Of a DNA stretch of 40,869 bases, positions 1 through 40,869 are shown piece by piece; positions within the stretch are counted from its first letter, which is position 1; each line of letters starts with the position of its first letter. The notes below the pieces were generated by a model. It was not told the origin of the DNA. It saw only the letters and a program-made list of their open reading frames with translations, and did not search any database. The stretch comes from a bacterium (GTDB taxonomy: Bacteria; Patescibacteriota; Microgenomatia; Daviesbacterales; UBA10151): assembly GCA_021786105.1 (NCBI GenBank), contig JAJYNW010000013.1:1-40869 (forward strand). Reading direction: 5' to 3'. The position numbers were made by a program, and so were the translations under genes.

Positions 1-7
1 ATTTCAC

Positions 8-691
8 TTAGGCAAAACTTAAAGAACCTACCCGTGGTACTGACGAACGGGCTAAAATCAAAGACTTTGCAGAAGGCTCTGACGCCAGCTGCAACTGGGA
101 CAAAGCTTCTTCTAAACTAACACCTTTTTCTATTTGGTCAAAGATTTCACTCGGTATATGATCAGTAAGCTGCTCATAGCTGTAAACTAGTGGCTTAAAA
201 TCAGCAGGATTGCGCCAATAAGTCAAATACGACCAGACAGCTTCTCTGGTTCCCGGTCTTAATCTCAAATCATTCTGCGGCGATGCCACCGCCTCCGTAA
301 ATTGGGTCCACCTTAAACCAGCTACTTCTTGAGATTCTGACCCTGGTATAACATCCGTTGCCGACGACACTTCCAGCAAATACATCGGCACAATAACACC
401 AGGTCTTAATTCACAAGTACAAAGCTTTTGGCTTAACACTTGCTCTGGATTATAGGAAAAATTTCTCAGTTGAATCTCTTCGGTAGTTAATCTGGCTAAA
501 TTCTCGGCTGGAGTTTCTCCTGACTCACGTGATTCCATGGGAATAGTTATACTACCGGCCACTTTGTGAGTTGATCTTTTGCTTCTCAACTCTGTTAAAC
601 TAATAAAACCTCTATCTAAACTATTTTGAGTAACTATTACCAATCCTAATCCGGCTATTCTTCCTTCCAGCTCCTCCGGATTAGCTCTCAT
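8..691 (-). CDS. Divergent Nudix-like domain protein
   Basis: 227-aa protein, complete at both ends (TAA at 8-10). Residues about 46-75 resemble a degenerate Nudix box: the stretch GETPAENLARLTTEEIQL follows the GETPEEAALRELKEETGL pattern and keeps the two helix glutamates (E71, E72) and R67, but the Glu of the RE pair is Leu. Hydrolase activity is therefore uncertain. The start overlaps the stop of the upstream IDI-like gene by 11 bp, so the two are probably translationally coupled. The C-terminal half (about 150-227) has no motif I recognise. The Nudix fold is an inference from one motif and from the neighbouring gene. Confidence 0.6.
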   Translation of the reverse strand: MRANPEELEGRIAGLGLVIVTQNSLDRGFISLTELRSKRSTHKVAGSITIPMESRESGETPAENLARLTTEEIQLRNFSYNPEQVLSQKLCTCELRPGVIVPMYLLEVSSATDVIPGSESQEVAGLRWTQFTEAVASPQNDLRLRPGTREAVWSYLTYWRNPADFKPLVYSYEQLTDHIPSEIFDQIEKGVSLEEALSQLQLASEPSAKSLILARSSVPRVGSLSFA

Positions 692-1232
692 AGCCCAAAA
701 ACCTCTCTTTTTCTAAAAGTTCTGCAGCTTTAATTGCCCAAGGGGAATAGTTTTCCGGACGAGTTTCCATATCCTGCAAAAATTCTTTCTTATCCATCCA
801 TTTATACCCATAGCCCATTTCCGAATTTAATTTAAACTTACCATTATATTCTCCAACAAACTGATAGCAGTGCTCATTTTCGCACAAGCCATCTTTATAT
901 TCAGCAGCATAATTAAAAGCTCCTAAATTTTTCAAAGGGATTGGGTCAATATTGTATTCGGACTTAAGACATCGGAGCGTTGCTTCTTCCAAAGTTTCAT
1001 CAGTGCCGTCTTTTTTGTGGAGAGGGTGAGTGGCTCCAGTCACATCCCAAATATCATCAAAAACTTTGTGTTTCCTTTTTTGCAAAAGCACCTCGCCTTT
1101 ATTGTTATAAAGCAAAACAGCGATTGCCAAATGCCGCCGGCCACTGCCGGTATGTCCCACTTCTTTGGGAATATATTCTCCATTAAATACGCCTGCGTCA
1201 TCGCAGGCTAGAATAGTCTGTCTTTCTGGCAT
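681..1232 (-). CDS. IDI-like Nudix hydrolase lacking the catalytic Cys
   Basis: 183 aa, close in length and motif order to type 1 isopentenyl-diphosphate delta-isomerase (E. coli Idi, 182 aa). Putative metal ligands are kept: H27, H34, H69 and E118/E120 in CENEHC, corresponding to E. coli H25, H32, H69, E114, E116. The C-terminal YSPW motif is also kept. The catalytic Cys of the WTNSVCGHP motif is replaced: the protein reads WDVTGATHP, with Ala67. In E. coli Cys67 is required for isomerisation, so this is more likely a Nudix hydrolase acting on another (perhaps prenyl) diphosphate. AGGAG lies about 8 nt before the ATG, and a consensus promoter lies about 70 nt upstream. Confidence 0.8.
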   Translation of the reverse strand: MPERQTILACDDAGVFNGEYIPKEVGHTGSGRRHLAIAVLLYNNKGEVLLQKRKHKVFDDIWDVTGATHPLHKKDGTDETLEEATLRCLKSEYNIDPIPLKNLGAFNYAAEYKDGLCENEHCYQFVGEYNGKFKLNSEMGYGYKWMDKKEFLQDMETRPENYSPWAIKAAELLEKERFLGYES

Positions 1233-1308
1233 AAACCTACTCCTGGTCTATATATCAATTAGTCGTTAAAACAACCAAAACCCCACGGCGGATTAATAAG
1301 ATGCCCGG

Positions 1309-1337
1309 ATTATACAAAATTTGCTGCTCAGGCTCAA
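1309..1337 (-). promoter_or_regulatory. Promoter of the IDI-like/Nudix operon
   Basis: On the minus strand TTGAGC (1332-1337), a 17-nt spacer, then TATAAT (1309-1314). It lies about 75 nt upstream of the ATG, leaving a true 5' leader with AGGAG. This differs from the leaderless layout seen elsewhere in the window. Confidence 0.65.
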
Positions 1338-1345
1338 TCTTTATT

Positions 1346-1714
1346 TCAGGGGATAATTTTAAAAGCCTTTTTCAAAGCTCTCAAAGAAAGTAAGGCACAC
1401 TGAGTCCGGGAAAGAGTCAACGAAATCCCCAGCAATTTAAAAACAGTTTCTTCGTTAAACTTCTTAATTTTATTTAAGTTTTTTACCCTCAGTATCTCGC
1501 CAACCAGTAAACTGGCAGCAGCTTGAGAAATCAAACAACCCTCACCGGAAAAGCACGCATCAACCACTTGATCTTTAACTATTCTTATATCAACTCTAAG
1601 GCTATCACCACATAAAGGGTTCTCCAGCTTTACCTTTACTGTCGGATTTTCCAGCTTGCCCTTGTAAGGAGACAACCGTCCGTGCTGCAGAATAATTTCT
1701 TGTGTTAAATCCAT
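1346..1714 (-). CDS. sufU: SufU-type Fe-S scaffold / sulfur-transfer protein
   Basis: 122 aa from the chosen start. It carries the SufU/IscU-like Cys-Asp set: C35-G-D37 in NPLCGD, C60 in GEGCLISQAAAS, and C106 in SRTQCALL. In Gram-positive-type SUF systems SufU binds zinc and accepts sulfur from SufS. Last gene of sufC-sufB-sufS-sufU. The ORF track starts at 1771, but those 19 residues are translated from a palindromic repeat. GGAGGG sits about 6 nt before the ATG at 1714, which decides the start. Confidence 0.9.
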   Translation of the reverse strand: MDLTQEIILQHGRLSPYKGKLENPTVKVKLENPLCGDSLRVDIRIVKDQVVDACFSGEGCLISQAAASLLVGEILRVKNLNKIKKFNEETVFKLLGISLTLSRTQCALLSLRALKKAFKIIP

Positions 1715-1727
1715 AGTTCCCTCCTCT

Positions 1728-1824
1728 GTCATCCCGACGAATGTCGGGATCCAATTATTTGTCTCGAGCACAGTGAGAGATCTTTAGATTCAATCTTGAG
1801 ATTCCTCACTTCACTCGGAATGAC
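1728..1824. repeat. GTCAT...ATGAC palindromic element
   Basis: About 97 bp between sufS and sufU. It begins GTCATCCCGACGAATGTCGG, has inner inverted repeats, and ends CTCGGAATGAC. The first 30 bp recur almost exactly at 32407. It ends inside the last codons of sufS, whose C-terminal residues are therefore partly repeat-derived. Confidence 0.85.
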
Positions 1825-3029
1825 AATTTACGTTTTATTTTTTCCAGACTTTGAACCAGTTTATCTATATCTTCCATGCTGTTATAGATATAAAAGCTTA
1901 CCCTGGTACTGCCATTAATCCCCAATCTTTGATGGACTGGCATGGCGCAGTGGAAACCAGCCCGCACTGCAATCCCGTCCTTATCCAGCAAACTAGCCAC
2001 GTCATGCGGATGAATCCCGGCCAAGTTAAAAGCAATAATGCCTCCTCTTTTTTCTTCTTCTTTTGGGCCATAAATAGTTAAACCATCTATTTTTGAAAGT
2101 TTTTTTAAAGCATATTCTGTTAAAGCTTTTTCGTGTTGCCTGACTTTATCCATTCCCAGCTTTTGTAAATAATCTATTGCCGCCCCCAGTCCAATCACCC
2201 CTTCAATATTGGGCGTGCCGGCTTCAAACTTGTGCGGGGCCTCCGCAAAGCTGGTCTTTTCTAAAGTCACCTCACTCACCATCCCGCCTCCGGTTAAAAA
2301 TGGTGGCAATTTATCAGCAATTTCTTTTTTCACCCACAGCACCCCCACCCCGCTCGGCCCCAGCATTTTGTGCCCGGAAAAGACATAAAAATCACAACCC
2401 AATTTTTTAACATCCACTTTCATATGCGGCACTGCTTGAGCTCCGTCAACTAACACCAAAGCCCCTACCTGGTGCGCTTTTTGGGTAATTTCTTTAACCG
2501 GATTAATCGTTCCTAGAACATTAGAAACATGAGTAATCGCCACCAAAGAAACACCTTTTAACTTATTGTCCAGATCAGATAAATCTAATTCTCCTTTATC
2601 ATTTATATCCAAAACAACCCTCTGTTGCCTGTTGCCTGTCACCTGTTGCCTCATTAATTCCTGCCAAGGCACCAAATTGCTGTGGTGTTCCATCACCGAA
2701 AGTATAATTTTAGAGCCCTTTGTAATATTGGCTTCTCCCCAAACTTTGGCCACCAAGTTAATGGCTTCAGTGGTGTTTTTGGTAAAAATCACCTCATCTG
2801 GGGAAGCATTAATCAATTTGGCCACTTTACCTCGAACGCTTTCATATTCTTGAGTTGATTTTTCTGATAGCTGGTAAATTCCCCTGTGCACATTAGCCAA
2901 ATAGCTGCGGCAGCAATCTGCCACTGCCTCAATCACCTGCTTTGGCTTCAGTGAGGTGGCAGCAGAATCCAAATAAACCAAGTTCTTCCCATTTATCTTC
3001 TGTTTCAATATGGGAAAATCCTTATTCAT
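1806..3029 (-). CDS. sufS: Cysteine desulfurase SufS
   Basis: 407 aa, normal length for class II (SufS/CsdA) desulfurases. PLP Schiff-base lysine K221 lies in SGHKMLGP, and the persulfide Cys C361 in RAGFHCAMP. The ATHVSN and DGAQ PLP-contact motifs are present. The enzyme moves sulfur from cysteine to SufU or SufB. The start overlaps sufB by 4 nt (ATGA) with GGAGGGGG just upstream, so coupling is likely. Residues about 127-137 are encoded by a four-unit heptamer array (2622-2649) lying in a surface-loop region. Confidence 0.95.
   Translation of the reverse strand: MNKDFPILKQKINGKNLVYLDSAATSLKPKQVIEAVADCCRSYLANVHRGIYQLSEKSTQEYESVRGKVAKLINASPDEVIFTKNTTEAINLVAKVWGEANITKGSKIILSVMEHHSNLVPWQELMRQQVTGNRQQRVVLDINDKGELDLSDLDNKLKGVSLVAITHVSNVLGTINPVKEITQKAHQVGALVLVDGAQAVPHMKVDVKKLGCDFYVFSGHKMLGPSGVGVLWVKKEIADKLPPFLTGGGMVSEVTLEKTSFAEAPHKFEAGTPNIEGVIGLGAAIDYLQKLGMDKVRQHEKALTEYALKKLSKIDGLTIYGPKEEEKRGGIIAFNLAGIHPHDVASLLDKDGIAVRAGFHCAMPVHQRLGINGSTRVSFYIYNSMEDIDKLVQSLEKIKRKLSFRVK
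2622..2649. repeat. Heptamer array, 4 units, inside sufS
   Basis: CTGTTGC, CTGTTGC, CTGTCAC, CTGTTGC in perfect 7-nt register, translated in frame within sufS. Confidence 0.85.
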
Positions 3030-4351
3030 GCTGCCCCCTCCATTTCCAGTCTAATCAGTTGATTCAGCTCAATGGCATATTCCATCGGTAATTCCTTGAC
3101 CAAAGGCTTAATAAAACCATTCACAATCATGGCTTCAGCTTCGCTTTTGTCTATACCCCGGCTTTGCAGATAAAAAATCTGCTCCTCAGAGATTTTTGAC
3201 ACTGTCGCTTCGTGAGCCAGTTCACAATTCGGGCCAATGGCGGCAATAGCCGGATAAGTATTAGACACTGATTTATCATCTAAAATCAAGGCCTGGCAGA
3301 CAGTTTTAGACTTAACATCTTTGACCCTTGGGGCGATTTTGACCAAACCACGGTAGGAAGTGATACCGCCATGATGACTGAGGGATTTAGACCTGATAAT
3401 GGAAGAGGTTTGGGAAGCCAGATGCACAGCTTTACCACCAGTATCCTGTTGCTGACCAGCCCCAGCCATGGCCAATGATAACATCTCCACCTTGGCCCCC
3501 TTGCCCACCAATAAAGCTGAAGGATATTTCATGGTCAGCTTGGAACCATTATTAAAATCCACCCACTCCATGATGCCATTTTCTTCCACTTTAGCCCGTT
3601 TGGTCACCAGGTTATAAACATTTTTGGACCAATTTTGCACTGTAGTGTAGCGGACTCGGGCCCCTTTTTTAACAATAATTTCCACCACTCCGGCATGCAA
3701 ACTATCCGTGGTGTAAACCGGGCTGGTACAACCTTCGATGTAATGGACAAAACTGCCCTCATCGGCAATAATTAAAGTCCGCTCAAACTGGCCGATGTTT
3801 TTGGCATTAATCCGGAAATAGGCCTGAAGCGGCAAACTGATGGACACTTTGGGCGGCACATAAATAAAACAGCCGCCGGACCAGACCGCGCTGTTTAATG
3901 AAACAAATTTGTGCTCATTGATGGGGATGATCGTGCCAAAATACTCTTTGACCAGCTCCGGATATTTTTGCAATCCCTCATCCATGCTTAAAAACACTAC
4001 CCCCTGTTCTTCCAGATCCTTTAACAACGATCCATAGACCATCTCACTGTCCCATTGAGCTTTCACCCCGGCTAAAAACTTTTGCTCCGCTTTAGGAACG
4101 CCTAATTTCTCATAAGTTTTCTTAATTTCTTCCGGCACCTCTTTCCAGGAATTTTTCACTCCAGCAGCCGACTTCACATAATAATGGATCTTATTAAAAT
4201 CCAGGCCGGATAAATCCCCGCCGAAATTGGGCATAGGAGCTTCTTGAAAATATTCCAGAGCCTGCAGGCGGACCTTTTTCATCCATTCAGGCTCATTTTT
4301 ATATGCAGAAATTTCTTCCACTACCTGCCTGCTTAAACCTTTATGATTCAT
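3026..4351 (-). CDS. sufB: Fe-S cluster assembly protein SufB
   Basis: 441 aa with the SufBD beta-helix core and SufB hallmarks: an N-terminal YYVKSA-type segment, the NSAVWSGGCFIYVP stretch, the QQQDTGGKAVHL region, and the C-terminal NCELAHEAT and EEQIFYLQSRG motifs. It is the scaffold that, with SufC, builds Fe-S clusters. No sufD lies in the operon, so a SufB2C2-type complex is possible. AAAGG lies about 7 nt before the ATG. The gene is separated from sufC by a palindromic repeat. Stop is TGA. Confidence 0.95.
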   Translation of the reverse strand: MNHKGLSRQVVEEISAYKNEPEWMKKVRLQALEYFQEAPMPNFGGDLSGLDFNKIHYYVKSAAGVKNSWKEVPEEIKKTYEKLGVPKAEQKFLAGVKAQWDSEMVYGSLLKDLEEQGVVFLSMDEGLQKYPELVKEYFGTIIPINEHKFVSLNSAVWSGGCFIYVPPKVSISLPLQAYFRINAKNIGQFERTLIIADEGSFVHYIEGCTSPVYTTDSLHAGVVEIIVKKGARVRYTTVQNWSKNVYNLVTKRAKVEENGIMEWVDFNNGSKLTMKYPSALLVGKGAKVEMLSLAMAGAGQQQDTGGKAVHLASQTSSIIRSKSLSHHGGITSYRGLVKIAPRVKDVKSKTVCQALILDDKSVSNTYPAIAAIGPNCELAHEATVSKISEEQIFYLQSRGIDKSEAEAMIVNGFIKPLVKELPMEYAIELNQLIRLEMEGAA

Positions 4352-4365
4352 TTCTATACCTTTCT

Positions 4366-4457
4366 GTCATCCTGAGGCGATTAGCCGAAGGATCTCTAGA
4401 CTGGTTCTAGATACATCTGAAATTAATTCAGAGATTCTTCACTGCGTTCAGAATGAC
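4366..4457. repeat. Palindromic element between sufC and sufB
   Basis: Begins GTCATCCTGAGGCGA and ends TTCAGAATGAC. It includes the stop codon and last residues (LSF) of sufC, so the element supplies that protein's C-terminus. Confidence 0.85.
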
Positions 4458-5212
4458 AAATAACCTTTCTCCTCAATTTCCTTAACTAGCTTTAAACTGC
4501 CGGACTGAACTATTTTCCCTTCTTTCATAATATGTACATACTTTGGCTTAACATATTGCAGGATTTTTTGGTTATGGGTAATCAAAATTATACCTGTACC
4601 ATTTTTTACCAACCCTTTAATCACTTTAGCTGCTATTTTAAGAGTATCAACATCAAGTCCACTGTCGATTTCATCAAGAATCACAAACTTTGGATTTAGA
4701 CTTAAAAGTAATAATAATTCTGCTTTTTTCTTTTCTCCCCCAGAAAAGCCATCATTGATAAATCGTTCCAGCATGTCCTCTTTTAAACCTAAAGATTTAG
4801 CCTGTTTTTTTACCTCGGTATAGAATTCTCTCACATCACGCTTATTGTCATCAGTAATATTTTTAAAAGATGCCCAGATTAGCTGCCCGAAAGTTATCCC
4901 GGGCACTGCTATCGGATTTTGGAAAGATACAAACAAGCCTAATTTGGCTCTTTCATTAGGATTTAAACTGAGTAAATTTTTTCCACCCAGCATGGCTAAG
5001 CCAGAAATTACTTGATAAGCCGGATGTCCCATTAAAGCCAAAGCCAAAGAAGACTTACCAGACCCATTTGGTCCCATTAAAGCATGTACCTCTCCGGGAT
5101 TAATAACTAAATTCACCTCAGAAACCACAGTTTTTCCTTGCCTCGCCGAAGCTTCCTGCAGAGGCGCGCCTTCCACCGCCACTGACAACCCTTGAATCTT
5201 AAGACTCTTCAT
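4448..5212 (-). CDS. sufC: Fe-S assembly ATPase SufC
   Basis: 254 aa ABC-type ATPase. Walker A GPNGSGKSS (47-55), Q-loop region SFQNP (96-100), signature FSGGE (156-160), Walker B FVILDE (176-181), and H-loop H213 in ITHNQ. First gene of the suf operon. The region after VAVEG (about residues 15-29) is longer than usual for SufC and is encoded by GC-rich DNA. The stop lies in a palindromic repeat. A TGGTAAAAT box ends 7 nt before the ATG with no Shine-Dalgarno, so a leaderless message is predicted. Confidence 0.95.
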   Translation of the reverse strand: MKSLKIQGLSVAVEGAPLQEASARQGKTVVSEVNLVINPGEVHALMGPNGSGKSSLALALMGHPAYQVISGLAMLGGKNLLSLNPNERAKLGLFVSFQNPIAVPGITFGQLIWASFKNITDDNKRDVREFYTEVKKQAKSLGLKEDMLERFINDGFSGGEKKKAELLLLLSLNPKFVILDEIDSGLDVDTLKIAAKVIKGLVKNGTGIILITHNQKILQYVKPKYVHIMKEGKIVQSGSLKLVKEIEEKGYLSF

Positions 5213-5219
5213 CCCGCAA

Positions 5220-5228
5220 ATTTTACCA
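5220..5228 (-). promoter_or_regulatory. Extended -10 of the suf operon (leaderless)
   Basis: Minus-strand TGGTAAAAT; hexamer at 5220-5225, 7 nt from the sufC ATG. Confidence 0.6.
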
Positions 5229-5238
5229 AACTCTTCCT

Positions 5239-5276
5239 GTCATTGCGAGGATCGAGACCTCGACCCGAAGCAATCT
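5239..5276. repeat. Left half-element, GTCATTGCGAGGA type
   Basis: GTCATTGCGAGGA through GAAGCAATCT. It matches, inverted, the half-element at 5675-5719, with the GIY-YIG gene in between. Confidence 0.75.
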
Positions 5277-5287
5277 AACTCGTGTAA

Positions 5288-5293
5288 TATACT
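5288..5293 (+). promoter_or_regulatory. -10 box of the GIY-YIG gene (leaderless)
   Basis: TATACT ends 6 nt before the ATG at 5300; no Shine-Dalgarno. Confidence 0.5.
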
Positions 5294-5299
5294 TAAGAT

Positions 5300-5587
5300 A
5301 TGAAATATTACTATGTTTATATTCTGACTAATAAGATAAACACTGTTTTGTATATAGGAGTAACTAACGATCTAATTAAGCGCATATATCAACATAAAAA
5401 TAAGCTGGTTAGTGGATTTACAGAAAAATACAACATTAACAAATTAATCTTTTTTGAGGTCTACGAAGATATCAATGAGGCCATTACAAGAGAAAAAAAG
5501 CTAAAAAACTGGCATAGGGAATGGAAAATGAATTTAATAAAGAGCAAGAATCCAAACTTCAATGATCTCTACAATACACTATTTTAA
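5300..5587 (+). CDS. Small GIY-YIG nuclease-domain protein
   Basis: 95 aa, a stand-alone GIY-YIG domain. YYVYILTN supplies the first catalytic Tyr, LYIGVTNDL the YIG core, and KRIYQHK the following Arg/His helix; an E in ITREKKLKNW is a candidate metal ligand. Length is typical of the YhbQ/UPF0213-like subgroup. It is AT-richer than its neighbours. It lies between an inverted pair of half-elements (5239-5276, 5675-5719), with a full palindromic element (5600-5661) directly downstream. This layout suggests cargo of, or a partner to, a mobile repeat. Its biological target is unknown. Confidence 0.85.
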   Translation: MKYYYVYILTNKINTVLYIGVTNDLIKRIYQHKNKLVSGFTEKYNINKLIFFEVYEDINEAITREKKLKNWHREWKMNLIKSKNPNFNDLYNTLF

Positions 5588-5599
5588 ATCACCTTCATC

Positions 5600-5661
5600 G
5601 TCATCCTGAACTTGTTTCAGGATCTCTTTTGATAGGGATTCCGAAATAAATTCGGAATGAC
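5600..5661. repeat. Palindromic element downstream of the GIY-YIG gene
   Basis: GTCATCCTGAACTTGTTTCAGG at one end and ATTCGGAATGAC at the other; each end is itself a hairpin. It contributes residues to the over-long pflB ORF of the track. Confidence 0.8.
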
Positions 5662-5674
5662 GCTTGGAAAACAT

Positions 5675-5719
5675 ATTGCTTCGTCTCCTTCGGCTACGCT
5701 CAGGACTCCTCGCAATGAC
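5675..5719. repeat. Right half-element, inverted partner of 5239-5276
   Basis: ATTGCTTCG through CCTCGCAATGAC, the reverse complement of the left half-element at both conserved ends. Confidence 0.75.
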
Positions 5720-5743
5720 AATTTAATTAACCAAACCAATGAA

Positions 5744-5752
5744 TGGTATAAT
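5744..5752 (+). promoter_or_regulatory. Extended -10 of pflBA (leaderless)
   Basis: TGGTATAAT, a perfect extended -10, ends 6 nt before the ATG at 5759. It supports that start over the ORF-track start, whose N-terminus is repeat-encoded. Confidence 0.7.
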
Positions 5753-5758
5753 TCGTAT

Positions 5759-7984
5759 ATGGGAAAAGCGTTCAAGACCGGTGAATGGGAAAAAGTAGTT
5801 GATATTAGGGATTTTTTGTATCACAACCTCTCCCCCTTTGATAAAGGCCCAGGATTTTTAACCGGCCCTTCTGAAAAAACTCAAAAACTCTGGGACCACT
5901 GTAAAACCTTACTCAAAAAAGAAGCTGAAAAAGGCGGAGTGTTAGATATTGACACCAAAACCATTTCCACTGTCATTTCCCATAAACCAGGTTACATCAA
6001 AAAAGATTTGGAAATCATTGTTGGCTTGCAAACTGATGAGCCGCTTAAACGAGCCATCAAACCTTTTGGCGGCATCCGGGTGGTGGAACAAGCCTGCCAG
6101 GATTACGGTTACACTTTAAGTCCGGAAGTTAAAGAAATTTTTATCAAATACCGCAAAAGTCACAACGACGGCATTTTTGATGCCTACACCAACGAAATGC
6201 GGGCTTACCGCTCTTCTGGGGTGATCACCGGTTTGCCGGACAACTACGCCCGCGGCCGGATTATTGGTGATTACCGCCGGGTGGCCCTTTACGGCATCGA
6301 CCGTTTAGTGGAAGAAAAACAAAAAGATTTTGATCAAAAATTAGGCGCTATGACTGATGAAACAATCCGGGAGCGGGAAGAAATCAGCGATCAAATTGAA
6401 GCTTTGCATCTAATCAAGGAAATGGCTGCCTCTTATGGTTTCGATATCAGCAAGCCAGCCCAGGATGCCAAAGAAGCTATCCAGTGGACCTATTTTGCCT
6501 ATTTAGCGGCTTTGAAAGAGCAGGACGGGGCAGCCATCTCTTTGGGTAATGTCAGTGGCTTTTTTGATGTTTACATAGAGAGAGACCTGGCTGAAGGCAA
6601 GTTGACTGAAGAAAAGGCTCAGGAATTAGTCGACCAATTCATTATCAAACTCAGAATGACCAGACAGCTGCGGATGAAAGAATATGATCAAATTTATGCC
6701 GGCGACCCGACCTGGCTAACCGAGGCTTTGGGCGGGATGTTTTTGGACGGCCGCCACAAAGTCACCAAAACCACCTACCGTTTTCTCCAATCACTTTACA
6801 ACTTAGGGCCGGCCCCTGAACCAAACTTAACGGTGCTGTGGTCAGAGAGTCTCCCGGAGCATTTCAAAAAATTCTGCGCCCAAGTCTCCATCGATACCTC
6901 CTCCATCCAGTATGAAAATGATGATTTGATGCGGCCGATTTCCGATTGTGACGATTATGGCATTGCCTGCTGCGTCTCTCAACAAAAATCCGGCAGCCAG
7001 ATGCAGTTTTTTGGGGCTAGGTGCAATTTGGCCAAAGCTTTACTCCTGGCTTTAAATGAAGGCAAAGATGAAAAAAGCGGCATACAGCTGGTAGAAGGAA
7101 TCAAAAGACTGGACAAAGAACCATTAGATTTTAACCAAGTTATGGCCGAGTTTAAAAAAACTTTGGCCCAGGTGGTCAAAACTTATGTCAACAGCATGAA
7201 TGTAATTCATTACATGCATGACAAATATTATTACGAGCGGGTGCAAATGGCTTTATTGGACACTGATTTGGATAGATTAATGGCTTTTGGCATTGCCGGC
7301 TTATCAGTGGTGGCTGATTCTTCATCTGCCATCAAATATGCCAAAGTCACTCCCCTGCGCGACCAAAACGGCATCACGGAAGATTTTAAAATTGAAGGCG
7401 ATTTTCCCAAATTTGGTAATGATGATGACCAGGTGGACTCAATTGCCAAGGAGCTGGTGGATGCTTTCAATGCTGAGCTCCGAAAACACCATATCTACAG
7501 AAATGCCACCCCTACCCTGTCCATTTTAACCATCACTTCCAATGTAATGTATGGTAAAAAAACCGGCGCTACCCCGGATGGTAGAAAGGCAGGAGAACCA
7601 TTTGCTCCCGGGGCCAATCCCATGCATGGCCGTGATACCCGGGGCGCCATTGCTTCATTAAATTCAGTGACCAAACTGGATTATAAAAATGCCCGGGACG
7701 GCATTTCCAATACCTTTTCCATTGTTCCCCGTGCTTTGGGCGGCACCAAAGAAGAACAGGTGGAAAATTTAGTTAATTTACTGGACGGCTATTTTGCCAA
7801 AAAAGCTCATCATTTAAATGTGAATGTTTTAAATAAAGATACTCTCCTTCGCGCCATGGCCCATCCGGAAGAATACCCTCAACTGACCATCAGAGTTTCC
7901 GGCTATGCTGTTAACTTTGTTAAACTCTCCCGGGAACACCAGCAGGAAGTCCTGGCCCGCACCTTCTTTGAGTCAATAAAATAA
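5759..7984 (+). CDS. pflB: Pyruvate formate-lyase
   Basis: 741 aa from the chosen start. Glycyl radical enzyme converting pyruvate and CoA to formate and acetyl-CoA. The active-site Cys pair is C404-C405 in GIACCVS, and the radical glycine is G715 in RVSGYAV. The N-terminal FKTGEW...VDIRDF matches the E. coli PflB start region, which with the extended -10 at 5744 places the start at 5759. The extra 34 residues in the ORF track are repeat-derived. The activase gene begins 1 nt after the stop. This indicates anaerobic fermentation with acetyl-CoA output; oxygen would destroy the active form. Confidence 0.96.
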
Positions 7985-7985
7985 T

Positions 7986-8711
7986 ATGCTGCAAGTTCAC
8001 TCCATTGAAACCTTAGGCACTAATGACGGTCCCGGCATCAGAATGGTCGTGTTTATGCAGGGCTGTAATTTCCGCTGTTTGTATTGCCATAATCCGGATA
8101 CCAGACCCACCAAAGGCGGTAAAGAAATGTCTTCTGAAGATATTCTTGAGCTGCTGGAAAAACAGCGGCCCTACTTTAAAAATACCGGCGGTTTAACCAT
8201 TTCCGGCGGCGAAGCCCTCTTGCAAAGAAAAGCCTTAATTGATTTATTTACCAAAGCCAAAAAGGCCGGGTTTAATACCACCCTGGATTCTAATGGTTCA
8301 ATTTTGGATGAGGATGCCAAAAAACTTCTGGAAGTGACTGATTTGGTCCTATTGGATGTTAAACACATTGACCCGGTCTGGCACATGACTGTTACCAAAG
8401 CCTCCAACGAAACCACCCTGCAGTTTGCCAAGTACTTGGAAGAAAAAGGCATTCCCATGTGGCTACGATATGTGTTGGTACCAGGCTATACTAACCAAAA
8501 AGAGTTTTTGGAAAAATGGGGTGCTCATTTCCAAAATTACAAAAACATCAAAAGAGTGGAAATTCTCCCTTTCCATACTTTTGGTTTTTACAAATATAAA
8601 GAATTAGGTATCGAAAACCCGCTGGAAGATTGCCCGGTTCCCACCAAAGAAGAAGTTCAGGAAGCTGTAGATATTTTCAAAAAATACTTCAAATCAGTAT
8701 ATGTCAGGTAA
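7986..8711 (+). CDS. pflA: Pyruvate formate-lyase activating enzyme
   Basis: 241 aa radical SAM enzyme. The CxxxCxxC cluster motif is C27, C31, C34 (GCNFRCLYCHN), followed by the SAM-binding GGLTISGGE motif. It makes the glycyl radical on PflB using SAM and a [4Fe-4S] cluster, so it depends on the nearby suf system. Cotranscribed with pflB (1-nt gap). Length is typical. Confidence 0.96.
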   Translation: MLQVHSIETLGTNDGPGIRMVVFMQGCNFRCLYCHNPDTRPTKGGKEMSSEDILELLEKQRPYFKNTGGLTISGGEALLQRKALIDLFTKAKKAGFNTTLDSNGSILDEDAKKLLEVTDLVLLDVKHIDPVWHMTVTKASNETTLQFAKYLEEKGIPMWLRYVLVPGYTNQKEFLEKWGAHFQNYKNIKRVEILPFHTFGFYKYKELGIENPLEDCPVPTKEEVQEAVDIFKKYFKSVYVR

Positions 8712-8772
8712 AACCTTTATCCCCTCTTCATCCTTATATTAGAGTAGTCTGTAAATATTAATACAAAATCCG

Positions 8773-8781
8773 TGATAAACT
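8773..8781 (+). promoter_or_regulatory. Extended -10 of the secreted-protein gene (leaderless)
   Basis: TGATAAACT ends 6 nt before the ATG at 8788. Confidence 0.5.
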
Positions 8782-8787
8782 ATTATC

Positions 8788-9861
8788 ATGAAAGGCTTTA
8801 TCCATATCCCACTTTTAATTCTCCTTCTGATGGGTATCGGTGTAGGCGTTTATTTGATCCAACAGCAAACTCACTTTTTGCCGCAGGCCTTTTCCGGCAA
8901 GGAAATCCTTGATCTGTTTTCCGATCAACAAACCCCCATAAGCAGTCCCCAAACATTTGCTTATCGGATGACAACACCAAGACCGGCAGCAAAAGGCTCA
9001 GTTTTTTCTGTTTTTCAACTGCTGATGCAGAGAAGAGCTAATCAATCACCAACTCCCGCCCCTATTACCCCAACTCGCCCGTCACCAACTCCTATTGTCA
9101 ATAACCTGACATCTTCTTCCACTCTTCAAACTGCCACTCTCCCCCCTTCTAACACCTCTACTCAAAACACCCAGAATAATTCTACCCAAACTTCCACCTC
9201 CACTACCCAATCCAAACCTATTTGCAGTGTCACCGTGATACCAGCAAGCACTGGTCAGGCTCCTTACGCCGCCAGTGTCTGTGTAGGCAATAACAGCAAT
9301 CCCTACCAAGCCGTCCAACAGGAGTGGGTAGATTACGAAGGCAACGGCAGCTGGGATTATCAGGGCTCCTCTTGGGGTTGTCATTCTTTCACCTTCCAAA
9401 ATCCCGGCACTTATTATCCCAAAGCCAAAATCATTGCAACATCTGGAGCAGAAAGTGATATTTGCCAAACTACAGTGACAATTTCCGGTACAGCTTCAAC
9501 TCCTGCCCCGACCTCCGCCCCTGCTCCGACTCCCACCCCCACCAGCAATCCAACCGCACCAACTGTCAGCAGTGTCTCTACCATGACAGCGACTGCCGGC
9601 AACCGGATCACTATTTATGGAAACAATTTTCTAAGTTCCACTACAACGGATGTCACCACTTTACAAGTCTGGTTAGTACACAGCGACGGCGGAGTCAATA
9701 TTTTAGCCTCAGTTTCACCAAATACCGGCAGTACTTCTTGGGAACAAAATGCGATTTCTTTTACCATCGGCCAAGTGGCTCCCCAATCAGGTCAGCTCAA
9801 AGTATTGGCCGGAAACAGTTATGCAAATGTGTCGGGGGTATTTACCATCACATCACCATAA
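8788..9861 (+). CDS. Membrane-anchored extracellular protein with PKD-like and TIG-like domains
   Basis: 357 aa. Residues about 5-24 form one hydrophobic segment (uncleaved anchor or signal peptide). About 85-140 is a Pro/Thr/Ser/Asn-rich linker. About 145-230 is PKD-like: it begins CSVTVIPASTG, has YEGNGSWDYQG and ends with a paired Cys in ICQTTVTI. A second Pro/Thr linker follows, then an IPT/TIG-like Ig domain (about 255-357) with PTVSSVS, ITIYGNNF and SGVFTIT. Probably displayed on the cell surface, perhaps in adhesion. Domain assignments are by pattern only. Confidence 0.7.
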   Translation: MKGFIHIPLLILLLMGIGVGVYLIQQQTHFLPQAFSGKEILDLFSDQQTPISSPQTFAYRMTTPRPAAKGSVFSVFQLLMQRRANQSPTPAPITPTRPSPTPIVNNLTSSSTLQTATLPPSNTSTQNTQNNSTQTSTSTTQSKPICSVTVIPASTGQAPYAASVCVGNNSNPYQAVQQEWVDYEGNGSWDYQGSSWGCHSFTFQNPGTYYPKAKIIATSGAESDICQTTVTISGTASTPAPTSAPAPTPTPTSNPTAPTVSSVSTMTATAGNRITIYGNNFLSSTTTDVTTLQVWLVHSDGGVNILASVSPNTGSTSWEQNAISFTIGQVAPQSGQLKVLAGNSYANVSGVFTITSP

Positions 9862-9877
9862 GAATAAACTAAGCAGA

Positions 9878-10699
9878 TTATATCCCCAAAGCAGTTTTAA
9901 CTGTAGATTCCATGTCTTTGTAGGAATAAGCACCAGCAAATCCTTTATTATTCAGGTAAAAACCCGGAGTGCCGGAGATCCCCAGGGATTGAGCCAGAGC
10001 TACATCCTCGGTAAGCCGGCTATCATATTTCCCGCTATCCAAACAAGTCTTCATGGTAGCTGAATCGAAAACTCCCGACAGAAAATCTGCCATATCACCG
10101 GATTTAGTCTTGTCATTTTTCACCTGATTATTTAACAAATCATATCCCTTTGAGCTCATTAACAAGTCATGTACTTCCCAAAACTTGCCTTTTTCGTTGG
10201 CGCAATATAAAGCTTTGGCGCCCATCTCGCCATTGCCGTGACCCGGCGTATAAATCCAGGCAAAAGCAGCTTTGCCGTCGTCAACCAGTTTTTTCAGCTC
10301 CGGCACCGGCGCCACATAAGTTCCCCCGTCGGCCACCAAAGTAAACCGGGAGCCGATTTGCTTATTCAGCTCGGGATTCTTACCGGCAGCCACATGACAA
10401 AACGGACAACTGGGATCAGCCGCCTCTATCACTACCAATTTACCGTTAACATCACCAAGCTTAACCTGGCTTTTGTTAAACACCTCTTTAACCTGAGCCA
10501 AAGTTACGGTAGGTTGCGGGGATGCTTGCTGAGCAGCTGGTTGGGCAGACGGTGAAACTGTGGCAGTATTTGCTTGGGTACCGGTGGTTCTGGAACCAAT
10601 TTTGATAATTCCCCCGCTGATTAAGATAGAAATAGAAATAATTAGAGAACCAACAATAATGGCGTTGGGGATGCTTAAAAAAGGCTGCGGTTTTTCCAT
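9878..10699 (-). CDS. DsbA-like thioredoxin-fold protein, membrane anchored
   Basis: 273 aa from M19 of the ORF. One TM helix (about 12-34), an Ala/Gln/Pro linker, then a DsbA/Thioredoxin_4-type domain with C98-P-F-C101, the helical insertion and the cis-Pro loop SGTPGFYL. Likely an extracytoplasmic thiol oxidoreductase; the secreted neighbour has Cys residues that could be substrates. The start at 10699 avoids overlap with pth and follows TGATAAAAT by 7 nt. It ends 16 bp from the convergent secreted-protein gene. Confidence 0.85.
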   Translation of the reverse strand: MEKPQPFLSIPNAIIVGSLIISISILISGGIIKIGSRTTGTQANTATVSPSAQPAAQQASPQPTVTLAQVKEVFNKSQVKLGDVNGKLVVIEAADPSCPFCHVAAGKNPELNKQIGSRFTLVADGGTYVAPVPELKKLVDDGKAAFAWIYTPGHGNGEMGAKALYCANEKGKFWEVHDLLMSSKGYDLLNNQVKNDKTKSGDMADFLSGVFDSATMKTCLDSGKYDSRLTEDVALAQSLGISGTPGFYLNNKGFAGAYSYKDMESTVKTALGI

Positions 10700-10706
10700 T
10701 ATTAAG

Positions 10707-10715
10707 ATTTTATCA
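10707..10715 (-). promoter_or_regulatory. Extended -10 of the DsbA-like gene (leaderless)
   Basis: Minus-strand TGATAAAAT, overlapping the pth stop codon, 7 nt before the ATG. Confidence 0.55.
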
Positions 10716-11291
10716 GTTAAATTGGTTTTGGGCAATTGGCAGTCCCTGATCAAAAATCACTTCCAGGGCTTTGATCCCCTGTTTAATCATCGCTTTTACC
10801 TCTGACTTTTCTTTAGGAGGAAACTTTTCCAGCACAAACCCTTCCGCATGAAAAGATAATCTCTTGTGCTGCTCAGCATGTGATTTCTCATTACCAATCC
10901 CCAGGCGGACCCGGACAAACTGATCAGTTCCCAATCTGTTGATAACCGACTCCACTCCATGATGCCCTGCTCCGCTCCCCCCTAATCTTACTTTAATTTT
11001 ACCCAAGGGTAAGTCTAAATCATCATGGATAACAATAACATCCTCAGGGGCAATTTTAAAAAAATTGGCTAAGGCGGATACAGCTAAACCGGACTCGTTC
11101 ATAAAAGTTTGCGGCCGGACTAAAATTAAATCATTGCCTAATTTAATTATTTCCGCCTTAAATTTACTCTCATGATTCCAGTCCTCCAAATTATTCTTCC
11201 GCCTGAATTCCTCCAATACCTCAAACCCTAAATTATGCCGGGTATTGTTATATTGCTCCCCGGGATTCCCTAAACCAACTATAATTTTCAT
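10713..11291 (-). CDS. pth: Peptidyl-tRNA hydrolase
   Basis: 192 aa from the ATG at 11291 (the ORF track uses an upstream TTG). It releases peptides from peptidyl-tRNA during translation recycling. Motifs are GLGNPG at the N-terminus, catalytic His19 in TRHNLGF, FMNESG and HDDLDLPLGK. The family is about 190 aa and starts MKxIVGLGNPG, which supports this start. The intergenic region before it holds a 14-bp palindrome. Confidence 0.95.
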   Translation of the reverse strand: MKIIVGLGNPGEQYNNTRHNLGFEVLEEFRRKNNLEDWNHESKFKAEIIKLGNDLILVRPQTFMNESGLAVSALANFFKIAPEDVIVIHDDLDLPLGKIKVRLGGSGAGHHGVESVINRLGTDQFVRVRLGIGNEKSHAEQHKRLSFHAEGFVLEKFPPKEKSEVKAMIKQGIKALEVIFDQGLPIAQNQFN

Positions 11292-11308
11292 ATTTTTTGA
11301 CAATATGG

Positions 11309-11322
11309 TGTACGATCGTACA
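11309..11322. promoter_or_regulatory. Perfect 14-bp palindrome upstream of pth
   Basis: TGTACGATCGTACA, between the suhB stop (11325) and the pth start (11291), where a pth promoter would lie. Possible operator for a dimeric regulator; function inferred. Confidence 0.45.
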
Positions 11323-11324
11323 AG

Positions 11325-12107
11325 TTATTGTCGTAGAGCTGACAAAATTTGTTCATGGATTAAACCATTAGAAACTACAATTTCCATTCTCTTTTTTGTC
11401 CAGTCAATAGCTCCCCCCTTTGTATCAGTTACCTTACCCCCTGCTTCTATAATTATCAGTACACCAGCAATACAATCCCAAATATTATCTTCATTGGCAA
11501 ACCCATCCAGTTTTCCGCCTCCCACCATGGCAAAAACCAAAGCATCGCTACACATCGAAAACGGATAAGCCACCTTTTCGCTTAAAGGAATAACATATTT
11601 CTTAACTTTTGCTGCTCTGCTTGACCGGTGGGCAAAATCAACTCCAATAGCAGCATCTTTTAACTGTTCTGTAGTGCTCACATTGATTTTTTTCCCATTT
11701 AAAAAAGCGCCTTTGCCTTGCTGTGCCCAGTACAAATCTTTTGTCATCACTTGGTATATCACACCTAAAAATGGTTTGTTATTTTTTAAAAGACCAATAG
11801 ACACGGAAAAAGTTGGCCAGCCCACTGTAAAAGCTGTGGTGCCATCTAGAGGATCAATTACCCACGTATAATCACTGTTATTATTTTTTACTCCGCTCTC
11901 TTCAGCAATAAAATTATGATCAAAAAAATTATCTTTAATAATCCCCAATATTAATTTCTCAGCTTCTAAATCTGCAGTAGTGGCAAAATTACTCTCATCA
12001 TTTTTTTTAATTCTTTTCTTTAAATTCTTGCCAAAATAACCCTCAATTATTTTTCCGGCCTCTAAAGCCGCTTCTTTAGCTACTTTTAAAAATTGATCAT
12101 CATTCAT
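11325..12107 (-). CDS. suhB: Inositol monophosphatase family phosphatase
   Basis: 260 aa from M8 of the ORF. Motif A WVIDPLDGTT holds the metal-binding Asp residues, AEESG precedes it, and motif B WDCIAGVLIIIEAGG lies near the C-terminus. The family is Mg-dependent and Li-sensitive and acts on inositol phosphates, 3'-phosphoadenosine compounds or fructose-1,6-bisphosphate; the exact substrate cannot be told from sequence. A TGGTACAAT box ends 6 nt before the ATG at 12107, which supports this start over 12128. The gene symbol denotes the family only. Confidence 0.85.
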   Translation of the reverse strand: MNDDQFLKVAKEAALEAGKIIEGYFGKNLKKRIKKNDESNFATTADLEAEKLILGIIKDNFFDHNFIAEESGVKNNNSDYTWVIDPLDGTTAFTVGWPTFSVSIGLLKNNKPFLGVIYQVMTKDLYWAQQGKGAFLNGKKINVSTTEQLKDAAIGVDFAHRSSRAAKVKKYVIPLSEKVAYPFSMCSDALVFAMVGGGKLDGFANEDNIWDCIAGVLIIIEAGGKVTDTKGGAIDWTKKRMEIVVSNGLIHEQILSALRQ

Positions 12108-12113
12108 ACAGTA

Positions 12114-12122
12114 ATTGTACCA
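12114..12122 (-). promoter_or_regulatory. Extended -10 of suhB (leaderless)
   Basis: Minus-strand TGGTACAAT, 6 nt from the ATG at 12107; it lies inside the longer ORF-track start. Confidence 0.6.
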
Positions 12123-12132
12123 CTTCAAACAT

Positions 12133-12218
12133 TTTTCAGTTTTCAGCTTTCAGTTACCAGTTCTCAATTTTTAATGAGTTTTCAATTGATTATTGTTACA
12201 TTGAAAATTGAAAATTTA
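12133..12218. repeat. Inverted heptamer arrays between endoQ and suhB
   Basis: Left array TTTTCAG, TTTTCAG, CTTTCAG, TTACCAG (12133-12160) in exact 7-nt register. An inverted right array of two ATTGAAA units follows near 12200. The sequence is AT-rich and can fold. It fills the gap between the two genes. Confidence 0.75.
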
Positions 12219-12219
12219 G

Positions 12220-13521
12220 TTAATCAAACAATCCTAATTGCGGCACCTCGGCCTCTTGTTCCTTAACCGCTTTTTGCTCGTGATCCCAAATTTTTACCAC
12301 TCCATACACCCCGTCATACCCCGGATCAATTACCAGATCACCGCGTCTGGCTTTATCCACCCCTTCCGCCACTTTAGGCCCGGATATTTTGGCAATTTCT
12401 CCCGGTTCAACCTTGGTTAAAATCTTTATTTCACTCCCTAAAGCAGCCGTTAACTTTCTATATTCATTTAGCACCTTTTGGGTTGTTGGAGCAGTCCCAA
12501 AAGCCTCCGCAATAATTTGCAAAAGTGGGATTAACATTTTATAGCCGGCTTTTTGTGGAAAGGCTTCGCTTTTAATAAATCCTTCGGAATTCTTCACTTT
12601 TAAATCCTCGTGCGACCGTCCTGCAATCTCCTCTACCCTCTCCATTACTCCCACTGTTAACTCTCTTCCGCAGACCGGGCACTTGGTACCCTTTGCTTTA
12701 GTATCTTCCGGAGCATATTTGACATTACAATTCCGGTGCCCAGTGTAATGATACTTCCCCTCTTCCGGATAAAACTCAATAGTGCCGGCAATCTTTTGCT
12801 CTTTAACAGCCTCAAACATCCCCAGATAACCTGCCTCCAAACTACCATTAAAAACTGTGGCTTCCCGGCCTAAATTAGGCAAAGAATGAGCGTCAGAACA
12901 AGAAATAACTGACCGGTTATCTAACTCTTTAATCCGCCAGTTCATAGCCGGGTCAGAAGAAAGCCCGGTTTCGATGGCGTAAATGTATTCGGTCAGATCC
13001 TCAAAACAATCGTGCAAACTATCATAGCCAGATTGGGAACCAAAAACACCAAACCAGGGTGTCCAGGCGTGCGCCGGAATAAATAAGACATTTTTATCTA
13101 TTTCCAAACACATTCTGAGTAACTCTTTGGAAGAAATCCCCACGATCGGCCGGCCATCTGAGGACAAATTAGCCCGTTTAGAAAGCAGTGTCTGCTGTAA
13201 CCTGGCCGCCGCGTCAAAATTGGGCAAAATTATCACATTATGAATTCTTCTAACTGCTCCTTTATGGGAATAAATTGAGGCTACTTCCACGGTTAAAACA
13301 AATTTAACTGCCGGGTCTTTTTCATAAGTTAAAAAGCCGGTGCCATCCTCTTTTAATTGACTCTTTAGCTCGGCAAACCATAAAGGGTGTAAACAATCCC
13401 CGGTTCCCATCACATCAATTCCTTTTAGCTTGGCCCACATAGCTAAGTTAGGCACATTTAGTTGTTGGGAACACGCCCGGGAGAATCTGGAGTGAATGTG
13501 AAGATCGGCAATGTAGGCCAT
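12220..13521 (-). CDS. Endonuclease Q-like PHP-domain DNA repair nuclease
   Basis: 433 aa. The PHP metal site starts D6-L-H8-I-H10; further ligand motifs are PAHAWTPWFG and SCSDAHS. A four-Cys segment follows (GHRNC then CPVCGREL) and the RVEEIAGR motif. This layout matches endonuclease Q, which in Thermococcales nicks DNA 5' of deaminated bases (hypoxanthine, uracil, xanthine). The bacterial role is inferred. It lies just downstream of the four-helix-bundle gene and an ATP-dependent ligase, so a nick-and-seal repair cluster is plausible. TGCTAAAAT ends 6 nt before the ATG. Confidence 0.85.
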   Translation of the reverse strand: MAYIADLHIHSRFSRACSQQLNVPNLAMWAKLKGIDVMGTGDCLHPLWFAELKSQLKEDGTGFLTYEKDPAVKFVLTVEVASIYSHKGAVRRIHNVIILPNFDAAARLQQTLLSKRANLSSDGRPIVGISSKELLRMCLEIDKNVLFIPAHAWTPWFGVFGSQSGYDSLHDCFEDLTEYIYAIETGLSSDPAMNWRIKELDNRSVISCSDAHSLPNLGREATVFNGSLEAGYLGMFEAVKEQKIAGTIEFYPEEGKYHYTGHRNCNVKYAPEDTKAKGTKCPVCGRELTVGVMERVEEIAGRSHEDLKVKNSEGFIKSEAFPQKAGYKMLIPLLQIIAEAFGTAPTTQKVLNEYRKLTAALGSEIKILTKVEPGEIAKISGPKVAEGVDKARRGDLVIDPGYDGVYGVVKIWDHEQKAVKEQEAEVPQLGLFD

Positions 13522-13525
13522 GCGG

Positions 13526-14071
13526 CTATTTTAGCATACTCTGTTTCCGATCCATCCTCTTTTTAAAAAGATTCTCCCTAAACCCGCCTTCATTCACAAA
13601 CTTTTCCTCCAGCCATCTTAGTTTTTGATCTAAAAGCCTGTTAGTTTGATTAATTAAACAGATTATAGCATTAGCCGCCGGTTCTCCTCCATGCTCAATA
13701 TAATTTTTATAATCGTTATAACTATTATAATTGTTATAAACTAAACTTCGAACTCTTTTCGCCTCTGCAGAATCCTTATCCCACAATCTAAATCCATGCT
13801 GGCGTAAAAAGTCCTGATAATCATTTAACAGCTCTTCCAAACTTCCCCTAGCTACTCCTAAAAGTTTAATTCTCCCTTCTAAACTTTTCTGGAGATAGCC
13901 TTCAGGTATATTCTGCTTACCGGATCGGGCAGCCTGTTCCATTTGGTCTTTGGTGCGGGATTTATAATCAATGTACTTTTGGCAAAAAGCCACAGTAAAG
14001 TCATAAATAATTTCTGATTGCTTAAAGAAAGGGAGGTTTTTGTAGCCGCCGTTAATCGTTTGCTTTTTCAT
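13526..14071 (-). CDS. Four-helix-bundle protein with suffix domain (S23/Avd-like)
   Basis: 181 aa. Residues about 12-111 resemble the 23S-IVS/Avd four-helix-bundle family (QMEQAARSGKQNIPEGY, GVARGSLEELLNDYQDFL). A Tyr-rich tripeptide repeat then reads roughly NNY, NSY, NDY, KNY, followed by the C-terminal suffix domain (ANAIICLINQTNRLLDQ, EEKFVNEGGFRENL). Function is unknown; relatives are accessory factors or sit at variable loci. The Tyr-rich repeat is encoded by a 9-mer DNA array identical in type to one that runs right up to the start codon. The TATAAT box 6 nt before the ATG is part of that upstream array. Confidence 0.85.
   Translation of the reverse strand: MKKQTINGGYKNLPFFKQSEIIYDFTVAFCQKYIDYKSRTKDQMEQAARSGKQNIPEGYLQKSLEGRIKLLGVARGSLEELLNDYQDFLRQHGFRLWDKDSAEAKRVRSLVYNNYNSYNDYKNYIEHGGEPAANAIICLINQTNRLLDQKLRWLEEKFVNEGGFRENLFKKRMDRKQSMLK
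13528..13536 (-). promoter_or_regulatory. Extended -10 of the endonuclease Q gene (leaderless)
   Basis: Minus-strand TGCTAAAAT; the hexamer (13528-13533) overlaps the last base of the upstream gene's stop, 6 nt from the ATG. Confidence 0.6.
13700..13735. repeat. 9-mer array, 4 units, inside the four-helix-bundle gene
   Basis: Units ATAATTTTT, ATAATCGTT, ATAACTATT, ATAATTGTT in exact 9-nt register; translated as a Y-rich tripeptide repeat between core and suffix domain. Confidence 0.9.
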
Positions 14072-14107
14072 ATAACCATTATAACGATTATAATTATTAT
14101 AACTGTT
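14072..14107. repeat. 9-mer array, 4 units, abutting the four-helix-bundle start codon
   Basis: Units ATAACCATT, ATAACGATT, ATAATTATT, ATAACTGTT, from the base next to the ATG back to just before the ligase stop. Same orientation and reading frame as the internal array; the minus-strand TATAAT at 14078-14083 is formed by it. Confidence 0.9.
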
Positions 14108-14110
14108 ATA

Positions 14111-15901
14111 TTATTTCTTAAACTGAAGCTTATACATTTCCAATAGCTCTTTAACTGTCGTAGCATCTTCCGGTTTTTTGTCAGCCTCTCTAAATTTCAC
14201 TAACCGGGGAAACCTTAATGCATAACCCGGCTCAGAATCAGTTTTTCCGGCTGTATGCACCGGGCTTTTAGTAATCTCATCTGCCAAAACTTCGATCACA
14301 ATCTCCGGCTTAATCCAAACAGAAGGCACCAGAATTGAATTTACCCTGGCCGGTTTGTGATCCACTTTAATTTTGTCTGCTCTTTTATGAATCTCTCTCC
14401 ACTCCTCATCCGTTAACCCTGTGCCAATTTTAGACACCGTCACAAATTCGTCCTTCGACTCATCATAAACACCTACGAGCAGTGACCCGGCCCCAAACTC
14501 TGCCCTCTTTCCCCGGCCAAAAATATAGCCCAAAATTACACAATCAATGGTATCTTTCAGTTCACCGGCCGAATGCCTTTTTAATTTCACCCAGTTAAAA
14601 TTTCGGGCCCCAGCCTCATAGGTGGAATCCGGCTTTTTACAGACCAATCCTTCCAAACCTTTAGTGATAGCATCGTTGAAAAGCTCGTTAATCCGTTCTT
14701 CTGATTTGGTAAATTCCCCTGGCTGAGCAATCAACACTTCATCACCTGTTATTACCTCCTTCAGTCTTCTCATCCTATCCCGCAAAGATAAATCAATCAA
14801 AGATCGCCCATCCAAATACATCACATCAAAAACAAAGGCCTTAAGTGGCAGTTCTATAGCCATTTCTGCCACCTTGTATTTGCGCCGCCTTTTGGTAGTT
14901 TCCTGAAAAGGTAAAAATTCCTCGGATTGCGGATTAAAAGCCAAGGCTTCTGAATCTAAAATGGCAGTTTTTGCCTTAATTTGCTTCCTGACACCCTCGA
15001 TGATTTCCGGCATCATAGCCGTAGTTTCTTCCAAATTCCGGGAAAACAGCCTTACTTGATCCCCGTTTTTGTGAATCTGCACCCTAAATCCATCATATTT
15101 ATATTGGATATGAACTTCCCCGCCAAACTTTTCTAAAATGGTTTTGGCATCAGGCAGTCTTTCAGCCAACTGCGACCTAATTGGCCTGCCGACCGTAACA
15201 TCCAGCTTTTTAACTCCCTCCAAACCCTTTTTCCAAAGCACCTGGCCAATTAAACCTAAATCAGAAGTTTTATTGTAAGCCCCTTCCAACTCTTTCCTCT
15301 TTTTACGGTCACCTAATTTGGCGAGAGCAAAAGCATCTAAAATAGTCGGATCACCAACCCCCAACCTGGAAGTTCCCAGAGGAATCCGGACTAAGTGTTT
15401 GGCGGAAATTGGATTAGCTTTTTGTAAAAGATCTACCAGCAGTGCCTGTTTTTTTTCTACTGTCCCCTCGCCAGTTATTTGAGCAATTTCTTTCAACACC
15501 TCAAAAACCCTTTCCACTGTCATTCCGGCCCCTGAGCCGGAATCTATATTTTTGGATCCCTGCTTTCCCCGCAAGGGGACTAGCTTCTTCGAAGCATCGC
15601 GCAGGGATGACAATTTGTAGGCCACTACCCCCAAATCCCCTACCCGACCATACTCTTTTAAAACTTCCTCCCGGTCTATTCCGTAAGCTTTGGCAATACT
15701 GGCGGCCACTGTCCGTTCTGCCATCCCAATCTCAATCGGCTCATAAAAGGGGGCTACCCGGCCCTGAATCAGATAAACCACTTTAGCAATTTCCTCTGCT
15801 TTCACCTCTTTAAACAGCTCGGAAAGAATATCAATTAGAGCTAGTCTCGAGGAAGTTTGTTCCAATTTTTCAAAATATTCAGCCAGTTGGGAAAATAACA
15901 T
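14111..15901 (-). CDS. lig: ATP-dependent DNA ligase, archaeal type
   Basis: 596 aa. An N-terminal DNA-binding domain is followed by the adenylation domain with catalytic K268 in YKYDGFRVQ, then ILDSEALAF, EGLVCKKPDSTYEAG and NWVKLKR, and an OB-fold. It seals nicks using ATP, whereas most bacteria use NAD-dependent LigA for replication. Residues about 98-128 are encoded by a 93-bp palindromic repeat inserted in frame in the N-terminal domain. Its promoter (TTTACA, 17 nt, TACAAT) overlaps that of the divergent GGDEF gene. GGAAAGAG lies close to the ATG. Confidence 0.95.
   Translation of the reverse strand: MLFSQLAEYFEKLEQTSSRLALIDILSELFKEVKAEEIAKVVYLIQGRVAPFYEPIEIGMAERTVAASIAKAYGIDREEVLKEYGRVGDLGVVAYKLSSLRDASKKLVPLRGKQGSKNIDSGSGAGMTVERVFEVLKEIAQITGEGTVEKKQALLVDLLQKANPISAKHLVRIPLGTSRLGVGDPTILDAFALAKLGDRKKRKELEGAYNKTSDLGLIGQVLWKKGLEGVKKLDVTVGRPIRSQLAERLPDAKTILEKFGGEVHIQYKYDGFRVQIHKNGDQVRLFSRNLEETTAMMPEIIEGVRKQIKAKTAILDSEALAFNPQSEEFLPFQETTKRRRKYKVAEMAIELPLKAFVFDVMYLDGRSLIDLSLRDRMRRLKEVITGDEVLIAQPGEFTKSEERINELFNDAITKGLEGLVCKKPDSTYEAGARNFNWVKLKRHSAGELKDTIDCVILGYIFGRGKRAEFGAGSLLVGVYDESKDEFVTVSKIGTGLTDEEWREIHKRADKIKVDHKPARVNSILVPSVWIKPEIVIEVLADEITKSPVHTAGKTDSEPGYALRFPRLVKFREADKKPEDATTVKELLEMYKLQFKK
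15519..15611. repeat. Palindromic element inserted in frame in lig
   Basis: 93 bp (31 codons) from GTCATTCCGG to CAGGGATGAC with inner inverted repeats; the frame stays open through it. Confidence 0.85.
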
Positions 15902-15913
15902 AAACTCTTTCCG

Positions 15914-15944
15914 ATTGTAATAGATTCAAGGAATATTGTAAAAT
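15914..15944. promoter_or_regulatory. Overlapping divergent promoters of lig and the GGDEF gene
   Basis: Plus strand: TTGTAA (15915-15920), 18 nt, TAAAAT (15939-15944), then ATG 8 nt later. Minus strand: TTTACA (15937-15942), 17 nt, TACAAT (15914-15919). Each -10 overlaps the other's -35, so polymerase binding should be mutually exclusive. Confidence 0.6.
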
Positions 15945-15952
15945 GTAGGCCT

Positions 15953-16735
15953 ATGATTCGTACCGAAGAAATGGGAGGTGTTGCTGCTGAGATTCAACAC
16001 GGTTCGGCAGAGATATTATCCTTAACTGAAATAAGGAGACGAGCGGCAGATCTTATTGAGGATCCCGAAGCAAGAAAAGCAGTTGATGCCTACTTAGTTA
16101 TGGCCGCCGGACTCGATCAACTAGTGGAAGGGGTGGCTAATAAACGGCTATTCAATCAAAAACTGGAAGAATCAGTTGCCAGAGCGCAAAGAACCGGAAT
16201 CCCCCTTACTCTGCTGCTCTGTGATTTGGATAACTTCAAGCCTTTTAATGATAAACTTGGACATAAAGTTGGTGATGAAGTTTTACAAAAAGTCGGCAAT
16301 AATATCAAGCGGCATACCAGAATAACCGATACTGTCGCAAGACTTGGTGGGGACGAATTTGGCATAATCTTGCCAGACACTTCCCTGGTTCACAGCCTGG
16401 TTGTAGCAGACCGGGTATTAACAAGCATACCAAACATAAGACCAACAGTTACCCAAAACAGCCTGGTTCCCCAACTCGGCGTATCCATAGGAATTGCCCA
16501 GTTTGCTCCTGGAGAAAACGCCCAAACCTTTTTCGAAAGAGCGGACACAGAAGGTTTACTCATAGCAAAACAACAAGAAGGAAAAAATGCAATTGGTTTA
16601 GCACTTCATCCTGGCCAGCACTTATCTTTTGGTAATTTACGGTCTACAATATTGAGCGATACAGGAATTAGCTCCCAGCAGCAAGTTGCCTTAATTAACC
16701 ATATCCTGGATAAAACCTTCTTAACCAGTAAATAA
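15953..16735 (+). CDS. GGDEF-domain diguanylate cyclase
   Basis: 260 aa, no TM segment. Residues about 85-245 are a GGDEF domain with metal-binding DLDNFKPFND, signature GGDEF (132-136) and an intact inhibitory I-site R123-x-x-D126 exactly five residues upstream. It should make cyclic di-GMP with product inhibition. The N-terminal about 60 residues are helical with no recognised sensor. A receiver-domain gene lies convergently next to it, but no histidine kinase or c-di-GMP receptor is in view. Confidence 0.9.
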   Translation: MIRTEEMGGVAAEIQHGSAEILSLTEIRRRAADLIEDPEARKAVDAYLVMAAGLDQLVEGVANKRLFNQKLEESVARAQRTGIPLTLLLCDLDNFKPFNDKLGHKVGDEVLQKVGNNIKRHTRITDTVARLGGDEFGIILPDTSLVHSLVVADRVLTSIPNIRPTVTQNSLVPQLGVSIGIAQFAPGENAQTFFERADTEGLLIAKQQEGKNAIGLALHPGQHLSFGNLRSTILSDTGISSQQQVALINHILDKTFLTSK

Positions 16736-16753
16736 ATTTTACAGCTGGGAGTT

Positions 16754-17380
16754 TTAGGCAACTTTTTGAGGCTCATCTTTTGCCAATACAACCCATTTTC
16801 TAGGCCAAGTGGAGAATAGTTTTATTACGTCGCTGGGAAGAGAATCATTTATATTAGCCCGACGCATTAAATTTAAGTTCGTTGCCAGCAAGTCAATATC
16901 ATCAAGATCAAAGGGTTTTTGAAGAGCCATTACAAAACCGCTTTCTTTCAAGTAGCTCTTGCCCTGTTCCGTTGTTACATGCTCGCTACCTGATAGCGAA
17001 ACAACAACCGGCAGTAAACGATTTGGGTCTGGATTTTTTCGTTGTAAGGCGAAAGCCTGCGCCATAGCCTGTCTGGCCAGTTTAGCTCCATCAAGATTCT
17101 CTAAAGTCATTTCTTTTGGCTCTCTGCTGATTAAATAACCATCAAACATCAGTAGGTCAAAAGGTCTTTGCAATTTATAACTCTGATTCAACAGCTGCCT
17201 GCCCTCTTTTAATCCTTTACCTAGAACAACCTCGTATTCATAAGCCCCGAGAAATATTCCCATAATCTTACGAACTTGCGGGTCATCATCAACCACTAAA
17301 ATCCTCTTCTGGCCGTCAACGCCATTCTGTAAACTCTGTCCCTCGCTAGTCCGGCTCTCTGGGGATTTGCCTAAACTCAT
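16754..17380 (-). CDS. Response-regulator receiver-domain protein
   Basis: 208 aa. Receiver domain about 25-170: acidic pair D31-D32 in VVDDDP, phospho-acceptor D80 in LMFDGYL, a Ser switch in VVVSLSG, and K155 in LQKPF. The loop after D80 is long. There is no clear output domain; the last about 40 residues may act by protein contact. Convergent with the GGDEF gene (18-bp gap), so functional pairing is plausible but unproven. TATAAT ends 8 nt before the ATG. Confidence 0.85.
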   Translation of the reverse strand: MSLGKSPESRTSEGQSLQNGVDGQKRILVVDDDPQVRKIMGIFLGAYEYEVVLGKGLKEGRQLLNQSYKLQRPFDLLMFDGYLISREPKEMTLENLDGAKLARQAMAQAFALQRKNPDPNRLLPVVVSLSGSEHVTTEQGKSYLKESGFVMALQKPFDLDDIDLLATNLNLMRRANINDSLPSDVIKLFSTWPRKWVVLAKDEPQKVA

Positions 17381-17450
17381 AGCTAATTATTATATACCAC
17401 TAGTCAAATCTCTTGCACCCAATTTTAGAATATAAGAACCTTGCCTTTTG

Positions 17451-18539
17451 CTAGCGCAAAACGTAAGCTGCTTTTTTAGTGCCGCCGGCTTTTTTAACCA
17501 AGCCTTTTTGGCGGAGGAATTTCAGCTCTCTTAAAACCGTATCATCCGAATAATCCGGGAAAATCTTCCGGAAATCTTTATTGGACAAAGCTTTGTGCCG
17601 GTGGATATATTCCATAATCATCATTTGCCTTTCGTTTAGCATCAACTGCTTGCCTAATTTATCCTTAATCCGGGCATCCACCGAAATCCTTTGCACTTTT
17701 TCCTTAACCCGGTTTAGCTCAATCGCCACCCCTTCGGTAAAATACTCCAGCCAGGGGGTTAAATCCCGCTCATGGGTATCCAACACCAATTGATTAGAAA
17801 CAGCCTGCAAAGTTAAATAATATTGCATCAGATTTTCATCAAAATATTCCTCAAAAGAAAAAAACTTCCTGATATCATAACCGTCTAAAAACAGAATCAG
17901 GGTAGCCACAGCTCTCGCTACCCGGCCATTCCCGTCCACAAAAGGATGAATCCTGGCCAGTTCATAGTGGATAATCCCGGCTTTGATAATCGGGTGGATT
18001 TGTTTAGTCTCATCAGAGTTAATCCAGTTGACCAAATCTTCCACCAAATACGGCACTTCCACAGCGGGCGGCGGAGTGTAGGAAATTTGTCCGGTCTTAG
18101 TATTCCTGATTACTACCTGCCTGATTCTAAACCGACCCGAAGTCTCCGGTGACAGAATTTTTTCAGTGGTGAGTTTATGCATTTCCAAAAGAGTTTCAAG
18201 AGTAAAAATGTAACTGCCCGATCCGGTAGCTGTCGGACCAATTTTGGTATAAATCTCATCAATAAACTTTAAAACATTCCGATAATTAATGATTTCCTGA
18301 ACATCCCGGTCCCGGGCAATCACTTCCTCCCCTTCCAACACATCCCGGACTTCTTCCTCGGATAATTGATTGCCTTCCAAATGTGTCCCATGGTGAATAG
18401 TCCTTTCAATTGCTTCCTTCCTAAACTTAGCTTCCCAAGCCGGCACTAAAGGAGCATTAACAATAATCTCCCTCGAGGCTTCCACGATACCAATATCCTT
18501 CAGTATCTTATTGGTGATGGTGTATTTGGGGATGAACAT
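17451..18539 (-). CDS. Fic-domain protein (putative AMP transferase) with C-terminal winged helix
   Basis: 362 aa. Fic motif HPFVDGNGR at 198-206 with the catalytic His. Near the N-terminus, GTHLEGN (51-57) matches the autoinhibitory SSxIEGN helix of class II Fic proteins, with E55 as inhibitory Glu, although the first Ser is Gly. The C-terminal about 80 residues look like a winged helix (LNERQMMIMEYI, DTVLRELKFL). Fic enzymes usually AMPylate proteins; the target is unknown. There is no adjacent antitoxin, consistent with the built-in inhibitor. TGCGATAAT ends 7 nt before the ATG. Confidence 0.9.
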   Translation of the reverse strand: MFIPKYTITNKILKDIGIVEASREIIVNAPLVPAWEAKFRKEAIERTIHHGTHLEGNQLSEEEVRDVLEGEEVIARDRDVQEIINYRNVLKFIDEIYTKIGPTATGSGSYIFTLETLLEMHKLTTEKILSPETSGRFRIRQVVIRNTKTGQISYTPPPAVEVPYLVEDLVNWINSDETKQIHPIIKAGIIHYELARIHPFVDGNGRVARAVATLILFLDGYDIRKFFSFEEYFDENLMQYYLTLQAVSNQLVLDTHERDLTPWLEYFTEGVAIELNRVKEKVQRISVDARIKDKLGKQLMLNERQMMIMEYIHRHKALSNKDFRKIFPDYSDDTVLRELKFLRQKGLVKKAGGTKKAAYVLR

Positions 18540-18546
18540 TGATTCA

Positions 18547-18555
18547 ATTATCGCA
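18547..18555 (-). promoter_or_regulatory. Extended -10 of fic (leaderless)
   Basis: Minus-strand TGCGATAAT, 7 nt from the ATG at 18539. Confidence 0.5.
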
Positions 18556-18595
18556 TTTTTCCCGCAAAAATTCTACGTTTACCAAAGGCCGATAT

Positions 18596-21500
18596 TTAAT
18601 GATGGTCTACATATCCGTCCCAAGCCTTAATCTCCAAATCTTCCTTTTTCTTGGAAGCCAAAGACGACACAAAAAGCTCTGCTGCCTGCAGATTAGTAAT
18701 TAAAGGTATACCTAAATCCACACAATTCCTTCTAATAATATAGCCAGCAGTCTCCCCAGCTTCTGATCTGGGTTTAGAAATGTTAATCACTAAATCTATG
18801 ATGCCCTCTTTTATCGGATCTAAGATGGAAGGGTACTTTTTCTCAGCGATTTTATGAAGTAAGGTATTTTTAATACCATGTTGGCTCAAGAATTTTGAGG
18901 TATGATCAGTAGCATAAATCTTAAAACCAAGTTCTGCCAATATTTTAGCTGATGGCAGTAAATCTAATTTACTTTTCTCCCCGCCAATTGTTAAAAATAC
19001 AGAACTTTTAGGCATTTTAAAACCAACTGCCAGGATGGCCTTAAGATACGCTTCCTGCAAATCTGAACCAAAACAGGCTACCTCTCCAGTCGAAGACATC
19101 TCTACCCTAAGCCGCGGATCTGCTCCTTTAATCCGGTTAAAGGAAAACTGCGGAGCCTTAACCCCCACATAATCTAAATCAATGGTTTTATAAGTGCCAG
19201 ACAACTTCTCCCCCAACATCACCCGAGTAGCCATCTCCACAAAATTAAATCCCGTGACTTTAGAAACAAACGGGAAAGAACGGGAAGCCCGTGAGTTTAA
19301 CTCAATCACCATAATCTCGTTATCCTTGGCCAAAAACTGAATATTAAACGGACCGTTGATATTCAAGGCTTTGATTATCTTTCTGGTAGCGTCTTTGATC
19401 TTCCTAACAGTTTCCAAAAATAACCTCTGCGGCGGTAATACAATGGTAGCATCACCGGAATGCACGCCGGCATTTTCCACATGCTCAGAGATAGCGTAAA
19501 TTAACAGATCTCCTTTTTGTCCAACCCCATCTACTTCAATCTCCTTAGCCCCGTCCACAAACTTGGAAATTACCACCGGATGCTCAGCGGATACATCGGA
19601 AGCATCTTGCAGGTATTTTTTCAAATCACTATCAGAATAAGCCACATTCATGGCCGATCCTGACAACACATAAGAAGGCCTGATCAGAACCGGAAAACCG
19701 ATGGATTTAGCAAATCCTACAGCCTCATTAAGATCTTTCAAGCTTTGCCAGGGTGCTTGTTTAATCTCTAGCTGATCTAATAATTTGGAGAATTTATTTC
19801 TATCTTCTGCCTGATCAATGCTTTCGGGGGAAGTTCCCAAAATCTGATAGCCAGCTTGAAAACACTGCATTGCCAAATTATTCGGCACTTGTCCCCCAAA
19901 TCCTAATACCAGCGAAACATTTCCTGAATTGTCATCCCGAACTCGTTTCGGGATCTTCATATCAGATGCTGAAACAAGTTCAGCATGACATAGTGATTGG
20001 TTTTCGATATCATATATATCACTCACCCTTTCAAAGGTCAGCTCGTCAAAATACAACTTATCTGCTGAGTCGTAATCAGTTGAAACCGTTTCCGGATTGC
20101 AGTTTATGATAATTGTCTCCAAACCTTTATCCCGTAGAGTTTGAGCACAGGTGACAGAACACCAGTCAAATTCCACCGAAGAACCAATCCGGTAGGGTCC
20201 AGAACCTAAAACAATGGCTTTTTTGGCCTTTGATTCTTTTAGTTCTTCTGATTCTTCTCCATGATAAGTCAAATACAAATAGTTGGTCTTGGCTGGATAT
20301 TCGGCTGCTAAGGTATCAATGTGTTTAACTTTAGGCGTAATTCCATGCTTTTTTCTAAACTCTCTAACTTCATCTTCGGTAACCTTAAAGGCTTTAGCCA
20401 ACAACTTATCCGAAAATCCCAGTTTTTTAGCCTGCAGCACTATTTGGGAACTGATGGTTGACAACTGAAGGCTCTTTTCAAACTCAACAATTTCTTTTAT
20501 TTGATATAGAAACCAGGGATCAATACCAGTAGCCTCATAAATGTTTTCTACAGATTCGCCTTTGGCAAATCTTTGCGCAATGGCAAATAACCGTTCAGTA
20601 GTAGGTAACAGCTTGGTATCGTCTACCTCATTACCCAACAAGCCATCTTGGCCGGTTTCCAACATCCGAATGGCTTTTTGTAAGACTTCCGGAAAACTTC
20701 GGCCGATAGCCATAACTTCGCCCACGCTTTTCATCTCCGAACCGATTTGCTCTTTGGCTCCGACAAACTTTTGCAAATCCCACCGCGGAATTTTAACCAC
20801 AATATAATCCAAAGCTGGTTCAAAAAAAGCTGAAGTAGATAAAGTGACGCTGTTTTTTAAATCCGGCAGGTTATAACCCAAACCAATTTTAGCCGCGATA
20901 TAGGCCAACGGGTAGCCGGTGGCTTTAGAAGCCAAAGCTGATGAACGGGACAGCCTGGCGTTTACCTCAATCACCCGGTAATCGTTATTCTCCGGATTTA
21001 AGGCAAACTGAATGTTACACTCCCCCACAATTCCCAGATGCTCGATTACCTGCAAAGAAATTTTCCGGAGATAATGGTACTGATAATTATTCAAAGTTTG
21101 AGACGGAGCCACCACGATACTTTCCCCTGTATGAACCCCCAAAGGATCCAAATTTTCCATATTACAAACAGTGATCTTATTACCGTTGTTATCCCGCACT
21201 ACCTCATATTCGATTTCCTTCCAGTGCTTTAAGTATTCTTCGATGGCAATTTGCGGGGCTTGCTTTAAAGCCGCCGTCACCATTTTGATAAATCCCTCTT
21301 TACTGTTGACCACCCCGGACCCCAAACCACCCAGAGAAAATCCGGATCTGATCAAAAGTGGGTATCCCAAATCATTGGCAATTTTCAAAGCTTCGTCCAA
21401 GGACCGGGCAAATCCCCCTTTCGGAACTTTCACTCCGATTTTGGAAAGCTCCCCGGCAAATAATTCTCTATCCTCTGTCACTTCAACGGCTTTAACCGGT

Positions 21501-21874
21501 GAACCCAAAACTTTCACACCGGCTTTTTTAAACGCTCCCTCGCGTTCCAGAGCTAAACCACAATTTAAAGCAGTTTGACCGCCAAATCCCAAAAATATCC
21601 CGTCCGGCTTCTCCTTCTCAATGACTTTTTTGACAAAATACGGAGTTACCGGCAAAAAGTAGATTTTTTCGGCCAGGTTTTTGGAAGTTTGAATGGTGGC
21701 GATATTGGGATTAATTAACACCGCCTCAACCCCTTCTTCTTTTAAAGCTTTTAAGGCTTGAGAACCGGAGTAATCAAACTCTCCCGCTTCCCCGATTTTT
21801 AATGCTCCGGAGCCTAGCACAAGCACCTTCTTAAGAATATTAGACTTATACGACTTATTTGATCTATCTGACAT
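18596..21874 (-). CDS. carB: Carbamoyl-phosphate synthase large subunit
   Basis: 1092 aa from the chosen start (E. coli CarB is about 1073). Two ATP-grasp halves (VLGSGALKIGEAGEFDYSG and VLGSGPYRIGSSVEFDW) and a C-terminal MGS-like domain. It makes carbamoyl phosphate from bicarbonate, ATP and ammonia supplied by CarA. The ORF-track start at 21991 lies inside carA; the ATG at 21874 overlaps the carA stop by 11 nt and precedes the conserved core. About 20 residues near 629-648 come from a palindromic repeat in a loop before LGFGGQ, which explains the extra length. Confidence 0.96.
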   Translation of the reverse strand: MSDRSNKSYKSNILKKVLVLGSGALKIGEAGEFDYSGSQALKALKEEGVEAVLINPNIATIQTSKNLAEKIYFLPVTPYFVKKVIEKEKPDGIFLGFGGQTALNCGLALEREGAFKKAGVKVLGSPVKAVEVTEDRELFAGELSKIGVKVPKGGFARSLDEALKIANDLGYPLLIRSGFSLGGLGSGVVNSKEGFIKMVTAALKQAPQIAIEEYLKHWKEIEYEVVRDNNGNKITVCNMENLDPLGVHTGESIVVAPSQTLNNYQYHYLRKISLQVIEHLGIVGECNIQFALNPENNDYRVIEVNARLSRSSALASKATGYPLAYIAAKIGLGYNLPDLKNSVTLSTSAFFEPALDYIVVKIPRWDLQKFVGAKEQIGSEMKSVGEVMAIGRSFPEVLQKAIRMLETGQDGLLGNEVDDTKLLPTTERLFAIAQRFAKGESVENIYEATGIDPWFLYQIKEIVEFEKSLQLSTISSQIVLQAKKLGFSDKLLAKAFKVTEDEVREFRKKHGITPKVKHIDTLAAEYPAKTNYLYLTYHGEESEELKESKAKKAIVLGSGPYRIGSSVEFDWCSVTCAQTLRDKGLETIIINCNPETVSTDYDSADKLYFDELTFERVSDIYDIENQSLCHAELVSASDMKIPKRVRDDNSGNVSLVLGFGGQVPNNLAMQCFQAGYQILGTSPESIDQAEDRNKFSKLLDQLEIKQAPWQSLKDLNEAVGFAKSIGFPVLIRPSYVLSGSAMNVAYSDSDLKKYLQDASDVSAEHPVVISKFVDGAKEIEVDGVGQKGDLLIYAISEHVENAGVHSGDATIVLPPQRLFLETVRKIKDATRKIIKALNINGPFNIQFLAKDNEIMVIELNSRASRSFPFVSKVTGFNFVEMATRVMLGEKLSGTYKTIDLDYVGVKAPQFSFNRIKGADPRLRVEMSSTGEVACFGSDLQEAYLKAILAVGFKMPKSSVFLTIGGEKSKLDLLPSAKILAELGFKIYATDHTSKFLSQHGIKNTLLHKIAEKKYPSILDPIKEGIIDLVINISKPRSEAGETAGYIIRRNCVDLGIPLITNLQAAELFVSSLASKKKEDLEIKAWDGYVDHH
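19931..19989. repeat. Palindromic element inserted in frame in carB
   Basis: GTCATCCCGAACTCG to AGCATGAC, about 59-60 bp; the frame is kept. Confidence 0.85.
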
Positions 21875-22961
21875 ATGATAAAAACTCATCAAACAAATAT
21901 CCGGCATCAACCGGCCCGGGCGAAGCCTCCGGGTGAAACTGCACTGCCATAAATGGCTTCTTCTTGTGCCTGATTCCTTCGTTGGTACCATCGTTTAAAT
22001 TAACAAACCATTCTTCCCAATCAACGCTAAGAGATTTCATATCCACAGCATATCCGTGATTTTGGCTGATAATAATGGCTTTATTGCTGGTTTTATCCAA
22101 CACCGGCTGGTTTTGAGAACGGTGACCGAATTTTAATTTATAAGTTTGCCCCCCGGCCGCCAACCCCATGATCTGGCTACCTAAACAAATCCCAAAAACC
22201 GGCTTGCTCTTGGCCAATAATTGCCTGACTGTTTCTATGGTTTTTTGAGCTTGCGTGGGATCGCCGGGTCCGTTAGAAACCAGCACCCCGTCAAAATCCA
22301 TCTTGGCCTCGATCGGATTAAAATCCCAAGGTACCCTGGTCACCTTCACACCTCTTTTAACCAGGCTTCTGATAATATTTTCCTTAACCCCGCAATCAAT
22401 TAAGACAATATTTTTCTTACCTTCACCATACACCTCAACTTCTTTACAGCTGACATAAGGCAGGACATTCTCCTTATTAGGATCATAGATGAAGTCGTTA
22501 GTCGCCAGAGTCGAGAGTCTAGTATTCTCTTTCTCATTCCTTGACTCTTGACTCTTGACTCTTGACTCTATTCTTCCCAGCATCACGCCGTACTGCCGCA
22601 GTTTGGTAGTCAGAGCCCTGGTATCAATGCCCTGCAAAGCCGGAATCCCTTCTCCCTTTAGCCAGTCACCTAAAGTTTTCTGGCTTTCAAAGTGCGAAGG
22701 ATAGTCTATGTAATTTTGGACAATTAATCCCTTAATCTGGATTTTTTGGGATTCCCAAAAATCCTTTTTCGGTACCCCGTAGTTGCCCTGCAAAGGATAG
22801 GTCAGCACCAGAATCTGGCCATAATACGAAGGATCGGTTAAGGATTCCGGATATCCGACCATACCGGTATTAAAAACTACCTCACCCGAGGTGGGTTGAT
22901 CGGCGCCAAAACTTTGTCCTAAAAAAACTGTCCCATCGGACAGAATCAGTTTCCCTTGCAT
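21864..22961 (-). CDS. carA: Carbamoyl-phosphate synthase small (glutaminase) subunit
   Basis: 365 aa from the ATG at 22961, which has AAAGGA about 6 nt upstream; the ORF-track start lacks this. Class I glutamine amidotransferase with nucleophile Cys in GICLGSQ and His-Glu in HPEASPG. It passes ammonia to CarB. About 20 residues (near SRVKSQESRNEKEN) are encoded by an inverted heptamer-array repeat. Placed 16 nt after pyrB and overlapping carB. Confidence 0.96.
   Translation of the reverse strand: MQGKLILSDGTVFLGQSFGADQPTSGEVVFNTGMVGYPESLTDPSYYGQILVLTYPLQGNYGVPKKDFWESQKIQIKGLIVQNYIDYPSHFESQKTLGDWLKGEGIPALQGIDTRALTTKLRQYGVMLGRIESRVKSQESRNEKENTRLSTLATNDFIYDPNKENVLPYVSCKEVEVYGEGKKNIVLIDCGVKENIIRSLVKRGVKVTRVPWDFNPIEAKMDFDGVLVSNGPGDPTQAQKTIETVRQLLAKSKPVFGICLGSQIMGLAAGGQTYKLKFGHRSQNQPVLDKTSNKAIIISQNHGYAVDMKSLSVDWEEWFVNLNDGTNEGIRHKKKPFMAVQFHPEASPGPVDAGYLFDEFLSYVR
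22507..22568. repeat. Inverted heptamer arrays inside carA
   Basis: TTGACTC x4 perfect (22541-22568), preceded after a short spacer by inverted heptamers CAGAGTC, GAGAGTC. Translated in frame. Confidence 0.85.
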
Positions 22962-22977
22962 ATGTTCCTTTCTGCCA

Positions 22978-23910
22978 TTAAATCCTGCCAAGCACTAATG
23001 TCAGTAATGCTTCCCGAATATACAAACCATTTCTGGCTTGTTTAAAATAAATGGCATTTGGGTGGTGGTCCAACACCGGATCGATTTCGTTTACCCTTGG
23101 TAAAGGGTGCATCAACTTAACCCCTTTATCCAAATACTTTTTAAAAGAGGCGTCTAAAATAAATTTATCTTTAACTTTTTTATACTCATCTAAATCTTTA
23201 AATCTTTCTTTCTGGACCCTGGTTTGATAAAGGAAATCCGCCTCTAAGCTTTCAGGTAAACGGTCACATTCTTCAAATGCAACTCCTCTTTCTTTTAAAA
23301 CCTTTAAAAACTCATCCGGCATCTTAAGAGTTGAGTGAGAAATAAAAATTTGTTTGACTTTAAAATGAGACAGAGCCAAAGACAGAGCATGGACAGTCCG
23401 GCCGTATTTTAAATCCCCCATGAAGGCTATCGTAATTCCATCCAGCTTACCTGCTTCTTTCATCATGGTATAAAGATCCAGCAAAGTTTGGGTGGGATGC
23501 TGATTTGGCCCGTCACCGGCATTGATCACCGGAATTTGGGCTACCTCAGCAGCTTTCTTGGCTGATCCGGACTCCGGATGCCTGATAATTAAGACATCAG
23601 CATAAGAATCCATAATTCTGATCGTGTCTGAGAAAGATTCACCTTTGTGAATACTGGTAGCCTTCGGATCATTGAAGCCAATTATACCCATGCCTATTTT
23701 CTGGGCAGCTGAGGAGAATGATTGCTCGGTACGGGTAGAGGGCTCAAAAAACAACAGGGCAGCAATTTTGCCTTGGGCTAAAGTGTAATTGGACCTTTTG
23801 CTTTTGACAAACTCAGGATCAAATTCTTTGGCAGCATTTAACACATAAAGCAGCTCGTCTTTAGAGAAATCGTTAATGTCCAAAATGTCCCGGCCTTTAA
23901 AACTTTGCAT
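22978..23910 (-). CDS. pyrB: Aspartate carbamoyltransferase catalytic chain
   Basis: 310 aa from the ATG at 23910. Carbamoyl-phosphate site FEPSTRTEQSF, HPTQTLLDLYT, and the aspartate-site MHPLPRVNEID. Makes N-carbamoyl-aspartate. The ORF-track start is a TTG reading through a terminator hairpin. That hairpin lies 6 nt before the ATG and may control the gene. No pyrI regulatory chain is in the cluster. Confidence 0.95.
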   Translation of the reverse strand: MQSFKGRDILDINDFSKDELLYVLNAAKEFDPEFVKSKRSNYTLAQGKIAALLFFEPSTRTEQSFSSAAQKIGMGIIGFNDPKATSIHKGESFSDTIRIMDSYADVLIIRHPESGSAKKAAEVAQIPVINAGDGPNQHPTQTLLDLYTMMKEAGKLDGITIAFMGDLKYGRTVHALSLALSHFKVKQIFISHSTLKMPDEFLKVLKERGVAFEECDRLPESLEADFLYQTRVQKERFKDLDEYKKVKDKFILDASFKKYLDKGVKLMHPLPRVNEIDPVLDHHPNAIYFKQARNGLYIREALLTLVLGRI

Positions 23911-23916
23911 TTTTTC

Positions 23917-23940
23917 AAAAAAAACCGCCCCTAAAGGCGG
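23917..23940 (-). terminator. Intrinsic terminator / attenuator before pyrB
   Basis: Minus strand CCGCC, loop, GGCGG followed by eight T, ending 6 nt before the pyrB ATG and after the pyrC stop (24015). It could end pyrC transcription or act as an attenuator of pyrB-carA-carB. A TTGAAA and several AT-rich -10-like boxes lie upstream. Confidence 0.75.
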
Positions 23941-24014
23941 CAATTAGTTATATTAACTATAAGTGTTTCAAAACAGCGTTTTACCATAAATCCTAACCTA
24001 AATCTTTTGCTAGT

Positions 24015-25100
24015 TTAACCATAAAAGCTCCCTGTGTCAAGTTTTAACACCTGCCCATATGGACCAAATACACTTTGGCCATCATAAGCAATAGCCCCGC
24101 GCAGCACTACTTTTTTTACCTTACCAGTCACTTTCATCCCGGCAAAGGGGGTCCAGCCGGCTTTGGTAAACAAGTGATTAGGGTTTAGGGTATAGGGTTT
24201 AGTGATTTCTGCTTCCACAAAAGTCTCCCGCTGCTCCGGCAAGTTAAAAATCTGGCGGGGATTTTTGGAAGTCAGTTCAATAATTTTATCTACCGTCAAT
24301 TTTCCTTCATTTACCGCTGTCAATAGCAGCGGCAAAGTAGTTTCCAAACCGGGCACGCCATTTGGTACTTTTTCAGAACTCATCTTCTCTTCTTTAGTGT
24401 GCGGGGCATGGTCAGAACCGATCATATCAATTATCCCCTCGGCAATCCCCTGCCACAAAGCTACTTGGTCTTTTTTACTTCGAAGCGGCGGCCGCATCGC
24501 CCCAAATGGCCCTAATCTTTTGGCATCTTCTTCAGTTAAAAACAGGTGGTGACAGGTTGCTTCAGCACTGATTTGTAAACCATTTTGCTTAGCTGCCTTG
24601 ATCATTTCTACTTCTTCTTTTAAAGACACATGGCAAACATGTAATTTATTACCAAATTTGTTGGCCAAACTAAGGGCTTTTTGCAAAGTCTCCCCCTCCG
24701 CATGCACCAAAATTGGTTTTTCTTTGGTCCAAGTTGAAAAGACCTCTTCCAAAATCTGATCATCTTCAATCAACAATTCCCCGGTAGTATGGTTCATATA
24801 CAACTTCAGACCAAAGACTTGATCCTCAACTTCGGCAAAATATTGGATACTTTCCTTGCTGGCCCCGAAATGAAAACCAACATCAGAGTAGATTCGGCCT
24901 TTAGCCAAGTCCATTTTTTGCCGTAAAGCCTCCGCGGTGGTAGTGGGAATCGGATTATTTGGCATATCTAAAACTGTGGTAAATCCGCCGGCAATGGCAG
25001 CTTTAGTACCGGTTTCAAAATCTTCTTTTTGGGTAGCACCGGGTTCCCGAAGATGCACATGAGGATCAACTAAACCAGGTAATTTAACTAAGTTCGGCAT
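24015..25100 (-). CDS. pyrC: Dihydroorotase, CAD-like type
   Basis: 361 aa. It starts MPNLVKLPGLVDPHVHLREPG, lacking the about 50-residue N-terminal beta segment of usual bacterial type I dihydroorotases. The start and the C-terminal GWTPFAGMKVTGKVKKVVLRG closely follow the dihydroorotase domain of animal CAD. Metal and active-site motifs are HVHLR, GLKLYM (candidate carbamylated Lys), HVCHVS and GSDHAPHT. Converts carbamoyl-aspartate to dihydroorotate. Heads the pyrC-pyrB-carA-carB cluster. A TATCAT box ends 7 nt before the ATG, interlocked with that of the divergent gene. Confidence 0.93.
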   Translation of the reverse strand: MPNLVKLPGLVDPHVHLREPGATQKEDFETGTKAAIAGGFTTVLDMPNNPIPTTTAEALRQKMDLAKGRIYSDVGFHFGASKESIQYFAEVEDQVFGLKLYMNHTTGELLIEDDQILEEVFSTWTKEKPILVHAEGETLQKALSLANKFGNKLHVCHVSLKEEVEMIKAAKQNGLQISAEATCHHLFLTEEDAKRLGPFGAMRPPLRSKKDQVALWQGIAEGIIDMIGSDHAPHTKEEKMSSEKVPNGVPGLETTLPLLLTAVNEGKLTVDKIIELTSKNPRQIFNLPEQRETFVEAEITKPYTLNPNHLFTKAGWTPFAGMKVTGKVKKVVLRGAIAYDGQSVFGPYGQVLKLDTGSFYG

Positions 25101-25106
25101 TTGTTA

Positions 25107-25113
25107 TATGATA
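25107..25113. promoter_or_regulatory. Interlocked divergent -10 boxes, pyrC and DUF5654-like gene
   Basis: TATGATA: plus TATGAT (25107-25112) is 7 nt before the ATG at 25120; minus TATCAT (25108-25113) is 7 nt before the ATG at 25100. Confidence 0.5.
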
Positions 25114-25119
25114 CAAGAT

Positions 25120-25386
25120 ATGGCCAAAAAGAAAAATAACGGCTTATCCTTTTATAAAGAATTTACTACTCAACTAATCACTTTATCTACTTCCGCTTTT
25201 GGTTTTGCTGCTGCTTTAGCTTGGAATGACACCATTCAACAAACAGTCAAAGATTTCATCGAACCAAGTGTACCAGGGGCGGGAATCTTTTCTCGCTTTA
25301 TTTATGCACTACTAGTTACGCTCCTGGGTGTACTAGTCACCTATCAACTATCAAAAATCGCCCGCCGATTAGGTATTAAGAAGTGA
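25120..25386 (+). CDS. Small two-TM membrane protein, DUF5654-like
   Basis: 88 aa from M5 of the ORF. TM1 is near LITLSTSAFGFAAALAWND and TM2 near YALLVTLLGVLVTYQL. The AALAWND motif between the helices resembles DUF5654 proteins of archaea and bacteria; function is unknown. The start at 25120 fits the leaderless spacing better than 25108, which lies inside the -10. Its 3' end overlaps recF by 11 bp. Confidence 0.7.
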   Translation: MAKKKNNGLSFYKEFTTQLITLSTSAFGFAAALAWNDTIQQTVKDFIEPSVPGAGIFSRFIYALLVTLLGVLVTYQLSKIARRLGIKK

Positions 25387-26512
25387 TTTGACCATTCTCT
25401 ACCTTTAAAATCCTGGCTGAGTCTAAAAATGACTGCGGAATATTTTCCAGTTCCACGGTGGCAATCACTGTTTGCTGTTTGGAAACCACCTCCACCACAT
25501 GAGCCCGGTGAGAAGCATCTAGTTCAGAAAATACATCGTCTAGCAATAGTATTGGTCTGGTACCCAAAATTTGAGCCATGTATTCCAACTGGGCCAATTT
25601 AAAAGCCAGAGTGGCAGTTCTATGTTCCCCTCGGGAGCCAAATTTAGCTACATTCCTACCATTGTCATTCTGAGGAGTCTTCGACGAAGAATCTCCCACG
25701 GATGTGGGACTCAAACTAGTTGAGAGATCCTTCACTTCGTTCAGGATGACAATACGGAAATCATCCCGGTGCGGCCCAATTAAAGTCGCTGCCGCTGCTA
25801 TTTCCCGCTCCTGCGTTTGAACCAACTTTTCTTCAGAAACCTTGTTTGGAAGATACTCAAACCGAAATTCTCCTAAGGGTTTTTCCAAAGTATTGATAAA
25901 CTCAAAAAAAGCCAGCCTTTTTGTTGAAATAATTTGCCCGTTTTCCACTAGACCGGCAGTCCAATAATCCAGCTCATCCTTCCTCCCCTGCCCTTCCCTA
26001 ATTCTTTTTAATACCCTGTTTCGAGCGGTTAAAAATTGCTCATAATTTGTCAAAGCTTTTTTATACTCATGATCAACTTGAACCAAAGCCAAATCCAAAT
26101 GCCATCGCCGTAAACTGGGTGATCCGGTCACCATATTAATATCAGAGGGGTAAAAAATAATCGCCGGCAGGTGACCAATAAAATCCACTACCCTACGGGA
26201 AATTCCATTAACCAATACTTTCTTTTTAAACCCCACCTCCTTAGATGGCCTGTTGATAATTACCAGCAACTCAGTTTCCCCTGTGTTTGTCAAAAAACCC
26301 TCAACCCTTGTAAACTCTTCCCCTTTTTTGATCAGTTCATCCTCAGTTTCCACCCGCAGGGATTTGGTGGTAGACAGTAGATAAATTGCCTCCAAAATAT
26401 TGGATTTACCAGCCGCATTGTTGCCGACTAGGATGGTGGGACGGGTATCAAAGTCAAGCTCTAGATTAGAATAGTTGCGAAAATTGGTTAAATTTAGCTT
26501 TTTCAAAAACAT
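25376..26512 (-). CDS. recF: DNA repair/recombination ATPase RecF
   Basis: 378 aa SMC-like ATPase. Walker A GNNAAGKSN at 30-38, signature GEHRTATLAFKLAQ, Walker B LLLDDVFSELD. It loads RecA at gaps with RecO and RecR. Residues about 255-283 are encoded by an 87-bp palindromic repeat placed in frame between the HRDDF region and the signature segment; without it the length is the usual about 350. A weak GATAAT lies 12 nt before the ATG. Confidence 0.95.
   Translation of the reverse strand: MFLKKLNLTNFRNYSNLELDFDTRPTILVGNNAAGKSNILEAIYLLSTTKSLRVETEDELIKKGEEFTRVEGFLTNTGETELLVIINRPSKEVGFKKKVLVNGISRRVVDFIGHLPAIIFYPSDINMVTGSPSLRRWHLDLALVQVDHEYKKALTNYEQFLTARNRVLKRIREGQGRKDELDYWTAGLVENGQIISTKRLAFFEFINTLEKPLGEFRFEYLPNKVSEEKLVQTQEREIAAAATLIGPHRDDFRIVILNEVKDLSTSLSPTSVGDSSSKTPQNDNGRNVAKFGSRGEHRTATLAFKLAQLEYMAQILGTRPILLLDDVFSELDASHRAHVVEVVSKQQTVIATVELENIPQSFLDSARILKVENGQITS
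25664..25750. repeat. Palindromic element inserted in frame in recF
   Basis: 87 bp (29 codons) from GTCATTCTGAGGAG to TTCAGGATGAC; the frame is kept. Confidence 0.9.
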
Positions 26513-26540
26513 ATCTGGGCAGATATTATCATAAATTTAG

Positions 26541-26731
26541 CGAAGGGAAGTGGTCTTAAGCGAGTAAATAAGCAAAACGCACGTTCTCGACTGTTTGAGC
26601 CAGGCGAGATTAACCAAAACGCACAAGCTTTGACGTGCGTGACGTTAATCGAGCCGGTTCCGAGCGAAGCGAGGAAGGCGAGTTGGAGAACAAGTTTTGC
26701 ATTTGCGAGCTAGTTAACTCATTTCCCTTCC
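26541..26731. repeat. Long imperfect inverted repeat between recF and the MFS gene
   Basis: Outer arms GAAGGGAAGTG and CATTTCCCTTC, middle arms GCAAAACGCACGTTCTCG and GGAGAACAAGTTTTGC, and a central hairpin ACGCAC...GTGCGT (26619-26640). The right arm includes the MFS stop codon. It fills the 206-bp gap; no gene is seen in it. Confidence 0.65.
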
Positions 26732-28098
26732 CAATGCCCCAAGCCCAAAAATTCCCGGATCCGATAGGACAAGTGTTCTTTTTTGAAAAACAAACTAGGT
26801 TTTAAACCAAACAAGCCAGCCAATATCACCACTACCCCGATCCCGACAAATATCGGCGCCGTACCGAATATATCAGCCAGGACGCCAGCCACCACAATCG
26901 GTACCAAAGATAATCCGGACATGGCCACCCCCAACACTGAAAAAACCTTACCCCGATCTTTCTCGGATGTGTTTTCCTGTAGCGTGGTTTGTGAGGGCAC
27001 TAAAATGGACACCATGGCAATCCCCAACAAAAATGATCCGACAAAAAGAATCTTTGATAAAGATGGTTGGTAAAAAAACGGCACCGGTCTGGCATGCCGG
27101 AAATATTGGATAGCCGGAGAAACAAACGGTGCAATGCCGACCAAAAACGCCAGTATTCCTCCCAGCAAGATCCCCTTGGCCACCAGCCTTCTTCTGACCA
27201 ACCTATTTCCGAACTTGCCCAAAATTACTCCTCCGGTCACAATCCCCAACCCTAGTGGGATGACTAAAACATAGGAGGCGTCGGTAGCTTTAATCTGTAA
27301 AGATTTTTCCAAAAACCCCGGCATGAGCACTGCCAAAATACCCGCCCCCATTTGCACGCCGGCCAGTATCACAATTGAGGTTAAAACCGGTAATTTTCCT
27401 CTAATCGATCTGATAGTATCCCGAATCTCCGCCGTACCGATTTTCCAAATATTGGCATAATGCTTTTCTTTCAAGGCTAAAATAAATTTTTTGCCCTGCT
27501 CGTCCGGGACAGCAGTGATGGAAGGAAACATCAAAGATAAGAAAAATGCTATTCCCAACACTATTCCGCCTAAGGCAAAGACAAAATCAATACCCAGGTG
27601 ATTAATCAAAGGACCGGCCAAACCAAAACCAATCAAAAAAGCCGAATAAAGGGTGGCAGAAAAGATAGAGTTGGCGGTTAATAATTGGTTTTTCTTAACC
27701 ACAATGGGAATAGCGGAAGCCTCAGCCGGGGCATAAAATTGGGCCAAAGCATTGATCAAAAAAGTCACCAGCAAAATCAACGGCAAACTACCCTTGACAA
27801 AAATCAGGCTTAAAAATAACAGGCTTAAACCAAAATCAATTCCCATGATAATCTTTTTCCGGTCGATCACATCCACCAATACTCCACTAAATAAACCCAA
27901 AATGACTGCCGGCAGGTAAATTGCCAAAATTAAAGCTGATACGGCCGTATTGGAATCAGTTAGTTTAAATACCCACAGGATCAGGGTGAAATTTAAGGAA
28001 TTAAAAGACAGTTGAACTAAGATCTGATTGACCCAAAGATTTAAAAACCCAGGGTTGGCAATCACCGAGGTAAATGTTGGTTTCTCGCTCATAGCCAT
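26719..28098 (-). CDS. MFS transporter, probable efflux
   Basis: 459 aa with about 12 hydrophobic helices and a basic loop after TM2 (VDVIDRKK), the MFS signature region. The N-terminal MSEKPTFTSVIANPGFLNLW and overall pattern resemble the MFS_3/EntS-like drug or siderophore exporters. Substrate unknown. TATAAT ends 5 nt before the ATG and lies at the edge of a 44-bp tandem duplication that copies part of the promoter. Confidence 0.85.
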   Translation of the reverse strand: MAMSEKPTFTSVIANPGFLNLWVNQILVQLSFNSLNFTLILWVFKLTDSNTAVSALILAIYLPAVILGLFSGVLVDVIDRKKIIMGIDFGLSLLFLSLIFVKGSLPLILLVTFLINALAQFYAPAEASAIPIVVKKNQLLTANSIFSATLYSAFLIGFGLAGPLINHLGIDFVFALGGIVLGIAFFLSLMFPSITAVPDEQGKKFILALKEKHYANIWKIGTAEIRDTIRSIRGKLPVLTSIVILAGVQMGAGILAVLMPGFLEKSLQIKATDASYVLVIPLGLGIVTGGVILGKFGNRLVRRRLVAKGILLGGILAFLVGIAPFVSPAIQYFRHARPVPFFYQPSLSKILFVGSFLLGIAMVSILVPSQTTLQENTSEKDRGKVFSVLGVAMSGLSLVPIVVAGVLADIFGTAPIFVGIGVVVILAGLFGLKPSLFFKKEHLSYRIREFLGLGHWEGK

Positions 28099-28106
28099 TG
28101 GATATT

Positions 28107-28194
28107 ATAACTCGCCAGAGTTACAAGAGCGAGATGTAATCGAAGCGATTATAACTCGCCAGAGTTACAAGAGCGAGATGTAATCGAAGCGATT
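28107..28194. repeat. Exact 44-bp tandem duplication upstream of the MFS gene
   Basis: Two identical 44-bp units (28107-28150, 28151-28194). Each contains the hairpin TAACTCGCCAGAGTTA and the dyad AATCGAAGCGATT. Each unit junction regenerates ATTATAA, that is a minus-strand TATAAT. Confidence 0.95.
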
Positions 28195-28270
28195 AACAAC
28201 TTAAAAAAAGTAAACAGACTAGCTTTTCTCACATAATTGCAGTATATTACGGCTGAAAATAAATAAATCT

Positions 28271-29101
28271 ATGCTCGAATCACTACAAAAATCACCCGGC
28301 GACATATCTAAGATTAGAAGCACACCTGAGGAGGTAATAACGGAACGACTCTATTTGCTGCGAGGATTTGTCAACACAGGAAGAAGGTTAAGTATACTAG
28401 GAGTTGATGAAATAGCTCAGCACCTGAATGAGACACGAACCCGCTTTCCGCGTTTTTGGCCTGATCAGAACTACCAACCATCAGTAGGAACATTAAAAAT
28501 ACTGGCAAGCTCTTTTAAACTTACTGAACGGGAAGGAGAAATACTTGAGTCAGTAGTTTTAGGACAAACCTCAAAAAGAATAGGGACTGGCTTTCACCTA
28601 TCCCCTAAGACTGTTGAAAATTATAGAAACCACATACTTAAAAAATTAGACGTACGGTCGCACTCAGAACTAACAGTGAGAATGATAAACGATGGATGGT
28701 TTAATGCTGGTACATTAGCCCAAAAATTGGAATGTAGCACTGAAGAGGTCCAAGAACCAACCGGAGAAAAGAACGAAACAAGTGTTGAAATATCACAAAT
28801 CCTAACCATCACAGGAAAGCTTCTGAAAACATTTGAAACTATTGGACTTAAGAAAAAATTAGAATACAACGCTGGCGGAGTCCAAAAGTTAACTCCAGGA
28901 GAAGAGAGAGTTTTAAAAGCTATGGCTGAAAAAGGAGGCCGGATTCAAGATGTAGCTAACACTCTTAACCTTTCTAGCAAAACAGTTGAAAATTATTTAT
29001 ATAGAAGCCGCAGAAGATTTGGGGCAAAAAATAGCATCGAATTACTTATTAAGTTTATGGCAGAACAAGAAAGAAATAATGGAGCCCAAGATTATGTTTG
29101 A
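28271..29101 (+). CDS. Regulator with two LuxR-type HTH domains
   Basis: 276 aa. A helical N-terminus (about 1-80) without recognised receiver or ligand domain. First LuxR/GerE-like HTH about 83-140 (LTEREGEIL, SPKTVENYRNHILKKL). A linker of about 65 residues. Second HTH about 207-265 (LTPGEERVL, SSKTVENYLYRSRRRF). Two such domains in one chain are unusual and could bind tandem or looped sites. TATATT lies 22 nt before the ATG. Its 3' end overlaps fpg by 10 bp. Confidence 0.85.
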   Translation: MLESLQKSPGDISKIRSTPEEVITERLYLLRGFVNTGRRLSILGVDEIAQHLNETRTRFPRFWPDQNYQPSVGTLKILASSFKLTEREGEILESVVLGQTSKRIGTGFHLSPKTVENYRNHILKKLDVRSHSELTVRMINDGWFNAGTLAQKLECSTEEVQEPTGEKNETSVEISQILTITGKLLKTFETIGLKKKLEYNAGGVQKLTPGEERVLKAMAEKGGRIQDVANTLNLSSKTVENYLYRSRRRFGAKNSIELLIKFMAEQERNNGAQDYV

Positions 29102-29943
29102 CAACTGGGGCAAAAGTATGTACCACGACCAGCGAGTGTAATTTTTTTGACCTTGCCCGGGCAACTCTTACATGGATACCCTTCCTTCCAATAAACATTG
29201 GCATAATCCAAAAAGTAGCCCTTGCGTCCTTCCGCATCGACAAAATGAACTCGGGTGGAGCCGCCGTATTTAAGACCGTCCTGAAGCGCCTTAACGATTC
29301 CTGTATACAGCCTCTTGAATTGATCGTCAGACATATTGCCCACTTTGGTGCGGGGATCCAACCTAGCATTAAAACAAGCCTCGTTGGCATAGATGTTCCC
29401 CACTCCGGCCACCACCGACTGGTCCATGATCGCCACTTTCACCGGCTGAGTTTTATGCTTTAACAAATTCTGTTTTAAAACCTGCCAGGCAAACCCTTTG
29501 TCCAAAGGTTCCGGACCTAAATTCTTAAGTACGCTTTCCCTGGCCATCTGTTGGCTGGCCACCACCCTGACCCAGCCAAAACGGCGCTGGTCATTAAAAT
29601 ATAAATGTGAGCCATCGACAAAGGAAAATATTACCCTGGTATGCGGATTCGGCATCTGACCCAACATATCCTCAGTCGGATGCCCGCCGATAAATTTACT
29701 GTTGCCTTCCCATACCAGCTGGCCGGACATTTTTAGATGGAATAACAGGCTGACATTACCACTTAGATCCATGCCTAAAATCTTGGCTCTTCGCCAAACT
29801 TTGAGCACTTTTTGTCCCTCTGCTTGATTGGGATTTCCGATGAAAGATTTTGGGGAAAGAATCTGGATTTTTTGGATTTTTAACCCGATAATCTTTTTCT
29901 CTAAACCCAGTTTAATTGTTTCAACTTCGGGAAGTTCTGGCAT
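29092..29943 (-). CDS. mutM: Formamidopyrimidine-DNA glycosylase
   Basis: 283 aa. The catalytic N-terminus MPELPEVET fixes the start (Pro2, Glu3). MSGQLVW holds the family's catalytic Lys region equivalent, and a C-terminal zinc finger has paired Cys in CKSC and CPSC. Excises 8-oxoguanine and FapyG with AP lyase activity. The start lies 23 bp inside the upstream hypothetical gene. Confidence 0.95.
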   Translation of the reverse strand: MPELPEVETIKLGLEKKIIGLKIQKIQILSPKSFIGNPNQAEGQKVLKVWRRAKILGMDLSGNVSLLFHLKMSGQLVWEGNSKFIGGHPTEDMLGQMPNPHTRVIFSFVDGSHLYFNDQRRFGWVRVVASQQMARESVLKNLGPEPLDKGFAWQVLKQNLLKHKTQPVKVAIMDQSVVAGVGNIYANEACFNARLDPRTKVGNMSDDQFKRLYTGIVKALQDGLKYGGSTRVHFVDAEGRKGYFLDYANVYWKEGYPCKSCPGKVKKITLAGRGTYFCPSCQT

Positions 29944-30235
29944 GAGGATATTTTACTACATCGTGGTAAATAATCGCTGCCCTTTGAAAAAACTCTTCTA
30001 ATCTTGTAACAGCAATACGAAAATTCGGCAAGCTAATTTTGAAAGATTTGGTAGCTTGCTGCGACGCTTCAGGAGCTTCTGGTTTATCAATAGAAACCCT
30101 TAAAGCCTCCCGCCTTCTGTATTGAACTAAACTGAAATTCTTTGTATATCCAGGGGGCAGACCACAACGGTCTTCATTTCTTCTGTACCAACTCCTAACC
30201 TCTTTAACCGCTTCTCGTTGTTCAACCGAAGCCAT
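29921..30235 (-). CDS. Hypothetical protein, 104 aa
   Basis: Charged soluble protein with no motif I recognise. It is Arg/Glu-rich at the N-terminus (EVRSWYRRNEDRCG). It overlaps the mutM start by 23 bp on the same strand, which argues for cotranscription. TAGATT lies 5 nt before the ATG, a weak leaderless-type box. Coding status is moderate. Confidence 0.5.
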   Translation of the reverse strand: MASVEQREAVKEVRSWYRRNEDRCGLPPGYTKNFSLVQYRRREALRVSIDKPEAPEASQQATKSFKISLPNFRIAVTRLEEFFQRAAIIYHDVVKYPHARTSRS

Positions 30236-30280
30236 ATTTTAATCTAGACCCTTTCTTGAAATCTTGTCAATACCAACTTC

Positions 30281-30289
30281 TGCTATACT
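30281..30289 (+). promoter_or_regulatory. Extended -10 of the PQ-loop-like gene (leaderless)
   Basis: TGCTATACT ends 6 nt before the ATG at 30296. Confidence 0.65.
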
Positions 30290-30295
30290 TTAATC

Positions 30296-30880
30296 ATGCT
30301 CAATGAAAACTTTGTGATCGTCGGGTTTATTATTCAAGCGTTGGGCAGTATAAAATATCTTACTGAAACGCTTCAGGGAAAAGTTAAACCAAATAAAATC
30401 ACTCTCTTCTTGTGGTCACTGGCTCCACTAATTGCTTTTGCTGCCGAAATTAAGCAAGGCGTGGGCATTCAATCATTGCTGACTTTTGGCATAGGTTTTT
30501 TCCCTTTATTGATTTTTGTTGCCTCATTTTTTAATAAGAAAGCTCATTGGAAATTGAGCAGCTTTGATTTCGCGTGCGGAGGCCTATCTCTAATTGGTCT
30601 ACTCCTCTGGTATATAACAAAAACAGGTAACATCGCGATAATCTTTGCCTTGCTTGCCGACGGACTAGCCTCCCTGCCCGCAATTATCAAAACCTACCGT
30701 TATCCGGAAACTGAATACAGCTGGACATATTTTGCCGCCTTTATTAGTGCATTACTAACCATATCTACCATCAAAGTTTGGAATCTGGCCAATTATGGTT
30801 TCCCCTTTTCAACCATAGTTATTAACTTTACTATTTTCTCTTTTGCCCAATTCAAATTCGGCAAAGTTAAATCAGCTTAA
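30296..30880 (+). CDS. Seven-TM PQ-loop/SWEET-like membrane protein
   Basis: 194 aa with about seven hydrophobic helices. Two internally similar halves: KVKPNKITLFLW in the first and YRYPETEYSWTYF in the second occupy the place of the PQ motif of PQ-loop (MtN3/SWEET-like) transporters. The 3+1+3 layout would fit a fused SWEET. The PQ motif is not intact, so substrate and activity are unknown. It converges on the ABC permease gene with a 14-bp overlap. Confidence 0.6.
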   Translation: MLNENFVIVGFIIQALGSIKYLTETLQGKVKPNKITLFLWSLAPLIAFAAEIKQGVGIQSLLTFGIGFFPLLIFVASFFNKKAHWKLSSFDFACGGLSLIGLLLWYITKTGNIAIIFALLADGLASLPAIIKTYRYPETEYSWTYFAAFISALLTISTIKVWNLANYGFPFSTIVINFTIFSFAQFKFGKVKSA

Positions 30881-31649
30881 CTAACCTGCCGCTTCTTAAA
30901 GCATTCCTGAGAGTATAGCCAAAAAAGGCTAAAGAGGCAGTCAGGTAGATTGCATTCAAAATCAAGGCCGCCCAAAAGTTATTATAGTCAAACTGGCCGG
31001 TTTTAAAAGCAAACCTCATCCCCTCAAAAACATGAGAAATAGGAATCACAAAAGCGATCTTTTGAAAAATAGGCGGCAAAATAGAAATAGGATAAAAAAC
31101 TGCCGCAAAAGGCTGAATAAAGAAGGGTAAAATCCAAGTTAATGGTCCGATTGAATGCCCGTACCTTAAAATCAAGGAGACATTAAAAATTCCAAAAGCT
31201 ACGGCAAAGATAAATAGATTAACCCAAAGAAGAGCTAAACCAAACCCCAGGCTGGTAATTTGGAAATTATAAAAGATCCCGGCCATCAGCCACATCGATG
31301 TTAAGGCAATCATGATTTTGATAAAACTGATCGCCAAAAGCCCAGTGATAAATTCCAAAAATGTGATAGGCGAGGCAAAAAGATTAATAACATTACGGTC
31401 CCAAATTTCAAACATAAAATTTACCCCAATATCTGTCGAGACTTTTTCAAAAACTACCCACAAAATCATTCCTCCCAACAAAAATGCTGCAAAGGTTTGA
31501 GACTGAATGCTTTGTACATATGTGGACAAAAATCCCCACAAAATCAATACCAGCACCGGTGAAATTATCACATCAAAAAACCTCTCCAGTTGATGCATAG
31601 TTGTAAAAATGTGACGTAAAATAATGGCAAAAACTCTATTAAAGTTCAT
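30867..31649 (-). CDS. ABC-2 type transporter permease
   Basis: 260 aa from M11 of the ORF; GAGGGGG lies about 6 nt before this ATG. About six TM helices and the ABC-2 C-terminal segment with PISILPP and IPISHVFEGMRFA. Works with the ATPase encoded just upstream (11-bp overlap). Likely exports a drug, lipid or polysaccharide; substrate unknown. Confidence 0.9.
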   Translation of the reverse strand: MNFNRVFAIILRHIFTTMHQLERFFDVIISPVLVLILWGFLSTYVQSIQSQTFAAFLLGGMILWVVFEKVSTDIGVNFMFEIWDRNVINLFASPITFLEFITGLLAISFIKIMIALTSMWLMAGIFYNFQITSLGFGLALLWVNLFIFAVAFGIFNVSLILRYGHSIGPLTWILPFFIQPFAAVFYPISILPPIFQKIAFVIPISHVFEGMRFAFKTGQFDYNNFWAALILNAIYLTASLAFFGYTLRNALRSGRLVKLI

Positions 31650-32394
31650 CTGTCCCCCTCGATAAATGAATGAACACATCCCGCAAATTCGGTTCTTCCC
31701 CTTCTAATTTGAGTACATTTTGTGTCAACTCCAAAGGCGTACCCCGGGCAATAATCTTGCCGTGATTGATAAAAATCACCTGGTTGGCAATTTCTTCTAT
31801 TTCCCACATATTGTGGGAGGTATATAAAACAGTAATCCCCTCTTCTTTCTGGATCCGTTTCAGCAAATTAATTCCTTTATCCACCACATCTGGATCCATC
31901 GAAGCCATTGGTTCGTCCAAAAGCAGCAACCGAGGCTTATTTAGCAAAGCTTTACAGAGGCTGGCCCTGGCCCGAAGACCGGTAGAAAGATCGCGCGTGG
32001 CTTTATCTTTCAGATGTGTCATTTCAAAGATATCCAAAAGCTCATTAATCCTTTTTTTAGCCTCAGGTACTTCGTACAACTTGGCGTATACATATAAATT
32101 CTCCCAAACAGACAAATTCCATGGCAAATAAAAATCTGCCGAGGCGTAATTTACTTCTTTAAAAATCTCGCTCCTATTTTTTATTACGTCTTTACCAAAA
32201 ATATTTATTTGGCCTGAATCAGACACAATCAAACCCAAAATACAATAAATCGAAGTAGACTTCCCTGCCCCATTCGGCCCCAAAAACCCCAAAATCTCCC
32301 CTTCCTTTATTTCAAAAGAAATATCATTAATGGCTGTAAAGTCATTGAATTTTTTAACCAGATTTTTAACTTCCAGTATAACTTTTTTATCCAT
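31639..32394 (-). CDS. ABC-2 type transporter ATP-binding protein
   Basis: 251 aa. Walker A GPNGAGKST, signature LSTGLRARASL, Walker B LLLLDEP, H-loop YTSHNMWE. Resembles the multidrug/Nod-factor export ATPases (CcmA-like). AGGA lies about 10 nt before the ATG, with a palindromic element directly upstream. Confidence 0.93.
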   Translation of the reverse strand: MDKKVILEVKNLVKKFNDFTAINDISFEIKEGEILGFLGPNGAGKSTSIYCILGLIVSDSGQINIFGKDVIKNRSEIFKEVNYASADFYLPWNLSVWENLYVYAKLYEVPEAKKRINELLDIFEMTHLKDKATRDLSTGLRARASLCKALLNKPRLLLLDEPMASMDPDVVDKGINLLKRIQKEEGITVLYTSHNMWEIEEIANQVIFINHGKIIARGTPLELTQNVLKLEGEEPNLRDVFIHLSRGTDEL

Positions 32395-32406
32395 ATACTT
32401 TTCCTA

Positions 32407-32523
32407 GTCATCCCGACGAATGTCGGGATCCAATTAAACACGAGCGGTAAAAGTATTCAAGTGGAAAGTTTAAATTTCCAACCACCCACTTCTAAATTGG
32501 ATTCCTGCCTTCGCAGGAATGAC
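32407..32523. repeat. Palindromic element upstream of the ABC operon
   Basis: About 117 bp from GTCATCCCGACGAATGTCGG to TTCGCAGGAATGAC. The left end matches 1728-1757 almost base for base. It occupies most of the 169-bp gap before the aldolase gene; no gene is seen there. Confidence 0.9.
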
Positions 32524-32563
32524 AAATACTATTGTAGATTAGATTAAAACTAATAACTAGAGG

Positions 32564-33556
32564 TTAGACGGATTTTATAGATCTGGCTTGGGAGACTTTT
32601 TGAGCTCTGTCATAAAAAGCTTGTTGGGCAGTGGGAACACTTTCTTCTTTACCAACCCAAGTAGTTAAGGCTTCATCCTGCAGCGCCCGGCCATAGGAAT
32701 AAGACAATTGCCAGGGGCCGCCAATTTTGTTAATTTCAGCCAGGTTTTCCGTAGCCTCATCCGGGCTTTGACCACCTGACAAAAAGACTATTCCGGGTAC
32801 TTCAGCCGGCACCACTTCCTTAAATGTTTCCACGGTGGCTTTGGCAATCTCTGAAGCGATGGCTTTTACAGTAGATTCTTTGCCGGAAATCACCATATTC
32901 GGCTTTAGAATCATTCCCTCTAAAATCGCTTTATGAGCTGTTAATTTAGCAAAAACCGCTTTCAAAGTCTTTTTAGTCACTTCCTGGCACCTAGCCAAGT
33001 CATGCCCCCCATCCATCAAAACTTCCGGCTCCACAATCGGCACAATATCTTGTTCCTGGCAAAGGACAGCATATTGAGCTAAGCTTTCTGCATTAGATTC
33101 AATACAAGTATCAGACGGTATTCCCGCCCCAATGGCAATCACTGCCCGCCATTTGGCAAACTTGGCACCCAATTCCTTATACTCTGCTAATCTATCCCGC
33201 AGTCCGTCTAACCCTTCCGTAATCTTTTCCCCCGGAAAATTAGCCATATCTACAGCCCCTTTATCAACTTTAATACCTGGTAAAATTCCTTTACTTTGCA
33301 AATATTGTGGGACCGGCTGGCCGTCAATGGACTGCCGGATGGTTTCATCATACAAAATTACCCCGGAGATAAACTCCTCTACCCCAAGGGTGGTAAACAA
33401 CATTTGCCGGTAAGCCAGGTTGGTTTCCGGATTGGATTGTACGCCGATCTTTTCCAGCCTCTTTTGAATGGTTTTTGTGGATTCATCAGCCGCCAGAATG
33501 CCTTTACTCGGCGCCACCATTGCTTGAGCTGTTGTTTTTAAAACATTAATATCCAT
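32564..33556 (-). CDS. Fructose-bisphosphate aldolase class I
   Basis: 330 aa of the eukaryote-like class I family: GILAADES near the N-terminus and Schiff-base Lys in GMILKPNMV; also EPEVLMDG and FLSGGQSPDEAT. Interconverts fructose-1,6-bisphosphate with DHAP and glyceraldehyde-3-phosphate, metal-independent. Next to a GlpX-type phosphatase, suggesting gluconeogenic use. TGGGATAAT ends 8 nt before the ATG. Confidence 0.95.
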   Translation of the reverse strand: MDINVLKTTAQAMVAPSKGILAADESTKTIQKRLEKIGVQSNPETNLAYRQMLFTTLGVEEFISGVILYDETIRQSIDGQPVPQYLQSKGILPGIKVDKGAVDMANFPGEKITEGLDGLRDRLAEYKELGAKFAKWRAVIAIGAGIPSDTCIESNAESLAQYAVLCQEQDIVPIVEPEVLMDGGHDLARCQEVTKKTLKAVFAKLTAHKAILEGMILKPNMVISGKESTVKAIASEIAKATVETFKEVVPAEVPGIVFLSGGQSPDEATENLAEINKIGGPWQLSYSYGRALQDEALTTWVGKEESVPTAQQAFYDRAQKVSQARSIKSV

Positions 33557-33564
33557 CTTCTCTT

Positions 33565-33573
33565 ATTATCCCA
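33565..33573 (-). promoter_or_regulatory. Extended -10 of the aldolase gene
   Basis: Minus-strand TGGGATAAT, 8 nt from the ATG; a short GAGAAG lies between. Confidence 0.5.
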
Positions 33574-33612
33574 CACTTAATACAGAACCTGTACCAGTAA
33601 TTATTTGTATAG

Positions 33613-33630
33613 TCCCTGACTTCGCAGGGA
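33613..33630. repeat. Short hairpin / half palindromic element downstream of glpX
   Basis: TCCCTGACTTCGCAGGGA, a 6-bp stem, just after the glpX stop; resembles the end of the palindromic family. No T-run follows, so it is not a clear terminator. Confidence 0.55.
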
Positions 33631-33635
33631 TGATT

Positions 33636-34616
33636 CTAGTGGTGCGTTTTGGTATTTATATTTGCACCACTGGAATCAACTGTCAAGGTTATAACCTCAT
33701 TCCCACTATCTTTTTCTGTTACTCTTGGCAGATCAAACCATTTATTATCACCGGTGATTGAAGATATTGATACCAAACAATCCTCCTTTTTACCGGCCAC
33801 CAGATCCTCTATGGTCCATCTTTTGGCCTCGATCTGTTTGTCTGGCCGCCAAGCTCTCCCCTCGCCAACCGCGCCCAATGCTTTGGCCGCCACCGCCGCC
33901 AATATTCCTTCTTCAAACCCGCCAATTCCCATGACCAGATGTATTCCTTTTTTATGCTCTTTAGGATCGACACAGGACAGAATTGAGGGTAAAAAGTCTC
34001 CGGCTTTCACTAATATTAAATTAACTCCAAATTTCTGGCAGGCATTAATATAGTGGGCATTCCGGTCCCGGTCCATCATTACAATATTAATTTCTGCCGG
34101 CTTTATCCCAAACACTTCCACCACTGTGGCCAAATTTTCCTCAATCGGTTTATTTAAAGAAATTTTTCCCTTCAGCTGGGGCGGACCAAATAATTTGTCC
34201 ATGTAATCAATATCGGACGGTGTTGGCATTAAACCCTGATGCGAACCCACAGCGATTACTGACATGGCTCCCGAAGTATTTAATTTGGCAGCCTTGGACC
34301 CTTCCACCACATCATTAACCATATCCAGCTTGTAATCACCGGAACCAAAAGTTCCCATCAAAGTCGGCAAGGCTTCCCCGTACTGGTGAATATGCTTCCT
34401 GCCTTCTGAACCCACCACCTCCAGTACAAAGGGGATATCAGTCAAAGCCGCATACATAGCATCCACTCCCGCCTGATCAATCAGTTTTTCCCGGGCTTTG
34501 GATTCTTCCTCAGTTAATAAATCATGTAGTGTAAAACCTTTTTCCTGAATAAGCCTCCACACAGATAAAGCAGTTAATTCTGTAGCACGGTTGATGTGGT
34601 CTTTAACTTTTACCAT
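33636..34616 (-). CDS. glpX: Fructose-1,6-bisphosphatase class II (GlpX-like), divergent
   Basis: 326 aa. GlpX features: N-terminal ATELTALSVW, PSDIDYMDKLFGP (family PDxYMdKl), MMDRDRNAHYI (family LDRPRH), and GIGGFEEGILAAVAAKALG (family IGGxPEGVLAAAAL). The usual GEGExDEAPML and DPIEGT metal sites read as SEGRKHIHQYGEALPTL and NDVVEGS, so the active site is altered. It would remove the 1-phosphate from fructose-1,6-bisphosphate. Same strand as the aldolase gene. Confidence 0.8.
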   Translation of the reverse strand: MVKVKDHINRATELTALSVWRLIQEKGFTLHDLLTEEESKAREKLIDQAGVDAMYAALTDIPFVLEVVGSEGRKHIHQYGEALPTLMGTFGSGDYKLDMVNDVVEGSKAAKLNTSGAMSVIAVGSHQGLMPTPSDIDYMDKLFGPPQLKGKISLNKPIEENLATVVEVFGIKPAEINIVMMDRDRNAHYINACQKFGVNLILVKAGDFLPSILSCVDPKEHKKGIHLVMGIGGFEEGILAAVAAKALGAVGEGRAWRPDKQIEAKRWTIEDLVAGKKEDCLVSISSITGDNKWFDLPRVTEKDSGNEVITLTVDSSGANINTKTHH

Positions 34617-34625
34617 ATTTCAATA

Positions 34626-35153
34626 CTAAGTCTGTGACAACGGAAAACGAACTAACCCCACCGGTTGAACTCCCGGTCTATGCCACCATTCACGATTAAA
34701 CCTAATTCTTGCATCATCTAACCCCTCATCCCTTCTAATATCAAAATCTACCGGCCTGACACCTATCCTCATCCTGCCCAATGCTTCCCATAACTGGGCC
34801 TTATAGTCACCGGATAAATCATAGGCATTAAAACCCTCATCAGTTTCCCTATCCCATCGGTTAAAAACAACTAAACTAAGCTCCGATCGTCTCGGGGAAA
34901 CCAAAAACCCAATACCTTCGACTCCGGAAAGCTCTCTCATTTTTGAAATAAATTCTTCTAAAACTTGACCAGTTCCCTCTTCTTGTGGAGTTAATTTAAC
35001 TGCTTCTAACCTTTTATTAGTTTTTAAACTTGAATCTTCAATAAATTTAAGGCCTCTTCTTTCTGGAAATCCTTGTCGGGTATTACCCATTACAGTACGA
35101 AAATACTCTGCAAGTTGCGCTCCCTTCTTTACAGGGTCATCGTTATCTACCAT
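34626..35153 (-). CDS. Hypothetical protein, 175 aa
   Basis: Soluble protein with no motif I recognise; segments LEEFISKMRELSGVEGIGFLV and RRSELSLVVFNRWDRE look like an alpha/beta fold. It lies 9 bp upstream of glpX on the same strand, suggesting cotranscription, but no functional link can be drawn. Confidence 0.65.
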   Translation of the reverse strand: MVDNDDPVKKGAQLAEYFRTVMGNTRQGFPERRGLKFIEDSSLKTNKRLEAVKLTPQEEGTGQVLEEFISKMRELSGVEGIGFLVSPRRSELSLVVFNRWDRETDEGFNAYDLSGDYKAQLWEALGRMRIGVRPVDFDIRRDEGLDDARIRFNREWWHRPGVQPVGLVRFPLSQT

Positions 35154-35188
35154 AATAAGGCCAATAATAAATCTTTACTAAAATCTTA

Positions 35189-36304
35189 TCAAGATTTCTC
35201 TATTAATTTCTTGTCTATTAGCTCTAGTATTTCCTTTTTAAATCTTTCTTTGGAAAACTTTTCGGCATTTTGGCGGCAAGCTGCTGGATCAAATTTGATC
35301 CCTTCAAACTTTTGCAAAGCTTCCACCAAGCTTTCAGTATTCACCATACCTGGACCACCATACAAAAGACCGGTTTTTTCATCTATCACTGTTTCCAGAA
35401 ACCCGCCGGAAGCCGGAGCAATCACCGGCGTACCGGTGGCCTGAGCCTCAATTGAAGTAATACCAAAATCTTCATCTTCGGAAGCTACAATTAAAGCTTT
35501 GGCATTTTGCAGCAGTTTCACCCTTTCTTCATCAGATACCCAGCCTAAAAACTGTACACTCTTCCCGGCTTTTTTCTTCAAGATCGCTGCCTCGGATCCG
35601 GTACCGGCAATCTTAAGCGGAAGACCTAATTTTGTCGCTGCTTCCACAATCACCTCTACCCCTTTTCCTCTAACCAACCTGTTAAGGGCCAGGAAATATT
35701 CCTCTTTGGTCTTTTTGATATGCAGCTCTTTCAAATCCACCGATGGATAAACCACCACCGACTCCCGGCGGTAAAACTTTTTAATCCTTTGGGCAATATT
35801 TTGGGAATTGGCCACTAAAATATCCGGCCGCTGGGACACCTCAAAATCATAAATCCGCATGAAATGATTAATAATCTCTCCGCCGATCCTGGTCCACCAA
35901 TGCTTTTTATAGTTAAAAGAGGTGACATAACCATATAAAAACCTGGGTGGAGTGTGAATGTAGCTAATATGCAGGGTTTCTGGTTTAGTGATAACAGCTT
36001 TAGCCAGGTGAGTTGCCGAAGAAGAAGAAATCACCAAATCATACTCGGACAAATCAAAACTCTCAAACATCATCGGCCCAAAGATCCGGAAGGGCGAGAG
36101 TAATCGGTTGGCAAAGGGAAACTTTTGAAACCAGGAAGGCCTGATATCCCAACTCTTTATCCTTTTACCGTTTTCCCCTAAGCCTTCAGGATTGTAATAG
36201 GCGGTAAAAACCGGCGCCTCAGGAAAAATCTCGTGTAAGACCTCCAGCACCCGCTCTGCTCCGCCATATTCCCTTAGATAATCATGAGCTAAGGCAACTT
36301 TCAT
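35189..36304 (-). CDS. GT4-family glycosyltransferase
   Basis: 371 aa GT-B fold. GGAERVLE near the N-terminus (acceptor side), RGKGVEVIVEAA linker and donor-site EDFGITSIEAQATGTPVIA with the E-x7-E motif. Transfers a sugar from a nucleotide-sugar donor, probably in surface glycan assembly; sugar unknown. Overlaps the upstream gene by 4 nt (ATGA) without a Shine-Dalgarno, suggesting coupling. Confidence 0.92.
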   Translation of the reverse strand: MKVALAHDYLREYGGAERVLEVLHEIFPEAPVFTAYYNPEGLGENGKRIKSWDIRPSWFQKFPFANRLLSPFRIFGPMMFESFDLSEYDLVISSSSATHLAKAVITKPETLHISYIHTPPRFLYGYVTSFNYKKHWWTRIGGEIINHFMRIYDFEVSQRPDILVANSQNIAQRIKKFYRRESVVVYPSVDLKELHIKKTKEEYFLALNRLVRGKGVEVIVEAATKLGLPLKIAGTGSEAAILKKKAGKSVQFLGWVSDEERVKLLQNAKALIVASEDEDFGITSIEAQATGTPVIAPASGGFLETVIDEKTGLLYGGPGMVNTESLVEALQKFEGIKFDPAACRQNAEKFSKERFKKEILELIDKKLIEKS

Positions 36305-37110
36305 ACAGATTTGGCAATATCTATCAACTCTTCAAAACTTAATTTGGTCGGTTTGCTATCCGGCGCAGAAGAAGAACCACAAATCACCATGTGATGTGAT
36401 TGATGTAAAAACCAGGAAGCTTCTGGATCTAACTTTTTTGCTTTGTCGTAAATTGGTTTTAGATCAATATCAAAAGAAGGGGTAAAAAATTGGACCCCTT
36501 TATGCTTGGGGCTGTACATTAAAAATAGTTCCCCGCCCTGTTCCCGGCAAAACTCCCGGTCCACAGTTTCGGAAATTACGGCAAATGATTTACCAAATCG
36601 GGTTTGAAATTCCACTCTTTTTTCCCAATCCCTTAAACTTTGCTGCCTTCTTTTTAAAACTATCAAAATTCTGTCCAAAATTTCCCGGCCCAACTCCACT
36701 GATTTTAAGGAATTTTCCGGCAAACCATCTTTAGCCCTGATAAAAGCCTGCACGCTGAATTCATCAAATTGCAAATCGGGCGCTTTACCGGTATCAATTA
36801 ATTGATTCCAATGAGTTAATTCGTCCAAAGCACCTCTTAAAATTTCATCTTTGGGTATATAATTTTTCTTTTTTAAGAATTCATAAACCAAAGTACCGGA
36901 GCAGGTATCCAAACCTTCTTTGTGTTCGTCAAACTGCCCTCCTCCGGTTCCCAGGAAAATTTTATCTGCCGTTTCGTCTTTGGCTGCTTCACGGGAAGCT
37001 GAAATAAATTCAATTTTGGCATCATGAAAACCAGGATGATATCTTTTAAACAGCCAAATGGCCACAATGTCGTCCAAATGGGGGTTAATGTGAGTCACTA
37101 ATGTTTTCAT
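36301..37110 (-). CDS. MYG1/DHH-like putative phosphoesterase
   Basis: 269 aa. The N-terminal THINPHLDDIVAIWLF and the later FDEHKEG with SGTLVYEFL resemble the THxGxFHxDD and DHH-like motifs of MYG1-type/DHH phosphoesterases. Metal-dependent hydrolase activity is inferred. Starts an operon with the GT4 gene. A TGATAGAAT box ends 6 nt before the ATG, interlocked with the promoter of the divergent membrane-protein gene. Confidence 0.55.
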   Translation of the reverse strand: MKTLVTHINPHLDDIVAIWLFKRYHPGFHDAKIEFISASREAAKDETADKIFLGTGGGQFDEHKEGLDTCSGTLVYEFLKKKNYIPKDEILRGALDELTHWNQLIDTGKAPDLQFDEFSVQAFIRAKDGLPENSLKSVELGREILDRILIVLKRRQQSLRDWEKRVEFQTRFGKSFAVISETVDREFCREQGGELFLMYSPKHKGVQFFTPSFDIDLKPIYDKAKKLDPEASWFLHQSHHMVICGSSSAPDSKPTKLSFEELIDIAKSV

Positions 37111-37125
37111 GGTATGATTCTATCA
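37110..37125. promoter_or_regulatory. Interlocked divergent extended -10 boxes
   Basis: Plus TGGTATGAT (37110-37118), 6 nt before the ATG at 37125. Minus TGATAGAAT (37117-37125), 6 nt before the ATG at 37110. The two start codons are 14 bp apart. Confidence 0.7.
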
Positions 37126-38051
37126 TGATTCTGCTCAAAAAACTCATTTTTGCTCCTATTTTTTTAATTGTTTTTTCCGTCTTAATTTTCCAAATTAGCC
37201 CACTGTTAAGCTCCTATGATTTTATTTTCTCTTTATCCATCAATACCTTAATCTCCTTAATTACTCTTTGTGCCCTTATTTCTTTGGCCAGTTTTTTATT
37301 TGTATTATTTGCCGCAATTGCCTCAGATTGGAAAATCAGCTTGCCGGTTGGATTAATTTGCTCTGCTGTGCCTTTTATCTTTATCCCATCAGCTTTGGCA
37401 ATTGTGTTTGCGGTAGTAATTTTAGTAGGTTTACTGATAGTTAATTTAAGTTTAGATAGTACCCTTAAAAGTTACTTAACTTTTAAGCCTACCAGCCTAT
37501 TGGGGCCAGCTGTTAAGAACTTGACTGGACTATTGATTTTGGCTTTTTGTGTGATTTATTTTTTATCAATCAGCAAAATAATCCCCCAAAAAGGTTTTCA
37601 AATTCCTGATTCCTTAATTGATACAGCCTTAAAAATGGCTCCGGCAGACCTTTCTGCTCAATCAAATTCTATGCCTGCTCAGTTACCAACTATTAGCCCT
37701 GAGCAAATTGAACTTTTAAAGAAAAATCCTGATCTTGTAAGGCAATCCGGCTTGGATCCTAAAATTTTAGATACTTTAAGTCAACCCAGATCTACAAAAA
37801 CTACCCAAAATCCGACCAATGACCTAATTAAGCAAACCATTAAAAACCAAGTACAAAGCACTATTAAACCATATTTAAGTTTTATTCCTGCAGGACTAGC
37901 TGTTCTGCTGTTTTTTCTACTGTCATCTTTTGTCTTCATTACCAATCTGTTTATCTCTCCCCTGCTATGGCTCACCTTTTTAATTTTGGAAAAAACCGGA
38001 TTTGCCAAATTTGAAACAGAGATGCGGGAAGTTAAAAAGCTGGTAGTTTAG
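37125..38051 (+). CDS. Multi-pass membrane protein of unknown function
   Basis: 308 aa from M9 of the ORF. About four TM helices in the first 170 residues, a soluble stretch (about 175-255) rich in Gln/Pro/Ser (SPEQIELLKKNPDLVRQSG), then two more helices. No family recognised. The leaderless promoter sets the start at 37125; the ORF-track start lies within the divergent gene's start region. The 3' end overlaps the next minus-strand gene by 4 bp. Confidence 0.7.
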   Translation: MILLKKLIFAPIFLIVFSVLIFQISPLLSSYDFIFSLSINTLISLITLCALISLASFLFVLFAAIASDWKISLPVGLICSAVPFIFIPSALAIVFAVVILVGLLIVNLSLDSTLKSYLTFKPTSLLGPAVKNLTGLLILAFCVIYFLSISKIIPQKGFQIPDSLIDTALKMAPADLSAQSNSMPAQLPTISPEQIELLKKNPDLVRQSGLDPKILDTLSQPRSTKTTQNPTNDLIKQTIKNQVQSTIKPYLSFIPAGLAVLLFFLLSSFVFITNLFISPLLWLTFLILEKTGFAKFETEMREVKKLVV

Positions 38052-38422
38052 AAAGAGAAAATAGCAACCAAAACTTGTAGTTTTGTTTTCAAATCTGGGA
38101 ATCGATAAGTTGTATAAGCCTCTGGTATTAACTGATTTCCTTTATATATAGCCAAAGCTCCACCATATAAAGCATAGCTAAGCGGATTTATCCAATGAGG
38201 ATCTGGATTAACCCCTAAAGCCCATTCTTCGTTTCCATAGATGTAAAGTGAGGTTGAACTTTCTGATCCATATCGTAAGACCGAGTCAATTAAATAACGA
38301 CCAAACCCTCTATAAATTAGATTTGGCTCGTATAATTTTCTGTGTTCCAACTCATCTAATACAGCTAATCTAGCCACAACAATTTCTCTTTTGGCAAGAA
38401 ATAATTCTGCTTGTTCAGCCAT
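38048..38422 (-). CDS. Hypothetical protein, 124 aa
   Basis: Soluble, no recognised motif; contains IDSVLRYGSESSTSLYIYG and NPDPHWINPLSYALYGG. TGGTAGAAT ends 8 nt before the ATG, like other operon heads here, which supports a real gene. Function unknown. Confidence 0.6.
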   Translation of the reverse strand: MAEQAELFLAKREIVVARLAVLDELEHRKLYEPNLIYRGFGRYLIDSVLRYGSESSTSLYIYGNEEWALGVNPDPHWINPLSYALYGGALAIYKGNQLIPEAYTTYRFPDLKTKLQVLVAIFSF

Positions 38423-38430
38423 AGGAAATT

Positions 38431-38439
38431 ATTCTACCA
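38431..38439 (-). promoter_or_regulatory. Extended -10 of the 124-aa gene
   Basis: Minus-strand TGGTAGAAT, 8 nt from the ATG at 38422. Confidence 0.45.
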
Positions 38440-38456
38440 TATTACTATAAGACTAG

Positions 38457-40706
38457 TCAAAACTTAAACAACTTCATTTCTCCCCAATTAGGGCCGGTTT
38501 TGAGATCAACCAGAACCGGCACTGACAATTTTAAAGCATTTTCCATTTTTTCTTTGACCATCTTAGCAGTTTCTTTCACTGCTTTAGGGCCACATTCAAA
38601 CAACAACTCATCATGAACCTGTAAAATGAGACGGCAGCTTTCAGTATCGGCCTTCGGCCTGTCAGCTTTCAGACTTATCTTGTCTGATGACCGATGACTG
38701 ACGACTGACAGCTCTTTCTCAATTTCCACCATGGCTTTTTTGATCATATCGGCGGCCGTGCCCTGAACCGGGTGGTTAACCGCGGCTCTTTCCCCGGCAG
38801 AACGAATCATCCGGTTACCAACTTGCAGCTCCGGAATATACCTTTTCCGGCCCCACAAAGTCTCTACGTAGCCATTTTCATAGCCAAAAGCCAAAGTCTT
38901 CTCCATCCATTCCCGAACCTTGGGAAATTGGGCAAAATATTCAGCAATATATTGTCTGGCTTCTTCAAAACTGATGCCCAATTGCCGGGATAAAGCATGC
39001 GGACCTTGACCGTAAAGGGTAGCAAAGTTCATGGTTTTCCCCACCATTCTTTGCTGTTTTGAAACTTGTTCCAAAGGTACTTGAAAAATCTTGGAAGCAG
39101 TTAAGGCGTGGATATCTTCATTTTCCTTGAAAGCTTTCTTTAATCCCGGGTCATCTGCCAAATGAGCCATAATCCGCAGTTCAATTTGAGAATAATCCGC
39201 GCCCAACAACGCCTTGCCAAAAGGAGCAATGAAAGCTTTTCTGATTTCCCCACCCTCTTCACCTTTAACCGGAATATTTTGCAAATTCGGATCTTTAGAG
39301 GAAAGCCTGCCGGTCGCTGCTCCTTCTACATTAAAAGTCGAGTGGATCCTGCACTTTTCATCCACGAACTTCGGCAAAGCATCAACGTAGGTAGAAATCA
39401 ATTTAAATAATTGCCGGTATTCCAAGAGTAGCGGTACCGCCGGATGAGCACCATATAATTCATGTAAGGTAGCTTCGTCTGTGGAACGGCCGGTTTTGGT
39501 TTTCCTGACCACCGGCAATTTTAACTCATCAAACAGCACCACCGAGAGCTGCTTGGGGCTGTTTAAGTTAAACTCATGCCCGACTTTTTCATAAATCTCT
39601 GCCTCTATTTTGGTTAACCGGTCTTTCAGCTTCTTACCAAATTTTTCCAAAAACTTCAGGTCCACCAGCACCCCGGTTTCTGACATTTTTTTAAGAATCG
39701 GTTCCACTTCCGCATCTAAGTCCATTGTTTTGTCATTCTGAGGGTCGTTTCGACCCGAAGAATCTCTAGGTTCTTGCTTTTTAATCTTGAGATCCTTCGC
39801 TTCGCTCAGGATGACAGAAAAGGAATTGCCGACTGAAGCATCATCAGGCAATCTGGCAATTAAGCTTTTAAACTCCAGTTCCTCAAAAAGCTTGACCACT
39901 TTTTCCTTATCAAAATCATGCACCACGCATTTATGCAGATCCAGCTTAATGGGGGCATTTAGATCCAAAGTAGCCAGCTTTTTACTCATCATTGCCGATT
40001 CTGCCCCTTCCGATAAAAGCATCTGCGTTCGATCCGGCATGGTTTTTAAATTTTCCGGTTTATATATCTCTTCAATAGTGCCGAATTTATGTATCAGTTT
40101 CGTGGCTGTCACATCCCCAATTCCCGCGACCCCCGGAATATTATCCGAAGCATCCCCGGCCAAACCTTTATAATCCGTCAGCTGCTTGGGAAAAAAACCG
40201 TATTTGGCCACAAACTCCTCTACCCCATACAAACCTACATCCGAAAGAGTTTTTTTGGGCATGAAAACTTTTATCCGCTCATCAATCAGCTGCATAATAT
40301 CCCGATCCCCTGTCACAATCACAATTTCCAAATCCTTTTCTTTTTCTGCCTGGATGGCCAAAGTACCAATCAAGTCATCAGCTTCAAATCCGGCCAACTT
40401 AAATTCCGGAATATTAAATGCCTTAACCACCTCATGCACCCTTTTATACTGGCTGGATAAACCATCGTCAGCAGGGCCGCGGGTGGCTTTATATTGGGTG
40501 TAAGCTTGATGTCTAAAGGTAGGCCCTTTTTCATCCCAGGCAATGGCTAAATATTCCGGACGAAGCTCGGCAATCACCTTTAAAATCATCGAGGAAAAAC
40601 CATAAACAGCGTTAACTAGTTCACCTTTTGAAGTCGTAAATGGCGGAGTGGCATGATAGGCTCGGTGCAGTAAGGCATTACCATCAACTAGGACAAGTCT
40701 TCGCAC
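38457..40706 (-). CDS. polA: DNA polymerase I without a proofreading domain
   Basis: 749 aa versus about 930 for E. coli. Residues 1-290 are a 5' nuclease (LVDGNALLHRAYHA, AGFEADDLIGTLA, TGDRDIMQLI). The polymerase domain begins near 330; no 3'-5' exonuclease motifs lie between. Motif A DYSQIELRI, O-helix RMVGKTMNFATLYG with R-x3-K-x3-F-x3-Y intact, motif C QVHDELLFE. Residues about 298-325 (hinge) come from a palindromic repeat and about 665-690 (loop before motif C) from a heptamer repeat. GTG start with AAAGGAGG about 6 nt upstream. Confidence 0.96.
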   Translation of the reverse strand: MRRLVLVDGNALLHRAYHATPPFTTSKGELVNAVYGFSSMILKVIAELRPEYLAIAWDEKGPTFRHQAYTQYKATRGPADDGLSSQYKRVHEVVKAFNIPEFKLAGFEADDLIGTLAIQAEKEKDLEIVIVTGDRDIMQLIDERIKVFMPKKTLSDVGLYGVEEFVAKYGFFPKQLTDYKGLAGDASDNIPGVAGIGDVTATKLIHKFGTIEEIYKPENLKTMPDRTQMLLSEGAESAMMSKKLATLDLNAPIKLDLHKCVVHDFDKEKVVKLFEELEFKSLIARLPDDASVGNSFSVILSEAKDLKIKKQEPRDSSGRNDPQNDKTMDLDAEVEPILKKMSETGVLVDLKFLEKFGKKLKDRLTKIEAEIYEKVGHEFNLNSPKQLSVVLFDELKLPVVRKTKTGRSTDEATLHELYGAHPAVPLLLEYRQLFKLISTYVDALPKFVDEKCRIHSTFNVEGAATGRLSSKDPNLQNIPVKGEEGGEIRKAFIAPFGKALLGADYSQIELRIMAHLADDPGLKKAFKENEDIHALTASKIFQVPLEQVSKQQRMVGKTMNFATLYGQGPHALSRQLGISFEEARQYIAEYFAQFPKVREWMEKTLAFGYENGYVETLWGRKRYIPELQVGNRMIRSAGERAAVNHPVQGTAADMIKKAMVEIEKELSVVSHRSSDKISLKADRPKADTESCRLILQVHDELLFECGPKAVKETAKMVKEKMENALKLSVPVLVDLKTGPNWGEMKLFKF
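38638..38712. repeat. Heptamer arrays inside polA
   Basis: Left array CTTTCAG, TATCGGC, CTTCGGC, CTGTCAG, CTTTCAG; a 12-nt spacer; right inverted array TGATGAC, CGATGAC, TGACGAC, TGACAGC (38685-38712), all in 7-nt register and translated in frame. Confidence 0.75.
39732..39815. repeat. Palindromic element inserted in frame in polA
   Basis: 84 bp (28 codons) from GTCATTCTGAGGG to CTCAGGATGAC, between nuclease and polymerase domains. Confidence 0.9.
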
Positions 40707-40759
40707 AACAAACCTCCTTTACAAATAACTTGTGGTGAGCATAGTCGAACCATGAACGA

Positions 40760-40768
40760 ATTGTAGCA
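40760..40768 (-). promoter_or_regulatory. Extended -10 of polA
   Basis: Minus-strand TGCTACAAT about 55 nt before the GTG start. Unlike most operon heads here, polA therefore has a leader with a strong Shine-Dalgarno. A small CTTGG...CCAAG dyad lies just upstream. Confidence 0.5.
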
Positions 40769-40803
40769 TTATCAAACCTTGGTGTCATGCCAAGTACCAA
40801 AAC

Positions 40804-40869
40804 TTATTTAAAAAGAGTCTCAGCATAGTTTAAATACTGAGGATAGCCATTTTTTGCCATTAAATACCA
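40804..40869 (-). CDS. 3' end of an unidentified gene, cut by the window edge
   Basis: A minus-strand frame is open from the window edge to TAA at 40804-40806, giving a 21-residue C-terminus ending NYAETLFK. It is too short to identify. It reads like a real protein end and fits the gene spacing. Confidence 0.4.
   Translation of the reverse strand, partial: WYLMAKNGYPQYLNYAETLFK

Follow-up and report, generated by a model that had tools for sequence, protein, structure and literature searches.

Gene and protein fold

In the window, the whole stretch of 40,869 nucleotides analyzed here, positions 13526..14071 of the minus strand encode a four helix bundle protein with a suffix domain, 181 amino acids in length, which was assigned on the basis of TIGR04258, TIGR02436, and an AlphaFold2 model. 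The protein scores 60.4 bits against TIGR04258 (curated cut-off, 40) and 29.4 bits against TIGR02436 (curated cut-off, 24) and is a member of both families by these cut-offs, while its 29.0 bits against PF05635 (23S_rRNA_IVP) fall below the gathering threshold of 33.8, although the fold still matches PDB 2gsc. The AlphaFold2 model, with a pLDDT of 91.7, is all-helical, its helices including residues 64 to 91 and 129 to 161, and the closest solved folds are those of the S23/IVP proteins 2gsc and 2rld; the crystal of 2gsc, a member of the family, contains five chains. The core, comprising helices 1 to 3 (residues 8 to 91; minus strand, 13799..14050), was delimited with the model and the TIGR02436 match at residues 22 to 83, and the suffix domain (residues 130 to 176; minus strand, 13544..13684) with the TIGR04258 match, the alignment, and the model. 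According to the model, the suffix supplies helix 4 and one more, C-terminal helix, and the linker between helices 3 and 4 is predicted to be the segment encoded by the repeat array described below. The C-terminal helix of the suffix domain holds the pattern GG..E.....R, whose columns are invariant in the alignment of homologues.

By profile search, TIGR04258 is present in 46 of 95 related genomes, and a scan of species genomes found it across many phyla. The suffix protein had no match in the phage collection, and carriage by phages was rejected. The function of the TIGR04258, TIGR02436, and PF05635 families is unknown, and we found no paper in the open-access literature connecting their proteins with repeat arrays.

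Nonamer arrays in the window

Two tandem arrays of 9-nt units belong to this gene. The upstream array, of the type TTATAA-NNN, lies at 14071..14110, has 4 to 5 units (4.4 copies according to Tandem Repeats Finder), and abuts the ATG of the minus-strand open reading frame (ORF) at 14069-14071. The linker array (13699..13739; 4.6 copies) encodes YNNYNSYNDYKNY, between helix 3 and helix 4. The motif ATAAYNNTT is found exactly where the initial annotation had placed it, at 13700, 13709, 13718, and 13727 and again at 14072, 14081, 14090, and 14099. The window contains 37 matches to this motif against 23.7 ± 5.1 expected, and none of 100 shuffled sequences reached at least 37. At a lag of 9 nt, the two arrays match themselves at 22/27 and 20/27 positions, whereas no other lag between 5 and 14 exceeds 16/27. 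The two arrays are real and not a product of chance. The initial annotation had further described them as sharing orientation, register, and reading frame. Their spacing of 372 nt, a multiple of 3, places them in one reading frame, but their 9-nt registers differ, and their common orientation is uninformative, since TTATAA is its own reverse complement and the arrays match both strands. The proposed role of the upstream array as a -10 box is not conserved, because arrays of the CTTAAG or GWC type occupy that place in homologues.

Arrays at homologous suffix genes

Among TIGR04258 genes, periodicity at lag 9 was detected upstream in 25/57, in the linker in 43/58, and downstream in 12/58, with 0 to 1 cases for the other lags from 5 to 14. 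Arrays recur at up to four positions, namely, upstream of the gene, in the linker, in the loop between helices 1 and 2, and behind the stop codon. In a wider scan of 79 loci, seven of which are from close Microgenomates relatives, a matching array with a score of at least 12 lay upstream at 25 and downstream at 23; many homologues have no recognizable upstream or downstream array.

At most loci the linker is a tripeptide run, and the tripeptides differ between loci because each linker is a 9-nt array at the DNA level; examples are YNSYNDYKNY, SNLSNLSDLGNL, KSYKTYETY, NESNLTNWTYW, and the fused form FRxFRx...NTPNTPNLP. The array at the start codon often repeats the linker's unit within one gene, and it does so across several unrelated unit types. 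The DNA-level comparison of homologues suggested in the initial annotation greatly strengthens the observation, in that the linker and upstream units usually match within a gene. That annotation had taken unrelated linker codons combined with a missing upstream array as the sign of chance similarity; linkers do code for different tripeptides, yet many have that differing unit upstream too. As a rule, the unit differs between subfamilies and mostly matches within a gene.

Four nonamer unit types were recognized, of which TTATAA-NNN, CTTAAG-NNN, and AT-NN-GWC-NN have symmetric motifs, while that of TTTAGGG-NN is asymmetric and a linker of this type contains both orientations. The three symmetric types gave 154 array readings, among which lengths of 4 or 5 units predominate (128), with 3 units in 20 readings and more than 5 in 6, and reversed units, used as a control in this count, gave no arrays. 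Since the count covered both strands for two of these types, arrays may count twice, which leaves the shape of the length distribution unchanged. Chance or AT-richness as the source of the arrays was rejected on the grounds of the window shuffles, the narrow unit number, and the specificity for lag 9. A hairpin was also considered as a common feature and was not relied on, as most but not all linkers fold better than mononucleotide-shuffled sequence. A further unit, CCTAGG/ACTAGG-NNN, lies behind the stop codon of a suffix gene on a plasmid of Prevotella nigrescens (L316), a cultured member of the Bacteroidota.

Plain relatives and heptamer arrays

As a control set, we used 36 plain TIGR02436 genes, i.e., genes without the suffix. 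Arrays of lag 7 were found upstream of 23/36 and downstream of 22/35 of these genes, and arrays of lag 9 upstream of none and downstream of one. The two heptamer arms around a plain gene are inverted in 15/20 cases and resemble each other more closely than arms paired by swapping. It had been predicted beforehand that the plain gene of genome G070 would lie between copies of AAATTTC, the commonest heptamer there; this was observed at C2:77858, and no plain gene was found at C1:540-559 kb, the place first guessed. A second plain gene of the same genome (C2:22674) has 9-nt units upstream instead, and the rule that plain genes have a period of 7 therefore has exceptions.

On plasmids of named cyanobacteria, lag-7 arrays lie upstream of 12/14 and downstream of 12/14 plain genes, counts to be read against the general richness of cyanobacterial genomes in such heptamers. 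Trichormus variabilis ATCC 29413 is among the cyanobacteria with a plain gene. These plain genes are located between two type III-B CRISPR genes, between ribonucleotide reductase genes, or between cas6 and cas4, placed as an inserted element would be. In three of the plasmid loci (L305, L306, and L315), plain genes lie within CRISPR clusters, in cas6/cas4 and cas10/cmr2-cmr3 gaps.

In the genome from which the window derives, the plain gene at C17:41799-42116 adjoins arrays of CTNGACT, and such arrays occur at about nine places. One of these, CTTGACT in 4.3 copies, lies within carA in the window (22540..22569, no strand assigned), with a possible left arm at 22507-22522. Heptamers in tandem also occur in three further ORFs of the window, at 2622-2651 (sufS, CTGTTGC), 24178-24202 (pyrC, TTAGGGT), and 38684-38709 (polA, CTGACGA).

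Dispersal of arrays over genomes

Patterns of three units of each nonamer type occur genome-wide, while reversed controls are close to zero. After subtraction of matches near the gene, arrays are more common in genomes that have a gene of the same type, with Fisher P values of 3e-5 (CTTAAG), 0.009 (TTATAA), and 0.002 (GWC), calculated on related genomes and uncorrected for kinship; of the three, TTATAA shows the weakest association, and its background is higher in AT-rich genomes. Some genomes, G024 and G040 among them, contain arrays although no gene was detected in them. In two genomes where many TTATAA arrays remain, short suffix-domain fragments with open frames of 33 amino acids were detected (G032:C29:3890-3979 and G034:C25:4707-4778), which are possibly remnants of the gene. 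A search of the window's genome found only one further nonamer array, at C18:13392-13432.

In the sampled stretches, which include the arrays at the genes themselves, 21 of 40 arrays lie inside ORFs and 19 between ORFs. The intergenic ones mostly span the gap from stop to start codon, and many end within about 10 nt of the start codon. Those in frame in unrelated ORFs encode tolerant stretches of proteins, namely, glycosyltransferase loops, transmembrane segments, and the cores of signal peptides. A nearly complete reading of genome G070 found CTTAAG arrays both inside ORFs and a few nucleotides from start codons.

One site in an unrelated protein was followed across 30 genomes, namely, a loop of the membrane protein which is encoded beside the suffix gene in G003 and G006. 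A GWC-type array occupies the loop in these two genomes, whereas G010 has a CTTAAG array there and G009 has arrays of both types. Most other orthologues contain neither type, and compared with them the protein of G010 is 13 residues longer, that of G009 10, and those of G003 and G006 5. However, the orthologue of G015 is free of arrays yet as long as that of G010, and therefore overwriting is indistinguishable from insertion in the GWC case. Between G003 and G006, whose membrane proteins are 66% identical, the motif bases of the loop array are identical at 32/32 positions, while agreement at the five remaining positions of the unit is 22/40. In G002, whose membrane protein shares 78% identity with the G006 protein, one of nine units is intact at this site, and neither TIGR04258 nor TIGR02436 was found by profile search. 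For this one orthologous site, both genomes with the gene have an intact array, and a relative lacking the gene has a decayed one.

Comparison with known repeat systems

Among known repeats, the arrays can be compared with the STRR of cyanobacteria and the TAACTGA repeats of Beggiatoaceae, which, like the nonamers, are short tandem units, dispersed, in few copies, and often at start codons (PMC4679880). Their unit is 7 nt long, unlike the 9-nt unit of the window gene, and heptamer arrays flank the plain relatives of the window protein, in cyanobacteria as well. A partner protein of the TAACTGA repeats is not known; S1, Csp, and CsrA have been named as candidates, and it was suggested that the repeat-binding protein might itself be a mobile element, which the identification of such a protein would help to test (MacGregor 2015, PMC4679880). 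Rickettsia palindromic elements are likewise dispersed and in frame in unrelated genes, but each is a single palindrome of about 100 to 150 bp with no linked protein (PMC10969869), whereas the arrays described here are tandem, about 45 bp long, and accompanied by a protein.

In organization, the system resembles REP/RAYT. A RAYT is a Y1 HUH transposase, and a chromosomal RAYT gene is flanked by a REP family dispersed over the genome. We observed the corresponding arrangement here, the gene lying between copies of a repeat type that is also dispersed elsewhere, weakly so in the window's own genome. The differences are that the protein is a four-helix bundle instead of a Y1 HUH enzyme, for which Pfam gave no match in the window protein, and that the repeats are tandem arrays, often inside ORFs. 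In our best reading, this would be a repeat-protein partnership organized like REP/RAYT but with an unrelated protein.

Judged against the open-access literature, none of the known systems compared accounts for the putative partnership: diversity-generating retroelements (DGRs) depart from it by the reverse transcriptase, RAYT by the enzyme, Rickettsia elements by size and structure, and STRR by unit length for the window gene; heptamer arrays as such are known. Dispersed tandem heptamers have been described from cyanobacteria, Beggiatoaceae, and Bacteroidetes without a mechanism or partner, and a first candidate partner protein is now available. The fold of this candidate is known, its code is simple (a period of 7, or of 9 if the suffix is present, and a unit type that follows the subfamily), and it yields clear-cut predictions about binding and decay. 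The arrays also illustrate that a constraint at the DNA level can write tripeptide repeats into unrelated proteins.

A putative repeat-protein partnership

The gene and the arrays go together, the subtype of the former with the type of the latter, and the arrays occupy many unrelated places. We think it fairly probable that the gene is one half of a repeat-protein partnership, in which the gene lies within copies of the element cognate to its protein; binding and mobility are what we infer. The protein would bind the array at the level of nucleic acid, and the five-chain family member suggests, by analogy, that it would probably do so as a five-membered ring in which each protomer takes up one unit; this binding would drive the upkeep or spread of the arrays. 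Weighing against the partnership are the homologues with no recognizable upstream or downstream array, the single further nonamer array of the window's genome, the array-bearing genomes with no detected gene, and the restriction of the decay case to one site. Such a ring would account for both the five-chain crystal and the 4 to 5 units, but the five chains of 2gsc are only suggestive of a TRAP-like ring with one unit per protomer. The view of the initial annotation that the protein or its DNA is recognized through the array pointed in the right direction, as the unit usually matches within the gene, follows the gene type, and is dispersed. A wider proposal, which we put forward tentatively and with less confidence, is that the S23/IVP genes form a mobile-element class of a new kind, bounded by arrays of 7-mers or, in the suffix subtype, of 9-mers; the heptamer and nonamer arrays dispersed in many phyla, STRR included, would be its non-autonomous derivatives, with a pentamer reading about five units.

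The arrays might instead be mRNA or promoter sites of a ring-shaped regulator of its own gene and a regulon, comparable to TRAP, which reads spaced triplets, and would have spread by selection of useful sites and not by mobility. The many intergenic arrays that end about 10 nt or less from a start codon fit this, as do the TAACTGA heptamers, likewise found at start codons, for which translational control has been proposed (MacGregor 2015, PMC4679880). The 21 of 40 sampled arrays inside ORFs, transmembrane segments and signal peptides among them, and the intergenic ones that adjoin stop codons argue against it, and we consider this explanation rather unlikely. It and the repeat-protein partnership are not mutually exclusive, and a role of arrays near start codons in regulation, such as that suggested for the TAACTGA repeats, is compatible with the partnership and may be secondary.

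The remaining explanations are far less probable. In the view of the initial annotation, the core would be exchangeable, with recombination of the two direct repeats moving it from strain to strain, and the core of the window gene does sit between two arrays; arrays, however, are also found within the core, past the stop codon, and at a distance from the gene, and genes have up to four array positions instead of two, and in close homologues the gene and its arrays keep their place behind the DNA ligase gene. No core swaps were seen among the homologues compared, and we hold such a cassette to be very improbable. Equally little can be said for ordinary slippage or low complexity, by which chance AT-rich tandem repeats would have settled in a merely tolerant linker: linkers and gaps are tolerant and the TTATAA type is AT-rich, but the period is only 9, or 7 without the suffix, the motif is kept while spacer bases vary, the GWC and CTTAAG types are not of low complexity, the unit number is narrow, and the linker matches the upstream array. 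The least probable is a DGR remnant, with the protein as Avd and the arrays as left-over template and variable repeats. Avd does have a related four-helix fold and is structurally related to PF05635 (PMC10053308), a link which the initial annotation had drawn, but most array carriers are without a reverse transcriptase: no RVT_1 match was found in the array-rich genomes G000 (92% complete), G003, G006, G017, G044, G070, G082, and G091. The arrays are also much shorter than such repeats and lie at many loci.

Other repeats in the window

Conserved genes of the window contain in-frame inserts, namely, HAELVSASDMKIPKRVRDDN at 19928-19987 (carB), IVILNEVKDLSTSLSPTSVGDSSSKTPQND at 25664-25753 (recF), and VILSEAKDLKIKKQEPRDSSGRNDPQND at 39732-39815 (polA). 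They are a family different from the arrays and look like palindromic elements writing protein, and a similar insert, SVILSAAKDLK...SSSRTPQND, was found in G004. Finally, a perfect 44-bp tandem duplication is located at 28104-28195, directly upstream of a LuxR-like gene.
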